Positions 1 to 64,000 of a DNA stretch of 64,000 bases are shown here, in pieces; within the stretch, counting starts at the first letter, position 1, and every line of letters starts with the position of its first letter. The stretch is from Methanosphaera sp. ISO3-F5. GTDB taxonomy: Archaea > Methanobacteriota > Methanobacteria > Methanobacteriales > Methanobacteriaceae. The stretch lies in NCBI RefSeq assembly GCF_034480035.2, contig NZ_CP118753.2:62001-126000 (forward strand). The letters run 5' to 3'. A program made the position numbers and the translations under genes. Under the pieces are notes generated by a model. It did not search any database, was not told the origin of the DNA, and saw only the letters and a program-made list of their open reading frames with translations.

Positions 1-1313
1 GTATTTAAATATTTTGATAAAAAGTATTACTTTTCACACTTTATTCATATGATTTCTACAGGGCCGATAAAACAAAAAATATAAAAATATTTTTGAGAGA
101 TGTTAAAGGAAATCTTTTGAATAAAACAGGTAAAATTGTTTTTAATTTACATTATCCTGATGGTAATCATGTATTCGCAGTAAAAAAAGTAGGGACTTAC
201 AATATTAAAAACGGTAAATGTAATTTTAAATTTAAAATGACAAATGAAGAATATGTTAAATGTGATTTAAGTGTTTATCCTATTTCAGTTCTTTTTGAAT
301 TTATTTATTATAATAAAGAAAATAAAAAAGAATGTTCCTTTTTTAAAGATGTTTATATGATGACTTATGATGATATTTTACCTTCTTGGACGTTATTTCC
401 TTATTATGGTATAGGTAAAGTTTCTACTAGTATCTCAGGTAATAGTATTGTTGCTTATAAGGGTAAGGTTGTGAGTTTTAAAGGTTCAGTTGTTGATGAA
501 TGGTATACTCCTGTTAAAGAGGGTCGTGTAATCATTAAACTTGATGGGATGCCAATTAAATCTGATATATATTTGAAAAGTTCTAATCATTTCATATATA
601 ATTATACAATACCTGATAATGTATCAAAAAAGAAATATAGAATAAGTTACATTTTTATGGGATCAAAAGATTATAAAAAGTCTGAGATTAATAAAACATT
701 AATTATTACAAAAATTCCCACTAAAATTATAACAAAAGATTTAATTGGTTATGCTGGACAGAAAATTAATTTTCATGGAAAATTGTTTGATTCTAATAAT
801 AAACCTATAAAAACTGGTAGTATTGTTATAAAATTAAATGGAAAAACCGTAACGTCTAATATTACGTTAAGAAATTCCAATAAATTTAATTATAAATATA
901 CAATTCCGGGTTATCAAGCAAAAAATTATACTATAACCTTTGTGTATAAAGGAGATAAAGAGCATAAGTGATGTCAAATAAACAAAACATTACAAATTAA
1001 ACCACAAGAATCAATTATTACTTCTAAGAATATGCGAGGATATAAAAATCAAAAAATAAAAATAAAAGTGAATATTAAAGGAGCAAAAACAAATATTGAA
1101 GCAGTGAAAGGTAAAGTTGAACTTAAAATAAATGGGATGGGTAAAATTAGAAATACGGCCTATGTGTCAAATGTATCTGGTGGTAGTGTTGTATTTAACT
1201 TCAGGATACCTTATAATTTTAAAGTTGGAATGTATTCTGTAGTGGTAACTTATTCTGGTGGAAGGTATCTTTTACCTAATAAAGTTCAGACTAGTTTCTT
1301 AAAAGTTTTGTAA
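1..1313 (+). pseudogene. Decayed Ig-like repeat adhesin, 5' part lost or outside window
   Basis: The frame open from base 21 encodes successive Ig-like repeats of about 95 residues of the kind found in methanogen adhesin-like proteins. A TGA at 969-971 interrupts it, but the same frame continues uninterrupted from 972 to the stop at 1311-1313. The residues after the TGA (QINKTLQIK...) align with the equivalent linker of the preceding repeat (EINKTLIITK...), so this is a nonsense mutation inside one gene. The first possible start in this frame, a TTG at 93, falls inside a repeat. A different frame is open from base 1 to 84, which suggests an additional frameshift near base 60 and a gene that began outside the window. 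No signal peptide or wall-anchor domain is visible. Calling it an adhesin rests on repeat type only. Confidence 0.72.
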
Positions 1314-1334
1314 TGTGATGTAAAAATTTGGGGG

Positions 1335-1358
1335 GTAGTTTATTTAACTACTTTTTTT
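1335..1358 (+). terminator. Hairpin plus T-run after the adhesin remnant
   Basis: GTAGTT at 1335-1340 pairs with AACTAC at 1346-1351 around a five-base loop. Seven T residues follow immediately at 1352-1358. It lies 22 bases after the last stop codon of the adhesin remnant, so it probably ended that transcript. Confidence 0.6.
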
Positions 1359-1484
1359 CCCTATTTTCGTTTACTATGTTCTTATTTTATTATATATATT
1401 TTTTATATTGTGTAATTCTTAGTTTTACTGAATATTTGATTTTGTATTTTGTTTTACTTATTTTTAATCACAATAAAAATTTTT

Positions 1485-1554
1485 AGGTTTACCAAAACCT
1501 TTATATACTTTTAAGTACAACATTTAATTGACTAAGAAATTTAGGTTATCCTAA
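1485..1554 (+). promoter_or_regulatory. Orphan archaeal promoter between two palindromes
   Basis: AGGTTTACCAAAACCT at 1485-1500 is a near-perfect palindrome abutting a TATA-like TTATATACT at 1501-1509. A second palindrome with core TTAGGTTATCCTAA sits at 1541-1554, about where transcription would start, and its flanks extend the symmetry from 1531 to 1562. A palindrome on each side of a TATA box is a typical archaeal repressor arrangement, and the TTAGG/CCTAA half sites resemble boxes of DtxR/IdeR-family metal regulators. No convincing plus-strand gene follows, so the controlled product is unknown. Confidence 0.45.
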
Positions 1555-1851
1555 AAATTTAGTCAACCGAGTTAAATTAAAAAGACTATAAAAACATTCA
1601 ATTAAAAGTAAAAAACTATTACTCCTACAAAAAAAATACAATAGTTTAATTAAATCACCTATTATAAAAAAAACTTTTAAAAAAAAGTCTAATAACTCAC
1701 CACTCCTTATTAAAAAAACATAATATAACTTGTACAAAAAAAAGAAATAAAAAAACTCCAAAATGCTCAAAAAACATCCTAAGAGCAAAAAATATTTATT
1801 TCTTAAATTTTTTATTCTATTTTTCAAAAAACAACTAAAAAAAAGATATAA
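1555..1851. other. A-rich stretch with no convincing gene
   Basis: This 297-base stretch downstream of the orphan promoter is dominated by A-runs on the plus strand. No plus-strand frame is open for more than about 30 codons (a possible 30-residue peptide starts near 1763). The long minus-strand frame at 1546-1827 is a low-complexity Phe/Leu-rich translation of the A-runs without a ribosome-binding site. It may be a decayed gene or the 3' region of the helicase gene that ends at 1852. Confidence 0.4.
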
Positions 1852-3597
1852 TTAGGAAGTAATAGCTTCCCTAAAGAATTTTGGAATTAATCGTCTATAC
1901 ATTTTATTACGCAGCAAAGTCTGAATATTCTTATCCAAAATATAAGTATCACAATGATCATTCTCTGCACGCATACCACGACCATAAGCCTGCATCAAAG
2001 TCATAACAGTCTTATAACCATACCACTCAGGATCCATATTCTTACGCTCATTAATCTGTTTATCACCAAGATAAGGATAAGGAACCTTATAAATTACCTG
2101 AAACTCACATTTTTCATAAGGTAAATCAACACCCTCACTCATGGAAGGACTAACAAGAACATACGGATTTTTAGACTTCTCAAACTCAGCAAGAGTCTCC
2201 TCCCTATTTTTAGGAGTATGCGAAAGAATCCTCTGATCCCTGATATGATCAGTAATATACTGCTGACACTTATAACTATTAGTATGAATTAAACCCTTCT
2301 CATTCTTATGCTTATCTAAAATATCCCTAAGAACTGGAATAGTCTTTGGAGCAGTATGCCACAATGCACGTTTAGACATAGGACCAACAAGATTCATATG
2401 AATAGGACGATACTCCTTCTTAAAAGGACTTTCACTATTAATATAATAAACATCTTCCGGGTCAAGACCCAACCATTTACAGAACAGATCCTTATCAAGA
2501 ATAGTAGCACTCATAAACAATACTTTATCAGCGTACTGGAATAATGTTTTTTCAGCATATTTATCAACCTTCAATGGTTTAAAAGAAACCAAATCCTCTT
2601 CAGTTGACACAACCCAATCCTGTGGATCTTTCTTAATATTCTCAGTAATCTCCTTAATTTTGCGCTTGGTATGTTCTATTCTGTCACCTTTCTGTTTAGT
2701 AAGCATGGTTGTGTTAATAGCATTATAAGAATCAAATATAGCTTCTAAAAATGCAATCCAATCCTTCACATCAGAATAGCCCATCATATTCTTTGGGATA
2801 ACCTCGTTAATATCCTTCTGTAATTGTTTATTGTAAACATTTAACTCTAACTTGTGCATTATCTTATCTTCAATATTATGTGCTTCATCAAGTATCATAA
2901 GGTTACGTTTCTGGAAATGTTGAACATAATTAAACTCCAAATATGCATAATCATAATTTAACAAAGTTACAGGTTCCTGAATAGCAACAGCTTTCTGATT
3001 CCAGTACGGACATCTCTCTGAAGATTTAAAAGAAAATGGAGTGTTATAATAAGATTCTCCATCATTATCCTTCATATCTTTCTGTTTACTTTTTTCTATT
3101 TTAATACCAAATGGGCAGGTAAATTCGTCGCTAGTCCTTATAGTCTGACAAGTTCCCTGATCACAAGTATTTAATCCTCCACTATCCAGACATGAAAAGT
3201 TATTTCTACCCTTTACTTGAGCATATCCAAATTCGTCTGCATACTGTCTTTGTAACTGTTTGGTCATAGTTAATATGTATGATGGCTGAAGTATTTGCCC
3301 AAGAGTGGAAGCAATAGCTGATTTTCCAGTACCTGTTCCTGCTTCAAGTATAACATAACGCTTATCTGATTCAAATGCGTTTAAAATTTCAGTGATTAAC
3401 TCTAACTGGTTATGTCTGGCTTCCTTGAATGGAAAGTTTTCTATGATTTCATCATCAATATCAGGGTGTTGACGTTGTAGTTCTTCTTTTTCTTCTATTG
3501 TCGGCCTTTCTATTAATGATTGGCTTTCGTTTTCACTCTTTGAGCATACACATTTGTTTTTTATCATTCCACAATCTGGACAAAATATTGAATTCAT
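1852..3597 (-). CDS. DinG/XPD-type superfamily 2 helicase
   Basis: This 581-residue protein is predicted to be an ATP-dependent 5'-3' DNA helicase of the Rad3/XPD/DinG group, probably acting in DNA repair. Visible motifs are a Walker A (EAGTGTGKS, about residue 87), the DEAH box (LMILDEAHNIED, about 235) and the C-terminal motif VI region (QAYGRGMRA, about 538). Between motifs I and II several cysteines (FSC, NTC, GTC, FTC, RC) could ligate the Fe-S cluster typical of the family. An N-terminal CPDC...CVC pair suggests a small zinc ribbon before the helicase core. It stands alone, and its upstream region is shared with divergent cbiL. The exact subfamily is not resolved. Confidence 0.85.
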   Translation of the reverse strand: MNSIFCPDCGMIKNKCVCSKSENESQSLIERPTIEEKEELQRQHPDIDDEIIENFPFKEARHNQLELITEILNAFESDKRYVILEAGTGTGKSAIASTLGQILQPSYILTMTKQLQRQYADEFGYAQVKGRNNFSCLDSGGLNTCDQGTCQTIRTSDEFTCPFGIKIEKSKQKDMKDNDGESYYNTPFSFKSSERCPYWNQKAVAIQEPVTLLNYDYAYLEFNYVQHFQKRNLMILDEAHNIEDKIMHKLELNVYNKQLQKDINEVIPKNMMGYSDVKDWIAFLEAIFDSYNAINTTMLTKQKGDRIEHTKRKIKEITENIKKDPQDWVVSTEEDLVSFKPLKVDKYAEKTLFQYADKVLFMSATILDKDLFCKWLGLDPEDVYYINSESPFKKEYRPIHMNLVGPMSKRALWHTAPKTIPVLRDILDKHKNEKGLIHTNSYKCQQYITDHIRDQRILSHTPKNREETLAEFEKSKNPYVLVSPSMSEGVDLPYEKCEFQVIYKVPYPYLGDKQINERKNMDPEWYGYKTVMTLMQAYGRGMRAENDHCDTYILDKNIQTLLRNKMYRRLIPKFFREAITS

Positions 3598-3800
3598 AAT
3601 ATTATTTTATGTTTCTTATCACTTTTTAGTGTTTGTAAAATTAAATTTAAGTTATATTAGTTTCATTTGAAAACTACAATTAAAATTATATATACTTTGA
3701 TTATCCATAGAATATAGTAGAAAATAGTGAATTAAGAAATTTAAGTTTACTTTATATTTATTAAGTAATTTATAACTCATAAAAATAAGAGGAATAATCC

Positions 3801-4499
3801 ATGGCGATAGGTAAATTATATGGAATCGGAGTAGGTCCTGGAGACCCAGAATTAGTAACTATAAAAGCAGCAAGAATCATAAAGAATACAGACATAATAT
3901 TTGCACCACAATCCAAAAAAGGTAGACCAAGTGTTGCATTAAGAATAGTTCAAGGAATAATTGATGAAAGAGAAAAAGAACCAGAAATACTACAACCATT
4001 ATTCCCTATGACAGAAGATGCAGAAACACTGGATAAATCATGGGATGAAGCAGCAAAACAACTCTTTGATAAATTGTCCTTAGGATTGGATGTTGTATTT
4101 GTTACATTAGGGGATCCAACAATTTTCAGCACATTTTCTTATGTTTCTAAAAGATTACAGAAAATGGGTGTTGAAGTAGTGCTCGTACCGGGAATTGCAG
4201 CTATGACTGCTTGTTCAACCACTGCAGGATTACAACTAACAGAACAAGATGATATTATGGTAGTTGTGCCTCAAATAGATGAACGTTTACCAAAGATTTT
4301 ACCTTATGTTGATACTGTTGTTGCAATGAAAACATCACGTCATTTGGATGTACTGGAAGACTGTATTAATGCAGATCCAAGAGAAAAAGAAATAGTGTCT
4401 GTACAGAATTGTACAATGGAAGATGAAAATATTGTCCATGGTTTTGTTGATAATAAAAAATATTTTTCAACAAGTATAATTAAGTTTAAAAAGGAATAA
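3801..4499 (+). CDS. cbiL: Precorrin-2/cobalt-factor-II C20-methyltransferase
   Basis: This 232-residue tetrapyrrole methylase would add the C20 methyl group from S-adenosylmethionine in the anaerobic (cobalt-early) corrin pathway. The N-terminus (KLYGIGVGPGDPELVTIKA) is the diagnostic glycine-rich SAM-binding signature, and VTLGDPTIFST and the VPGIAAMTACS segment are typical of CbiL/CobI. Length matches the family. The start is supported by AGAGGA 8 bases upstream. The gene is single and faces a minus-strand glycosyltransferase 12 bases downstream. A second corrin gene, cbiT, lies about 48 kb away in the window, so cobamide genes are scattered here. I see no riboswitch-like structure in its roughly 200-base upstream region. 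Confidence 0.92.
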   Translation: MAIGKLYGIGVGPGDPELVTIKAARIIKNTDIIFAPQSKKGRPSVALRIVQGIIDEREKEPEILQPLFPMTEDAETLDKSWDEAAKQLFDKLSLGLDVVFVTLGDPTIFSTFSYVSKRLQKMGVEVVLVPGIAAMTACSTTAGLQLTEQDDIMVVVPQIDERLPKILPYVDTVVAMKTSRHLDVLEDCINADPREKEIVSVQNCTMEDENIVHGFVDNKKYFSTSIIKFKKE

Positions 4500-4511
4500 G
4501 CAGTATAATGC

Positions 4512-5618
4512 TTATTTGTATTCTATTTTTTCTATTATTTTTTTACAAATGTAATCCCAATTGAATTTATCATATACAATTTTTTGTATCATAACTGGGT
4601 CTTGTTTTATTGAATTCCAATTGTTTATGCTTTCTTTTATGGTTTTTCTTAGTTTTTCAACGTCATGTTCTATGAGTACACCGTACTCTGTCTGTTCTAG
4701 TATATCTGGTGATCCACCTACTTTTGTCGATATAATATAGTTTCCATGATATGCTGCTTCTAGTGTGGATATTCCAAAACTTTCTTTTCTTGAGCTACAA
4801 CAGTATATGCTACTTTTAGCATATTCTTCAGATAATATATTTTTGTCACTGATATATCCCTTGAATATTACCTTGTCTTTTAGGTGTGGATTTTCTAGGA
4901 AGTAATTGTCAATAAATTCCTTCATATCATCCAGTATCTCTCCTACTAGTACAACTTTCCATTCCCTTAAATCAATATCTTTAACAGCATTTAACAGCAT
5001 GTCTATGGATTTGTTCTTTTTTTCAATGTATCCTACATATAATATTACCGGTTCCTTGTTTGTCACGTTTTTGTCTGTTTTTTGGATACCATTTGGAAGG
5101 TAGAGTAGTTTATCTTTGGATACGAGATTACTGTCCATTAATAATTCATAGTTTCTCTTTGTTTCAATGCTGATGATGTCAATAAACTTGAACAATATTT
5201 TCACGTATAATCGCCTAATGGAAGGAAGTATTCCTCTTCGTTTAATTAGAAAATCAATGAATTCATTGTTCGCATCTAATTTTAGGTAAATTTTTCCACT
5301 CGGATTATATAGTTTATAGTAAAATATGTATGATGGTAGTATATTATATCTTAAGTGGTACAGTTGTAGGATGTCAATCTTTTTTGCATGTGTTTTAATG
5401 TATTTTTCAACGTCTTTTTTCTCGTTGTCCGTTTTTTCAAGGCATTCTATGTTAAAATTTTCTGATTTGAGGATTGTGTCAAGGTAACTGTATTCTTCGT
5501 TGTCATATGTTATAATCTTACTTTCATATTCCTTTGATAATGTGTAGGGTATCATTCCAACATCTTTTGTTAAGATGTAATTGTATAATCCTGGGAATAT
5601 GCAGGTGAAGTTTTTCAA
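4512..5618 (-). CDS. GT4-family glycosyltransferase
   Basis: This 368-residue GT-B fold glycosyltransferase would transfer a sugar from a nucleotide donor to a surface-glycan or lipid acceptor in the cytoplasm. The C-terminal donor-binding half shows VILYVGYIEKKNKSIDMLL and the EX7E motif in ESFGISTLEAA, followed by GGSPDIL. The start is a TTG at 5618, preceded by AAGGAG with nine bases spacing. It begins six bases after the small upstream gene at 5625-5954, so the two are probably co-transcribed. Donor and acceptor cannot be read from sequence. Confidence 0.85.
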   Translation of the reverse strand: MKNFTCIFPGLYNYILTKDVGMIPYTLSKEYESKIITYDNEEYSYLDTILKSENFNIECLEKTDNEKKDVEKYIKTHAKKIDILQLYHLRYNILPSYIFYYKLYNPSGKIYLKLDANNEFIDFLIKRRGILPSIRRLYVKILFKFIDIISIETKRNYELLMDSNLVSKDKLLYLPNGIQKTDKNVTNKEPVILYVGYIEKKNKSIDMLLNAVKDIDLREWKVVLVGEILDDMKEFIDNYFLENPHLKDKVIFKGYISDKNILSEEYAKSSIYCCSSRKESFGISTLEAAYHGNYIISTKVGGSPDILEQTEYGVLIEHDVEKLRKTIKESINNWNSIKQDPVMIQKIVYDKFNWDYICKKIIEKIEYK

Positions 5619-5624
5619 TTTATT

Positions 5625-5954
5625 CTACTCCTTATAGCAATAAATTTCGACTTGATTTTTTATTTTATGTGTTAATTGTTTTTCATCTAATAATATTGGT
5701 GTTTTCAGGTCTTCTAGTAGTTCATATTCAGTGTCGATTATTTCTTCGACTCGGTATAGGAACCAGCTGGTGGTTTCATCCTTATTTTTTTTATTGAATA
5801 AGGGGTAATCAAATCCTTCCGTGTTGTAACCGTTTTTTCCACTGTATTCTATTGTCATATCATCATCGTTGTGCATGATTATTTCTGCGGTATGGATTCC
5901 ATGATTTTCTTTAAGATCTTCAAATCTATAATGAAATTTATCGTATGTTGTCAT
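5625..5954 (-). CDS. Hypothetical small acidic protein
   Basis: I do not recognise this protein of 109 residues. It is soluble, acidic and rich in aromatic residues (TTSWFLYRVEEII), with no signal peptide or membrane segment. The chosen ATG at 5952-5954 follows GTGAT at 5959-5963, a strong match to the archaeal anti-Shine-Dalgarno. The in-frame GTG of that motif gives a longer reading but is more likely the ribosome-binding site. It lies immediately upstream of a GT4 glycosyltransferase in the same direction, which suggests co-expression without revealing function. Confidence 0.6.
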   Translation of the reverse strand: MTTYDKFHYRFEDLKENHGIHTAEIIMHNDDDMTIEYSGKNGYNTEGFDYPLFNKKNKDETTSWFLYRVEEIIDTEYELLEDLKTPILLDEKQLTHKIKNQVEIYCYKE

Positions 5955-6030
5955 TGTAATCACTAAAAATTTTTTTTCGTTAATAATAATTATTTAATAA
6001 TATATAAATAACATTATTTAAGGTGGTAGT

Positions 6031-6270
6031 ATGATTGAAGATTTTTTATCACAACTTGATTCTAAACAAAAGTTTGACCTTGTAAAATATGTTTCAATAT
6101 TCGCTGGAGGAGTATTGGTTGGCTATTCTGTTAAGAAAATTTTAGATTCCTATGATTTTGATGCTGTCAGGGATAATGCCGTTGGCATGGTTGAAGACTA
6201 TGTTAATCCTAAGATACGGGATGATAGTGTTGATGTGGAATTGGTTGATGAAGAACATAATGATGAATGA
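6031..6270 (+). CDS. Hypothetical small membrane-anchored protein
   Basis: This 79-residue protein has one hydrophobic segment at about residues 23-40 (VSIFAGGVLVGYSVKKIL) and a strongly acidic C-terminus ending DEEHNDE. AAGGTGG lies a few bases upstream of the ATG, and a TATA-like ATATATAAATAA precedes that, so the gene probably has its own promoter. A GT2 glycosyltransferase follows after 16 bases. The shape suggests a small peripheral or single-pass membrane protein. I recognise no family. Confidence 0.6.
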   Translation: MIEDFLSQLDSKQKFDLVKYVSIFAGGVLVGYSVKKILDSYDFDAVRDNAVGMVEDYVNPKIRDDSVDVELVDEEHNDE

Positions 6271-6286
6271 ATAATGGGGTTTTAAA

Positions 6287-7219
6287 ATTCAGGATAAAAT
6301 ATCTGTTGTATTGTTGAATTGGAATGGCTGGGAGGATAGCATTGAATGCTTAAACTCATTAAAAATGGTGGATTATCCATGTTTTGAGGTTTTATTAGTG
6401 GATAACTATTCAAATGATGATTCAGTTAGTTGTATTAAGAATTATCTTGATGGTGATGATTTTTATTCATATGATCTTGTTCAAAAGGATGATTTAAAGG
6501 GTTTTGTTAAGAATGCTGGTTCTAACCTGGTGTTTATCTTAAATGATGAGAATGCAGGATTTGCAGGTGGAAATAATGTTGCATTAAATTATGTTATTGA
6601 TAATTATTCATCGGGTTATGTGATGCTACTGAATAATGATACTGTCATAACTGCTGATTTGTTCACTGCTTTGGTGGATAAGTTCAATGAATCAGATGAT
6701 ACTGGTTTTGTTGGTGCTAACCATTATTATTATCATGATCGTGGTAGGTTACAAACCCTTGGTGGTGGGATAATAGATCTGGTTCATGGTGAATGTATGG
6801 CTGTTCTTGATAGGAATGTCCGTGATGTTTATGATTTTTTGACTGGTTCCTGTATTTTCATGTCGTGTGATGTTTTACGTGATGTTGGACCTATTTTTGA
6901 GGATTATTTCATGTATTGGGAGGATGTTGATTGGTGTACTGTTGCACGCAAAAAAGGTTACAAATTAAAAATTTCAGATACTGGATGCATATATCATAAG
7001 GAAGGAGCATCAATTCAATCACTATCTAGAATATACTATCATACACGTAACAGAATTTTATACATGAAACGAAATACTACTGGTTTAATGTACTATAAAT
7101 TCATGATTTACATAGTACTGTATGTGATGAAGGAATCAGTAACAAACATCACCAACAACAAACAATATTCCCTCACACTACTAAAAGGACTAAAAGACGC
7201 ACTATATAAAATTATATAA
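6287..7219 (+). CDS. GT2-family glycosyltransferase, apparent ATT start
   Basis: This is an inverting GT-A glycosyltransferase of family 2, resembling rhamnosyl/galactofuranosyl transferases. It has the N-terminal VVLLNWNGWEDS strand, an LLVDNYSNDDS segment, MLLNNDT (the DxD-region equivalent) and EDVDWC. The first ATG/GTG/TTG choices near 6311 would cut off the first beta-strand. Homology runs upstream in frame to an ATT at 6287, seven bases after GGGG at 6276-6279. That start gives MQDKISVVLLNWNG, which lines up with the N-terminus of the paralogue at 8510. Base composition of the coding strand changes from T/G-rich to A/C-rich near 6950. Confidence 0.85.
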   Translation: MQDKISVVLLNWNGWEDSIECLNSLKMVDYPCFEVLLVDNYSNDDSVSCIKNYLDGDDFYSYDLVQKDDLKGFVKNAGSNLVFILNDENAGFAGGNNVALNYVIDNYSSGYVMLLNNDTVITADLFTALVDKFNESDDTGFVGANHYYYHDRGRLQTLGGGIIDLVHGECMAVLDRNVRDVYDFLTGSCIFMSCDVLRDVGPIFEDYFMYWEDVDWCTVARKKGYKLKISDTGCIYHKEGASIQSLSRIYYHTRNRILYMKRNTTGLMYYKFMIYIVLYVMKESVTNITNNKQYSLTLLKGLKDALYKII

Positions 7220-7262
7220 TAAAACCAAGAAATATTAACATAACAGTTGAGAGGTAAGTAAA

Positions 7263-8504
7263 TTGAATAAAAAACAATTAAAAATAGCAGTATTCCATAA
7301 TCTCCCATCAGGTGGGGCAAAACGCTCACTATACACATACATACAATATTTAACACAACAAGGACACATAGTTGATGTATTCATACCAGAAACAGCCAAC
7401 GAAGAATACCTGCCACTAGAAAACGTAGCAAACAACGTCATAAAATACGAAGTAAAACCAAGCTTCATAAGAGAAAAAATATACCAAATATTCAGCTACG
7501 TACCAGCAATAATCAAACAAGTATCAGTAAACAACGTAATGAAAACAGAACAAAAAATAGCAGAAGACCTAAACAACTCAAGCTACGACATAGTATACTG
7601 CGAACAAGACCAGTACACAATGACACCAGTAATATTCAAATACCTAAAAAAACCATCAATATACTACTGCGCTCAACCAATCAGAAACGAACAAATACTA
7701 AAAAAAGTAAACAACCAAAAAACAAAAGCAGGAATATTCAACCACCCACTCATCAAACCATTCGCACAAATGTTCATAGACCAAATAGAAACAAGAGACT
7801 ATGAAAGAGACATAGAATTCGCAGAATACTCCACAAACATACTCACAAACTCCTACTTCACACACGAAAACATACTAAGACAATACGGAAAAAACTCAAG
7901 AGTATCCTACATAGGAGTAGACAACCAAATGTTCACACCACTAAATCTAGAAAGAGACAATTACGTACTCTCAGTAGGAACATGCATACCACCAAAAGGA
8001 TACGATTTCCTAATAAGATCAATAGCAAACATACCACAAAAAATAAGACCAGAACTAGTAATAGTAGGAAACAGTAGTGACCAACTATGGATAGAATACC
8101 TGAAAACACTAGCAAAAGAAAACAAAGTAGAACTAGACATACTGACCCAAATATCAGATGATGACCTAATAAGACTATACAACAAAGCAAAACTAGTAGT
8201 ATATGCACCATACCTAGAACCATTCGGATATGTTCCACTAGAAGCAATGGCCTGTGGAACACCAGTAGTAGGAGTAAAAGAAGGAGGACTAAGAGAATCA
8301 ATACTACACAACAAAACAGGCTTACTAACACAAAGAAACGAAAAAGACTTTGCAAATGCAATAATTAAACTACTGGAAGACCAAGAATTATGGAATAAAT
8401 TCTCAGCAAACGGAGTAAAATACATAGAATCAGCATGGACACTAGAAAAAGCCGGAAAAAGACTATTAAACAACATGTACAAAATAATAGAAGAAAACAA
8501 GTGA
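7263..8504 (+). CDS. GT4-family glycosyltransferase
   Basis: This 413-residue GT-B glycosyltransferase begins with LKIAVFHNLPSGGAKRSLY, the acceptor-side signature. Its donor-binding half contains YVLSVGTCIPPKGYDFLI and the EX7E motif EPFGYVPLEAMACG near residue 320. The start is a TTG at 7263 preceded by GAGAGGT at 7249-7255. The coding strand is extremely poor in T and rich in A and C. The stop overlaps the GTGAT ribosome-binding site of the next gene at 8501-8505, so translation of the two is probably coupled. Confidence 0.88.
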   Translation: MNKKQLKIAVFHNLPSGGAKRSLYTYIQYLTQQGHIVDVFIPETANEEYLPLENVANNVIKYEVKPSFIREKIYQIFSYVPAIIKQVSVNNVMKTEQKIAEDLNNSSYDIVYCEQDQYTMTPVIFKYLKKPSIYYCAQPIRNEQILKKVNNQKTKAGIFNHPLIKPFAQMFIDQIETRDYERDIEFAEYSTNILTNSYFTHENILRQYGKNSRVSYIGVDNQMFTPLNLERDNYVLSVGTCIPPKGYDFLIRSIANIPQKIRPELVIVGNSSDQLWIEYLKTLAKENKVELDILTQISDDDLIRLYNKAKLVVYAPYLEPFGYVPLEAMACGTPVVGVKEGGLRESILHNKTGLLTQRNEKDFANAIIKLLEDQELWNKFSANGVKYIESAWTLEKAGKRLLNNMYKIIEENK

Positions 8505-8509
8505 TAATT

Positions 8510-9469
8510 ATGGAAAAACCACTAGTATCAATCATACTACTAAACTGGAACGGCTATGAAGACACACTCGAAGCACTAGAATCACTCTACAACATAAACT
8601 ATCCCAACTATAACGTAATAGTTGCAGATAACAACTCAACCAATGATTCAATAGAAAAAATAAAACAATACACCCAAGGAAAAATCAAAGTAGAAACAAA
8701 ATACACAAAATACCAAAACAACAAACCAATACAACTAACAATAACCAACGAAGGAGAATACCCAGAAAACATAGACAACACAACAACACCCCAAGAAAAA
8801 AAATTACTACTAATAAAAAACAAGAAAAACTATGGCTTCGCAAAAGGAAACAACATAGCTATAGAATACACTATAAAACATGACAACCCAGAATACATAC
8901 TACTATTAAACAATGACACCATAGTAGACCCAGATTTCCTCACCAAAATGATAAATGTAGCATTAACTGATGATAAAATAGGAATAATCGGACCCAAATT
9001 CTATTATTATGACTTCGAAGGAAACCATGAAACAATATGGTGCATAGGAAGTGTAGTAGACTTAGAACATTTCCCAGGTCACCACAGTATAATGGAAGAA
9101 CCAAGCTATGACCTAACACAAAAAGTAATCGAATGTGACTGGGTATCCGGAGCAGGACTACTCATCAAAACAGAAGCAATGCCCTCAGATTATTTATCAA
9201 CAGAATTCTTCTTCGGATGTGAAGATGTGGACCTAGCAATTCAAGTAAAACAAAAAGGATACAAAGTAATAACAGTAACAGACTCCATAATATGGCATAA
9301 AGTAGGAATGAGCAGACATAAAAGTTCAACACTAAAAACAGAATATAATCACATATCAACCAACCTAAAATTCATAAAAAAACATAAAAAAAACTACTAC
9401 CTACACCTACCAAAATACCTCATACAAATAACAAAACTATACCTCACAGCAATAATCAAAAAAATATAA
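8510..9469 (+). CDS. GT2-family glycosyltransferase
   Basis: This 319-residue family 2 glycosyltransferase is a paralogue of the enzyme at 6287-7219. The same landmarks appear: VSIILLNWNGYEDTLE, IVADNNSTNDS, ILLLNNDTIVDPDF and GCEDVDLAIQ. It carries an insertion of roughly 40 residues after the second strand that is rich in Lys and Thr. The ATG at 8510 is chosen because GTGAT at 8501-8505 is its ribosome-binding site. An upstream in-frame ATG would run through the preceding gene. It is the last gene of the three-gene plus-strand cassette and shares the A/C-rich coding style of its neighbour. Confidence 0.88.
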   Translation: MEKPLVSIILLNWNGYEDTLEALESLYNINYPNYNVIVADNNSTNDSIEKIKQYTQGKIKVETKYTKYQNNKPIQLTITNEGEYPENIDNTTTPQEKKLLLIKNKKNYGFAKGNNIAIEYTIKHDNPEYILLLNNDTIVDPDFLTKMINVALTDDKIGIIGPKFYYYDFEGNHETIWCIGSVVDLEHFPGHHSIMEEPSYDLTQKVIECDWVSGAGLLIKTEAMPSDYLSTEFFFGCEDVDLAIQVKQKGYKVITVTDSIIWHKVGMSRHKSSTLKTEYNHISTNLKFIKKHKKNYYLHLPKYLIQITKLYLTAIIKKI

Positions 9470-9472
9470 CAT

Positions 9473-10058
9473 GAGTACTTGACAAAATTATTTCTGATAG
9501 AAAAAAAAGTATTACTCTCAAAGGAATAATTCTCTTTTTTATCTTATAAAAATAATATGATTGTCTTTGTTCAAATCAAACTAACAAATATTTTACAAAA
9601 ATAATTTATGATTTAATCATAATTTTTTTTTGAGTAATTTATTTTAAGAGGGTTTGATTTTACTTGGAGCGTACTGTATTGGTAATGTGCTACTTTTTTT
9701 ACATTTAAATGCTAATCCTGGTTTTTTAGAAATTTCCCGTCCATTATAAATGGAGTCTCTTCAGTTGTAACAACTGTTTCCATAATTATTAACACCCAGA
9801 TTAATACCCATAACCTTATCTTTATCCCAACTGACTGGTTCTTTTTCTGCTTGATAGGTGAAATTTGCCTTAAACATCCTACCATTATCTATAGGTATAA
9901 ATTTCACTTGAATAATCTTTTTATCTCTTATATCTTCTGGAATTGTTGATAACTACTACAAAAAATTATTAAATAATTATTAAAATAAACAAAAAAAATA
10001 TTAAATAAAAAAAATAGTATTACAAAAAGACAAAAAAAGATATTTTTATCAAGTACTC
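9473..10058 (-). mobile_element. Degenerate tnpB insertion element bounded by imperfect inverted repeats
   Basis: A 17-base repeat at 9473-9489 (GAGTACTTGACAAAATT) recurs inverted at 10042-10058 with 15 of 17 matches. Inside lie a tnpB fragment on the minus strand and, at 9562-9580, a 19-base sequence (TGTCTTTGTTCAAATCAAA) that recurs exactly at 18155-18173 beyond the 3' end of the intact tnpB. A short A-run with GTATTAC sits inside each end of both elements. The element is therefore a shrunken relative of the one at 18068-19793. Confidence 0.62.
9650..9943 (-). pseudogene. tnpB fragment with frameshifts
   Basis: Read on the minus strand from 9943, the translation IPEDIRDKKIIQV...GRMFKANFTYQ matches residues about 169-199 of the intact TnpB at 18201-19526 and continues into MGINLGVNN. 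The equivalent of the RuvC-I catalytic Asp is Asn here. A frameshift follows (the frame reads to a TGA, while a neighbouring frame resumes with VVTTEETPF and FLKNQ), then another before a short VAHYQ segment. N- and C-terminal thirds are absent. It cannot encode a working nuclease. Confidence 0.75.
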
Positions 10059-10135
10059 AATAAATTATAAATAATACTTTTTATCAAAAATTAAGTAATA
10101 ATCTTTTAATTATTAAGATTATTGGAGTTGTAATT

Positions 10136-12121
10136 ATTAAAAAAATATTAATATTTATTTTACTTTCTGTCATGTTCATAACATTTTCAGCTGTATCTGC
10201 AGAAAACATCACAGATACTTCAAATGTTAATATGAATGATGATATCTCTGAAGAAAGTGATATCAGTCATGTGACGGATGTAAAAAAGAAAGAAACAAAT
10301 AACATTACAAAGACTAGTGCATCAACTAGTAAAATATCTTCAAAAATATCAGTTGATTCACAATCTGTAAAATATGATACAACAACCAAATTCAAGGCCC
10401 AAATAACAGATTCCTACGGAAATAATATAGACGAAGGAAAAGCGGTCTTTAAAATAAATGGGAATACTATTGGTAATGCAAATGTAAACAATGGAGTTGC
10501 TACATTAACATTCAAATTAAGTGATATGACTCCAAAAAAATACACATTAACAGTAAAATATGGAGAAAATTCAAAATACTATGGAAGTTCAGCTACTACA
10601 ACATTAACATTACTAAAACATAATAGTAAAATAGTATTAAATAACGAATCAGTAATTACAAGAGATACAGTTAAATTAACTGGAAAAGTTATTGATGCTG
10701 ATACGGGAAGTGTAGCTAAAAGTGGAAAAGTAGCATTTAAGATTAATGGAAAAACAGCAGGTTATGCTACTGTTTCAAATGGAATAGTTTCTCTAACATA
10801 CCATGCAACAAAACTCTCGGCAAAAACATACAAATTAACAGCATCATATGGAGGTAACAGTTTCTTAAATTCGGATCGTTCCGAGACAAGTTACCTAAAG
10901 GTTTCAGCAATACCTACTCGTATGAGTGTTAATAAGGTATCAGGTTACTCTGACTCAGTAGTTCTTAAGGCAACCGTGGTAGAAAAAAGCACTTCCGAAT
11001 ATCTTCCTTCAGGAGTGGTTGTGTTTAAGATAAATGGGAAAACATTAGGAAATTCAACAATAACCAATGGTAAAACTTCATTTACTTATGAAACTACTCA
11101 TTTAGCAAGAGGTACATATACTATTACAGCAATACTAAAACCAACATCAACCTATGCTTCATCTAGTGCTGAAAATGAGTTAACAATAAATGCGGAGGAA
11201 TATTTCACATTTAAACAAATAAAATCTGCTGCAATAACAGTTAGAACACAGTTTGAAGCAAATAAAAATGTTGACACAGTTTATATTAGTAAATCCAGAA
11301 TAGCATTGTCTGAATTTTTAGCATTAATGATTAAAACTACTGAAAATCTTTATTACACTGGGTCATCAAATAAAGTTGCATATGAACATTTCAAATCTCT
11401 AAATACGCAGTCAGATTCAGTTAGTAAAGGAGTTTATTATATTGATGAAATTATAGACATGGGTGAAAGAACCTACAATTTCATGCAAAAAAATAATAGG
11501 CCACCCAAATATACTTCATCCGTATTTGGAAATATAGGCTTCTTTAACCTAGTGTACACTTATACTAGGGTATTGGATGCATCTACATCAGATTACCTTG
11601 TGGATACCTGTAGAGTATATAATTGGAATGCTATTCATCCAAGTAATCCTAAAGTAAGAACAATATACATAACTAGTGATGTTGTTTATAATAAAAATAA
11701 GGATTATGCTTATATGAATAAGCTCAAATCAAAACTAGAATCATACGGGTATACTGTTAAAATAGGAGGTTATGGTCCTAATTCACATGTTGAAGATATT
11801 TGGTATGGATCCTTACCTGATAACGCTGTTCAGGTATCTATTTTCAGTGGAGCAGATGCTGGAGTAATTTATGATATAAGTACTAGAAGTTTCATGAAAT
11901 CAAAAGAAAGCAGACTAATGTTTTTAGTTTATTATTCTGCTACTAGTGTCGATATAACAGGTATGAAATTCTTAAAAAGAGCACATGATGATAATTATTC
12001 ACCAAGTAGTTTCACTGGACTTGCTAATCCGGATATTTATTTAAAAAATCATGGATATGATTATGCATACACAACTAGTGTGGATACAATTGCAAAAAGT
12101 GTTATAAATTACATTTCCTAA
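10136..12121 (+). CDS. Secreted Ig-repeat surface protein with pseudomurein-binding repeat
   Basis: Starting at ATT 10136, eight bases after GGAG at 10124-10127, the product begins MKKILIFILLSVMFITF, a complete signal peptide ending SAVSA. The ATG at 10172 would remove its charged start. Three Ig-like repeats follow (roughly residues 65-345), each with the KINGK/GNATV pattern. A pseudomurein-binding repeat comes next (YFTFKQIKSAAITVRTQFE, near 355-400), then a C-terminal domain of about 230 residues with SIFSGADAGVIYDIS and RAHDDNYSPSSFTGLANPD. The protein should be exported and held non-covalently on the pseudomurein wall. The C-terminal domain has no function known to me. ATT at 10133 is an alternative start. 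Confidence 0.85.
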   Translation: MKKILIFILLSVMFITFSAVSAENITDTSNVNMNDDISEESDISHVTDVKKKETNNITKTSASTSKISSKISVDSQSVKYDTTTKFKAQITDSYGNNIDEGKAVFKINGNTIGNANVNNGVATLTFKLSDMTPKKYTLTVKYGENSKYYGSSATTTLTLLKHNSKIVLNNESVITRDTVKLTGKVIDADTGSVAKSGKVAFKINGKTAGYATVSNGIVSLTYHATKLSAKTYKLTASYGGNSFLNSDRSETSYLKVSAIPTRMSVNKVSGYSDSVVLKATVVEKSTSEYLPSGVVVFKINGKTLGNSTITNGKTSFTYETTHLARGTYTITAILKPTSTYASSSAENELTINAEEYFTFKQIKSAAITVRTQFEANKNVDTVYISKSRIALSEFLALMIKTTENLYYTGSSNKVAYEHFKSLNTQSDSVSKGVYYIDEIIDMGERTYNFMQKNNRPPKYTSSVFGNIGFFNLVYTYTRVLDASTSDYLVDTCRVYNWNAIHPSNPKVRTIYITSDVVYNKNKDYAYMNKLKSKLESYGYTVKIGGYGPNSHVEDIWYGSLPDNAVQVSIFSGADAGVIYDISTRSFMKSKESRLMFLVYYSATSVDITGMKFLKRAHDDNYSPSSFTGLANPDIYLKNHGYDYAYTTSVDTIAKSVINYIS

Positions 12122-12126
12122 AATTA

Positions 12127-12137
12127 TTTTTTTTTTT
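12127..12137 (+). terminator. T-run terminator after the surface-protein gene
   Basis: Eleven consecutive T residues begin six bases after the stop codon of the surface-protein gene, a usual archaeal termination signal. It borders the end of the convergent glycosyltransferase gene. Confidence 0.55.
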
Positions 12138-13245
12138 AATTATTTTTAACTTTTTTCACGGCATCATTGAACGAGTCAACCATATTACAGTACTGAAATT
12201 CTTTTTCTATAATTTCCTTAGACTTTAAACTCATTTTATTTCTAAGGGTATCATTACTTAAAATTTTATTCATAGCATAAGTTAATGCTGGACTGTCCTT
12301 TTCATTAACTATAATTCCATTATCTTTCACCATATCTGGAGCAGCTCCAACCATATTGGTAGCTATAATTGGATTATAATAATACATTGCCTCGTTTAAC
12401 ACAAACACCCATGGGTCACCCATACCCTTGTTTATTGAAGGAATAACAACTAAATTACTTTCATTATAATATTCTTCTAGTTTATCATTATTTATTTTAC
12501 CAGTAAATGTAACATTTTCTATGGATTCTTTCTGTACCTGTTTTTTCAGGTTTTCTTCCTCTGGACCAGAACCAACTATGATTAATTCAATATTTTCCAG
12601 TTCCAAATTATTATAAGCATCCAGTAAATAATTCACACCTTTACGTTCTATTAAACGACCCACATATAATATTTTCAGGGTAGAATGTTCTTTTTTTGAT
12701 AAATCAGCGTTACCATGAATATTACTAACATTTGGCATAATATGTATTTTTTCTTCTGGAACATTTAATGCATTGTTAAAGTATTCTTTGTGAAGACTTC
12801 CGGGTACTAGTATTGCATTTGCATGTTTGCATAAAAATTTAATAATCACATTAAGAATTTTTTCTTTAGTAGTGTTTTCCTTTTCCCAGTCCCAGTCTTC
12901 ACGCCAGATAATGAATGGTTCTCTTTTAATCTTCGTAATAATAAATAAGAATATTGTTTCAACGAGTTCCTGTGGAGTATCCCAGCTTCCACCAATAGTC
13001 ACATCATATCTGTGAAGAGCTTTGCTTATTAATCCTCTTGCAAAACCGTGAATATTCTGAAGTATGCTGTAATTTACTCCTTCAAGACCCTTAATATTAT
13101 TTTCAACATTCTTATCGTAAGTGTCTCTTATCACATCCATGTGTGTGAAAACTAAGCTTAAATCATTATTTTCGGATATTTTCTTAAAGAAAGGTAGTCT
13201 GTACCACATAGCAGTGTTATGAGTGAATAATATCTTAGTTTTCAT
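12136..13245 (-). CDS. GT4-like glycosyltransferase
   Basis: This 369-residue GT-B glycosyltransferase has an unusual acceptor half (HNTAMWYRLPFFKK, IIWREDWDWE) and a standard donor half (LKILYVGRLIERKGVNYLL). The EX7E motif is altered: the first Glu position lies in KGMGDPWVFVLNEAM, with only the second Glu clear, so donor handling may differ. The start at 13245 is set by GGTGA immediately upstream. An in-frame ATG four codons earlier overlaps that site. It is the last gene of a four-gene minus-strand operon starting at 17965. Confidence 0.82.
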   Translation of the reverse strand: MKTKILFTHNTAMWYRLPFFKKISENNDLSLVFTHMDVIRDTYDKNVENNIKGLEGVNYSILQNIHGFARGLISKALHRYDVTIGGSWDTPQELVETIFLFIITKIKREPFIIWREDWDWEKENTTKEKILNVIIKFLCKHANAILVPGSLHKEYFNNALNVPEEKIHIMPNVSNIHGNADLSKKEHSTLKILYVGRLIERKGVNYLLDAYNNLELENIELIIVGSGPEEENLKKQVQKESIENVTFTGKINNDKLEEYYNESNLVVIPSINKGMGDPWVFVLNEAMYYYNPIIATNMVGAAPDMVKDNGIIVNEKDSPALTYAMNKILSNDTLRNKMSLKSKEIIEKEFQYCNMVDSFNDAVKKVKNN

Positions 13246-13250
13246 TTTTT

Positions 13251-15653
13251 TCACCATGAATGAGTCATTCTTCTATAAATTTGTGAATCTCCATTATCAT
13301 ATATTTTACTTGATTTACTTATAGCTTCATCTAATGGAATATATTCTCCATTTCCATATAAAAATGAAGTATGCTCTATATTATTTGATCTTAGGAACAA
13401 ATAACTTCCGGGCTCCATGTCCGACATATTCTTTGGATTAGTTGTATGCATATCATTCAGCCAATACAATAAAATATTACTGAAAGCATCACTAAATAAT
13501 GTGTTGTTCTCATTATTACTATAATACTGGTTAAACCATGCAACACCAGCATATTCTCCCTGACTGAAGATTGGAGCATCAATCGTATTATCTATAGGTA
13601 GGGTGGAACTTTGTCCAACCTCATAGTCAATAAGGCCCGTGTTAAGAATAAAGAAAAATACTAAAAAGATACCAATTACCTTCATAGTTATTCCAATACG
13701 GGTTCTAAGCGCTGTTGTTTTAATCAGGTCTAATGCGGAATTACTTATATAATATAATCCAATTATACAAAATGGAGCTAAAACAACAAATGTTACCTCA
13801 TAAATTCTCTGTAAACTTAACTGACCTCTAAATGCAGGTATAAACAATCCACATGCTAATATTATCATATTAAAGAATGCAAACGCATTATATTCTCTGG
13901 TAAAGTGTAAATATTTTGGTTGCAGGATATTCATCACAAAACCAACCAATATGAAATACACAGACAAGAGAATAACTCTATGAGCATTAATACTGACAAT
14001 ATTCATAAACTTGAAAGGCCACCAGATATGCAGGAACGCAAGTATGGTGATTCCAACAATTATTGCCTCTTTACGTCGTAAACTCATCTGCTCTATTTTT
14101 GTTATCTGCTCCTTTATGAATGGATGAGCTTTAACGTCCTCCGGATTAATATCATTTGAAATCCTATAAAATATTTTATAACCTACAATAATGGCTATTA
14201 AAACAACACCTAACCCTGCAAGTATTAGCATAGGATTAATGCTGCCACTGGTAACTATCATGTTAACATTTTTTGAAACAATCTTCAAAGCATCAAACAA
14301 TGAAGCAATAGGTTTACTGTCAGCAGTTAAGGAATAATAGACAACAATAAATCCTATGAAGAACAACGATAAAGGAAGACTAATGGTCTGATCCTCTACT
14401 TTAAAGTATTCTCCGAAGTATTTCTGTTTAGCACCAAACTTTAAGAGAATTGTGTTTAATATGTTACCAAAACGACTGGATATTATTGTTAATGTCAGTA
14501 TAGTAGCAAGTAGCATGAACATGAAAAGGTATGTTACACTGTAATGGGATAATATTAATCCTACACCAAATAATAAATACAATATTTTTCTCTTATTCTG
14601 TGGGATACGTCTATCTATCATCAGCCATACTAAGAGTACAAGAAATATTTCAGCAATCTGCTGTCTTGCCATCTGAACCATCCATCCATATGAAAAACCA
14701 TTATAAGCAATAAAGAAAAATGCTGCAAGAAATGCTATTTTTCCTCCAGTACGTTTTTCAAAGATCTTATATAATCCAATACTTATTAATGAAAACAGGA
14801 ATGGATAAATAAACTTTAAAATCCAGGTCAAAGTCATACCAGATAATTTATTGTATATTGGTGCATACATAACAACACTTAACATTGCATTATATGCATG
14901 AGGCCAAGTATAATCCCAAATACCATTCTTAATAACATATGTGGCAAACTGATACTCAAAGAATATATCATAACCCCATATATGATTAGATATCAGAACA
15001 CTATAATACAATAATGATATTGCAATACTGAAAATGGCAATATGGAAATAATTCTTCTTCAAATATCCCCAAGCCATAGCCAACACCAGTATACATATCA
15101 ACAATAATAACAGTATTTGAATCTCATTCCTACCATCATACTGTAACGTATAAGCACCAATAATAGCAATTAAAGGTAAAATACATAGACAAAGGAACTG
15201 GTTAGAAGTTAATAGCTCAAAATTTAATTTTGAACTGCTATGATGGAAATAAGTCTTATCCTGTTTATAAGCAACCACCAATAGAAGCATGTTATAAATT
15301 GTGAATGTTACCAATAAGGGGATAGTTTCAATAGGATGTGCAATACCAACGAGTGGATATACCTGATTCATAAACAATCCAATTACAAGCACGGAAAGAA
15401 TACTCAAACCCACACTAAGTAATGTGGTGAAAGTATTTCCAAGTTTATGAATCTTCATTATCCTCAGTATAAGAACTCCTGGAACTAAGCTAAGGTATAA
15501 TAATGTGATAATATCATTAAATATAGGTATATGCATTTCATTAAATGAAAAATATCCTACAACCCACATTAAAACTTGTATTAGCAGAATAACTATTGCA
15601 AATTCTTTAAATTTCCAATCGTTCATCGTAAAAATATTTCTAAATTCCATCAT
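13251..15653 (-). CDS. Large polytopic membrane protein, DUF2206-like
   Basis: This 800-residue protein has around fourteen or more hydrophobic segments spread over residues 15-690 and a C-terminal soluble tail with a repeated Asn/Ser-rich surface. It resembles the DUF2206 group of methanogen membrane proteins, which has the general look of GT-C glycosyltransferases or oligosaccharide polymerases. That resemblance is from memory of the family, and no catalytic motif is assigned. It is embedded between glycosyltransferase genes: four bases after the upstream GT4 gene, and its TGA overlaps the ribosome-binding site of the downstream one. A role in surface-glycan transfer or polymerisation is inferred from this context. 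Confidence 0.7.
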   Translation of the reverse strand: MMEFRNIFTMNDWKFKEFAIVILLIQVLMWVVGYFSFNEMHIPIFNDIITLLYLSLVPGVLILRIMKIHKLGNTFTTLLSVGLSILSVLVIGLFMNQVYPLVGIAHPIETIPLLVTFTIYNMLLLVVAYKQDKTYFHHSSSKLNFELLTSNQFLCLCILPLIAIIGAYTLQYDGRNEIQILLLLLICILVLAMAWGYLKKNYFHIAIFSIAISLLYYSVLISNHIWGYDIFFEYQFATYVIKNGIWDYTWPHAYNAMLSVVMYAPIYNKLSGMTLTWILKFIYPFLFSLISIGLYKIFEKRTGGKIAFLAAFFFIAYNGFSYGWMVQMARQQIAEIFLVLLVWLMIDRRIPQNKRKILYLLFGVGLILSHYSVTYLFMFMLLATILTLTIISSRFGNILNTILLKFGAKQKYFGEYFKVEDQTISLPLSLFFIGFIVVYYSLTADSKPIASLFDALKIVSKNVNMIVTSGSINPMLILAGLGVVLIAIIVGYKIFYRISNDINPEDVKAHPFIKEQITKIEQMSLRRKEAIIVGITILAFLHIWWPFKFMNIVSINAHRVILLSVYFILVGFVMNILQPKYLHFTREYNAFAFFNMIILACGLFIPAFRGQLSLQRIYEVTFVVLAPFCIIGLYYISNSALDLIKTTALRTRIGITMKVIGIFLVFFFILNTGLIDYEVGQSSTLPIDNTIDAPIFSQGEYAGVAWFNQYYSNNENNTLFSDAFSNILLYWLNDMHTTNPKNMSDMEPGSYLFLRSNNIEHTSFLYGNGEYIPLDEAISKSSKIYDNGDSQIYRRMTHSW

Positions 15654-15656
15654 TAT

Positions 15657-16850
15657 TCACTGCTCTACTAATTGATCATATTCTCTGATAATCTGGCTAA
15701 TCATAATTTCCATAGAATCGGAAGGTAAACTATCAAATGCATTACATTCCAATGTTTTTAATAATTCTTTGTCATTTATTACTTTTACAAGTTTCTCTTT
15801 CAAACTATCAGAATTGCCTGATTCAAACAGAAAACCATTATAACCTTCAGTGATTAATTCAGGAATTCCACCAATACTACTGCCAATAACAGGAGTTCCG
15901 GTACTGAAACTTTCATAAATAACTAATGGCGAATTATCATAACATATTGAAGGTATTACAAGAATATTAGTCATCTCATAATACTTCAATATATCACGGT
16001 TATCTACAAATCCATGGAAGATAATCCTATCATCAGTGTCACCCATTTTTTTAAACTCTTCTTCATCATAACCCTTACCAATTATATGTAAACGGATATT
16101 TTCATTATTTATCTGTTTAAAAGCTGTTATTAATGTATGAACACCCTTATGTTTACCCAGGGTACCGATATAAGTAATATCTATCGTATCATAATTTTTA
16201 ACAGTCCTGTTAGATTCAAACTCAACACCTAAAGGAATTTTCACACAGTCAGTATTATTAAAGAAATTATTATCCCTAAACGTGTCAATCATAAACTGTG
16301 ATGGTGAAATAACCAAGTCAACATTATCACTAAGTAATTTTCTCTGAACCCTAACATACTCATTACAGATTACATTCCTATTTTGGCAAAGAGTATTATT
16401 TCCCCTAATCAGATTAGCCCTAGGACAAATCAATGAAAAATCATGTGATTCATAAACAACAGGAATATCCAAGTCTTTTCCAGACTTAAAACAAGACAAC
16501 GACAAACCCTTAAAATTGTTAATATGCACTATATCAATACTTTCCTTTACCAGAATCTCTTTGATAACATTCAATGTCTTATTATTCCATAAGTCAAAAA
16601 CATGCCATAACGGCTTCTTAACTCCCTGAGGTTCTGTCTGCTTATAAGTAGGATATAATCTAGTGGTATTCAACTGGTAAACAGTAATACCCTCCTCTTT
16701 AAGAATATGCATAGAATCGTCGGGGCTGGTTGTTATAACAATAACAGTATGGCCTCGTTTATTCATAGCATTAGCCATTTTTTCAACAACAATCTCGGCC
16801 CCTCCAAGAACATTTGGGGGATAAAGATTACTTACAAAGCATATTCTCAT
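15657..16850 (-). CDS. GT4-family glycosyltransferase
   Basis: This 397-residue protein starts MRICFVSNLYPPNVLGGAEIV, the classical GT4 N-terminus with the acceptor-binding glycine loop. The C-terminal half has ITYIGTLGKHKGVHTLI and YESFSTGTPVIGSSIGG. The first Glu of EX7E is replaced in this copy (DNSPLVIYE). Four cysteines at about 145-170 (LIC...LC...VIC) are unusual and could bind metal. Its ATG overlaps the stop of the upstream gene by four bases (ATGA at 16847-16850), indicating translational coupling. Confidence 0.88.
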   Translation of the reverse strand: MRICFVSNLYPPNVLGGAEIVVEKMANAMNKRGHTVIVITTSPDDSMHILKEEGITVYQLNTTRLYPTYKQTEPQGVKKPLWHVFDLWNNKTLNVIKEILVKESIDIVHINNFKGLSLSCFKSGKDLDIPVVYESHDFSLICPRANLIRGNNTLCQNRNVICNEYVRVQRKLLSDNVDLVISPSQFMIDTFRDNNFFNNTDCVKIPLGVEFESNRTVKNYDTIDITYIGTLGKHKGVHTLITAFKQINNENIRLHIIGKGYDEEEFKKMGDTDDRIIFHGFVDNRDILKYYEMTNILVIPSICYDNSPLVIYESFSTGTPVIGSSIGGIPELITEGYNGFLFESGNSDSLKEKLVKVINDKELLKTLECNAFDSLPSDSMEIMISQIIREYDQLVEQ

Positions 16851-17965
16851 AATAATTCCTCATACAATTCATGTATTGACTTTGCAATGCTCTTCCATTC
16901 ATATTTTTCTTGAACAAGTTGTCTACCCTTTTTACCCATCTGAGCAATTAATTTCTTGTCACTTAAGATTTTTATTATAGCCCCTGTAAGTTTATCAACA
17001 TCCCTTGGAGGAACTATAATACCACTATCTGTGTTGATAACATCATCAGACACACCTACTATTGTCGTGCTAATAACAGGAGTTTCACAGGACAATGCTT
17101 CTAGGACAACAATACCAAAACCCTCCTGTAATGAGGAAATAGAAGGTAAAACAAATAATTCTGATTCTTGATACATTGATATAACTTCTTCATCAGTTAA
17201 AAATCCTTTAAATTCAACATTATCCTCCAGACCTAAATCTTTGACCTTATTTTTATAGAACTCTAACAATGATCCCTTACCACCAACAACCAGTTTAACA
17301 TCAGAAATTACTTTTTTCACTTCAACTAATGCATCAAGAAGATAATCTAATCCTTTATACTTATGAAATTTATCCAAAACACTAAGGAAAAATATCTGAT
17401 TATCCTTTTTTGCACTTGTTGTTGGAGTAAACAAGGAAGTATCCACACCATTAGGAATTGTAGTTATCTTATCCTTATATTTCTGTAAATGAGGTGACTG
17501 AATATAATCATCTTGTGTAATAATAATCTTGTTAGCCCTATTTAACAGTAATTTAAGAGCGGTACTGTTATAAATATTAGCAATAGTGTTTGCAATTCCT
17601 TCCCCAATAATATCATTATGATAAGTTACTACAAGAGGTTTATTTTTTATTCTGGAAAATATATTACTCCAATCACTACTCCATGGGGTAGGGACATGCG
17701 TGTGGATAATATCAAAATCTTCATTGTATAATACTTTGGGCAGGGATAAAGTAACATTAGTATTAGCTATTTTTCCAGTGTAACCTAATCGTTTAATAAC
17801 TATGTCATTATACACTTCTTCGGAAACATTTTCTGGTTCATTAGCACATATGACTTTAACATCACAGTTTTCATATTTAACTAGTTCTTTAGAAATATAA
17901 TACACATACTTTTCAACCCCTCCAATGAACGGGTAAAATCGTACGGGAGTTTGTATAACTTTCAA
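16847..17965 (-). CDS. GT4-family glycosyltransferase
   Basis: This 372-residue protein has FYPFIGGVEKYVYYISKEL at the N-terminus, IHTHVPTPWSSDW in the acceptor domain, FLSVLDKFHKYKGLDYLL at the donor domain, and an intact EX7E motif (EGFGIVVLEALSC). It is typical of alpha-mannosyl or alpha-glucosyl transferases of family 4. The start is TTG at 17965 with GAGGT seven bases upstream. It is the first gene of a four-gene operon down to 12136 and has a clear TATA element upstream. Confidence 0.9.
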   Translation of the reverse strand: MKVIQTPVRFYPFIGGVEKYVYYISKELVKYENCDVKVICANEPENVSEEVYNDIVIKRLGYTGKIANTNVTLSLPKVLYNEDFDIIHTHVPTPWSSDWSNIFSRIKNKPLVVTYHNDIIGEGIANTIANIYNSTALKLLLNRANKIIITQDDYIQSPHLQKYKDKITTIPNGVDTSLFTPTTSAKKDNQIFFLSVLDKFHKYKGLDYLLDALVEVKKVISDVKLVVGGKGSLLEFYKNKVKDLGLEDNVEFKGFLTDEEVISMYQESELFVLPSISSLQEGFGIVVLEALSCETPVISTTIVGVSDDVINTDSGIIVPPRDVDKLTGAIIKILSDKKLIAQMGKKGRQLVQEKYEWKSIAKSIHELYEELL

Positions 17966-17972
17966 TATTAAA

Positions 17973-18008
17973 ACCTCAAGATAACCTTAATAATAATTAT
18001 TTATATAT
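17973..18008 (-). promoter_or_regulatory. Promoter and ribosome-binding site of the 17965-12136 operon
   Basis: On the minus strand ATATATAAATAATT (18008-17995) is a good archaeal TATA box, with the ribosome-binding GAGGT at 17977-17973 about 20 bases further on and the TTG start at 17965. Transcription would begin near 17975, giving a very short leader. Confidence 0.5.
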
Positions 18009-18067
18009 CTTTAAAGATTTATGATTTTTTAGCAAAAACACATTTATTATTACAAATATTTAAAATC

Positions 18068-18200
18068 GAGACTTGGCATAAATTAGTTTCAAGAGAAAAA
18101 AAGTAATACTCGAAAAAATATTAACCTTTTTTTTCAAAATGATAACCAGCATTATGTCTTTGTTCAAATCAAATATAACAATACCCTTTTCTTTTATTGT
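18068..18200 (-). ncRNA. Candidate TnpB guide (omega) RNA region
   Basis: In characterised TnpB systems the guide RNA is made from the 3' end of tnpB and the element's right end. This 133-base stretch occupies that position on the minus strand. Its conservation in the decayed copy (exact 19-base match at 18155-18173, similar A-run and GTATTAC sequences, and the end repeat) shows it matters to the element. No secondary structure is evident enough to define the RNA, so the limits are nominal. Confidence 0.3.
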
Positions 18201-19526
18201 TTATTTTTGAAAATAGTCTTGTATTTTTTTGATTTTCCCTGGGGCAGTCCGTGCCCACTTATACAGTCGTTCCTTGGGGAAGTTCTGCTTACTTTTACGA
18301 ATGATATTACATGCTGCATTGATATCTGCATTTATTAATATTCCTGTGCTTGTTTTATAGAGTCCTCTTTTTATTCGTTTTCCTTTAAATTTATATTCCT
18401 CTTCTTCTTCGTCTGTTTTGTAGGTTGGTAATATGTCGTTGTCTAGGAAACTGCTTTTGCTTGTGTAGGATTCTTCGGTAATAATTAGTTTGATGTCGTA
18501 TTTTTGGCATTGCGTTTCTAGTTTGTTTATGAATTTTTTGAAAGCAATTTGTGTGAATATTTGATTTTGTTTTTTTCCCATATCTGTTTCGTATTTGAAG
18601 TTTTTGTTGTATCCGAGTATTATGGTTCCTATGTCTTGTTTTTTGCATGTTTCTATTATGAATTTGGTTGTATGATCTAGGAAGTTGTTTTGTATTGCTT
18701 TAAATTTGGTGTTTATTTTTTGTATTCGTTTGGATGTTTTTAGTCCCTGTTTGTTTAGTATTGATTGATATTGTGCTATTTTTTTGCATTTGAAGGCTAT
18801 TTGATTTTTTAAAAATCGCCCGCCCACAAGATATGGGGTCCCTTCACTTGTAACAATACTTGCAAAATTATTAACACCCAAATCAATACCCATCATCTTA
18901 CTTTCATCTAAACCTAGAGACTCTTTTTCCATTTGATATGTGAAATTGGCTTTAAACATTTGTCCATTCTTTAATGGTATAATTTCTACTTGTATAATCT
19001 TTTTATCACGTATATTTTCCGGAATTCTAATACGTGGTCTGCAATCTTTGGATTTTAACTCTTTTTTATATTCTCTGCTTAAGGGTAATTCAATGTAACC
19101 CTGGGCTAATTTTTTCTTGGAAGAAGTTATTGACTCCCGCGGTATTATAATATTATGTAAACTGTCATCTCTCCGTTTAGGTTTATTTAATGGTCGTTTA
19201 TATTCATTATCGATGCTTTTATTTGTTAATGCAACATAAGAATTAAAAGATTCAACATGCTTTTTAATAACATTATTTGCTATATGAGCTTGAATAAATG
19301 AATAATCTTTACTGAATTCAGTTCTAACTTTAGTGATTATTGATTTGAAATTCAACTGTTTAAAATGTTTATCATCAGCACATTTATCTAATTTAGTAGT
19401 TTTTATAGCACAATTTCGTAAATCATTTAATTTCAATGAAATATCCACTAAAACATTGAATTGTTTCTTAGAAAGACCTCTAATAAGAGTACTTTGAGTT
19501 AAATATATACAATTTTCATCTATCAT
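18201..19526 (-). CDS. tnpB: TnpB RNA-guided nuclease/IS accessory protein
   Basis: This 441-residue TnpB has a RuvC-like fold. Catalytic positions are visible at Asp215 (GIDLGVNN), Glu351/352 (ITEESYTSKSSF) and Asp401 (NADINAACNI). The usual CxxC...CxxC zinc ribbon between RuvC-II and RuvC-III is missing. In its place is FLDNDILPTYKTDEEEEEY...KRIKRGLYKTSTG, a pattern I know from a zinc-less TnpB branch. It may be an active RNA-guided DNA nuclease. No ribosome-binding site is obvious before the ATG. The 3' half of the coding strand is strikingly A/C-rich. It interrupts the glycan locus. Confidence 0.9.
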   Translation of the reverse strand: MIDENCIYLTQSTLIRGLSKKQFNVLVDISLKLNDLRNCAIKTTKLDKCADDKHFKQLNFKSIITKVRTEFSKDYSFIQAHIANNVIKKHVESFNSYVALTNKSIDNEYKRPLNKPKRRDDSLHNIIIPRESITSSKKKLAQGYIELPLSREYKKELKSKDCRPRIRIPENIRDKKIIQVEIIPLKNGQMFKANFTYQMEKESLGLDESKMMGIDLGVNNFASIVTSEGTPYLVGGRFLKNQIAFKCKKIAQYQSILNKQGLKTSKRIQKINTKFKAIQNNFLDHTTKFIIETCKKQDIGTIILGYNKNFKYETDMGKKQNQIFTQIAFKKFINKLETQCQKYDIKLIITEESYTSKSSFLDNDILPTYKTDEEEEEYKFKGKRIKRGLYKTSTGILINADINAACNIIRKSKQNFPKERLYKWARTAPGKIKKIQDYFQK

Positions 19527-19820
19527 AATAATTAATACTGCTTATTTCACTCCATTAACTTTAAAAAACGAAAATCAAGAAAAGAATTTCATAAATAACA
19601 ATTCTATGACTCGATAATATAAATTATAGAATAAAAGCTATATAAGTTTAATCCAAGAGCAGCTGGTAAGTAATCAAGGGGGTCTTGGTAAGTAATATTT
19701 AACAATATTATATATACATAAGTAACAATCATACCAAAAAAAAGTTTCATCCACATAAAAAAGTATTACAAAAACGAATTTATGCCAACACTCAAATCTA
19801 AAAAAAAGATGGGAGAATTG

Positions 19821-20963
19821 TTATTTCTTAATGGAATAATAATATTTTTCGGTTAATGAAGCTATATGATTCCAATCATATTCTTTCGCATAGTTTCTGC
19901 ATAACTTTCTTTGCTGGTTACTAACACCATCATCAATAATCCTGCAGATTAAATTAGCAAGTTCTTCCGGATTATCATCAACCAACCAACCATTATCTTC
20001 TCTTATAAGATCCTTAGCAGCATTCATAGGATAATCAAGAGTTATCACTGGAACACCACAAGCGTTTGCTTCAATAACAATAATACCAAAACCTTCACGT
20101 TTGGAAGGCAGAATTAAAGCACTTGAACTTTTAATCTTACTATACAATTCATCCTGTTTTTCACAAAAATCTTCAAAAATGACATTATTCTCAATATTTA
20201 AATCAGCCGTTAGCTGCTTAAGATATGCTTCTGATGGACCATTACCTATAACTTTACATTTAACTCGCGGATGTACCGAAACAACCTTTGAAATAGCATT
20301 AATAATTAGATCCACATGCTTTTCAGGAATTAATCGTCCAGCAAATATAACATCAGAATACTCCCGGTGAGGGTTTATAAAGGTTATTTCATTAGTATCC
20401 ACACCATTAGATATAATAGTGGCGTTATCAGGAGTTTTGTTCTTAAGCATATTTTCATAAGTTAATTGTGAAACACATATTATATTTTTTGTTAAATGAA
20501 AAATTCCTTTTTCTATAATTTTTCCGAATAAGCCTAATTTTCCAAGATATTCATACCAATAATCATTCCATACCTCATGTACAGTAATAACCAGATTTTT
20601 CCGGTTTTTTAATTTACTGGTATAACATGAAAAATAAGGGAAACCTTGACAATCAACAATGTCAAAATCATTTAATTCAGCATTAGTCAAAATACATCTG
20701 GCAAAGTATAATGCTTCTCTAATAGAACGAGTATTATTTTCTGTATATAAATCCATTGGTTTACCCACACTATGATAGGTAATGCCATTATATTGTATTA
20801 TTTCTTTAGAAGAATAGTGTTCTGCTTCCATCCAGTAACCTAAAGAAAAAATATGAACATCATGACCTCTATTAACTAATCTGGTTGCAATCTCGTATAT
20901 TCTTCTTTCGGCTCCTCCAGTAATCCAAGGAAATGCAGTATCATAAATAAACGCAATTTTCAT
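19821..20963 (-). CDS. GT4-family glycosyltransferase
   Basis: This 380-residue protein has MKIAFIYDTAFPWITGGAERRI at its N-terminus and DVIFAGRLIPEKHVDLII plus the complete EX7E motif (EGFGIIVIEANACG) in the donor half, all standard for family 4. GGAGAATGTT supplies the ribosome-binding site. It follows the GT2 gene at 21001 after 37 bases in the same direction and is the last gene before the tnpB element, so the insertion sits at the 3' border of this transcription unit. Confidence 0.9.
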   Translation of the reverse strand: MKIAFIYDTAFPWITGGAERRIYEIATRLVNRGHDVHIFSLGYWMEAEHYSSKEIIQYNGITYHSVGKPMDLYTENNTRSIREALYFARCILTNAELNDFDIVDCQGFPYFSCYTSKLKNRKNLVITVHEVWNDYWYEYLGKLGLFGKIIEKGIFHLTKNIICVSQLTYENMLKNKTPDNATIISNGVDTNEITFINPHREYSDVIFAGRLIPEKHVDLIINAISKVVSVHPRVKCKVIGNGPSEAYLKQLTADLNIENNVIFEDFCEKQDELYSKIKSSSALILPSKREGFGIIVIEANACGVPVITLDYPMNAAKDLIREDNGWLVDDNPEELANLICRIIDDGVSNQQRKLCRNYAKEYDWNHIASLTEKYYYSIKK

Positions 20964-21000
20964 AATAACATTCTCCTAAAAAAACAAAAAATTGGGATAT

Positions 21001-21687
21001 TTAGTTAAATTTACGAGTTAACATATATTTAATATGTCTCCAACCATCATCAAAGGAACTGAGCTTAGCTTCTCCACCACCACGTTTTCTATATGAAATA
21101 GGCACTTCTTTTATACGTAAATTTTTCTCTGATGCTTCAATAACCATTTCAATAGCATATTCCATTCCAGGAGCAGTTAATTCCATTTTGTCATATGCTT
21201 CACGCGTAAATGCTCTCATACCACAGTGAGTATCAGAATAATGTGAATGGAACAATATGTTTAACATCTTAGTTAACATAGGATTACCTATATACTGGTG
21301 CAGTGCAGGCATAGCACCTTCCTCAATAGTTCCATCAAAACGTGAACCTATAACGAAGTCACAACCATCCTCTATTATCATATTAATAAAACGCATTGAC
21401 TGTTCTAATGGATATGTTCCATCAGCATCACCCATAACTAAAATATCACCAGTAGCCTCTTTAAAGCCACGTTTATAAGCATTTCCATATCCTCTATTCA
21501 TTTCTAAAAAAACAGTAGCACCAGCTTCTCTAGCTTCTTGTTCAGTATTGTCTGTGGAATTATTATTTATTACTATAATCTCCACTTCATATCCTGCTTC
21601 TTCAATATCTTCAACAGGAATACTTTTAATAGTTTTTCCTACTATCCCTTCTTCATTTAATGCCGGAATAACAAATGAAACTTTCAT
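21001..21687 (-). CDS. Polyprenyl-phosphate glycosyltransferase, DPM1-like GT2
   Basis: This 228-residue GT2 enzyme resembles dolichol-phosphate mannosyl/glucosyl transferases. It has [31 protein letters not shown], the metal-binding DADGTYP motif at about residues 93-99, and VIGSRFDG. It lacks a C-terminal membrane anchor. It would load a sugar from a nucleotide donor onto polyprenyl phosphate, giving lipid-linked donors for glycans outside the membrane. An 81-base gap separates it from the upstream GT4 gene. Confidence 0.87.
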
Positions 21688-21768
21688 TTTTTAACAAATC
21701 CCTATTTTATGTATATACAATTAATTTTTAATCTAATAATTATTTTTGTCAATAATGAAATAAATATT

Positions 21769-22944
21769 TCAGGTACTAACCTTTTCAATTATTTTTTCCA
21801 TTTTATGCATGGAACGTTCCCATGAATAATTCTTTTCAACAAATCTTCTAGCCTCGAGACCAATCTTTTCTGATAAATCTTTATTATAACTTAATTCTAG
21901 GATAGCATCTGCAAAACCAGTAGGATCATCACATAATATGAATTCTTTATAGTTTTCTGCATCAATACCATTTATTCCTATACTAGTAGAAACTACTGGT
22001 AAATTCATACTCATTGCTTCCAATATCTTATTTTTTATTCCAGTACCCGATATCATTGGAGTAACAAATATTGTTCCGGGACATAAATAGGTTCTAACAT
22101 CTTCAACAGAACCAGTTACAGTTATATTACTGTCATTACCAACTTTTTCTATATAACTTGATGGGTTACGTCCAACAATCCAAAATGGTATTTGTTTTTT
22201 ACTCAACACCTTTGGATAAATTTCCTCGATAAAGTATTTTACAGCATCATTATTAGGCGGTGTACTCATATCTCCTAAGAAAACAATGTGGGGGTCAGTT
22301 TTTTCGTTATTATTCCTAAAAAACTCAGTATCCACACCATTTGGAATAACTTCCAAATTAGTGTCAATATCCTTTTCAAGAATTTGTTTATCTTTCTTAT
22401 TTACTAATATGCATGAATCAAATTTATTGTATGTTTGTTCATATCTATGAATTTTAAGATAGTTCAGGTACCAATATGTTTTTGAAACAAGGGTTTCTGC
22501 TTTATTGTACATTTTATAATTGTAGTCACTCACTGCATCGAACGCATAAACTATTTTTGGTTTTTTAATATTTTTCACATAAAATGCCATGGGCATGTCT
22601 GTTATGATAAGATCCTTATCATCTAATGATTCTTGGATTAATTTCTTCATTTTAGGATGATAATAATAGTTTAAAAAGCTTCTTGTTTTAATATTATCAA
22701 ATGATAACATGTTTTTAACAGTATATTTTAGTTGGTTTTTAATATCCAAATATTCTGGGATGAGTAAAGTATCTATATCTGATAAATATTTTTCAAGAAG
22801 TTTAACATCGTATTTTTTAGAGTTGAATGAGATTAAATGGATGTCATATTTATTTCCGAGTTGTTTTATAAGATGATATAAGGGTAATGTGGCACCTACA
22901 GTCATTGAAGGTATGTCATGACATAACAGTAATATTTTAGTCAT
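21769..22944 (-). CDS. GT4-family glycosyltransferase
   Basis: This 391-residue protein starts MTKILLLCHDIPSMTVGATLPLY and has HIVFLGDMSTPPNNDAVKYF and SGTGIKNKILEAMSMNLPVVST, the pattern of the sugar transferase branch that takes over after chain initiation. The start ATG at 22944 follows GGTGA. The longer in-frame GTG start lies inside that ribosome-binding site. It overlaps the upstream GT4 gene by eight bases. It belongs to a cassette of GT4 genes from 25344 to 21769. Confidence 0.85.
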   Translation of the reverse strand: MTKILLLCHDIPSMTVGATLPLYHLIKQLGNKYDIHLISFNSKKYDVKLLEKYLSDIDTLLIPEYLDIKNQLKYTVKNMLSFDNIKTRSFLNYYYHPKMKKLIQESLDDKDLIITDMPMAFYVKNIKKPKIVYAFDAVSDYNYKMYNKAETLVSKTYWYLNYLKIHRYEQTYNKFDSCILVNKKDKQILEKDIDTNLEVIPNGVDTEFFRNNNEKTDPHIVFLGDMSTPPNNDAVKYFIEEIYPKVLSKKQIPFWIVGRNPSSYIEKVGNDSNITVTGSVEDVRTYLCPGTIFVTPMISGTGIKNKILEAMSMNLPVVSTSIGINGIDAENYKEFILCDDPTGFADAILELSYNKDLSEKIGLEARRFVEKNYSWERSMHKMEKIIEKVST

Positions 22945-24085
22945 CAAATTCACCTTTATTTAATGCTTCTTTGTAGATGGTTAATATTTTATTTGACACA
23001 GTTGTCCATTCTAGATTGTTTCGAATGTATTCTTGTCCATTCCTTAATTGTTCATTTACCATTTTTTCATCAGTTAAACTGTGTATGATTTCATTTTTCA
23101 GTGACTCGATATTACCATATTCTATTACGGTACCTGCATTGATTTTTTCTATTAGTTCCCCTGATTCTGGTGTTACAATCACGGGCGTATTGGATAATAT
23201 TGATTCAAAGACGGTTATTGAGACTCCGCCCATGTATTTCACGGGATTAACGAATAATTCTGCATCAATGTATACACTTTTTTTGTCTTTTTCATCAATA
23301 AAATCTGTGAATATGACTTTGTCTTCAATATTGTATGTTTTTATTAGATTATCTAATTCTTTCTTGTATTCTGTAATCTTACCTGCAATGACTAGTTTGT
23401 ATTCTGAGAATTCTTGTGGAAGTAAACTGAATGCTTCTATGAGGTGGTTTATTCCTTTGAGTTTATCCATTCTTCCGAGGTATAGTATGTACGGTGAGGA
23501 TATATTGATTTTTTTCTTGAAAGTTCCCTGTTTGGGTAATTTATCGTATTCTTCGATGTTCATTCCGTTATATATTACTTGAACGTCTCTAGCTTTCATA
23601 AGTTTATCGTAATATGCTTCTTCATTAGATACTGCGATTGTTGTTGTAGCATTTTGCATAATTCTGTTACCGTATATGAAGTCGTATATATTCTTTATGA
23701 ATGATTTGTTTACATGCTTTGGAGTGGATGCATGTGGTTGTAATATATAGGGGATACCATATTTCTTAGCATATCCTATAATCACATTGTTTTGGTATGA
23801 TCTAAGTTCATGTAAATGGATGATATCATAGTTTCTTATGTTTTCCTCAAGCCATTCTTTTATTTTAGGAGAGTAAATGAATAATGCTAAATTGAATTTA
23901 TGCTCAATAGGAACAAGAGTCAAATTAGGTATACTATCAGTATCCTCCTTATCAAAATCAAAAGTAGTAGTTAATATAGTAACATCATGACCCATTTTAC
24001 AAAATTGTTTAGAAATATTGTAACAAACATTCACATCTCCTCCCCTAGAAAATGCAAAATAAGGTATAACCTGTAATATTTTCAT
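22937..24085 (-). CDS. GT4-family glycosyltransferase
   Basis: This 382-residue protein has MKILQVIPYFAFSRGGDVNV, IIHLHELRSYQNN, PYILYLGRMDKLKGINHLI and GGVSITVFESILSNTPVIVT. The second Glu of EX7E is present, and the first is Gly/Met-replaced. ATG 24085 is chosen since GTGAT lies five bases upstream. The coding strand is A/C-biased in its C-terminal part. The gene sits 32 bases downstream of another GT4 gene and is co-directional with the cassette. Confidence 0.85.
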   Translation of the reverse strand: MKILQVIPYFAFSRGGDVNVCYNISKQFCKMGHDVTILTTTFDFDKEDTDSIPNLTLVPIEHKFNLALFIYSPKIKEWLEENIRNYDIIHLHELRSYQNNVIIGYAKKYGIPYILQPHASTPKHVNKSFIKNIYDFIYGNRIMQNATTTIAVSNEEAYYDKLMKARDVQVIYNGMNIEEYDKLPKQGTFKKKINISSPYILYLGRMDKLKGINHLIEAFSLLPQEFSEYKLVIAGKITEYKKELDNLIKTYNIEDKVIFTDFIDEKDKKSVYIDAELFVNPVKYMGGVSITVFESILSNTPVIVTPESGELIEKINAGTVIEYGNIESLKNEIIHSLTDEKMVNEQLRNGQEYIRNNLEWTTVSNKILTIYKEALNKGEFDD

Positions 24086-24117
24086 AATCATCACTAAAAA
24101 AAATTAAAAAAAAAGTT

Positions 24118-25344
24118 TTAAACATCTTTTAATAAAACATCCAATATCAAATTTTCTAAAATACTTTCAAATTTAATAGCCAATGCACTCCAATCATTAT
24201 CACGAACAAAATTATAACCTGCAAGTCCAATACTTTCAATTTCCTTTTTGTTCTTAAATTTTTCCTGAACAATATCTAAAACTTCTTCAGGAGTGTTAAT
24301 ATAAATCAAACCATTTTTCTCCCCAAATTCAGCAACCAAACCTGGAAGTCTAGTTGCAATAACCGGTTTCTTCATAGCCATATATTCATACAATTTAATA
24401 GGAACAATATCCTGCATGATAATTTCATCCTTGTATGCTGGAAGAATACAAGCATCACTAGCACCAATCAAATCAGGCATTATAGTATATTTTTGTCTTC
24501 CAGTAAGAATTAACTGATCTTCTAAATGATATCTTTTCTGGATAAGAGTCAAGGCTTCAAAAGCATCACCATCACCAGTAATTAACAATTTAATATTAGG
24601 ATATTTAGCCTTGTTCTTTCCAAGTTCTACTGCTAATTCTTTAAGTCCTGCAAAATTATACAAGAATCCCATGAAAAAAAGGACTATGTCCTTGTTACTA
24701 ATATTATAATATCTTCTAATCTTGTTTCCTCTATGACTTTTATAGTTGAATTGTTTTAAATTAATTCCAGCATCAATAATTGATAACTTATGTGGATTAG
24801 CTCCTAATTCAACAGCGGTTTCACTAAGTCTACGATTAATCGTGAGCACATAAGATGAATTTTTAATAGTTTTCTGAGTTATCCGTTTACCCAAACCTCT
24901 AAATGTCTTTTCAGGAATAAGTTGATGTAACACATCTATAAAGTAATAAACGAAAGGTATCTTTTCCTTTTTAGCTATCCTGGAAGCAATATTTGCATTC
25001 AATATACCAAAAGCAACGATAATATCTGGATTAAATTCCCTTATTTGTCTTTTAATCTCATTTTTATGGTAATGTATGACTGAAAAATAATTAAGTACAG
25101 GAATTTTAATAAGAGGTGGTCTTATTACTGTAATATTGTCAGTGTTATACACTTTCTTATAACCTTCAAACACTTGTCTCGGAGATTTATATTTTTCATC
25201 ATCTTTCTTATTATCCTTCCACTCAACCTCATAGTCAATAACTCTTATCTTATGACCACGTAAACCTAATAATTCCATTAAATGATGTTGTTGATGAGGA
25301 TTTCTCTTTATCCAATCAGATTCTTGTACCACTAATATTCTCAT
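24118..25344 (-). CDS. GT4-family glycosyltransferase
   Basis: This 408-residue protein begins MRILVVQESDWIKRNPHQQHHL. Histidine-rich acceptor loops of this kind occur in a subset of GT4 enzymes. The donor half shows VLFFMGFLYNFAGLKELA, LLITGDGDAFEAL and VPIKLYEYMAMKKPVIAT. The start at 25344 is fixed by GGTGATT directly upstream; the frame also contains an earlier ATG that overlaps it. It follows the epimerase gene by 38 bases, consistent with one transcript supplying donor sugar and using it. Confidence 0.85.
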   Translation of the reverse strand: MRILVVQESDWIKRNPHQQHHLMELLGLRGHKIRVIDYEVEWKDNKKDDEKYKSPRQVFEGYKKVYNTDNITVIRPPLIKIPVLNYFSVIHYHKNEIKRQIREFNPDIIVAFGILNANIASRIAKKEKIPFVYYFIDVLHQLIPEKTFRGLGKRITQKTIKNSSYVLTINRRLSETAVELGANPHKLSIIDAGINLKQFNYKSHRGNKIRRYYNISNKDIVLFFMGFLYNFAGLKELAVELGKNKAKYPNIKLLITGDGDAFEALTLIQKRYHLEDQLILTGRQKYTIMPDLIGASDACILPAYKDEIIMQDIVPIKLYEYMAMKKPVIATRLPGLVAEFGEKNGLIYINTPEEVLDIVQEKFKNKKEIESIGLAGYNFVRDNDWSALAIKFESILENLILDVLLKDV

Positions 25345-25382
25345 TTCAATCACCATTATGGATGTAATTCAATTATTTGTTA

Positions 25383-26384
25383 TTAAAATTTAAATTCTGC
25401 ACTTTTCTGGATATTATCCCAATTATTAACGAACCATTCATGAGTATTTTCTAATCCTTCATCAAATCCATGTTTTGGTTCATATTTCAATATTTTTTTT
25501 GCTTTATCAATTGATGACAATAACTTGTTTTTAGCATCCCAATTCCTACGTTCTTTATACTCTATTCCTGCCTTATTATCACATAATTCATTGACCTTAT
25601 TTGCCATATCAATAACTTGATGGTCTTTACCTGAACCCAAGTTAATAGCTTCTCCTATTGCATCTTCCACAATTCCCATCCTGGTTAATCCCTGAACAAT
25701 ATCTTCTACATAAGTCCAGTCACGAGTTTCTGTTCCATCACCAGTTATAGGTAATGCTTGGCCATTCATTGCCCAATACATAAAGTTTGGTATAACATTC
25801 CTATATTTTCCAGGTACTTCTCCAGGGCCGAACACATTAAAGAATCTGGCATTAACAATAGGTAATTCATAAAGGTTATGGAAATAATTGGTGTAAAGTT
25901 CTCCTAACAATTTAGTTACTTGGTATGGTGTATGGAGACTAATACTAATATCATGTTCTTCGAAGGGCATTTTTGAATCTAAACCGTAAACTCCACAACC
26001 ACTACTTGAATAAACAAATCGTTTTACACCTGTTAACTGAGCATATTCAAGTACCTTCAGAATTCCAAGTCCGTTAACTTTTAAATCTTTTTCTGGTTGG
26101 TCTACAGAGTTCTGATTAGCAAAATGTGCTGCTAAATGGAATACATAATCTGGTGATTCCTTGAACACCCATTTGAGTACTTGATCATCACAAATGTCTC
26201 CTTCTATAAATTCAATACAATCTGCTTTTGGTATATTCCATTTATATGCTGATGATAAGTTATCTAAGATAATTATCTTTTTAGGATTGTATTCTGCAAG
26301 TTTTCTTGTTAAATTACTTCCTACACATCCTGCTCCACCTGTTACGAGGATAGTTTCTCCTTCATATGCACTTTCTATATCCAC
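25383..26384 (-). CDS. NAD-dependent sugar-nucleotide epimerase/dehydratase
   Basis: This 333-residue extended short-chain dehydrogenase has the NAD-binding motif TGGAGCVGSNL at about residues 15-25, SSSGCGVYGL, and the catalytic Tyr and Lys in YQVTK near 155. FFNVFGPGEVPGKYRN and DWTYVEDIVQG are typical of UDP-glucose/UDP-GlcNAc 4-epimerase or related enzymes. The start is a GTG with AAGGAG upstream. It heads the 26384-21769 glycan unit. The precise sugar nucleotide cannot be told; a GDP- or CDP-sugar is also possible. Confidence 0.85.
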   Translation of the reverse strand: MDIESAYEGETILVTGGAGCVGSNLTRKLAEYNPKKIIILDNLSSAYKWNIPKADCIEFIEGDICDDQVLKWVFKESPDYVFHLAAHFANQNSVDQPEKDLKVNGLGILKVLEYAQLTGVKRFVYSSSGCGVYGLDSKMPFEEHDISISLHTPYQVTKLLGELYTNYFHNLYELPIVNARFFNVFGPGEVPGKYRNVIPNFMYWAMNGQALPITGDGTETRDWTYVEDIVQGLTRMGIVEDAIGEAINLGSGKDHQVIDMANKVNELCDNKAGIEYKERRNWDAKNKLLSSIDKAKKILKYEPKHGFDEGLENTHEWFVNNWDNIQKSAEFKF

Positions 26385-26586
26385 ACTAAAATCTCCTTAG
26401 TATAATTAAATCATTTCAATCTATTATTAATGTTTATTTATCTTTTTTGTTTTATTTAAATTTTCAATTAGGTTTTACTAACTATTATAAATCATCGTAT
26501 ATTGTAGAATAGTCATATTAAACTGATTCTTTTGATTCAAAAAAAGTTAATAATAATATTAAATTAAAAAATAAGGGTTGGATAGA

Positions 26587-27603
26587 TTATTTGAAGTTTT
26601 TATTAATCTCTTGCAGTAAACTTATGGCTTCTTCAAATCCGTTATTAACGTCCTTTTTAACATTGGAGTACTGATTGTTCACAAAGCCTGTTGTATTATG
26701 ATCTAAGGCTATGTGTGGTATGTGCATATACTCAGGACCATATATTAAAGGAAGGTATTCCTCACAATCATTAGGACAGTTAAACTCATAATCTTCAAAT
26801 GTGATTTGTTTTAGAGGAAAAACATAGTTAATATCATAGATTCTGTTATGGATGTTGTTATGTAATCCATCAATAGCATCAGATATGTGGGATGTTTCTA
26901 AATTTGTGAATTTCATTTTTGAGCGTTCAATTTCCAATCCTTCATCAAATGTCCATATACCATCACTAATTTTTTCTCTAAGTTCTACCTGCAGTTGCGT
27001 TTGTTTCTCATTCCTATCTGCTGTTAATCCTTCGTCTTCTATATATTCCTTTGGAAATACGTCAAAATGTACGAATGGCTTTTTGAAGGCACATTGGAAG
27101 AATAATATGAAAGTTCCATTATTCAGTTTATCCAAGTCATTACAATCGGATGGATAATTTTTGTGTGGTTGGGTAAGCTTTGAAATTATAATATGATCTT
27201 TCAGTGCTTCAATTTTTTCAATTTCTTCTGGGAATACTTCTATAAACTTATTATAATCCTCTCTTAACATAGAAACATCAATATCATCATCCCATGGAAT
27301 AAATCCACCATGACGTACGGCACCAAGAAGAGTTCCATAGTCTAACCAGTACTTTATATCATGTTTTTGGCATATTTTATCAAATAGTTTAAGTAATTCT
27401 AAAGATAATAATTGTATTTGTCTCATAACACCAGTGGCTTTAATATCACAGCTATTAAATATTAAATCCAGCATTTTATAGTGTGACTCCAGTTCATTAA
27501 ATTTATTGTTGTTGTTGAATTTTTGAACTAACTCTATTACTTTTCTATGATTTTTAATGCTATTTGGTAACATCTGATATAATCTTGATAAAATAAATAC
27601 CAT
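26587..27603 (-). CDS. LicD-family phosphotransferase
   Basis: This 338-residue protein carries the LicD core at residues 82-110: a WLDYGTLLGAVRHGG segment followed by PWDDDIDV, whose Asp cluster binds metal in this nucleotidyltransferase-fold family. LicD proteins move phosphocholine or a similar phospho-substituent from a CDP-linked donor to surface glycans. The N-terminal 60 residues are unrelated. No choline uptake or activation gene is visible nearby, so the transferred group is unknown. It has a 200-base upstream gap shared divergently with the V4R regulator, and another roughly 200 bases separate it from the epimerase gene. Confidence 0.82.
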   Translation of the reverse strand: MVFILSRLYQMLPNSIKNHRKVIELVQKFNNNNKFNELESHYKMLDLIFNSCDIKATGVMRQIQLLSLELLKLFDKICQKHDIKYWLDYGTLLGAVRHGGFIPWDDDIDVSMLREDYNKFIEVFPEEIEKIEALKDHIIISKLTQPHKNYPSDCNDLDKLNNGTFILFFQCAFKKPFVHFDVFPKEYIEDEGLTADRNEKQTQLQVELREKISDGIWTFDEGLEIERSKMKFTNLETSHISDAIDGLHNNIHNRIYDINYVFPLKQITFEDYEFNCPNDCEEYLPLIYGPEYMHIPHIALDHNTTGFVNNQYSNVKKDVNNGFEEAISLLQEINKNFK

Positions 27604-27794
27604 GTCCTATACTTCCCATGATTTACTATTAATTATGTTTATATTTAATTGCTTATAATTTTGATATCTTATTTTTTTTCTTGTTATTATGATTTTTTTT
27701 CATATTATTCATGTTTATAGTCATCTTTTTAAATTATAGTTTATATTTATTCCACTTTTTTGGTATGGTATTCGATTATTATTTATTTTTAAGA

Positions 27795-27831
27795 AAAAGA
27801 TTTATATTATTATTTTTATATAGAAATAATC
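27795..27831 (+). promoter_or_regulatory. Promoter of the V4R regulator gene
   Basis: AAAAAGATTTATATTATT at about 27793-27810 is a BRE-plus-TATA-like element, some 25-30 bases before the ATG at 27832. There is no ribosome-binding motif, so the mRNA is probably leaderless. The rest of the 228-base gap to licD is AT-rich with runs of T and contains no gene. Confidence 0.4.
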
Positions 27832-28584
27832 ATGATGCCTATAAACAATTTCAATAACACAACAACTAAGATATATTCTACTAGTAAAGGAATAAAAGTA
27901 GTAGATAGTCCTATTAAAATTCAGATATTAAACTTATTGGAGGGCCAAGTTAGTGAAGCGGATATAGTCAGTGAAACAGGCAAATCAAAATCAACAATTT
28001 CAGTACATTTAAAAAATCTTATAGATGAAGGTATCATTAGTTTCAAATCTCATCCAAGGGATCGTAGAAGTAAACTTTTCTATATTTTAGCAGATTATAT
28101 TGGAGAAATATACCCTGATAAAATAATATACAAATATCCTGAGTTTGACACTCAAATTAATAATAAGGAACAATTATTTACTGAAGTGTTTAGGCAATAT
28201 AAATCAATTTTATTAATACATGGACTTCAATTAGAACCATTAGAAATTGAAACTGGGAAAAATGTGGGTAAAGCTTTATTTTCAACATTAGAATTTGAAA
28301 CTTTTGATGAATTAATAGATGCAATAACAACTAAATTCGAAGATTTAGAATTAGGCCAGATAAAATTAAGCAGTGACAATCCACTAATATTAAAAAATTA
28401 TAACTGTAAAGAATGTAACGGATTACAATATAATAGAACTTTATGTAACATAACCAAAGGAATTCTTAAGGGAATATTTGAAGAATTCTATGAAAAAGAA
28501 GTTTTTGTTGAAGAAGTAGAATGCATATCAAAATATGATGATTGCTGTACTTTCATAATAGAATTATTAACTAATAATTCTTAA
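27832..28584 (+). CDS. HTH regulator with C-terminal V4R domain
   Basis: This 250-residue protein has an ArsR-like winged helix at about residues 25-90 (IKIQILNLLEGQVSEADIV, KSKSTISVHLKNLIDEGII) and a C-terminal 4-vinyl-reductase (V4R) domain. The C-terminal domain has Cys-bearing segments (CKECNGLQYNRTLC, KYDDCC) that suggest metal or small-molecule binding. Such proteins are one-component transcription regulators in archaea. Divergent from licD, it is a candidate regulator of that gene or itself. Its 3' end overlaps the convergent GT2 gene by 14 bases. Confidence 0.8.
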   Translation: MMPINNFNNTTTKIYSTSKGIKVVDSPIKIQILNLLEGQVSEADIVSETGKSKSTISVHLKNLIDEGIISFKSHPRDRRSKLFYILADYIGEIYPDKIIYKYPEFDTQINNKEQLFTEVFRQYKSILLIHGLQLEPLEIETGKNVGKALFSTLEFETFDELIDAITTKFEDLELGQIKLSSDNPLILKNYNCKECNGLQYNRTLCNITKGILKGIFEEFYEKEVFVEEVECISKYDDCCTFIIELLTNNS

Positions 28585-29272
28585 ATCTTTTAATAATCCT
28601 CTGTATGGATATTGGAATAAATGTAAACCAATCTCCCATACAGGTACGTATTAAACCCCTCTTAAAATATTTTTTTTGTAATTTTGGCAATGTATTATAA
28701 TATCCATCACTCATAGATGCTCCCTTTGATCTATGTTCTAGCATGGTTGGTATAATGTAAGCATTTAATCCTTTATTTTTAATGTTATAAACATAATCCA
28801 CAGCATATAAATGCCAATCATCACATTCCTCATTCAACGGGAATCTATTAAAAACATCTCGGGGAATAATGAATAAACACTCATCTAGTGTGCTGGCCTT
28901 TTCCACTGCATCAATTTTAAACGGTGACACATCCACGGGAGTTAATCCCTGTTTAATATTACTTCTCACTAAACTATCAGTAGTCTTTCCTGCTACTCCG
29001 ACAATACCAACATTTTTCAAGTCCTTCAACTGAGTTATAGTGTGTTTAATCCAGTTGTTATCCGTAAAATTAATATCCTGATGAACAAATACAAAATACT
29101 CTCCATGAGCCTTCGAAGCACCATAATTCAAAGCTGAAGAAGCACTACTGAATTCATTACTTCTATTATCAACTAATACCAGTTCATACTTCTCAGTCTG
29201 AGCATTTAAACTGTTTAACAAATATTCATTAAGAATTTCCTCATCATTATAAACACAAATTATACTCATCAT
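28571..29272 (-). CDS. GT2-like glycosyltransferase
   Basis: This roughly 233-residue GT-A enzyme has SIICVYNDEEILNEYLL, VLVDNRSNEF and FVFVHQDINF, where HQD stands in the DxD position, then an IIPRDVF segment. It resembles small glycosyltransferases often found with flippases. Start ATG 29272 (or the adjacent ATG at 29269) follows GTGATT, which overlaps the stop region of the flippase gene. It is the final gene of the 34215-28571 unit. Confidence 0.8.
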   Translation of the reverse strand: MMSIICVYNDEEILNEYLLNSLNAQTEKYELVLVDNRSNEFSSASSALNYGASKAHGEYFVFVHQDINFTDNNWIKHTITQLKDLKNVGIVGVAGKTTDSLVRSNIKQGLTPVDVSPFKIDAVEKASTLDECLFIIPRDVFNRFPLNEECDDWHLYAVDYVYNIKNKGLNAYIIPTMLEHRSKGASMSDGYYNTLPKLQKKYFKRGLIRTCMGDWFTFIPISIQRIIKRFKNY

Positions 29273-29277
29273 GTTAA

Positions 29278-30723
29278 TCACAAATTCAATTTATCAACAA
29301 TCTTATCAGGCAATAACTCTTTAATAATATCCATGTCATCTTTATCAAATGTTCTGATAATTAATATGCACATGAAATAAACTATCATACCTATAACCAC
29401 ACTAATAAATAATTCCAAATTAATGAAATATATTACAACACCCATCAAAAGACTTGCAATAAAAGGTTTTATCAGTATTTCCCTTAATGGGACAGAATAT
29501 CCATATTTATGCATTATATACATATAAAATATAACCATACTTACCTCATTAAGAACGGTAATCATTGCAGCACCAATACCATTAAACAACTGTATTAAGA
29601 TATAATTACCAAAGGTACTAAACAGTAAACAAATGAATGTAGCTTTAACAGTTTCATGCTGCTTATTAATAGAAGCAATACTGGTTCCAAGAATATAACT
29701 TAAAAATATTGCAGGCAATGCCCATATAATCAATTCAAGTATTGGTATAGTATTCACATAAGCAGATCCATAAATAAATAATATAATCTTATCCGAGAGT
29801 ACTGTAGTTCCCATAGCAATAGGCATACTAATTATAGTCAAATACTTTAAAGACTTCTTATATGAATAAGCTAACATTTCCCTGCTATCAACATATAACT
29901 TAGAAAATATTGGCATAACAGCAGTAGAAAATACTGTTGGTATAAATATTAATGCTTGCATTAAATTAAAAGCAGCAGTATATTCCCCTACAACTGCACT
30001 AGTTGTTAACATATTTAAAAGAATAGTATTCATTTTAAATGATATTAAAGCAAAAATGCTGGTTATTGCCAGTGGATAAGCGGTTAATATTAAGTATTTC
30101 CAAAACTTTAAATCTGTCTGAAAATGAATTAAACCATAATTTCGTGTACATATAACAAAATTATATAACAGTACAGCTAATGATGCTATGACATATACTA
30201 ATGAAACAGCAATGACTGACTGTTTTGTAAACACACAGATTAGAATACCAACAAACAATACACTTGCATTTAAAATCTCGGAAATTGACTGATACTCCAT
30301 TTGCTCATATGCCCTGAACAATGAGGTAAACACACCACCAAATGCATTTATTATAACTGAAGAACCAATCAAATACACTACATTCTTAGTAACAACATCA
30401 AATGTTCCAACATTAACAAATATTATTAATGCAGACATTGTTATCAAGGATAATATTAATTTAATAGTACCATGATTACCAAGATACTTTCCAGTTTTAC
30501 TCTTATCCTTAGCAACTTCACGTATAGTTAATGTAGATAATCCTAAATCAGTGAATATTGCAAATAAACCAGATATTGCAGTAGCAAAAGAGATAATACC
30601 AAAGTTTGTAGTTCCAAGATATCTTGCAGAATACAAAGTGTAAAAGAATGCAAGAATATAACTAACCAGTTGTGATAAAAACAATACACTGGTGTTTTTA
30701 ACAAGTGTTCTGACAGTACTCAT
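29278..30723 (-). CDS. Polysaccharide flippase, Wzx/MATE-like
   Basis: This 481-residue integral membrane protein has about 14 hydrophobic segments and the N-terminal pattern TLVKNTSVLFLSQLVSYILAF and ARYLGTTNFGIISFATAISG that marks the O-antigen flippase (polysaccharide biosynthesis) family. It should flip a lipid-linked oligosaccharide across the membrane. GTGAATAAAG before the ATG is the ribosome-binding site. It is downstream of glf and a second flippase gene, so two export routes may exist in one locus. Confidence 0.88.
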   Translation of the reverse strand: MSTVRTLVKNTSVLFLSQLVSYILAFFYTLYSARYLGTTNFGIISFATAISGLFAIFTDLGLSTLTIREVAKDKSKTGKYLGNHGTIKLILSLITMSALIIFVNVGTFDVVTKNVVYLIGSSVIINAFGGVFTSLFRAYEQMEYQSISEILNASVLFVGILICVFTKQSVIAVSLVYVIASLAVLLYNFVICTRNYGLIHFQTDLKFWKYLILTAYPLAITSIFALISFKMNTILLNMLTTSAVVGEYTAAFNLMQALIFIPTVFSTAVMPIFSKLYVDSREMLAYSYKKSLKYLTIISMPIAMGTTVLSDKIILFIYGSAYVNTIPILELIIWALPAIFLSYILGTSIASINKQHETVKATFICLLFSTFGNYILIQLFNGIGAAMITVLNEVSMVIFYMYIMHKYGYSVPLREILIKPFIASLLMGVVIYFINLELFISVVIGMIVYFMCILIIRTFDKDDMDIIKELLPDKIVDKLNL

Positions 30724-30742
30724 CTTTATTCACTTCTAATAA

Positions 30743-31918
30743 TTATTTCTCGGTGTCAATACCTATGAATTTTTCACCAACAAGATCAAGAACTTTCTCT
30801 ACAACTTCATCCATTCTTAAATACTTATATTCAGCTAATCGACCAATAAAAGTTATATTTTCATACTCTTGACTTAATTCATGATATTTTTCATAAATCT
30901 TCCTATTTTTTTCTAAATCTACTGGATAATATGGTATGTTTTGTTCATCATTGTTAATATCATATTCTGTAGGAAATTCAAACTGAATTGTAGTATAGAA
31001 AGTTTGCTGACCAGTCAAATACTTGAATTCAGTTATTCTCCTGAAATGATACTCCTCAGGGTAATAAATAGTTGCATTGTCTTGAAATAACACATCATCT
31101 AAGTCTTCATTAAGTAAGATTAATGATCTGTATGGCAATCGTCCAAATCTGTAATTAAAAAATTCATCAATCATACCAGTGAATATCAGGTGTCCACGGA
31201 ATTCTTTTCCTTCATAATATATTTTCTTATTTTCATAGTCAATATCTATGATTTCATGATAATCCTTTTCCAACATTATAGTAATGTCATGGTTACTTAG
31301 CATATTTTGGAACATATTTGTATAACCATGTGATGGTATAACTTGGTGTATGTCATCATAGTACCTGCAATCATATGAAACTTCCACAGGTAACATTTTA
31401 TCAACAAATTCATCTAGTTCTTCAGATTTTAGTCCATATAACTTTTCATAATCTTTTAAAAATATCTTATCATATATAAAATCGCCCAACAATTTCAGGT
31501 ACTTATTTGATGAATTTCTAAGCTCTTTAATCGGAACTTTACTATTCACTTCATATTCTTCAAGAAGTGCATCCTTAATATGATTAGAATGTAATGGAAT
31601 ACATTTATCAATACTGATTAAGTTGAAAGGCACTGGGATAAGACTGTCATTAACTTTGTATAGAACTTTATGATTATAAATATTCCATAGGGTAAACAAT
31701 GATAAATAATTATAAACCCTATTGCTGTTAGTGTGGATGATATGTGGACCATACTTGTGAATTATTGTACCTTCCTCATTGGTATAATCATAACAATTTC
31801 CACCAATATGATCTCTTTTATCAATCAACAGAACTTTCTTGTTAAGAACATTTGCAATCTCCTCTGCACAGGTTATTCCAGCAATACCTGCTCCAATAAT
31901 TATATAATCAAATGACAA
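30743..31918 (-). CDS. glf: UDP-galactopyranose mutase
   Basis: This 391-residue flavoenzyme interconverts UDP-galactopyranose and UDP-galactofuranose. It has the FAD-binding motif IIIGAGIAGITCAEEI at residues 5-20, DKRDHIGGNCYDY, and KYGPHIIHTNS with the conserved GPHxxHT. Length is right for Glf. The start is TTG at 31918 preceded by AAAGGAGGGGAG. Galactofuranose in the surface glycan is therefore likely, with a neighbouring GT2 enzyme as possible galactofuranosyltransferase. It is flanked by two flippase genes in one operon. Confidence 0.95.
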   Translation of the reverse strand: MSFDYIIIGAGIAGITCAEEIANVLNKKVLLIDKRDHIGGNCYDYTNEEGTIIHKYGPHIIHTNSNRVYNYLSLFTLWNIYNHKVLYKVNDSLIPVPFNLISIDKCIPLHSNHIKDALLEEYEVNSKVPIKELRNSSNKYLKLLGDFIYDKIFLKDYEKLYGLKSEELDEFVDKMLPVEVSYDCRYYDDIHQVIPSHGYTNMFQNMLSNHDITIMLEKDYHEIIDIDYENKKIYYEGKEFRGHLIFTGMIDEFFNYRFGRLPYRSLILLNEDLDDVLFQDNATIYYPEEYHFRRITEFKYLTGQQTFYTTIQFEFPTEYDINNDEQNIPYYPVDLEKNRKIYEKYHELSQEYENITFIGRLAEYKYLRMDEVVEKVLDLVGEKFIGIDTEK

Positions 31919-31938
31919 ATCTCTCCCCTCCTTTTATC

Positions 31939-33231
31939 TTAATTTTCTAATTTACCTAATATTTTTATTCCCTTATTCTGTAAGAACAATAACATTGCAG
32001 TTGTAATGAATGTTTCTGTTATTGCAAATGATATTGCTATTCCAACATCCTTCAGTAATATGATTAATATTATTCCCAAAGTAATATCCAATATTCCACC
32101 TAACAAAACAATTCTGCTGAATGCTTTGTTGTAATTGAATGTGAGCATGGTCTGTATACCGAAGATATTGCTTAAAGATACCATAAATGGTAAGACAGAT
32201 AAAATTCTTAGAATAATGATTGAACTTTGATATTCTGCTCCAAACAATATTAAAATTATAGTATCTGCAAATACAAACAATCCTATGGAAAATACTAATC
32301 CAAGGATGGCAGCTAATTTGGTTAACTTCCTAATGAACAGGATATTTGTTTTTTCATCCTTTTCACTCACATTTCTACTGATAAATGGGAATAATGCTTG
32401 TGAAACAGGGGTGAACAATCCGTTTACTGCAACAGTTATCTTTTCAGCAATACTATAATAACCAACAAGGGTATTATTGGTTAATAATCCTAACAAGAAC
32501 GTGTTTGTTGTAGTATACATGTTCATAGCAATTGTGGATAAGAAAACATGCCAACCAGCCCTTAAATGATGCTTAATATTTTCTAATGAAGGTTTTATTA
32601 GTTTAATATCAAACCTTGTTAAAGCAACATAAATTCCAAGTATTCCTACAACAAGGTAACCAAATGAATTGATAATAGGAACTAACAGGTAATCAGATGT
32701 ATTATGAACAAATACGAAGATAAACACAGTGAATATTATTTTACCAATTATATTAAGAATACTGGTATACCTCATATATTCCAAGCCCTGGAATAACCAA
32801 GTAGGGAATAACACATAACCTATAACCATCCCAAAAGTTAACAGATAAACCTCTGCATCACTTGCAAAACGGGGGATAAATGAACAAATTGCTAATAAGA
32901 TAATTAAACTTAAAACAGTTAAACATATCTTAATCAGCATCACAGTACTGAAAATTTCAGAAACTTTTGTATTGTCCTCCCTAATTATTGCAAGTTCTCT
33001 AGTAGCAGATAAGTTAAACCCATAATCAGTAAACATTTGGAAGTATAATATTAAGGACATTGCATACTGCGTTAATCCAAACTTGTCCGGTCCTAAAATA
33101 TATGTAAGATAGGGTAATGTAATAAGAGGTAATATGTAACTAGCAAACTGTAAACCAGTAAGGGATAGTATATTCTCAAAAACTTTAGTATATTCAGTTC
33201 GTTTAAATAAATTTTTTAGCCTTGAAAACAT
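31939..33231 (-). CDS. Polysaccharide flippase, Wzx-like
   Basis: This 430-residue membrane protein has about 12-14 hydrophobic segments. It starts with a basic amphipathic stretch (FSRLKNLFKRTEY), then LTGLQFASYILPLITLPYL and ILGPDKFGLTQYAMS, typical of oligosaccharide flippases. It would export lipid-linked repeat units. AGGGATT precedes the ATG. It lies between glf and an epimerase gene. It is only distantly similar to the other flippase at 29278, so the two probably have different substrates. Confidence 0.88.
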   Translation of the reverse strand: MFSRLKNLFKRTEYTKVFENILSLTGLQFASYILPLITLPYLTYILGPDKFGLTQYAMSLILYFQMFTDYGFNLSATRELAIIREDNTKVSEIFSTVMLIKICLTVLSLIILLAICSFIPRFASDAEVYLLTFGMVIGYVLFPTWLFQGLEYMRYTSILNIIGKIIFTVFIFVFVHNTSDYLLVPIINSFGYLVVGILGIYVALTRFDIKLIKPSLENIKHHLRAGWHVFLSTIAMNMYTTTNTFLLGLLTNNTLVGYYSIAEKITVAVNGLFTPVSQALFPFISRNVSEKDEKTNILFIRKLTKLAAILGLVFSIGLFVFADTIILILFGAEYQSSIIILRILSVLPFMVSLSNIFGIQTMLTFNYNKAFSRIVLLGGILDITLGIILIILLKDVGIAISFAITETFITTAMLLFLQNKGIKILGKLEN

Positions 33232-33270
33232 TATAATCCCTGTAAATTAAGAAAAATTAGTTGTAAAGAA

Positions 33271-34215
33271 TTAATTTTCAAATTCTTTTTCATAGAAATT
33301 TATAGTTTCTTTAAGTTCCTTGTTAAAATCATGTTCATTTTCGTATCCGAAATCATTTTCTGCTTTACTTATATCTGCAAATGAATTTTTAATGTCTCCT
33401 TCACGGACAGGTTCATATTTTGGGTTAAAATCATATCCCATGATTTCACAAATTCGTTCAAGTAATTGCTTAATATTAATTGTATTACCATGAGCAATGT
33501 TATAAACACCAGTTACATCACTCAAAGCAACTTTAATATTGGCTTCAGCAATGTTTTTTACATATACAAAATCTCTTGTCTGTGTTCCATCACCATATAT
33601 GATTGGTTGTTCTCCTCTAAGTAGTGTGGTGATGAATTTAGGGATAACTCCACTGTAAGCTGAATCAACACTTTGTCTTGGACCAAATACGTTAAAATAC
33701 CTTAAACATGCTATTGGTAAATTATAAGTCTGTGTGAAAGTATATGCATATAATTCCATTGTTGCTTTGGATACAGCATATGGTGATAATGGTTTTAATG
33801 GTAGTGTTTCTACATTTGGAAGAACTTTTGTCTCTCCGTATACTGCTGCAGAGGATGCGCATACTATCTTGTTAACTTTATTTTCACATCCTGCCTTAAA
33901 TACATTAAAACTACCTTTTATATTTGAATTATTTGTTTTAGTTGGATGTTTAACACTTTCAGGCACACTTACCAGAGCTGCTTCATGAAATATGTAATCA
34001 TAGTTTTCAAACATTGTTTTTAAATCCAAATCAACGATATCTCCGCAGACAAGTTCAATTCTATCATGATCCATGTCTTTTAAGTTTTCAACTTTTCCTG
34101 TTGACATATTGTCTATAATCGTTACTTTTGAAACACCTTGGTCAAGTAATAATTCTGTAATGTGTGAACCTATAAATCCGGCTCCTCCTGTCACGATACA
34201 TCTTTTATCTTTCAT
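33271..34215 (-). CDS. UDP-glucose 4-epimerase-like NAD-dependent epimerase
   Basis: This 314-residue extended SDR protein has CIVTGGAGFIGSHITELL at the N-terminus, the SSAAVYG strand, catalytic YAVSK near residue 145, and RYFNVFGPRQ and TQTRDFVYVKN. It is likely a UDP-glucose or UDP-N-acetylglucosamine 4-epimerase, which would supply UDP-galactose to the adjacent Glf. The start at 34215 follows GAGG. An in-frame ATG four codons upstream overlaps that motif. It is the first gene of the operon that runs to 28571. Confidence 0.87.
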   Translation of the reverse strand: MKDKRCIVTGGAGFIGSHITELLLDQGVSKVTIIDNMSTGKVENLKDMDHDRIELVCGDIVDLDLKTMFENYDYIFHEAALVSVPESVKHPTKTNNSNIKGSFNVFKAGCENKVNKIVCASSAAVYGETKVLPNVETLPLKPLSPYAVSKATMELYAYTFTQTYNLPIACLRYFNVFGPRQSVDSAYSGVIPKFITTLLRGEQPIIYGDGTQTRDFVYVKNIAEANIKVALSDVTGVYNIAHGNTINIKQLLERICEIMGYDFNPKYEPVREGDIKNSFADISKAENDFGYENEHDFNKELKETINFYEKEFEN

Positions 34216-34273
34216 GTTTTGCCTCATTTTTTTAATTACTTGTCAAAAATATTTCATATTGTATAAAAATTTA

Positions 34274-34702
34274 TTATATTACATTATACCTAAGATATAA
34301 TGTTCTATAAGGGGATGAAACATTATTTTTATATAATTCAAAGTTTAATGTCTGGTTTGTTCCTTTCTCATTCGTACTAGTCATATAATAAGGAATTTCC
34401 ATAGTTTCCTTATCCTTTAATGTTTCATTGAACTTTGTAATAATCTGATTATCCTTCAAAACTTTAATAGTATAATTAGTTTCCTGATGCTCCTGATTAG
34501 TTATTCCAATAACTAATTTTTTAACGGAATTTTGAGTAACATTGATAGGATAATCTAATGTATCATTGTTATGGTCAACCATATAAAATTCCGTGTAATC
34601 TTGTCCAGGGTTATGGAATACAACTAGGTGGATTACTTGTATAATAGCAATTATTAAAATAGCAATTAGTATGCCCTTAATAATTTTGTTCATCAAAGTC
34701 AT
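34274..34702 (-). CDS. DUF1616-like exported or membrane-anchored protein
   Basis: This 142-residue protein has a single N-terminal membrane segment (about residues 8-29, IIKGILIAILIIAIIQVIHL) followed by a beta-rich outer domain with the pattern YTEFYMVDHNNDTLDYPIN and VIGITNQEHQETNYTIKVL. This resembles the C-terminal domain of DUF1616 proteins of methanogens, here without the usual multi-pass N-terminal part. Several N-x-T/S sequons suggest glycosylation outside the cell. It stands alone, 59 bases upstream of the epimerase gene and divergent from the ehaR-like gene. Confidence 0.6.
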   Translation of the reverse strand: MTLMNKIIKGILIAILIIAIIQVIHLVVFHNPGQDYTEFYMVDHNNDTLDYPINVTQNSVKKLVIGITNQEHQETNYTIKVLKDNQIITKFNETLKDKETMEIPYYMTSTNEKGTNQTLNFELYKNNVSSPYRTLYLRYNVI

Positions 34703-34795
34703 AGTTCATCAGATTCAAAGTTATATTATAATTTAATATGTTTCTTTTGATATACATAATTATATTGTTAAATTTCTTTAATGGGAGTTTGATTT

Positions 34796-35815
34796 ATGAA
34801 AGATAAATTTTATGTAACTGATTGCGAAGGACCTTTATCAGTAAATGATAATGCCTATGAAATATCAGATTATTTTATTCCTGAAGGAGGGGAATTTTTT
34901 AGTATATTAAGCAACTACGATGACATGCTTGTAGAAAAAAATACTGAAGGATATCTTGCTGGAAGTACTTTAAAACTTATTCTACCATTTTTTAAAGCAT
35001 ATGACCTAACTGAAAAAGATTTAATACAATTTTCGGAAGATAATATAAACATGGTTGACGGAGCTTATTCCATGATAAGCCATGTACAAAAAATCATGCC
35101 ATTTTATATTGTAAGCACCAGTTATAATCAATACATTAAAGCTTTATGTGATAAAACAGGTTTTAAATATGAAAACACATACTCAACCCAATTAGAATTA
35201 GATAAGTATGATTTAAATAATGATGAACAAGAATCATTACTTTCTATACGGGAAAATATTCTATTTGATTACAGTTTTGACAACATTAACCACTATTTCA
35301 CGGATGTAATCTCAAAAATGAAAATAAATGAATTAATCAATTCAGTGACACCAGTAGGTGGTATTGGTAAAAGGAATGCTATTCTAGACATTATAGAAAA
35401 AAACGAATATGAACCATATAATCTAATGTATACTGGAGACAGCATAACTGACTGTGAAGCATTAGAATATGCAAAAGAAAACAATGGAATAAGCATATCA
35501 TTTAATGGCAATATTCATTCCATTAACTCCTCATCAATATCAATAACATCAACAAATAATTTAATACTGGCATTAATAGCAGAAATTTTCAATAATAAAG
35601 GAACAGAAGGAGTATATGACTTTATAAAATCATATAATGAGGATTCATTAGAAACAATACTAGGATACTCAGAAAATAATGAAATTACCAAGGAATTGCT
35701 TGTAAATAAAGCATCAATAGATATAGTTACTGAAGAAAATACAGAAAAATTAAATGAAAAAAGTAAAATCATAAGAAACAAAGTAAGAGGACAAAAAATA
35801 GGAAACTTAGGATAG
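34796..35815 (+). CDS. ehaR: HAD-superfamily protein, EhaR-like
   Basis: This 339-residue protein has HAD features: motif I YVTDCEGPLS at residues 5-14, motif II (YIVSTSYNQ, near 100), a Lys in VGGIGKRNAIL near 187, and motif IV MYTGDSITDCEAL near 206-218. It matches the HAD-like protein I remember as EhaR, encoded near the end of the energy-converting hydrogenase A operon in related methanogens. The substrate is unknown. GGGAG precedes the ATG. It is followed by an Ftr-like and a PfkB-like gene within 8 and 15 bases, forming an operon without hydrogenase genes. Confidence 0.65.
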   Translation: MKDKFYVTDCEGPLSVNDNAYEISDYFIPEGGEFFSILSNYDDMLVEKNTEGYLAGSTLKLILPFFKAYDLTEKDLIQFSEDNINMVDGAYSMISHVQKIMPFYIVSTSYNQYIKALCDKTGFKYENTYSTQLELDKYDLNNDEQESLLSIRENILFDYSFDNINHYFTDVISKMKINELINSVTPVGGIGKRNAILDIIEKNEYEPYNLMYTGDSITDCEALEYAKENNGISISFNGNIHSINSSSISITSTNNLILALIAEIFNNKGTEGVYDFIKSYNEDSLETILGYSENNEITKELLVNKASIDIVTEENTEKLNEKSKIIRNKVRGQKIGNLG

Positions 35816-35822
35816 TGAAAAT

Positions 35823-36707
35823 ATGGATTTTGAAATAGAAGATACTTATTGTGAAGCATTCACAGGAACCTGTGTAAGAATGATAGTAACAGCAGAAGAT
35901 GAAAAAACCATTGAAAAAATATCATATGATGCATGTGCAACACCGGGAACAGTAATAGGAAGAACAGAATCAGGAGTAGAAAAATTCTTATCACCAGAAG
36001 AAACACCCGATAATAGGCCGGGAGTAATAATACAATTCTGGTATAACACGAAAGATCTTAAAAAATTTGATAAGGAATTATCATTCAGAATAAGACAAGA
36101 CATACTAGTAAAACCTTTCGTGAAAATATTTGACGCATCAATTGACCCATTTGATTACATAGATACTACCGAACATGTGGGACATTGTGGTGATGGATAC
36201 GAATGGACAGAAGACTTTGATGGAAGAACAATGATAAGAGTACCAATATGCGTCCCAGACTTTTACATAGAACAGAAACTAGGTTGTATGGAAGGAATAA
36301 TGGGAGTGAACTTCTGGTACTACTGCAGTACTAAACAAGCAGTATTAGATGCAGGATACAAATCATTAGAAGCATTACAGGAAGTAGAAGGAATATGCAC
36401 ACCATTTGACATATGTTCAGCAGGATCAAAAGTTGAAACAAACTATCCTGAAATAGGTCCAACAACAAACCATCCATACTGCCCATCACTCAAAGAAAAA
36501 CTGGGTGAAGAATCTAAAGTTGAAGAAGGAGTAAACTATATTCCAGAAATTGTAATCAATGCATTAAACATCGACAACGCAAAAGAATCATTAATAAAAG
36601 GAATTGAAGCATTAAATGGTGTTGACGGAGTATTAAAAGTATCTGCAGGAAATTATGGTGGAAATCTTGGAAAATACAAATTCTACCTTAAAGAAATATT
36701 GGAATAA
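35823..36707 (+). CDS. ehaS: Ftr paralogue (formylmethanofuran formyltransferase-like), EhaS-like
   Basis: This 294-residue protein has the full Ftr plan: N-terminal IEDTYCEAF, SPEETPDNRPGVII, the region around FDGRTMIRVPICVPDF, PTTNHPYCPSLKEK, and the C-terminal EIVINALN and KVSAGNYGGNLGKY. Length equals Ftr. Canonical Ftr moves formyl from formylmethanofuran to tetrahydromethanopterin. This divergent copy is rich in cysteine (at least ten) and is the second Ftr-like protein typically placed in the eha operon. Whether it has formyltransferase activity is unknown. It sits between EhaR-like and PfkB-like genes. Confidence 0.75.
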   Translation: MDFEIEDTYCEAFTGTCVRMIVTAEDEKTIEKISYDACATPGTVIGRTESGVEKFLSPEETPDNRPGVIIQFWYNTKDLKKFDKELSFRIRQDILVKPFVKIFDASIDPFDYIDTTEHVGHCGDGYEWTEDFDGRTMIRVPICVPDFYIEQKLGCMEGIMGVNFWYYCSTKQAVLDAGYKSLEALQEVEGICTPFDICSAGSKVETNYPEIGPTTNHPYCPSLKEKLGEESKVEEGVNYIPEIVINALNIDNAKESLIKGIEALNGVDGVLKVSAGNYGGNLGKYKFYLKEILE

Positions 36708-36721
36708 AAACTGGGATTTAA

Positions 36722-37660
36722 ATGACATTTGATATAATAGGATGGGGCGCATTAAACATAGACCGTTTATGCCAAGTAAATGAATTTGCACCAACTGATG
36801 GAGAAACATTCATATACAATGAAACAAAATCATGTGGAGGATCTGCATCCAACACAATAATTGGAATGGCAAAACTAGGATTAAACACTGGATATATTGG
36901 AAAAATTGGTACTGATTCTAATGGAAAAATGATGAAAAACTATCTAGAATCAAATAATGTAAACACTGATCATTTAATAGAATCAGAAGGAGAAACAGGT
37001 GAAGTAATAGGCTTTGTAGATGATGAAGGAAATCGTAAACTTTACGTGACTCCAAAAATCAACGATAAAATATCGAACAAAGACATAAAAAGAGACTACT
37101 TGTTAAACACCAAAGTGTTACATTTAACATCATTTGTAGGTTTAAACCCTGAAGACCCATCAATAAACACACAATTTGAATTACTTGATGAATTGGATTC
37201 AAAAATTAAAATATCATTTGATCCTGGAATGTTATATGTAAATAAGGGAAAAGAATTCATGGATAAACTAATATCTTACACAGATATTTTATTAATAAAC
37301 GAAACAGAACTCTTATTAGCAACAGGCGAAACAGAATTCAAAAAAGCCGTAGAACAAGTAGCTCCAAAAGTAGAAATATTAGTTGTTAAACGTTCCACAA
37401 AAGGTTCATTTATTAAAAAACAAGACGAAGAATACAACATTAAAATATTTGAAGTTAACGCAGTTGACACTACAGGTGCGGGTGATGCATACAATGCAGG
37501 ATTTTTATATGGATACATAAACGATTATTCACTCGAAAAATCTGGGATAATAGGAAGTTATATAGCAGCACAATCTACAACACAGACCGGAGCTACCGAA
37601 GCAATACCATATATTAAAGATATTAATCTATCCGAAATTATACAAAGCCTTAAAGATTAA
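36722..37660 (+). CDS. ehaT: PfkB-family carbohydrate kinase, EhaT-like
   Basis: This 312-residue sugar kinase of the ribokinase/PfkB family shows SCGGSASNTIIGMAKLG at about residues 38-54 (sugar-binding side), LLINETELLLATGE, and the C-terminal catalytic DTTGAGDAYNAGF near 247-259. It would phosphorylate a sugar, nucleoside or related alcohol with ATP. It is the third gene of the ehaR-ehaS-like operon with a 14-base gap, the same order I recall from eha operons of hydrogenotrophic Methanobacteriales. The substrate is not evident. Confidence 0.8.
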   Translation: MTFDIIGWGALNIDRLCQVNEFAPTDGETFIYNETKSCGGSASNTIIGMAKLGLNTGYIGKIGTDSNGKMMKNYLESNNVNTDHLIESEGETGEVIGFVDDEGNRKLYVTPKINDKISNKDIKRDYLLNTKVLHLTSFVGLNPEDPSINTQFELLDELDSKIKISFDPGMLYVNKGKEFMDKLISYTDILLINETELLLATGETEFKKAVEQVAPKVEILVVKRSTKGSFIKKQDEEYNIKIFEVNAVDTTGAGDAYNAGFLYGYINDYSLEKSGIIGSYIAAQSTTQTGATEAIPYIKDINLSEIIQSLKD

Positions 37661-37736
37661 TGTTTTAAGATACATAAAATGAAAAACCAATTAAATATTA
37701 AAAATTTTCATATTATTATTTTTTTTAATTGATATT

Positions 37737-38375
37737 ATGACAGAAAGATTAAACGAAAATTCTCTTACAACATCAAAAAATTTAAAAGAAATCCAAAAAA
37801 AATTACCCTCAGGAAATCTAACTCTAAATGAATTAACAAAGATATTATCTACTGAAGGAGTACAATTTTTTATAATAATATTGCTTGCTCCATTTTTAAT
37901 TCCGGTATCTATTCCTGGAAGCAGTACACCCTTTGGAATTTTAATAATATTATTAGAAATATCATTTCTAAGAAATAAACCTATTTACATCCCTAATTTC
38001 ATAGGAAAATATGAAATATCTAAAACAAATGTTTTAAAATTATTTGAAGTATTGGAAAAAGTTTTTGGATATCTGGAAAAAATATCAAAACCTAGGGGAA
38101 GTTTATATAAGAAGAAATATGCTGTAATAGCGAATGGATTGATGACCATAATACTTGCTTTATTATTATTCTTACCGTTACCTATTCCTTTCACAGACTT
38201 CACTCCAGCATTATCAATATTAATGCTTTCCTTGAGTATTTTAGAAAAAGATTCCTATCTGATGATTTTAGGTTTTATAGCAGGTTTTTTAACTATGCTC
38301 TATTTTATCTCAGTAGGGTATATTGGTATTGAAATAATTAAATTAACAATTAATTACATATTGTCGGTTATTTAA
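37737..38375 (+). CDS. ExoD-family membrane protein
   Basis: This 212-residue protein has four hydrophobic segments, including VQFFIIILLAPFLIPVSIPG and VIANGLMTIILALLLFLPLPIPFTDF at about residues 125-155. The order LTLNELTKILSTEG then PGSSTPFGILIILLEISFL fits the ExoD family, linked in bacteria to exopolysaccharide production. Its role in archaea is not known. It has its own upstream region of about 76 bases that includes an AT-rich segment. It faces the convergent Nudix-like gene 21 bases away. Confidence 0.72.
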   Translation: MTERLNENSLTTSKNLKEIQKKLPSGNLTLNELTKILSTEGVQFFIIILLAPFLIPVSIPGSSTPFGILIILLEISFLRNKPIYIPNFIGKYEISKTNVLKLFEVLEKVFGYLEKISKPRGSLYKKKYAVIANGLMTIILALLLFLPLPIPFTDFTPALSILMLSLSILEKDSYLMILGFIAGFLTMLYFISVGYIGIEIIKLTINYILSVI

Positions 38376-38396
38376 AAAAGGGATGTTGGGACAAAG

Positions 38397-39605
38397 TTAT
38401 TTTCTTTGTCCTTTAGGGCGAGGAGCTTCTTTCTTAACATTGTTTGCATCAGTACGGTTTATTCTGTTTAACCTTTCTTTCCATCCATTCTTAATGTTTT
38501 CTGAATTAAAACTTACTTTTTCTGTTGATTCTTTTTCTTTTCTGATACGTGGTATCTTATCGTTTTCATTAATGATTTTAATTTTTGGTTCCACATTTGT
38601 TTTAGTGTTTTTAATAACTTTTTTTATTTTTTTCACACTATTTTTCATATTTTCTTGTCTGTTTATATTCATATCGAATATTTTCTTGTTCCTAGTATTC
38701 GGTGTTGGAATATTCTTTGTTAGAGGAACAGGATCTTTAATGATATTGTCTTCAATTATAATATCTTCGTTGGATTTTTGATCAATTATGATGTCATCAT
38801 TTGATTTTTGATCAATTTTATTATCATCATTGTTATGTTCTATTATGATGTTATTTTCATTGTGTTCTATTATAATCTCATTTTCATCATTGGTAGGTTT
38901 TTCAATATATTCCTCTTTTTCCCGTTTAAAGTTAAGGTTTATTTTATTTGTGAAACTATCTTTTTCATCTTCAATTTTGTTTTCTTGATGTATCTGATTA
39001 GGTTTAGGCTGTGTTTGTTTAACTTTTGCCTCTTGTGGATGGAATGTTCTGATTATTGTATCTTTTAATAATCCGAATGAACTTTTAATACTCTCGTTTA
39101 TTTTTTTAGAATTATTTTCAGAGGTATTATTAATTTTCACATCTTCCTGAATTAATTCTCGTCTTCTTTGGTTTTTAGTGTTAATTTCTTCTATTTCTAT
39201 TTCAACATCATGGAATGGATTTTTATTATCCTTGAAATAATTTTTTAACCATGGTGCTAATGGATAATCGGTCATTCTCTCTAATGGTACCCAAGTGTGT
39301 GTTTCATATTCTTTGGATAATAATAAATCTCCATTAAGAATACTTCCTTCCATTATTACATTTACTTCCTTCTCGTTTTTATTTGAGTAATCGGATATGC
39401 CTATTATTTTTCCGGGATATACGTAGTAACCAATTTCTTTTTGAACGTTATTTATTATGGTTTCATCAAAACTTTCTTCTTCAGTAAATGAAGATCCAGG
39501 TAAATCCCAACTAGGTTTTTTATTTATTCTTTTTTTATTTAAAAGAAGAATATTTCCCTGTTCATTATAAATGACTGTTTTCACATACATCTTAAATGTT
39601 TTCAT
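38397..39605 (-). CDS. Degenerate Nudix protein with long charged tail
   Basis: This 402-residue protein has an N-terminal Nudix fold (residues about 5-130: VKTVIYNEQGNILLLNKKR, WDLPGSSFTEEE). Its Nudix box reads INNVQKEIGYY where REUxEExG is expected, so the Arg and two Glu that bind metal are replaced and hydrolase activity is doubtful. The remaining roughly 270 residues are low complexity: acidic repeats (EHNENNI, EHNNDD, DQKSNDD, DQKSNED) between about 225 and 285, then a basic Lys/Asn/Arg-rich end. It probably binds a partner or nucleic acid. Alternatives remain open. It is a single gene. Confidence 0.7.
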   Translation of the reverse strand: MKTFKMYVKTVIYNEQGNILLLNKKRINKKPSWDLPGSSFTEEESFDETIINNVQKEIGYYVYPGKIIGISDYSNKNEKEVNVIMEGSILNGDLLLSKEYETHTWVPLERMTDYPLAPWLKNYFKDNKNPFHDVEIEIEEINTKNQRRRELIQEDVKINNTSENNSKKINESIKSSFGLLKDTIIRTFHPQEAKVKQTQPKPNQIHQENKIEDEKDSFTNKINLNFKREKEEYIEKPTNDENEIIIEHNENNIIIEHNNDDNKIDQKSNDDIIIDQKSNEDIIIEDNIIKDPVPLTKNIPTPNTRNKKIFDMNINRQENMKNSVKKIKKVIKNTKTNVEPKIKIINENDKIPRIRKEKESTEKVSFNSENIKNGWKERLNRINRTDANNVKKEAPRPKGQRK

Positions 39606-39747
39606 TCTCCAACATCCTTTTTTTATTAAATTATTCTAATTAAACATTATATTAACTAATCTATAGATATAATTTATTTTATTTAAACTTATTATTATTA
39701 TTTTTTAGAAAAAAAGTTAGAAAAAAATTGGTAAAATGGGGGAGAAA

Positions 39748-40374
39748 TTATACTGAGGTAGTGTTATTAGCTACATTTGGAGTTTGTAGTGTACGTTGTT
39801 CTCCATAAAATGGTTTTTCTAAATTAAGACCATGTAATGTTTGGTTTAAATCAGGATTATCTTTTAATAATTGTTTAATGTTCTCATTAATGTTTTCTAA
39901 TTCTTTGGCACTATCTTCCATTTCTATGTTAGCTCTATTAATTGAACTTTGAGCATCTTCTCCACTTTTTTCACCTTTAACGTATTGTGAAATAGCATTT
40001 AACATAGTTACAGTAGCATTTAAACTTTTAGATTCTAATTCTAACCGTTTTGTTTGGTTATTTATGTAATTTATTTTTGTTTGATTATTGTTTGCATAAT
40101 TAACTGTTTCATTCAATACAGTTATTTCCTCAGAATATTTAGGTGTTACTTCGTTATTTATTGTGTTAATCAGTACATCAACGTCAGTACTGTTTTGGTT
40201 GTTAAATTTTTCTGTTGCTGTTACTATATTTTTTTCAATATTGCTTGCATTTTGTAAACTTGCATTATATTTTTCGGATAATACATTATCTTGATAAGGT
40301 GCATAGAAAAATGTGTATCCTGCAATAACTATAATAATTAATGCAATAATTGCTCCTATAATTTTTTTATTCAT
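39748..40374 (-). CDS. Exported or membrane-anchored coiled-coil protein
   Basis: This 208-residue protein has an N-terminal signal anchor (MNKKIIGAIIALIIIVIAGYTFFY). It continues as a long Asn/Glu-rich helical region with about ten N-x-S/T sequons (NAS, NST, NET, NQT, NAT) and coiled-coil potential, ending with a Thr/Asn-rich tail. It is therefore extracytoplasmic and likely N-glycosylated. ATG 40374 follows GGTGGT, and the frame's earlier GTG lies within that ribosome-binding site. I recognise no family. Confidence 0.7.
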   Translation of the reverse strand: MNKKIIGAIIALIIIVIAGYTFFYAPYQDNVLSEKYNASLQNASNIEKNIVTATEKFNNQNSTDVDVLINTINNEVTPKYSEEITVLNETVNYANNNQTKINYINNQTKRLELESKSLNATVTMLNAISQYVKGEKSGEDAQSSINRANIEMEDSAKELENINENIKQLLKDNPDLNQTLHGLNLEKPFYGEQRTLQTPNVANNTTSV

Positions 40375-40550
40375 TTTTACCACCGTATTCTATTATTATC
40401 TTTGTTAATTTATAGTAAATTTTTTTGGGATAATAAACTTTTCTTAATAAATATTTATTATCTTTGAAAGTAATAATTAATATATAGTTATATAAATTAA
40501 GGAATAATATTTTTTTATTGAAATTATTTTTGTTTCTATATGGTGTATAT

Positions 40551-41753
40551 ATGAATAATGAAGATGAATCATCAAGACTTGAAATTAATTCTCAGCATAA
40601 AAAAATCATACAAGAAGTTTTTGAATTAGAAGCAAATGGACATAAAGATGCAAGAGAATTATTTAAGGATGAGATAGCGGGATTTTTAATAAGAACTGAG
40701 GATGGTTCTTTTACTTTAACTTCTGATGAAAGAAATGAAGAATCAGAAACATTACACAGTAAATTTGGTGCTAGGACGGAAGCATTTGAAAAATTTGTTA
40801 TACCTTCAAAATTATTAGAAAAAGCTGAAAAAAGTACAGTGATTAAAGTTTTAGATATATGTAGTGGTATTGGATATAATGTTTCAGCATTATTGGATTA
40901 TCTGAAAGATTGTGATGTTCAAATTGAAGTGGACATGGTTGAATCTTCTTTAGAAACGATAGCTACAACTTTATTTATTCCTGATATTTGTGAGTCTCAT
41001 AGTTATGTGAAAAAAGCAATAGAGTCTTATCTCATTGAAAAGGGATATTTACACTTTAATAAGGTGTTAAGTACTCTTCCTTCTAATGTTAAATTAAATA
41101 TTAATGTTTGTGATGCAAGGGATTTTGTAAGGAATTGTTATGATAAAGAGTATGATGCTGTATTTTTAGATCCGTTCAGTCCAGCAAAATGTCCTGAATT
41201 GTATTCTGTGGATTTTTTCACAAAATTAAAAGAGTTATTAACACCTGATGCTCTAATATTAACTTATACTGCAGCTAGTCCTGTAAGAAGTGGGTTAATA
41301 GAGGCAGGATTGCATGTAGGTGAAGGTCCAAGGGTTCATAGAAGTGGGGGTACAGTTGCTTCTAGGTCTGCAGATGCTATAGATACTCCGTTGTCATTTA
41401 GTGATATTAAAGTTATTGCTTTGAGTGATGTTGGAATTCCGTTTATTGATCCTGATTTAAGTAGTGATTATTTAACTATATTGGAAAGAAGACAAAATCA
41501 GCGAAAAACTTGTAGGGCAATTACAATGTTTCCTTCTTCAAATAAATTGCCTCGTTATTTAGGTTTAAATCCGGATGATATTGAGGATGATTCGTTAAGA
41601 GCTAAATTAAATGGTTATGTGCAGAAAATGGGTTTTAATGCTATTAATGATGAGAGAATTGTTTCTATGTTGAATGTGGATACTAGTTTACCTAGTAGGG
41701 ATCAGATTTTGGCTTTGAAGGAAAATCTTGAGTTGTTGTTATCTAAAAATTAA
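40551..41753 (+). CDS. MnmC-like SAM-dependent methyltransferase
   Basis: This 400-residue protein has a Rossmann methyltransferase core with LDICSGIGYNVSALLDYL (SAM loop, about residues 102-119), ending in DAVFLDPFSPAKCPELYS. That matches the tRNA-modifying MnmC methyltransferase domain (DUF752), which methylates the wobble uridine side chain in bacteria. The N-terminal 90 residues contain KFGARTEAFEKFV, another family landmark. The archaeal proteins are of uncertain substrate. ATG 40551 is preceded by GGTG. A TTG 33 bases upstream extends the frame but has no ribosome-binding site. Confidence 0.75.
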   Translation: MNNEDESSRLEINSQHKKIIQEVFELEANGHKDARELFKDEIAGFLIRTEDGSFTLTSDERNEESETLHSKFGARTEAFEKFVIPSKLLEKAEKSTVIKVLDICSGIGYNVSALLDYLKDCDVQIEVDMVESSLETIATTLFIPDICESHSYVKKAIESYLIEKGYLHFNKVLSTLPSNVKLNINVCDARDFVRNCYDKEYDAVFLDPFSPAKCPELYSVDFFTKLKELLTPDALILTYTAASPVRSGLIEAGLHVGEGPRVHRSGGTVASRSADAIDTPLSFSDIKVIALSDVGIPFIDPDLSSDYLTILERRQNQRKTCRAITMFPSSNKLPRYLGLNPDDIEDDSLRAKLNGYVQKMGFNAINDERIVSMLNVDTSLPSRDQILALKENLELLLSKN

Positions 41754-41775
41754 AAATAGGATTTACCTATTTTTA

Positions 41776-42306
41776 TTATGTCCATATTTTATCGTTTGTT
41801 CTGTTCTGTTTTTTTGAGATGATATTTATTCCTGTTATATCACCTACTATGTATATTTCTATTGTCCATACTGGTTTTATTAAATCTTTTTCTAGGTGCA
41901 TTAAGTTTTTTAGTCTGGCAGTTAATTCTTCTTCTATTTTTTCTTTGGTTTCTGGTGTTGTATATGAATTTATATAACAGTTTACTTTGAATGTGTCTTG
42001 GTAACAAATTTTGTGTCTTATTTTTCTTAGTATTGTTGCTGTAATATAATTCATATTGCTCATAACACAGGTTACGGGTGTTATTTTGTATTCTTCTTTA
42101 ATTTCTAATTCTTTCATTAGTTCTTCTGGTTTGGAGTATTCTAGGAAGTATATGAAGGGGTTTTCTGATTCTTTTAGGAAGTATTTGTGGTGTTTTTTGT
42201 TCATGTTGTTTTCAAATTGTGTTAGCATGTCATCTAATTCTTTAGGGTTGGGTGTTTGTTTAAATTTTATTAGTAATTCTTTATTGTTTTGTTTTTTTAA
42301 TTTCAT
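41776..42306 (-). CDS. THUMP-like RNA-binding protein
   Basis: This roughly 176-residue basic protein has the pattern ITPVTCVMSNMNYITATIL and, near its end, TIEIYIVGDITGINIIS. It resembles the THUMP domain of archaeal tRNA-modifying proteins such as the Tan1/acetyltransferase accessory type. It lacks an enzymatic domain. Start choice is unclear: AAGGAG at 42321-42326 lies 14 bases before the ATG at 42306, so the GTG at 42321 or an ATT at 42315 are alternatives. The coding strand is A/C-rich. It is convergent with the MnmC-like gene, 22 bases apart, perhaps linking two tRNA-modification functions. Confidence 0.55.
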   Translation of the reverse strand: MKLKKQNNKELLIKFKQTPNPKELDDMLTQFENNMNKKHHKYFLKESENPFIYFLEYSKPEELMKELEIKEEYKITPVTCVMSNMNYITATILRKIRHKICYQDTFKVNCYINSYTTPETKEKIEEELTARLKNLMHLEKDLIKPVWTIEIYIVGDITGINIISKKQNRTNDKIWT

Positions 42307-42422
42307 AATATCAATCTTCACTCCTTAAACAATGTATATTTTTTTCAATATTAAATTTAAATTTTATCATATATAATACTTTTTATTAAAATATTTATAT
42401 AATTAAAAAATTAATATAAAAT

Positions 42423-42833
42423 ATGGATTCAAAAGGAATATTTAATATTGAAATGATAATATCATTAATCATTTTATTAATTATATTTACATACATTTCA
42501 TCAATAACAATGACAGAATTTTCATCAATAGACGAAACTGAAAATCGAAAAGAGTCACGAATAATCACAAACGATATAAAAGAAATTATAATACAAGTTC
42601 ACCAAGCGGGGAATGGATATTCAATAAAATATCATTTACCCCCTAAAATTAATAAAGAAACATATATCCTTATAATAAATGATACAGGAGTTTTTGTAAA
42701 TTCACATTACCAATTAACCTATTCTAAAATACTTCCCAACATAATAAAACAAAAACAATACTATTTAGAACCAGGAAATATATATGAATTTACCAATAAT
42801 AATGATACAGTTGAAATAATACAAGATAATTAA
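42423..42833 (+). CDS. Type IV pilin-like protein
   Basis: This 136-residue protein has an N-terminal prepilin-like peptide: MDSKG then IFNIEMIISLIILLIIFTYISS, i.e. Gly before the cleavage site, Glu at +5 and a hydrophobic helix. That matches archaeal type IV pilins processed by a prepilin peptidase. It has a TATA box (AAATATTTATATAATT at about 42387-42402) some 25-30 bases before the ATG and no ribosome-binding site, so it is probably leaderless. It is followed by a second pilin-like gene. It is a minor or structural pilin; no assembly ATPase is nearby. Confidence 0.7.
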   Translation: MDSKGIFNIEMIISLIILLIIFTYISSITMTEFSSIDETENRKESRIITNDIKEIIIQVHQAGNGYSIKYHLPPKINKETYILIINDTGVFVNSHYQLTYSKILPNIIKQKQYYLEPGNIYEFTNNNDTVEIIQDN

Positions 42834-42873
42834 AATAAAAACCCAAAATAATTAAAAAAACAGGAAGATCTAT

Positions 42874-43344
42874 ATGAATAACAAAGGACAAATCACACTA
42901 GAATACATTTTGTTTTCATCAATATTAATCATAATCCTAATATTCACAACAAACACAATAATAGAAGAAACAGAAAAAAACACAATACTAACCACAGCAC
43001 AAATAGGAGCACAAATAGGAGTAGACAAAAACGCTTATGCAATGTATTACAATGACACATTCAATAATTATCAAAATAATTATCCAAAACTAACAAATCC
43101 AACAGAAATAAAAGTAATCGAAATAAACATGTCAGAAAAAAACAATGAAATACAAATCCAAACAGTACTACATAGCAACACTTACCTAAACAACAATGAA
43201 AAAAACATAATAGGCTCAAGAGTAAACTACTACATAAGAAAAACAATTTCCGAAACATTCGATATAAAAAACAATGATTTATACTACGAAAATATTCAAA
43301 TAAACAAACATAAAATCATAACAAAAACAGTAAAATGGAGGTGA
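42874..43344 (+). CDS. Class III signal peptide pilin-like protein
   Basis: This 156-residue protein begins MNNKGQITLEYILFSSILIIILIF. KGQITLEYIL is the methanogen class III signal peptide (QXSXEXXXL type, Thr in place of Ser), cleaved before the Gln. The rest is a Lys/Asn-rich soluble domain that ends KWR. AGGAAGAT precedes the ATG. It is 40 bases downstream of the other pilin-like gene and probably co-transcribed with it. It is convergent with the minus-strand transferase gene three bases away. Confidence 0.75.
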   Translation: MNNKGQITLEYILFSSILIIILIFTTNTIIEETEKNTILTTAQIGAQIGVDKNAYAMYYNDTFNNYQNNYPKLTNPTEIKVIEINMSEKNNEIQIQTVLHSNTYLNNNEKNIIGSRVNYYIRKTISETFDIKNNDLYYENIQINKHKIITKTVKWR

Positions 43345-43347
43345 AGA

Positions 43348-44301
43348 TTAAATTAAATTGCCTCTAGCAAAATAAGCAACTAAAATACCTATAATACCAA
43401 ATACAATTCCAATAATCCATATAATATGAACAACATCCTTTTCTTTCATAGGCTTTTTCAATATAGATCTAATCAATGAGTTAAACCCACCAGAAGGTGC
43501 AATAAGCTTACCATCATCATCAACCTGAGTCGGCTTAAAGTTTTGACGTTCCATAACACCAGCACTATAAAATTTAAGCAGACCATCAATAATATTAGGT
43601 AACAAAACTATAAATGCAATAATTTTAACCCTACCAATAAATGCAATAATTGCAATACAAGCACCTATAATTAAAGTTCCAACATCACCCGGAAACACAT
43701 TAGCAGGATACTTATTAAAGAATAAAAATGCAATCAAAGCACCTAACATTGAAAAAGATATTATAGCAACATCAAACTTATTCATAATAACACATGAAAA
43801 AGTTAACGAAGTTAAAGCAATAATACCAAGACCAGTCTCTATACCATTCAAACCAGCTAACATATTTGTTAAATTAGAAGCTACAGAAACAGCAATAGGA
43901 ATACTCAACATGTAAATAACACTAACATTAGGTGGAGTAACCCACATTATTGGCAAACCAGCTATCCATAACAAAATTAACTTTTCTTTAGAGGATAACA
44001 TAATTAAATCATCAACTATGCCTATAATACCAGTAAGTAAGATTACTATAAGCGTAATAGTTAACTGTGACTTCCATTCAGGACATAAATAAACACCAAC
44101 CATAATAGCTATAGCAAATCCAAATAGGATACCAATACCACCCATCTCTGCAACTTCAGGCTTGGTTAATTTATGAATATCTTTACCAACAATATCCGCA
44201 TTTTTCAATCTTCTAATTAAAGAAGGCATAGCTAAAAAAGTAACTAAAAAAGCTATCAATCCACAGAATCCTGAAGTCAATAACAATTCTGTTGAATTCA
44301 A
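43348..44301 (-). CDS. MraY/WecA-like phospho-GlcNAc transferase
   Basis: This 317-residue enzyme with about ten membrane segments belongs to the UDP-HexNAc:polyprenyl-phosphate HexNAc-1-P transferase family. Visible are EMGGIGILFGFAIAI, DDLIM near residue 90, LTNMLAGLNGIETGLG (the metal/nucleotide loop) and FPGDVGTLIIGA near 195. It starts synthesis of lipid-linked precursors for pseudomurein or N-glycans. It is downstream of the HTH gene at 44302 (zero-base gap) in the metG operon. Confidence 0.87.
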   Translation of the reverse strand: MNSTELLLTSGFCGLIAFLVTFLAMPSLIRRLKNADIVGKDIHKLTKPEVAEMGGIGILFGFAIAIMVGVYLCPEWKSQLTITLIVILLTGIIGIVDDLIMLSSKEKLILLWIAGLPIMWVTPPNVSVIYMLSIPIAVSVASNLTNMLAGLNGIETGLGIIALTSLTFSCVIMNKFDVAIISFSMLGALIAFLFFNKYPANVFPGDVGTLIIGACIAIIAFIGRVKIIAFIVLLPNIIDGLLKFYSAGVMERQNFKPTQVDDDGKLIAPSGGFNSLIRSILKKPMKEKDVVHIIWIIGIVFGIIGILVAYFARGNLI

Positions 44302-44787
44302 TTAATTCACCTCTTCATTCAGATTCTCATTATTTTTAAGAATATAATAAATTGTTCTAATAGGTATGTTCATTTTTTCAGATATTTTTTTCACAGGAAC
44401 ACCATCATTCCTCATATCAAAAATTTCCTTTTTGGTTTTATTCGAATACTTTGATTTAGGACCTTGTTTTAATTTATTTTTCTTTAAATAATAAACTGTT
44501 TTACTACTAATATTTAATTTAGATGCAATAGTTTTAACACTTAATCCTGAATCTAACATTTCATCTATTTTTTCCTTTAAATCATCATCATACTTTTTAG
44601 GTCGACCTCTACTTTCTATTATATTTATTACAACACCTAATTCTGCTAAAGCATCCAAATAAATTTCTGAAGTTCGTTCATATAAACTTAAAGGACAATT
44701 AATTTCTTCAAGATCCGGATTTTCATCTAGCAGTTCAATGATTAATTTAGATGATAGTGGTTTAGTCACATGTACTTTTGAACTCAT
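44302..44787 (-). CDS. Two-HTH DNA-binding protein
   Basis: This 161-residue protein has an N-terminal domain of about 55 residues (KVHVTKPLSSKLIIELLDENP; it vaguely resembles DUF1699) joined to two resolvase-type helix-turn-helix motifs: GLSVKTIASKLNISSKTVYYL at about 99-119 and GVPVKKISEKMNIPIRTIYYI at about 132-152. The duplicated motif suggests DNA binding as a tandem reader. It sits between a DUF530-like gene (four-base gap) and the MraY-like gene (adjacent), so it is part of the metG operon. Its target is unknown. Confidence 0.7.
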   Translation of the reverse strand: MSSKVHVTKPLSSKLIIELLDENPDLEEINCPLSLYERTSEIYLDALAELGVVINIIESRGRPKKYDDDLKEKIDEMLDSGLSVKTIASKLNISSKTVYYLKKNKLKQGPKSKYSNKTKKEIFDMRNDGVPVKKISEKMNIPIRTIYYILKNNENLNEEVN

Positions 44788-44791
44788 AAAA

Positions 44792-46399
44792 TCACTTATT
44801 AATTAATTCTAAGAATTTCTTCGCTTTCTTCGTGGTAGGTTTTTCAATTTTGTTAAGTGCATTTTTCTCTTTAACAGCCTCTTTAGGATCAACATGTAAC
44901 AATTCCGCAGATTTATTCAAAGATAAATTACATTTATTATGTATTGCAACTGCACCAATTGCTTCTTGATTTGGTTTCAAATGTAATTTCTTTATTTTTG
45001 TTTCAAGTTCAGATTTGTATTGAATAGTTTCTTTCATATTGGCTAATGAATCAACATTTTCATTATTATCTATTAAAAGATTAACAACATCTTTTGGGAA
45101 CACATATTCAAAAACTTTTATCTGATTCGAATCTAAATTAGGTCTAAGATTAGGGAATGGACCTGAATAATTGTTTCGTCTACTCTCAGTAGTTGTCAAA
45201 TAATATTTGAAAATATCCCATAAAATCAATGTTTTAGGAGTTTCCATATAAAAATGCTTCTTGATAGAAACTTTTTTGTTAAGATCTTCTCTTAATTCTC
45301 TATCTAAAACTCTATCTTTATTCATTAAATTATTCTTTTTTAATTTTATATATTTTAATTCTTCTTCTAATTCAATACGTTCATCAGCTTCTCTTGCTAA
45401 TTTACTAGCATCATTACGTGCTTCTTCTATGATTTTACGATAAGTATTAATTTTGTCCATATTACGAATATGTGATGGAATAATCTCATCAATATTCTGG
45501 TTAACAATATTCTCTGAATACTGCAAATAGGCTATAGCCAGTGCATTTTGTACATATTTGTCATTAATCAAGGATGGTTTCTTATGATTAAATTGCAATA
45601 ACTCTATCCGTGCGTTTGGACCGTATCTTTTTCGTAATTCTAATTCATAATTGGATTCATCAGCATAATCAATATTTGCTTTCTTACTAATCCATTTGTT
45701 TGTTTTTTTATCTTTTACTTTAGCAATCACAGTAACACTTTTTACTAAACCTCTTTTTTCTTGTTTCATAACTTTAATTATGCTTCTATATGCTTCAAGG
45801 CTGTATTTGGTTAACTGTGATCTTTTTAATAAATATTCTCCTCCGAGAGGTAAATATTTTATAAGTTCTAATCTACAAATTCCACTATTATTTGGATGTA
45901 TTTCAAAATCTTCGGATGAACAGTCGCACTGTATTTTTTCTATCTTATAATCATCATCAAACTTTAAAATATTTTCAATAATATTTTTCTTATAATTTTG
46001 TCCACATTTTTTACAGGTTATAGTAGCATATTCCTCTAAGTGACCTATTGCTATTTTGTGGGATGCAATAGCAGACTTGACTTGGTCTAATATGTTTTTC
46101 TTATTTGAAGCTTTAATACGGAAATATTGTGCATGTCTAGATTGATCATGCACATCATCTGGAATAATTTCAGGACTATTATTTCCTCCTTTACCAAATC
46201 TTTTTAAAGCACTATATGGAGAAGTAAAACCTCTTATTTCCATTTTATTCCTAAGGTTTTGTAATTCTTCAAGATTCGTTTTTAAATAAGTGTAAATTTC
46301 AATAAAACTATCAAAATCTTCAATACTTTCAGCAATTATTGGTTTATATTGAATCTTTTTAAGAAACTTCTCACTCTGTGTCACTAAGGTTTCGCTCAT
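44792..46399 (-). CDS. DUF530-like methanogen protein
   Basis: This 535-residue soluble protein contains a possible zinc site CKKCGQNY...CDCSSED at about residues 130-165, a central helical charged part with KLAREADERIELEEELKYIKLKK (coiled coil near 345-370), and a C-terminal helical domain with SAELLHVDP. It fits the methanogen-specific DUF530 group in size, though I recall that from general knowledge. The function is unknown. Its ATG overlaps the metG stop by four bases (46396-46399), so it is translationally coupled to methionyl-tRNA synthetase. Confidence 0.6.
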   Translation of the reverse strand: MSETLVTQSEKFLKKIQYKPIIAESIEDFDSFIEIYTYLKTNLEELQNLRNKMEIRGFTSPYSALKRFGKGGNNSPEIIPDDVHDQSRHAQYFRIKASNKKNILDQVKSAIASHKIAIGHLEEYATITCKKCGQNYKKNIIENILKFDDDYKIEKIQCDCSSEDFEIHPNNSGICRLELIKYLPLGGEYLLKRSQLTKYSLEAYRSIIKVMKQEKRGLVKSVTVIAKVKDKKTNKWISKKANIDYADESNYELELRKRYGPNARIELLQFNHKKPSLINDKYVQNALAIAYLQYSENIVNQNIDEIIPSHIRNMDKINTYRKIIEEARNDASKLAREADERIELEEELKYIKLKKNNLMNKDRVLDRELREDLNKKVSIKKHFYMETPKTLILWDIFKYYLTTTESRRNNYSGPFPNLRPNLDSNQIKVFEYVFPKDVVNLLIDNNENVDSLANMKETIQYKSELETKIKKLHLKPNQEAIGAVAIHNKCNLSLNKSAELLHVDPKEAVKEKNALNKIEKPTTKKAKKFLELINK

Positions 46400-48420
46400 T
46401 TTATATGTTCACCAACATTTCCTTCTGTGGTCAATAATTCCATACTATCCGTAGCTAATAACATACCATTTGATTGGACACCAAACAATTTTGCTGGTTG
46501 AAGATTTGCAACTACAATAACTTTTCTATCAATAAGTTCTTCTGGTTCATATCTTTTTGCAAGACCTGCAACAACTTGTCTTATTTCTTCTCCTAAATCA
46601 ACTTGTAATTTAAGTAAATTTTTAGAACCTTCAATTCTTTCTGCTTCTTTAATTTGTCCAACAACTAAATCTACTCTTCCAAATTCATCAATACTAATCA
46701 GATCACTCATACTATCCTCTTCTTCTTCATTTTCTTCAATTGAATATAATTTACTTTTTTCTTCTTCAATTATTTTATCTTCTATTTTAGCAAATAATGG
46801 TTTTGCTTTTTTAATCTCATGTCCTGCTTCTAAAAATTCTTTTGATTCATTCCAATTAACTAATGGGGTTCTGTCTTCAAAGTTCATAAATCCAGTAACA
46901 TTTTCGGTAGGCATACCTATAATTTCCCTTATTTTCTGTGCTGTTTCAGGAACATATGGTGTTAATAAGATAGCTAACTCATGAACTAATTGATTAGATA
47001 AGTATAAGCAGGTTTTAGCACTACCTTCATCTTCTTTAACAGCTTTCCAAGGTTTTTTATCATTAAAATATTTGTTTGCCTCTTTAGTTAAGGTCATAAT
47101 TTCCTGTAATCCATCACGGAATTCAAATTCTTCAATACATTTTGCTACTTTGTCAGGTAATTCCTTAATTCTAGTTTCAAATACACGATCCTCTTCAGTA
47201 TATTCTCCAGGTTCCGGTATTTTACCTTCAAAAAATTTATTAGTAAATGTGAATGTTCTATGAATAAAGTTTCCAAGATTATCAGTTAATTCATTATTTA
47301 TTCTTCTCTGGAAGTCATCCCAGGAGAAATCAGTATCCTTATTAAGAGGAGCATTAATTACCATATAATATCTTAACAAATCACTGTCAAATTTGTCTAG
47401 GAAGTCTTTAACCCAAATTACCCATCCTTTACTGGTAGACATTTTACGTCCTTCTAATGACAAGTATCCACCACCTATAACTGAATAAGGTAATTTCCAG
47501 TTTCTTCCCATAAGCATACTAGGCCAAAATATGGTATGATGATAAATTATGTCTTTACCAATAAAATGAACAGTTTTATCATCCCAGTATTCCTTCCAAT
47601 CTAAATCATGTTTTAATGCCCATGTTTCTGCCGAAGACTGATATCCAATAAATGCTTCTGCCCAAACGTACAAAACTTTTCCAGTAGCTGAATCAAGTGG
47701 TACTGGAATACCCCAAGTCATGTCACGAGTCATAATCCAATCTTTAAGACCTTCATTAACCCATTCTCTTGCAAAGTTTTTAACATTCTTTGGTAATTTA
47801 GTATTATTGTTTAACCATTCTTTCAATGGTTCTTCAAATTCATGAAGTTTAAAATAGTACTGTTTTGACTGTTGAACATGAGGTGTTCCATCACATATTA
47901 GGCAATGTGGTTCTACAAGTTCTGTAGGGTCTAAGTGACGTCCACATACTTCACATTGATCCCCTCTTGCCCCTTCACTTTCACAATGAGGACAAGTTCC
48001 TTCCACATATCGATCAGGTAAACTTCTTTGACAATTATCACAAAAAAGTTGGTCTATTGTTTTTTCATAAATATATCCTTGATCGTATAATGTTTTAAAA
48101 AATTCTTGAGCCATTCTGTAATGATTTTTATCAGTAGTTCTTCTAAAACTATCTAATGATATGTTACAAGCTTTTAAATCATTACCAATTAATTCATGGT
48201 ATTTATCTGTAATATCCTTAGGACTAATGTTTTCTTGTTCAGCTCTTACAGCTATTGGCGTTCCATGTTCATCAGTTGAACATACCATCACAGTATCTAC
48301 GCCATTCATACGATTGTATCTGGCATAAATATCTGCAGGAATATAAGTGGAACGTAAATGTCCTAGATGGCATGGACCATTTGCATAAGGTAATGCACAA
48401 GAGATAAATAGTTTACTCAT
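46396..48420 (-). CDS. metG: Methionyl-tRNA synthetase
   Basis: This 674-residue class I synthetase charges tRNA-Met. It shows the HIGH-type motif (PYANGPCHLGHLRS, residues 10-23), a zinc-binding Cys cluster (CDNC, CPHC, CEVC, CLIC at about 123-175), KMSTS near residue 325, and a C-terminal EMAP-type tRNA-binding domain (about 570-674, GRVDLVVGQIKEAERIEGS). Length equals the archaeal/bacterial long form. It is the first gene of the minus-strand operon that continues into the DUF530-like, HTH and MraY-like genes. Its promoter is divergent from priL. Confidence 0.97.
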   Translation of the reverse strand: MSKLFISCALPYANGPCHLGHLRSTYIPADIYARYNRMNGVDTVMVCSTDEHGTPIAVRAEQENISPKDITDKYHELIGNDLKACNISLDSFRRTTDKNHYRMAQEFFKTLYDQGYIYEKTIDQLFCDNCQRSLPDRYVEGTCPHCESEGARGDQCEVCGRHLDPTELVEPHCLICDGTPHVQQSKQYYFKLHEFEEPLKEWLNNNTKLPKNVKNFAREWVNEGLKDWIMTRDMTWGIPVPLDSATGKVLYVWAEAFIGYQSSAETWALKHDLDWKEYWDDKTVHFIGKDIIYHHTIFWPSMLMGRNWKLPYSVIGGGYLSLEGRKMSTSKGWVIWVKDFLDKFDSDLLRYYMVINAPLNKDTDFSWDDFQRRINNELTDNLGNFIHRTFTFTNKFFEGKIPEPGEYTEEDRVFETRIKELPDKVAKCIEEFEFRDGLQEIMTLTKEANKYFNDKKPWKAVKEDEGSAKTCLYLSNQLVHELAILLTPYVPETAQKIREIIGMPTENVTGFMNFEDRTPLVNWNESKEFLEAGHEIKKAKPLFAKIEDKIIEEEKSKLYSIEENEEEEDSMSDLISIDEFGRVDLVVGQIKEAERIEGSKNLLKLQVDLGEEIRQVVAGLAKRYEPEELIDRKVIVVANLQPAKLFGVQSNGMLLATDSMELLTTEGNVGEHIK

Positions 48421-48602
48421 ATAAGTTTAGCCTCCGTTTTTTCATAATTAATAAAAATTAAATATAATTTTAATTTATGATGTTAATATTTTTGTTTTAG
48501 ATATCTTATCTATTTTGCTATATTTTCTAAAAATTTTGGTTGAAGTAATTTGGTCATATTTCTAAAATATATTAGTGTATAGAATATAGATATTATAATA
48601 TC

Positions 48603-49961
48603 ATGATAAAAACTCCTTACATAAATCCATTTAGTAATGATGCTAAAGAAATAGTCAGTAAACTGGGTCAAGTAGAAAAGCTCAATCAACCAAACACTTC
48701 ACTAAGTAACATAGTTAATCACACAAGAGGTCAAAACTTAAGCGACCCTCGAACACTACCCGAAACAATAAAAGAATTAGCCCTAGCAAGATATGGATGG
48801 TTCCTATTCAGAAAATCATCAGAATCCAACGAAAAAAAATATGAGTACCTATTTAATCCAGACATATACGAATATGATATAGTGGCATTCTACCTGCTAT
48901 GTCAAGCAGTAGCAATAAAATATGGGCCAGACAGTCATGAAGCCCGACTCATATTAGACTGTGAGGAAGACATAATTTCTCAAAGATTAGAAATTTTAAA
49001 ATCTGAATCAAACGATTTTCAAGCAACATTTCTACGAAAAACATTAAATCAATTAATAGATACAAACAACTTATACTGGACAGATTTAAAAGAAATATTT
49101 GATCTAGGAAAACTAGATTTAAACGAATTATTACTATCAAATGGAAAAATAATCCTTGAATATGAAGATTTCATAGAAGAATATGGACATTTAATCCATA
49201 ACAGGGATCCAAGGACAATGTATGAAGTAACTGCAGGAACAAAAATTAAATCAAAAATATTACTAAACCTAATAAGATACAATACAAAAAAATACATAGA
49301 AAACGTTTATGAAATGTCAAAAAGAATGGTTGAACCTAACCCATTACTAATAGAATTAGCAGAAAACATTAAAGAAGTTCAACAAGAAGCACAATCCAAG
49401 AAATATGCTTCACAAGGTGGAGTAAATTATGTTGATGATCAACCAGTAAACTATGAAATGGAAGCATTTCCGCCATGTGTACGAAAATGTATGCAAGGAA
49501 TAAAAAGTGGTGGCCGAAACGATGCAATAGTACTTTTTCTAACACCATTCATATCCTATTCAAGATTATGCCCATCAATATTTTCAAAACAAGAACAAAA
49601 CATGAAAATATCTGATGTAGACCCTTCACTAGAAATAACACACAACGAAATCATACCCCTAATATATGAAGCAGCACAAGCATGTAGTCCACCATTATTC
49701 AAGGATCAACCACAAGAAAAAATAAACATCAACTCCAAATTAGGCTTTGGAATGCATAATGAATTAAAACTTGATCATGAAGGAGAAACACAATGGTACA
49801 CTCCGATGAGTTGTGAAAAAATTAAATTACACATGCCAAACTTATGCACACCTAATGTAGATTGTAAAAAAATTGGAAATCCAATAACATATTACAATAG
49901 AAAAAGAAGACTTATGAAAAAAGATAACAAAATGGGGCAGGTGAAAAATAATGGAGATTGA
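48603..49961 (+). CDS. priL: DNA primase large subunit
   Basis: This 452-residue subunit of archaeal primase regulates primer synthesis by PriS. The C-terminal Fe-S domain shows cysteines in [10 protein letters not shown] (about residues 296-305), [16 protein letters not shown] and NLCTP, consistent with a 4Fe-4S cluster. The N-terminal part starts [15 protein letters not shown]. It overlaps priS by 11 bases, and GGTGAAAAATA at the end of priL supplies the priS ribosome-binding site. The pair form one operon divergent from metG. Confidence 0.93.
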
Positions 49962-50922
49962 ATTAAAACCTGCATCTAATTATGAACGAAAACTATTCTA
50001 TAGGGAAGAATGGGATGTGAATGATGTACCAGACTTTGTCTTAGACTCCTTAACCAGCAGAGAGTTTGGTTTTGACCATTTTGGACAAGGACCTAATGAC
50101 AGGTATAAAACATTCCAAGATCCTTTAAGATTAAAACGTTTCATCAAAGCAAAACAACCATTCGCATCATATTGTTCAGTAGCATTCTATAATAATCCTA
50201 AACAAAGAAAAGGATGGCAAAAATCAGAACTAGTTTTTGATGTAGATGCAAAAGACGTGCCAATAAGAACATGTGACTGTGAAGAAGGACAAGTATGTGA
50301 CATATGTCTAAGTCAAGCTAAAGAAATAGTGTTAATGATTAAAGACGTATTAAAAGGTGAAATGGGACTTAAAAATATCAACATGATTTATTCCGGTAGA
50401 GGATATCACGTAAGAGTACTTGATGAAAGCATAATGGAAGCATCAAGTGAACTTAGAGGACAAATAGTACAATATGTAATAGGAGCAAAAGAACCGGATT
50501 TAACAAACTCATTAGGCTTCAATAACCTACAACACTTCATCATACCCTATGGTTATTCAAGAAATTTTACAAAATGGTCCAAGTACACAATTCTTCACTT
50601 AACAAAAAAATCCCAATTGGATAATGTTAATAAAAAATTATTAAATGATGTTCTAAAATATAGACATTTCCTAGAAGAAGATAGTTGGGGAGCATTCAGA
50701 ACACAAATCGGGCCACGACGTATTAATAAAGTAATCAGTGCAGTTGCAAGAATAAACATGAACATCACGGATACTAAAGTATCCATAGACTTAAAACGTA
50801 TACTGAGACTACCATCAACATTACACTCAAAAGTAAGTATGAAATCAACATTAATTAAAAATATAGAAACATTTGATCCATTTGATGATGCAGTACCAAA
50901 ATTTGTGTATGAAAGAAAATAA
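49951..50922 (+). CDS. priS: DNA primase catalytic small subunit
   Basis: This 323-residue catalytic primase subunit makes RNA primers for replication. The catalytic acidic pair is in [11 protein letters not shown] at about residues 94-104, followed by the zinc-binding [12 protein letters not shown] at about 110-121. [14 protein letters not shown] is the conserved SGxGxH motif, and RLPSTLHSK is the C-terminal landmark. Length matches PriS. Co-expression with overlapping priL gives the heterodimer. Confidence 0.95.
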
Positions 50923-50930
50923 TTATTAAA

Positions 50931-52304
50931 TTATCTTCTTAGCTTATAATCAGGATAAATGTGCATAAACAACTCTTCATAATCCTCAGGGTTTTCTTGA
51001 TCTATTACTTCAAACACGGTATTTAATGAATAGTTTCCAGTAATTTCATCTTTAACATTTTTTCCTAATTTTAAAATACTTCTATTCTCTTTTTTAACTA
51101 TGTTATCAACCATTTCTGGCACATTTTTATACTTTCTTTCTGAAACTGAAATCCATTTATCCTCACGGATATATGCATTAGAATATTTATTTTTAAAATT
51201 CATTCCATTCTCTTTATATTTGATTTGTGGTCCCTTATGTATTTTAATGTTTGATACTTCATCATTGTCATATTCTAATATTATTCTTGCTTCATTATCT
51301 GAGTTAATGTAGTAATTATTTTCAATAATTCTGAAATCATACATTTCTGAAACTTTAATGAATGAATTCATAGTCTTATTTATCTGAGGATAAATTACAT
51401 CATCAGGTAATTCAGGTACATTAAATGATAAAACATAACATTTAGTCCCTCTCTTTGTGAATTCAGTTATTAGCTCTTCGCGTGTTATATGAATTTTCCT
51501 GTTTTGGAAATATTCCATTTTAGGGTCAGATAGGTAATTTCGGCATGCAATAATAAATTCTGAAAATTTTTGTAATGATAATGCGGCTGCTACATTCCTG
51601 TTTTTATCAGTAGGGTCAATTACTATTAATGGATCCTTAAAATTATTACTTGTCCCGTATTCTTCTAAATCAATTTCATATCTGTTATGCCAATTATTTG
51701 CTGCTTCTTCAATAATCCTATCAAAACTATGGTATTTTAGGATTAATAATTCACATAGATATCCGGAAAAACCACTAACTTTGTAATTTGCTCCATAAGT
51801 ATTTATTGAGGTCATGAATTTTTTTAAAAGTAATACTTGTCTTGTTTCTTCTTCAGTCATGTGGCTTTGAATATAATCTGTATGTAATATTGTTCTATCA
51901 ACAGCAGATTTCAGTTCGCTTGAATCTTTAATTTGGTAACATGGAACAAAATCCACTTCAAAACCATCAATTAATCCAGTAGTATAAGGGTGTGAAGCAT
52001 ATCGGACCTCCGATGTTCCACCCACTTTTTTTATACAGTATTCTCCAAACTCTAAACCATAACTTTTCAATTCTTCTTCAGGATAAGATAGGGGAAATGT
52101 CATGAAAATATCAATATCTGATTTTCCCATTAATGATGTGTTCTTAGCCATTGAACCAACTAATCTGCACTTAATATTAATATTTTTACTTTTAGAATAA
52201 TCCATTATTATTTTAATTAATTTATTGGAGAATTCAATAACGTTCTGTCTATCTTCGAGGGAGGGTTCTATATCTTTTAATATTTCGTTGTAAATTTCTA
52301 TCAC
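50931..52304 (-). CDS. cca: CCA-adding tRNA nucleotidyltransferase
   Basis: This 457-residue archaeal class I CCA-adding enzyme adds or repairs the 3' CCA of tRNA. The nucleotidyltransferase motif GSMAKNTSLMGKSDIDIF, with the catalytic Asp-x-Asp, is at about residues 47-64, and DGFEVDFVPCYQI supplies the third Asp. VSGFSGYLCELLIL matches the following helical domain. Length is standard. It is convergent with priS, eight bases apart, and followed 38 bases upstream by the cbiT gene in the same orientation. Confidence 0.95.
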   Translation of the reverse strand: MIEIYNEILKDIEPSLEDRQNVIEFSNKLIKIIMDYSKSKNINIKCRLVGSMAKNTSLMGKSDIDIFMTFPLSYPEEELKSYGLEFGEYCIKKVGGTSEVRYASHPYTTGLIDGFEVDFVPCYQIKDSSELKSAVDRTILHTDYIQSHMTEEETRQVLLLKKFMTSINTYGANYKVSGFSGYLCELLILKYHSFDRIIEEAANNWHNRYEIDLEEYGTSNNFKDPLIVIDPTDKNRNVAAALSLQKFSEFIIACRNYLSDPKMEYFQNRKIHITREELITEFTKRGTKCYVLSFNVPELPDDVIYPQINKTMNSFIKVSEMYDFRIIENNYYINSDNEARIILEYDNDEVSNIKIHKGPQIKYKENGMNFKNKYSNAYIREDKWISVSERKYKNVPEMVDNIVKKENRSILKLGKNVKDEITGNYSLNTVFEVIDQENPEDYEELFMHIYPDYKLRR

Positions 52305-52342
52305 CAGAAAAAATAGTTTAAAAAATAATTTTGGAGGGGAGA

Positions 52343-52918
52343 TTATATTTTTTTAGCACTAACTATGGTAATAGGATTTAATGCTTTCATCATAACTCCA
52401 CGATCTAATATTGTTCCACGTGAAACGTTTAATGTAACAACTTCTGGTTCTGCACCTAATTCCTTAAGCATATGCACAGCATCAGTTGCAGTTTCAAGAA
52501 CTATTGATGTGATAATTATCCTTCCACCAACAGGAAGCTTAAGATAACCTGTTTCAATTATGTTATCGATATTTCCTCCACTGCCTCCAATCATAAGTTT
52601 AGTAAAATCTTCAATATCATCTAAAGCTGCAAGACCTTCATTTTCTATAAGATCGACCTTGTTCTGAAGACCAAACTTTTCTAAGTTACTTCTGGTGGTT
52701 TTTATAGCATCTGGATTCATATCAATACTATATACTCTTCTAGCTCTTTTAGCAAATTCTAAAGTTAATCCACCAGTTCCACATCCAACATCCACTACTA
52801 CATCTTCATCGGTTAATCTTGTCTTACTGATTACTAGTGCTCTTATTTCCTCTTTTGTAGGTCCTGGTACTTTTTTTGTTTTGATGAATTCATCATCAGG
52901 TGTTATATCGAAATACAT
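52343..52918 (-). CDS. cbiT: Cobalt-precorrin-6B C15-methyltransferase (decarboxylating)
   Basis: This 191-residue SAM-dependent methyltransferase belongs to the corrin pathway. MYFDITPDDEFIKTKKVPGPTK is the characteristic N-terminus, VVDVGCGTGGLTLEFA the SAM-binding loop near 46-60, and LMIGGSGGNIDNII the conserved GGSGG segment. It methylates C15 and decarboxylates the acetate side chain at C12. ATG 52918 is preceded by GGGAGA. An in-frame ATG five codons earlier lies within that region. It is on a minus-strand run with ubiX and thpR upstream, though functionally unrelated to them. Confidence 0.93.
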   Translation of the reverse strand: MYFDITPDDEFIKTKKVPGPTKEEIRALVISKTRLTDEDVVVDVGCGTGGLTLEFAKRARRVYSIDMNPDAIKTTRSNLEKFGLQNKVDLIENEGLAALDDIEDFTKLMIGGSGGNIDNIIETGYLKLPVGGRIIITSIVLETATDAVHMLKELGAEPEVVTLNVSRGTILDRGVMMKALNPITIVSAKKI

Positions 52919-52954
52919 ATTAATATCTCCCATGTAGTTATTTCCTAATTAATA

Positions 52955-53509
52955 CTATTGTTTCCACTTAGTAAATAAATTATTGTCTATACCCATTATG
53001 TCAAATATTTTACCAACAATAAAATTGATTTGATCATCAATTGTTTCAGGATTATGATAAAAACCAGGCATTGCAGGTAAAATTACAGCACCTTCCTTAC
53101 TAATTTTAACCATATTCTCTAAATGAACAGTTCGTAATGGTGTTTCTCTTGGAACAATTATTAATTGTCTTCTTTCTTTCAAAGTAACATCAGCTACACG
53201 AGTAATAACATTATCACCATAACCATTACTTATTGCAGATAATGTTTTCATACTGCAGGGGATAATTATGGCAGTATCAAATTTGAAAGAACCACTATTA
53301 ACAATAGCATTCAAATCATTTTCATCATGGATATAATCCGCTAATTCTTCAACAGATTTAACAGAATAATTAGTTTCATGTTCAATAATATCCATTGCTA
53401 TTGCTGAAATAATTAGATGAGTTTCAGCTTTTATTTTTTTAAGTTCCTCTAATAATCTTATACCATATATTACTCCACTAGCACCACTGATACCTACAAC
53501 TACTTTCAT
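52955..53509 (-). CDS. ubiX: Flavin prenyltransferase UbiX-like
   Basis: This 184-residue flavoprotein starts MKVVVGISGASGVIYGIRLLE, the family hallmark, and shows PCSMKTLSAISNGYGDN and RRQLIIVPRETPL. UbiX attaches a dimethylallyl group to reduced FMN to make the cofactor for UbiD-type decarboxylases; no ubiD is visible in this window. AGGAGAT overlapping the end of thpR provides its ribosome-binding site, and the two genes are two bases apart. Confidence 0.93.
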   Translation of the reverse strand: MKVVVGISGASGVIYGIRLLEELKKIKAETHLIISAIAMDIIEHETNYSVKSVEELADYIHDENDLNAIVNSGSFKFDTAIIIPCSMKTLSAISNGYGDNVITRVADVTLKERRQLIIVPRETPLRTVHLENMVKISKEGAVILPAMPGFYHNPETIDDQINFIVGKIFDIMGIDNNLFTKWKQ

Positions 53510-53511
53510 AT

Positions 53512-54069
53512 TTAATCTCCTAATTTAAATTCAGCAATATTCTTATAAATTGGACCATCACTTGTTAATTTACTTGATTTAAGACATATCTTTTTAACTT
53601 CCATTTTGCCATGATACCGTTTTTTCAAGAGTTTCAATGCACTACTTAATTCTTCCTTATCTTCGATCTTTTTAACTCTTCCAATAGTAATATGAGGGAC
53701 ATACTCTTTTTCTTTCCTAAAACCTAATTTATTAAATTCATTATCTAAATCTCTGATCAGGTTAGATGTAACTTTATTATCTTTAATTCCGGTCCAAATA
53801 ACTCTTGGCCTATAAATATTAGGAAACGCTCCTAAATTCACAACTTTAAGAGAATATTGGTCATACTTAACAATTATTTTATTAATTGCTTTTTTAATAT
53901 CATCTAACTGGTCTTCATTTATTTCACCAAAAAATTTCAGAGTTAAATGAATATTTTCTGTTTCAACATATTTAATTTTTCCAGCATCTTTTTCTTGAAT
54001 AATATGTTGCGTTTCATTAATTTTATTTTTAATATAATCCTCTATTTCTATTGCTAAAAAAGTACGCAT
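53512..54069 (-). CDS. thpR: RNA 2',3'-cyclic phosphodiesterase
   Basis: This 185-residue protein of the LigT/2H family has both HxTx signatures: IHLTLKFFGEI near residues 42-52 and HITIGRVKKI near 126-135. It hydrolyses 2',3'-cyclic phosphodiester ends or ligates 2'-5' bonds in RNA processing. The start MRTFLAIEIE follows GAGGGT. It lies at the upstream edge of an operon with ubiX; a structured intergenic region precedes it. Confidence 0.92.
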   Translation of the reverse strand: MRTFLAIEIEDYIKNKINETQHIIQEKDAGKIKYVETENIHLTLKFFGEINEDQLDDIKKAINKIIVKYDQYSLKVVNLGAFPNIYRPRVIWTGIKDNKVTSNLIRDLDNEFNKLGFRKEKEYVPHITIGRVKKIEDKEELSSALKLLKKRYHGKMEVKKICLKSSKLTSDGPIYKNIAEFKLGD

Positions 54070-54142
54070 AACAAACCCTCAAATATAAAAATTGATTAAA
54101 AAAGAAAAATAAAGTATTTTTTTTATAGTAAAATACAATGTA

Positions 54143-54267
54143 GGTTAATTGAACCTCTCCATCTTGTAGAAGCTGGAGATTCTTGGGTTGTAAGTTCTAA
54201 CGAACTTAAGTTTACCAAGCTATCCCCCATGTCCCGTGGGTTCTAATATATGTTCCCCTTTTTTTTT
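54143..54267 (+). ncRNA. Candidate structured RNA: branched fold and T-run
   Basis: On the plus strand the sequence folds into a branched shape. The closing pair GAACC (54151-54155)/GGTTC (54239-54243) encloses a hairpin CTCCA...TGGAG (54157-54161/54174-54178), then a long hairpin CTTGG...CCAAG (54182-54186/54215-54219) with inner AAGTTC/GAACTT (54192-54197/54202-54207) on a TAAC loop. A weaker CCCA/TGGG pair (54226-54229/54237-54240) competes with the closing stem. Nine T follow at 54259-54267, and a TATA-like TTTATAG lies about 25 bases upstream. The opposite strand also resembles the right end of tnpB elements (GAATCTCC...GGAGAGG), so it may instead be an insertion-element remnant or guide RNA on the minus strand. 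Confidence 0.5.
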
Positions 54268-54412
54268 AATATATTAATTTTTTTTCACAAAAAATTATTA
54301 TTATTATTATTCTTAAGAAGTTTTTTCAGTATTTAACACATTTGCATCATACTTGGAAACACTCTCAAGTTACATCCTCAACCCTGTAAAGGTATTCCTT
54401 TTTAGGATAAAA
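54268..54412. other. Rest of the 343-base gap between aroB' and thpR
   Basis: This part holds an ATT-repeat tract near 54294-54311, no coding frame, and a hairpin at 54383-54406 (CCT...AGG and AAAGG/CCTTT around a TATT loop, with two-base internal loops on each side). It sits seven bases beyond the dehydroquinate synthase stop on the minus strand. The hairpin could terminate that operon or be a second element end. Bases 54340-54385 contain no clear motif. Confidence 0.4.
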
Positions 54413-55492
54413 TTATTTTTCAATAATTTGTTCTTCAATTGCCATTCCAAAGTGTCTAGCACCATCGGTGAAATAAGCTAGTATCTTATCGCCTACCTTA
54501 ATATCAGCTACAGATATTGGTTCACCTTTATCAGATACTAAACGAATAGTTTCAGCATTTTGAACTAAAGTTCTGATTTTTTTACCTTCATGTTCAGCTT
54601 CAATCATCATTAACGGTCTTCTTTCTATTTTAGAACGACCAATTATTGCAGTTTTAGCTTCACCTTTACTGTTTATGGTAATTACTTCATCTCCTGCTTC
54701 AAGTTCTGATAAATATCTTGTCTTGTTTCCAGGAGTCATTACATATGCATGTACTGCACCAGCATTTACTCTAAATGGTCTTGATGCAACATATTCACTT
54801 TCTAAGGATTCACTATGAACCATAAATAATCCACTAGCAAATGAACCTATAAGCATTCCTTCCCCAACTTCCATTATTGAACAAGTATCAACACAAACTC
54901 TATCTCCAAGACCTACACTTTCAACTTTTGTAATAGTAGCTTCTTTAAGTTCATATATTTCTTTAGAAGATTTTTCTATTAATTCACCTAATTTTCTTAT
55001 TTCATTTCCATCATTTGATGAGAGAAGAACACCATCTGATCCATGTTCCATTGTTTCAAGTGCTAATTTTGCCTCTTCATAAGTTGGAACATCGACCATG
55101 ATTTTAGAGTTACGTTCTTGAAGACTTGCAATAATATTTTCTAATGGAATTACTTTCCAATTTTTTCCTTTTAATATAACATAATCTGCTACGGTTCCAA
55201 GTTTTGAAACTAGTAATTCATCTTCCTTATTATTAATTTCGATGTATGCAGCTACTTCTTTTCCTTTTTCTTGTGCTTTTTTCACATCAGCTACTGTTAT
55301 TTTTTCATTAAGGCCTAATAATATTATATCAGAATCTTCTTTATCAGAAACTATTTTAACATTCCCTAATTCTTTTATGCTATCTGAATTATCAGAATCT
55401 AAAATGTATTCTATTCCTGATTCTAAAGCACTTACTATTGCATCTTTGCGGTCATTCCATGTTCCAGTAGGTCTTATCCATGCAAATTTCAT
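54413..55492 (-). CDS. aroB': 3-Dehydroquinate synthase II
   Basis: This 359-residue archaeal enzyme of the alternative route to dehydroquinate converts the ADH synthase product by NAD-dependent oxidative deamination and cyclisation. [19 protein letters not shown] is the typical start, with [20 protein letters not shown] (about 195-214) and [20 protein letters not shown] further on. It lies 12 bases downstream of the ADH synthase gene in one operon. AAGGAAG serves as ribosome-binding site. The two genes together supply dehydroquinate for aromatic amino acid synthesis. Confidence 0.95.
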
Positions 55493-55504
55493 TTTTTTTC
55501 TTCC

Positions 55505-56299
55505 TTAGTTTTCAATTATTTCTAATGCTTCGTCAGGACTCATTCTGTTATGAACAATTTCCACTAATGCTTTTGTAGTTTTTGCAGGATCTTTTGATTG
55601 GAATACATTTCTTCCTATTGCTACTCCAGCTCCACCAACTTCTATTGCATCATACACCATTTCTAGTAATTGTTTATCTGTTTCAATTTTTGGTCCACCG
55701 GCTATGATTACAGGTACTGGGCATCCGTCAACTACATCTTTAAAAGTATCTGGGTCACCAGTATAGTTTGTTTTCACGATGTCTGCACCTAATTCTGCTC
55801 CTACTCTTGCAGCTAATTTAACTACTTCTGGGTCGTGTTCATTATCTATTTTTGGTCCTCTTGGGTACATCATAGCTAATAATGGCATTCCCCATTTGTC
55901 ACATTCCTCTGCGATTCTTCCAGTTGTTTTTAACATTTCTGGTTCTTTTTCTGATCCAATGTTAATATGTACACTTACTGCATCTGCACCTAATTGTAAT
56001 GCTTTTTCTACACTTGTTACTTGAACTTTGTGGTATGGGTCTATACTTAAATCTGTACTTGCAGATAGATGTAATATTAATCCAATATCTTTACCGTATC
56101 CTCGGTGACCATTTAGTACCATACCTTTATGCATTAATACTGCATTTGCTCCTCCACTAGCTACTGAATCAATTGTTTTGGACATATTTATTAATCCTGG
56201 TATTGGACCTCCGGATATTCCATGATCCATTGGTGCAATAACACATTTTCCGGTTTTACGATTAATTATTCTTTCAATTCTAATTTTTTTTCCTATCAT
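55505..56299 (-). CDS. aroA': 2-Amino-3,7-dideoxy-D-threo-hept-6-ulosonate synthase
   Basis: This 264-residue class I aldolase-type enzyme of the archaeal shikimate entry is related to archaeal fructose-bisphosphate aldolase. Landmarks are [18 protein letters not shown] at 20-37, [22 protein letters not shown] with the Schiff-base Lys near residue 182, and VIIAGGPK. It condenses an aspartate semialdehyde unit with a sugar-phosphate-derived fragment to form ADH. GTGATACA precedes the ATG. It is the first gene of the two-gene operon with dehydroquinate synthase II. Confidence 0.93.
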
Positions 56300-56441
56300 T
56301 GTATCACGCTGGTTATTAATTAACTTTTAACATTTACTGTAATACTCTATGTTTGTCTTTCTTTAAACTTTTTTTTCTTTTTCTTCTTAATTTATTCATG
56401 TTATATCAATTTTTGAAGTATAAATTATATAAATGAAGTTA

Positions 56442-56969
56442 TTATAACTTATCAGACCAATATTTTAATTCATTTAAATTATTCGGCTTAATTTCATTTG
56501 CAGAAGATTCTAAAAAACCTTCATCGGATTTAATTTCTTCAGTAGATACTGAACTATTAATAAAATCAATCAAACCTCTATTTCTTATCAAAGTAACACG
56601 AGGCTTTAAAACAGAGGACCATATAAAAAATACCTTAAACACGGTATCTGGATGGTATCCTCCACCTAAATCTACACATAATACATCAATATTCTCGCAT
56701 CGATTCATTAAATCATATAAAACATTTTCATCTCTAACATCAGCTTGGGTAAAAATAATATTATTGTATTCAATACCTAAATTTTTCATAGCCTCACTAC
56801 TTTCCGGACTATTATCAAAAGCATAAACAGTACCGTCCTGATTTAACCGAGAAATAATTTTAGTAGAGACTCCTATATGACAACCTATTTCAACGACATT
56901 ATCAAATGTTTCAATATTGTTTATCATATCTTCCTGATATTTTCGTCTATCATAACTAATATGAATCAT
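56442..56969 (-). CDS. Class I SAM-dependent methyltransferase-like protein
   Basis: This 175-residue protein has a short Rossmann methyltransferase domain. VVEIGCHIGVSTKIISRL is the SAM loop near 26-43, VYAFDNSPESSEAM follows the second strand, and VLCVDLGGGYHPDTVFK the fourth. It is smaller than most methyltransferases. Its substrate is unknown. Its start overlaps the 3' end of the upstream flavoprotein gene by 14 bases, so both are translated from one message. Confidence 0.7.
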   Translation of the reverse strand: MIHISYDRRKYQEDMINNIETFDNVVEIGCHIGVSTKIISRLNQDGTVYAFDNSPESSEAMKNLGIEYNNIIFTQADVRDENVLYDLMNRCENIDVLCVDLGGGYHPDTVFKVFFIWSSVLKPRVTLIRNRGLIDFINSSVSTEEIKSDEGFLESSANEIKPNNLNELKYWSDKL

Positions 56970-58203
56970 TATTTAACCTCTCCTTAATAGTTTCAGATGC
57001 CAAAACACCTGTAGAATAAGCTTGTTGTAAATTATATCCTCCACTAATGCCACAACCGTCAACAAGTTCACCTACAATAAATAAATTATCAACTATTTTG
57101 GATTCAAATGTAGCTGGATTAATTTCTTTTCTTTTAACTCCACTGTTAGTTACAAATGACTCTTTTTCGATAATATCAACTACACTTAAAGATATTCTTT
57201 TTAAAGAATCTCGTATGATTAAACGTTCTTTTTTGGTAATTTGATTTAAAATTTTATCTGATTGAATTTTCAGGTTATCTAATAAGACTTTGCTCATCTT
57301 CTTAGGAATAAATTTATGAAGATATGTTTTAATGGTCTTGTTGCTGTTGTTTGAAAAATCATTTTTTAACTTTAAATCTAAGTCTTCATAAGAATAATCT
57401 TTACATAAATCTAAATTAACAATCACATCCTGCTTTTTTAGCAAGAATTTCTTAATTTCCATACTATTATTAAGAATAACTGGGCCACTAATTCCATTAT
57501 GAGTAAAAAGTACTGATCCTTCATCTTTATTTATGCTCTTTTTGCTAGTTTTAATCTCTATTTTACAGTCAACACTTATCCCCTGTAATTTGTTAATCCA
57601 TCTTTCTTTTATTATTAATGGTGATAATCCTGCCATTTTTTTACTAATAGAATGACCTAATTCTTCAGCAAATCTATATCCATCACCTGTGGACCCAGTT
57701 TTAGGGTAAGCTATTCCACCAGTAGCCAATATTACAAATTTGGATTTAACTATTTTAGAATTATCATATTCTATGATGAATAAGTCTTTTTCCTTTTTAA
57801 TACTATTCACAGTAGAATTTATCCGGTATTGTGTGGATTTTTTATTCAAAATATCTATAAATGTTTTTTGCACAGTCTTTGACTTATCAGTTACTGGAAA
57901 AACTCGATTATTTTCTTCAATTTTTGTTTTACAACCATTATCTTCAAGTAATTTAATAATATCCTTGTTAAAAAAGTTCATGAAAGCATTTCTATAAAAT
58001 TTTCCTGAATTATAAAAACAGTTAATATATTCATCTAATGTACTGTTGTTGGTAAGATTACATCTTCCACCACCAGTAAAGAGTATTTTTTTTCCTAAAA
58101 TTTCATTCTTTTCTAATAATATGCTGTTTTTATCATCAAGCTGTATTGCAGATAATATTCCGCTAGCGCCTCCACCTACTATAATAGTATTATAAATAGA
58201 CAT
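56956..58203 (-). CDS. HI0933/YhiN-like FAD-dependent oxidoreductase
   Basis: This 415-residue flavoprotein has an N-terminal dinucleotide motif (IIVGGGASGILSAIQL, residues 6-21), the family signature FTGGGRCNLTN near 43-53, GSTGDGYRFAEELG, and the C-terminal VDGCGISGGYNLQQAYSTG. The HI0933 family is widespread, with no settled function. It heads a two-gene unit with the methyltransferase-like protein. A short AT-rich gap separates it from the convergently spaced AIP synthase gene. Confidence 0.9.
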   Translation of the reverse strand: MSIYNTIIVGGGASGILSAIQLDDKNSILLEKNEILGKKILFTGGGRCNLTNNSTLDEYINCFYNSGKFYRNAFMNFFNKDIIKLLEDNGCKTKIEENNRVFPVTDKSKTVQKTFIDILNKKSTQYRINSTVNSIKKEKDLFIIEYDNSKIVKSKFVILATGGIAYPKTGSTGDGYRFAEELGHSISKKMAGLSPLIIKERWINKLQGISVDCKIEIKTSKKSINKDEGSVLFTHNGISGPVILNNSMEIKKFLLKKQDVIVNLDLCKDYSYEDLDLKLKNDFSNNSNKTIKTYLHKFIPKKMSKVLLDNLKIQSDKILNQITKKERLIIRDSLKRISLSVVDIIEKESFVTNSGVKRKEINPATFESKIVDNLFIVGELVDGCGISGGYNLQQAYSTGVLASETIKERLNNDSY

Positions 58204-58268
58204 AATTATTCATCTCAAAAAAAATTTTAAAAAAAGGTAATTCAACACAGGTCAATTACATATGGGGA

Positions 58269-58844
58269 TTATTCTAAATTCATTAAAACATGATATACTC
58301 TTTGGAAAACTGTTATGTAACTTAGTACTGTAAGTAAACCAATAGTGAATAACATTATATGATGTGATCCTCCACATAGTGCAGCTATCAGAGAACCTAT
58401 TACAATAATTAATAATCTTTCTGCTCTTTCTGCTATTCCCACTGAACATGTTATTCCTTCTTGTTCTGCTCTTGAACGAACATAACTTACGGTAATAGAT
58501 GCATGAATTGCTAACGCTCCAAGAATTGGATCAACAAATCCACTATACATTATTCCTATAAGTATAGCTGCATCTGCAAAACGATCACAGGTTGAATCTA
58601 AGAATCCTCCAAATTTAGTTTTACGATTTTGTGAACGTGCAATTGCTCCATCAATCATGTCACAAATACCACTAAGGATAATGAATAATGCTCCTGCAAC
58701 TAAATTACCGGATGCAAATAATACTCCTGAAAAAATACTGATAAATAAACCTGCTAATGTAACAATATTTGGATCTATATCTATTTTTTCTCCTATTTTT
58801 GCAGTAATTTTATTTGTCTGTGGTCGTAATTTATCGTTTAGCAT
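58269..58844 (-). CDS. CDP-alcohol phosphotransferase, archaetidylinositol-phosphate synthase
   Basis: This 191-residue protein has about six membrane helices and the complete CDP-alcohol phosphotransferase motif DMIDGAIARSQNRKTKFGGF followed by LDSTCD, near residues 67-91. In methanogens this size class makes archaetidylinositol phosphate from CDP-archaeol and inositol phosphate. The start MLNDKLRPQTNKI at 58844 is chosen because the palindromic TATA box at 58861-58881 lies about 27 bases upstream, implying a leaderless mRNA. A longer reading would begin inside the promoter. Confidence 0.85.
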   Translation of the reverse strand: MLNDKLRPQTNKITAKIGEKIDIDPNIVTLAGLFISIFSGVLFASGNLVAGALFIILSGICDMIDGAIARSQNRKTKFGGFLDSTCDRFADAAILIGIMYSGFVDPILGALAIHASITVSYVRSRAEQEGITCSVGIAERAERLLIIVIGSLIAALCGGSHHIMLFTIGLLTVLSYITVFQRVYHVLMNLE

Positions 58845-58860
58845 AATGCTATATTTATAA

Positions 58861-58881
58861 ATTAAAATATATATATTTAAT
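58861..58881. promoter_or_regulatory. Divergent palindromic TATA promoter
   Basis: The 21-base sequence at 58861-58881, ATTAAAA then alternating TA then TTTAAT, is almost its own reverse complement. It lies about 27 bases before the AIP synthase ATG on the minus strand and about 39 bases before tsaC on the plus strand, so one TATA element could serve both genes. Confidence 0.5.
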
Positions 58882-58909
58882 AACACTGAATAATATTGAA
58901 ATTGATAAA

Positions 58910-59530
58910 ATGAAAATATTAAATTATAATTATGGAGATAATTTAGAAAAAATTGTTGAAAAACTAAGAGAAGGAAAAATAGTTGTTTATCCTACAGATA
59001 CAATTTATGGTATAGCCGCAAATATAACTATCCCCGATGCTATAAAAAAAGTTTACTTAACTAAACAAAGACCACTAAACAAGCCATTATCAGTTTGTTT
59101 TCATGATTTTGAACAATTATCAAATTATGTGAATTTAACAGTACCTCAAGAGAAAATAATTCATCAATTACTTCCCGGCCCATACACTCTCCTTCTTAGA
59201 AAAAATAAAAAAATATCTTCAATAATTACAGGAAACTCTCCTATACTTGGTGTAAGAATTCCTAATAATACAGTTTCTTATGAACTCACTGAAAAATTCC
59301 CAATAACCAGTACTAGTGCAAACATATCCAATCTACAATCACCAAACAATATAACTCAAATAAAAGAACAATTAGGAGAAAACATAGACTATTACATAGA
59401 CGCGGGCACAATTAAAAATAATAAATCATCCACCATAATTGATTTAACAAAAAACAAACCCCAAATAATAAGAAAAGGAGTATGTGACGAAACACTATTA
59501 AAAGAAATTCTAAAAATAAATTTAAGATAA
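58910..59530 (+). CDS. tsaC: Threonylcarbamoyl-AMP synthase, Sua5/YrdC
   Basis: This 206-residue protein makes threonylcarbamoyl-AMP for the t6A37 modification of tRNA. KIVVYPTDTIYGIAANIT (about residues 24-41), KQRPLNKPLSV and LGVRIPNN with PITSTSANIS are the YrdC signatures. It has only the YrdC domain, without the C-terminal Sua5 extension. It shares a divergent promoter with the AIP synthase gene and is followed by a DUF2098-like gene after 33 bases. Confidence 0.92.
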   Translation: MKILNYNYGDNLEKIVEKLREGKIVVYPTDTIYGIAANITIPDAIKKVYLTKQRPLNKPLSVCFHDFEQLSNYVNLTVPQEKIIHQLLPGPYTLLLRKNKKISSIITGNSPILGVRIPNNTVSYELTEKFPITSTSANISNLQSPNNITQIKEQLGENIDYYIDAGTIKNNKSSTIIDLTKNKPQIIRKGVCDETLLKEILKINLR

Positions 59531-59563
59531 CAGATAATATATATAACATAAGAAGGTGGCCAT

Positions 59564-59872
59564 ATGGTAGTAACAGATAAAATTGGAAATAAAATAGAAA
59601 TAGGCTCATATATAAATTATACTAGTGTCGGTACTATAGGAGAAGTACTGGATATTAAAACAGATGATGATGGATCATGGGTATTGGTAGCAATAGATGA
59701 TTTAACAAAATTATGGTACAATACACAATATGTTGAAGTAACAGATGAAAAATATGTTAAAAATAATAAAGATAAAGAAGAAAATGAGGAAATATCTGTT
59801 GAAGATATTAAAGATAAGATTAAACAATCTGTATCTAGTGAAATGAGCAGTGATGCAGTAGGTGGAGGTTAA
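59564..59872 (+). CDS. DUF2098-like small methanogen protein
   Basis: This 102-residue protein has a compact beta-rich N-terminal part (IEIGSYINYTSVGTIGEVLDI and GSWVLVAIDDLTKLWYNT) of the methanogen DUF2098 kind. An acidic, Lys/Glu-rich tail of about 40 residues ends GGG. The function is unknown. The start is supported by AGGTGG. It is the second gene of the tsaC unit and is convergent with the next gene, with a two-base gap. Confidence 0.65.
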   Translation: MVVTDKIGNKIEIGSYINYTSVGTIGEVLDIKTDDDGSWVLVAIDDLTKLWYNTQYVEVTDEKYVKNNKDKEENEEISVEDIKDKIKQSVSSEMSSDAVGGG

Positions 59873-59874
59873 AC

Positions 59875-60243
59875 TCAACCTACAATTTTAGTTAACACCT
59901 TACTCAAAACTTTACCTTTTTTATTATTATATCTATAATTAATCATTCTAGTTTCATTATCAAGCTTTTTATTTAGTTTACGCAATTCAATATCGATGGA
60001 ATGATAAGTTTGATTATATTTCCTTAGATAGTCACTGCTTAATTTATCTTTGGAATTAATTAAGTCATGATAAGCTGTTCCAAGTTTAGTTTTTGATATC
60101 ATTGTGTCAATATTATATTTTTCACTTTTAATTACATTATTTAAATTATCTAACTCTTTTTCCAATATTTCTTCCTGAATTCTTTTTTTGTCATTAATGG
60201 TTTTATCAAATAAATTAGTAGTTTTTTTATCTTTTTTGAACAT
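59875..60243 (-). CDS. Hypothetical coiled-coil protein
   Basis: This 122-residue highly charged protein, rich in Lys, Asn, Asp and Glu, is predicted to be almost all helical (KELDNLNNVIKSEKYNID, IELRKLNKKLDNETRM). There is no signal peptide or membrane segment. ATG 60243 is preceded by GGAGTGAT. An upstream in-frame ATG at 60270 falls inside the DUF2115-like gene. It is the last gene of the hel308 run. I recognise no family. Confidence 0.6.
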   Translation of the reverse strand: MFKKDKKTTNLFDKTINDKKRIQEEILEKELDNLNNVIKSEKYNIDTMISKTKLGTAYHDLINSKDKLSSDYLRKYNQTYHSIDIELRKLNKKLDNETRMINYRYNNKKGKVLSKVLTKIVG

Positions 60244-60247
60244 AATA

Positions 60248-60736
60248 TCACTCCTCTTCAATCTTAGCAATACAATATTTACAAACTGATTTATTATTAG
60301 TTATATGATATTTTTTCATAGGACAATAATAATATTTTCCCTTTTTATAAACTTTTTTTGGTCCAGGAATAATCGTGTTAATATTATGAACAGGTTCATT
60401 AAGAAAATATCTAGCATAAATAACTGTAATATTCAAAATATACTGTGTATTATTATCTTTTCTTTCTAATAATTCATTAATTAATTTAACATCATCCTCT
60501 TCAATTTCACCATCATAATTACACGTATCATTTCTTAAAGAAGTTAATCTGGATAATAAAACAGTCTGGACAGAGTTAACATATTCTCTTTTATAATCTT
60601 CTGGAAGAAATCGGGTTTCGTTTTGAAAATACACTGATAATTCATGCATATCCGTTAAAGAAATTTTTTTCACTTCATTTTTCAGGATATCTCTAAGTCT
60701 ATTTAAACTTATACCCGCAACGATTTCCTCCATCAT
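60248..60736 (-). CDS. DUF2115 (UPF0305)-like protein
   Basis: This 162-residue protein is helical at the N-terminus with a C-terminal Cys/His region (YYCPMKKYHITNNKSVCKYC) that looks like a small zinc site. The pattern resembles the DUF2115/UPF0305 family of methanogens; this is from memory. ATGATG at 60736 is preceded by AAGGAG. It lies four bases downstream of hel308, probably in one transcript. Confidence 0.6.
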   Translation of the reverse strand: MMEEIVAGISLNRLRDILKNEVKKISLTDMHELSVYFQNETRFLPEDYKREYVNSVQTVLLSRLTSLRNDTCNYDGEIEEDDVKLINELLERKDNNTQYILNITVIYARYFLNEPVHNINTIIPGPKKVYKKGKYYYCPMKKYHITNNKSVCKYCIAKIEEE

Positions 60737-60740
60737 GGTT

Positions 60741-62840
60741 TTACTCCTTATTACTATAAAATTCTATAATATTTTTTGCAGTAGTTTCACCAATACCATC
60801 AATCTTCATCAATTCCTTAGGACTTGCAAGACTTAAATTATTGCCGAAAACATCAACCAGACTTCTAGCTCTTTGTCTTCCAAGACGTTTAATTCCAATC
60901 ACAAGAGGTAATAAATCTTCTTTCACACCATAATATAATCTGGAGCTAAGTTTATCAATTTCATTCAAGTACCTGTAATTTCCTAACACTTCACAAATAT
61001 CATAAAAGTATTTAACAAGATGTGATGCTTCGTAGCTTGCACGCCTGGTGGAAGCTGCATAAACCTTAAGATAATTTTCTATTTCATACTCTTTATGTTC
61101 ATTAATCCATTCAATTAAACTAGCTGCTGTTGATTCATCATTCTGTACAAAACTAACATAAACATCATGTTTACTGAGAACTTCTTTAATATTTTCCTTG
61201 TTTGCCTTGAATTTAGTGTTAATTTTAGGCATATCATGTGTTTTGGAAATTTCATAAATAAGTGAAGCAATATTGAATTCATCACTCATCATATTTGAAT
61301 AATCCTTTAATTTAACAGCTGTTTTCACGGCATAGTTGTTCTTTGAGATTAATGTTCCTAGGGGAGTAGTTTGTAATCCTGATGGTGATACTCTGATAAT
61401 TCCATTTTGTATAAGATATTCTAATGCACTGGATATTTCGTATTTTATTGATTCATCTGAAAAACCGAAGCTCATAGTATTATATGTGTGGGATATTTGG
61501 AATCCATAGAATGTTTTGTTGAAAAATTCTATTAATTCTTCTATATCTTTTGCAAAACCACTGGATACTTGTGTAATGATTTGTTTTAACACTGCATCAT
61601 CATTATCAATAAGTTTTGAATTTGTTACTTCTATTTCTCCATTAACATAGAATTCTTCTAGATTAAATGCTTCATCATAAGTTTTTGCAATTAGATAAGA
61701 GTAACCTTCAGTATCAAATCCTGGTCGTCCTGCTCTACCAGACATTTGTTCATAATCAAATACGGGGATATTGATTTGACCTTGATCTGTCCAACGATTA
61801 TAATCTCGTATAATCACATTTTTTGATGGAAGGTTAACTCCATACATTAAACTAGGTGTTGCAGTAATCATTAATAGGTTTCCTTTAACAAATTCCTCTT
61901 CAATAATTTCTTTTTGTTTATCAAATAATCCTGCATGGTGGAAGGCTATACCGTTTTCAATGCATTCAGCTAATTTATAACAAACCTCTGTGGGCTGAGT
62001 GTTACGTCTTTTAGGAACTTCTAATATTTCTTCAGCAATATCCTTAAATATTTCTCTTTTTCCATCTGGTATATATCGTGATATCTTTTTTGCCATATTC
62101 TGTGCTAATGATTCAGTAAATCTGCGTGTAGAAACAAAGGTTAACATTTGTGAAGAATCATTTAATGTATCATTCAATATTTTAAAAACGATATTGTTTT
62201 TATCTTTGGTTCCGAATTCTTCTGCACATAAAACTTCCTTATGTAGGGGTACTGGTCTATAATCATGGGTGACTACTTCTGCTTCAAGCCAGTGTGCCAT
62301 TTCATCCATGTTCTGGAGTGTTGCAGATAATGCAATTATTCGTATTCCCTTGTTTTGTTCCTTTATTCTTGTTATTGCACATTCTATGGTTGGTCCTCTT
62401 GAATAATCTCCAATCATATGAAATTCATCTATTATTACTAAATCAATTTCATGAAGTGTGTTTCTTGAAAATCTTGTTATTGCATCAAATGATTCAAAAA
62501 CCATTACTGCAATATCTGCACTTGAAGGGTGTTTACCTACTTTGTATCCGTATTGTTCAAAAATTTTGAATTCTTTGTATTTTTCGTTCTGTAATGAGAT
62601 TAAGGGAACTGCATATACTACTTTTCCACCCTGGAGAAGTACCTTTAGTGAGGCTAAAACTCCTAAAACAGTTTTTCCACTTGCTGTTGGTATTGATATA
62701 ATATAGTTATCTTTTTTATCAATATAACCTGAATCTATCACTGCTTGTTGTGCTGGATTATATTCTTCAATGAATGGATAACATTCTTTCATTATTTTTT
62801 CAATTTCTGGATCTATGTTTGTCAATTTTTTCCACCCCAT
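60741..62840 (-). CDS. hel308: Hel308-type superfamily 2 DNA helicase
   Basis: This 699-residue archaeal Ski2-like helicase acts on stalled replication forks and in recombination. It shows motif I IPTASGKTVLG at about residues 49-59, motif II LVIIDEFHMIG near 135, TPSLMYGVNLPSKNVII, motif VI QMSGRAGRPGFDTEG near 365, and a C-terminal helix-hairpin-helix (LMKIDGIGETTAKNI). The 'ratchet' region between has RRASYEASHLVKYFYD. Length is standard. Downstream DUF2115-like and coiled-coil genes are close enough to be co-transcribed. Confidence 0.93.
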   Translation of the reverse strand: MGWKKLTNIDPEIEKIMKECYPFIEEYNPAQQAVIDSGYIDKKDNYIISIPTASGKTVLGVLASLKVLLQGGKVVYAVPLISLQNEKYKEFKIFEQYGYKVGKHPSSADIAVMVFESFDAITRFSRNTLHEIDLVIIDEFHMIGDYSRGPTIECAITRIKEQNKGIRIIALSATLQNMDEMAHWLEAEVVTHDYRPVPLHKEVLCAEEFGTKDKNNIVFKILNDTLNDSSQMLTFVSTRRFTESLAQNMAKKISRYIPDGKREIFKDIAEEILEVPKRRNTQPTEVCYKLAECIENGIAFHHAGLFDKQKEIIEEEFVKGNLLMITATPSLMYGVNLPSKNVIIRDYNRWTDQGQINIPVFDYEQMSGRAGRPGFDTEGYSYLIAKTYDEAFNLEEFYVNGEIEVTNSKLIDNDDAVLKQIITQVSSGFAKDIEELIEFFNKTFYGFQISHTYNTMSFGFSDESIKYEISSALEYLIQNGIIRVSPSGLQTTPLGTLISKNNYAVKTAVKLKDYSNMMSDEFNIASLIYEISKTHDMPKINTKFKANKENIKEVLSKHDVYVSFVQNDESTAASLIEWINEHKEYEIENYLKVYAASTRRASYEASHLVKYFYDICEVLGNYRYLNEIDKLSSRLYYGVKEDLLPLVIGIKRLGRQRARSLVDVFGNNLSLASPKELMKIDGIGETTAKNIIEFYSNKE

Positions 62841-62841
62841 A

Positions 62842-63894
62842 TTAATTAGAGTATGGTATGTTCATTTTCGAATATTTATTAACTATTAATTTTCTTGCGT
62901 TTTGCCCTATTTTTTCTCTTTCCTGTTCATTTGTAACTAGTTTATCTATTGCTTCAGATAGTGCTTTCGGATTTTTGGTTGGAACTATTATTCCATCAAC
63001 ATTATCTGTTATGATGTTACTTATGTTTCCAGTGTCGGTTGCTATTAATGCTTTTGCACAGGACATGCTTTCTAGTGCTACGATACTTGCACCTTCTGAT
63101 AATGATGGTAAAACCATTATGTCTGTTTTGGGTATTATTTTTTCAGGTTCTCTTGTTTTTCCCATAAGTTTGGTATTTTTCAGATTATTTGTTTCTATGT
63201 ATTTTTGAAGTAATTCTTTTTGAGGTCCGTCTCCATATATTTGTAGATTATATTTTGTATTTGATATTTTCTTAGCTTCTAGCAGGTATTGTAATCCTTT
63301 TTGTTCTACTAGATTTCCTATGAATGTTACTGTTGGAATATTGTTTTTGTTGGATGTTTTTTCGTGTTTAGGTTTGAATTTATTTGTGTTGACTGTATTG
63401 GGTGTTATGAATGATTTTTTTGTAATGTTTTCGCCACATAAATTAATAGCTTTTTCTTCCAATTTTTCACTTACGAAGTATAGAGCATCCGCTTTGTTTA
63501 AGATAAATTTCAGTATCGGTCTTAATATTTTATTATTTGGTAATATATTAATATCGGAACCGTGGATTGTTATGATTTTCTTAGCATTACTTTTATTTAA
63601 AACACTCACAAGACCTGGAGGTAAAATATAATTTGCATGGATTATGTCAATATCATGTTTTTTAACAATTTTATTTAACATAAAATAACTGGATATAATA
63701 AATGAAAAACCACGAATAATAGGAATATTAAGACTTTTTGCTACATAAACATTATCAGAAACTTGTGCATCTTGTTTATATGTTAAAATATAAACATTAT
63801 GACCTTCCTCGGAAAGTTTTTCCTCTAATTGCTTAGCATATGTGGAAACACCACCTACTTGTGGAGGATATTGGCCTACAATACAAATATTCAT
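62842..63894 (-). CDS. GT4-family glycosyltransferase
   Basis: This 350-residue protein starts MNICIVGQYPPQVGGVSTYAKQL, with IIHANYILPPGLV in the acceptor half, VTFIGNLVEQKGLQYLL and the full EX7E motif EGASIVALESMSC in the donor half. GTGATT lies upstream of the ATG. It adjoins a partly visible gene at the window edge. The coding strand is A/C-biased. A second surface-glycan region may start here. Confidence 0.88.
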   Translation of the reverse strand: MNICIVGQYPPQVGGVSTYAKQLEEKLSEEGHNVYILTYKQDAQVSDNVYVAKSLNIPIIRGFSFIISSYFMLNKIVKKHDIDIIHANYILPPGLVSVLNKSNAKKIITIHGSDINILPNNKILRPILKFILNKADALYFVSEKLEEKAINLCGENITKKSFITPNTVNTNKFKPKHEKTSNKNNIPTVTFIGNLVEQKGLQYLLEAKKISNTKYNLQIYGDGPQKELLQKYIETNNLKNTKLMGKTREPEKIIPKTDIMVLPSLSEGASIVALESMSCAKALIATDTGNISNIITDNVDGIIVPTKNPKALSEAIDKLVTNEQEREKIGQNARKLIVNKYSKMNIPYSN

Positions 63895-63903
63895 ACAATC
63901 ACT

Positions 63904-64000
63904 TTATTTCCATTTAAACGGGATATCCTCTATTTTGGATGGATTTAAAACAGTACCATCCATCTGAACAATCACAGCATTAAATTTAATATTGAATTTT
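63904..64000 (-). CDS. C-terminal end of an unidentified gene
   Basis: The minus-strand frame entering from the right edge reads FNIKFNAVIVQMDGTVL then NPSKIEDIPFKWK and a TAA at 63904-63906. It ends ten bases before the GT4 start, so the two are likely co-transcribed. About 32 residues are visible, too few to identify it. Confidence 0.5.
   Translation of the reverse strand, partial: KFNIKFNAVIVQMDGTVLNPSKIEDIPFKWK

Follow-up and report, generated by a model that had tools for sequence, protein, structure and literature searches.

Palindrome-associated transposable elements (PATEs) derived from IS605 elements are already known (PMC3119063, PMC7290912), examples being a ~271-nt IS605 ends-only sequence in Halanaerobium hydrogeniformans (PMC7290912) and the PATEs of Haloquadratum (PMC3119063). 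In ISDra2, TnpA excises the element and then inserts it 3' of a target motif, and the role proposed for TnpB, together with an RNA from the right end and with the flank as guide, is to cut the donor joint once it has been emptied (PMC8612924). Guide RNAs derived from tnpB and located near host genes have also been described for nuclease-dead TnpB regulators (TldR-type guide RNAs, PMC13418256).

The 64,000-nt stretch of Methanosphaera sp. ISO3-F5 DNA analyzed here (the window) includes, between aroB' and thpR, a structure that, judging from comparison with homologous sequences, is the right end and omega-RNA (TnpB guide RNA) scaffold of an IS200/IS605 element, read on the minus strand. We are highly confident that an ends-only IS200/IS605 relic with an orphan omega-RNA scaffold is the best explanation of this locus. 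Like PATEs, the window element has two palindromic IS605-type ends only, with no transposase gene and no target duplication, and at 258 bp it is similar in size. It differs from them in its host (Methanosphaera), in its decayed left hairpin, and in being represented in its own genome (G000) by one ends-only and one decayed copy rather than by a large family. Compared with ISDra2, the window element is without tnpB and tnpA, and its candidate target-adjacent motif (TAM) is TTTAT rather than TTGAT; as in ISDra2, however, the right end terminates in GGTTCAA, with the flank in the place of the guide (PMC8612924). With TldR-type guide RNAs it shares a tnpB-derived guide RNA near host genes, but no partner gene adjoins it, and the sole exact match of the guide is its own insertion site.

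The insertion between aroB' and thpR

We sought copies of the right end in 20 Methanosphaera genomes (the own genome and 19 others) and found many, dispersed across these genomes. Every aligned copy starts at the base equivalent to 54149 (TTGAACC...) and is preceded by unrelated sequence, so this base is the element boundary. Many draft contigs break just inside the repeat, as happens at high-copy repeats. The conserved part is ~96 nt long; beyond it, several copies enter the 3' end of an opposite-strand tnpB, which makes the minus strand of the window the sense strand of the structure. An earlier note, made from the window sequence alone, had remarked that, on the other strand, the sequence looks like the hairpin-rich right end found in tnpB elements, and homologous copies indeed lie directly 3' of tnpB: the sequence is homologous to the right end of tnpB-carrying elements and has a fixed boundary. 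The same locus is carried by a Methanosphaera metagenome assembly (L076).

The opposite end was counted as a left end with a near-terminal palindrome, its hairpin being partly deleted in the window copy and giving one aligned block only (local score 26; none of 2000 dinucleotide shuffles exceeded 15). TTTAT abuts it, and the same motif stands directly before the left end in L045, L046, L050, L055, L071, and L099, with L149 consistent. Given this decayed left end beside TTTAT, we classify the element as an ends-only derivative of 258 bp (Table 1).

Comparison of the aroB'-thpR gap among relatives, a check suggested in the earlier note, revealed shorter gaps (28-171 nt, vs. 343 nt here) and a site lacking the insertion. 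In the clearest relative, the junction ATACAATGGTAGGTAAGTGATAAATTA corresponds to the flanks seen in the window, ...ATACAATGTAGGTTAA and ATAAAATTA..., joined directly with the 258 bp missing, a match that represents between-species homology and not the exact pre-insertion allele. The insertion lies 3' of a short fixed motif, and the comparison with relatives shows no target duplication. Neither transposase nor tnpB coding sequence is present between the ends: ORFs of 50 aa or more are absent from 54149-54406, and tblastn found no tnpB remnant there. Because there is no such remnant, internal deletion of a full copy at this site is only one possible route to the present form, the other being transposition of an already short copy.

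Further tnpB-less derivatives with the same right end occur in G017 (L046, L051) and G007 (L045, L050, L055, L071). Where both ends can be read, these are ~216-453 bp long, and their interiors differ. Several short forms have spread in relatives.

Table 1. Features of the aroB'-thpR locus (window positions)
Feature	Position	Strand	Evidence or remark
Ends-only IS200/IS605-type element, without tnpA and tnpB, 258 bp	54149..54406	-	Common right boundary, left-end match, enlarged aroB'-thpR gap
Right end = omega-RNA scaffold (by homology)	54149..54244	-	Covariance model R1, 107 bits; homologues directly downstream of tnpB
Helix 1, closing GAAC/GTTC, 54240-54243 with 54151-54154	54151..54243	-	98.6% of cells paired (sequence-only alignment)
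Helix 2 hairpin, 54235-54239 with 54227-54231	54227..54239	-	93-94% of cells paired (both alignments)
Helix 3, 54215-54219 with 54182-54186	within 54182..54219	-	94.7% of cells paired (model-aligned copies)
Helix 4, 54202-54208 with 54191-54197	within 54182..54219	-	90.7% of cells paired (model-aligned copies)
Helix 5, terminal hairpin, 54170-54179 with 54156-54165	54156..54179	-	91.2% of cells paired (model-aligned copies)
Flank, would-be ~16-nt guide, TTAACCTACATTGTAT	54133..54148	-	Sits 3' of ...GGTTCAA, as in ISDra2 (PMC8612924)
Left end, hairpin partly lost, CCTAAAAAGGAATACCTTTACAGGGTTGAGGATG	54373..54406	-	Alignment with complete copies
TTTAT, candidate target-adjacent motif (TAM)	54407..54411	-	Precedes left end in related copies
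A9/T9 run, in tnpB-right-end spacer	54259..54267	-	ATATGTTTCTTTTTAAT at this place in related copies
thpR (LigT-type 2'-5' RNA ligase / phosphoesterase)	53512-54069	-	Neighbor gene
aroB' (3-dehydroquinate synthase II, DHQ synthase II)	54413-55492	-	Neighbor gene

Fold and covariation of the scaffold

Read on the plus strand, 54143-54267 has a folding energy of -31.7 kcal/mol (z -2.75), which was matched by two of 200 shuffles and by only one of 319 sampled 125-nt segments of the 64-kb stretch. The description that had drawn attention to this sequence, of several stems nested in a closing pair, is borne out, in that the stems lie where they had been placed and the fold is beyond chance. Taken by itself, the scaffold on the minus strand has a modest thermodynamic stability (z -1.85; equaled in 10 of 200 shuffles), so folding energy leaves the question undecided and it is covariation that decides.

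Two alignments of the right end were used, one made from sequence only (MAFFT, 18 copies) and one of 34 copies fitted with covariance model R1; the second leans towards the model, whereas the first does not. In L056/L059-like copies, MAFFT put part of helix 4 in the wrong place, an error that depresses the pair count of this alignment and that the model-fitted one puts right. In the sequence-only alignment 88.9% of cells are paired, as opposed to 33-55% with the partners slid; for the model-aligned copies the corresponding values are 92.3% and 30-53%. Double changes occur at 26 of the 31 pairs of the 34 model-aligned copies (6-13 pairs with partners slid), and the covariation score of these copies is 0.489 (at most 0.131 for slid partners). 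All five helices are backed by covariation. Within the model-aligned set, double changes affect 5/5 pairs of helix 2, 10/12 pairs of helices 3 and 4, and 10/10 pairs of helix 5. Compensatory changes, which the earlier note had named as a check on the 54182-54219 stem, are therefore present, that stem being helices 3 and 4. The window copy has one C-A mismatch in helix 2 and one G-A mismatch in helix 5.

Thus, a scaffold fold with compensatory changes terminates at the transposon boundary, as is the case for an omega-RNA, and its helices follow an ISDra2-like order: closing GAA/UUC, a stem 2-like helix around a 7-bp stem 3a-like helix, and a terminal hairpin (PMC10097598). The closing GAAC/GTTC, helix 3, helix 4, and terminal hairpin resemble the ISDra2 pseudoknot, stem 2, stem 3a, and stem 4, respectively (PMC10097598), the matching being by position from the 3' end and by the description in that paper and not by alignment. 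Helix 2, a local hairpin, occupies the space between the closing strand and helix 3; in ISDra2 this place is taken by part of stem 1. Searches of the window and its relatives against Rfam, with gathering and relaxed thresholds, gave no credible match (the gathering score was not reached).

Partner genes in relatives and in the own genome

In L056, the same right end lies 63 nt downstream of the gene for an intact 384-aa TnpB. This protein (domains OrfB_IS605, TNB, HTH) is a clear homologue of the solved ISDra2 TnpB (E 8e-54). In a sister genus belonging to the same taxonomic family, tnpB abuts or overlaps the RNA in L136, L138, L141, L142, and L146. L149, also from the sister genus, is a complete element with left hairpin, 134-aa Y1 TnpA, 430-aa TnpB, and an RNA ending in GTTCAA, so the Y1 (HUH) TnpA by which IS200/IS605 elements are recognized is found in an autonomous relative. 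In L099, a single element combines the left and right ends of the window element with a degraded tnpB. A search for a partner TnpB on viral contigs found none. The earlier suggestion of an orphan guide RNA remaining after loss of tnpB gains support, on comparative grounds, from these tnpB-linked homologues, from the left end, and from the uninserted relatives.

The own genome consists of two contigs (2.51 and 0.17 Mb), in which model R1 has two matches only, the window copy and one decayed copy. This second right end (L005 2482-2577, own-genome coordinates C1:1894981-1895076) is fused to an N-terminal tnpB fragment corresponding to aa 26-174 of the L056 protein and faces, in convergent orientation, an open TnpB gene from a different family. 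There are 23 TnpB hits in the own genome, all in two other families with unrelated right ends, most of which end CTACAGAGCC or CAAGTCTC; a resident TnpB was thus rejected as the partner. No Y1 transposase was detected in the own genome.

Among the 20 Methanosphaera genomes, one has a partial Y1 transposase. A serine recombinase (resolvase) was considered as mobilizer and set aside (present in 1 of the 20 genomes searched, the own genome not among them). The own genome has two tnpB-only element families with roughly a dozen copies each. The window itself contains a complete copy of a 446-447-aa TnpB-like family at 18204-19541 (minus strand; 96% identical to L024) and a diverged fragment of it at 9679-9943 (minus strand). 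The usual CxxC zinc finger seems to be missing from this family, which has about a dozen copies in the genome, most with the end CAAGTCTC.

Proposed history, rival readings, and significance

We propose that, in an ancestor of this Methanosphaera species, an IS200/IS605-type element entered the aroB'-thpR gap 3' of TTTAT and that it survives as the 258-bp ends-only (PATE-like) copy. By analogy, the ancestral element would have operated in the manner of ISDra2 and used TTTAT as target motif. As DNA, the end hairpins would be single-stranded cutting sites for a Y1 TnpA; as minus-strand RNA, the right end would be the omega-RNA scaffold, with flanking DNA supplying the 3' guide. TnpB would recut the emptied donor site, helping to keep the element in place. 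Any RNA from the window copy would be aroB' read-through. The copy in this gut methanogen is most likely inert now because it has no matching TnpB and no detected TnpA, its helices 2 and 5 have mismatches, and its left hairpin is damaged.

It could be argued that expression of the orphan scaffold continues and that a TnpB-like protein loads it in trans as a stand-alone guide RNA, given that the scaffold is near consensus by its covariance score, is co-directional with aroB' and thpR, and sits in a genome with many TnpB genes. We consider this very unlikely, because those TnpBs are of families with other right ends, R1 yields just one other, decayed copy, two helices have mismatches, and the only exact match of the guide is the flank of the element. 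The exact 13-mer of the would-be guide was found at its own locus only in a genome search, and guide targeting elsewhere in the genome was rejected for want of a second exact match. Alternatively, the inserted end may have been retained to serve its neighbors, e.g., by providing thpR with a structured leader or aroB' with a 3' end. It is indeed located between two co-directional genes and on their sense strand, and another genome of the same species has 161 nt of the sequence unchanged; however, relatives manage without the insert, and thpR is just as well conserved (100%) between these two genomes, so no special selection on the insert is visible. This, too, we regard as very improbable, and even allowing for either outcome (use in trans of the orphan omega-RNA by a resident noncognate TnpB, or recruitment as a structured thpR leader), the chance appears small.

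Least credible, to the point of being negligible, is the possibility, also entertained in the earlier note, of an independent structured RNA encoded on the plus strand that has a TATA box and a T-run terminator of its own and no tie to a transposon. The plus-strand fold is good (see above), and the nine T residues and TATA-like box to which that note pointed do exist, but the box is outside the element, in older flanking DNA, and the T9 is the A-run of the spacer, not conserved (T4-T5 in related copies). Both kinds of motif are frequent in the window, with one TTTAWA-type box per ~189 nt and 34 runs of at least 8 T or A. Moreover, copies in relatives, if read this way, run opposite to the tnpB sense strand, and the conservation pattern is that of a tnpB right end, with the fold kept in the tnpB sense. 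A plus-strand RNA gene was thus rejected in view of homology and motif frequency.

On the preferred reading, that of an ends-only relic, the result for the aroB'-thpR locus itself is ordinary, and it illustrates that what looks like a "mystery structured RNA" in AT-rich intergenic DNA can turn out to be the end of a transposon, viewed from the wrong strand. The analysis provides a covariance-supported omega-RNA family of Methanosphaera and a sister genus that lies outside Rfam coverage and comes with a likely target motif and, in a relative, an intact partner TnpB.
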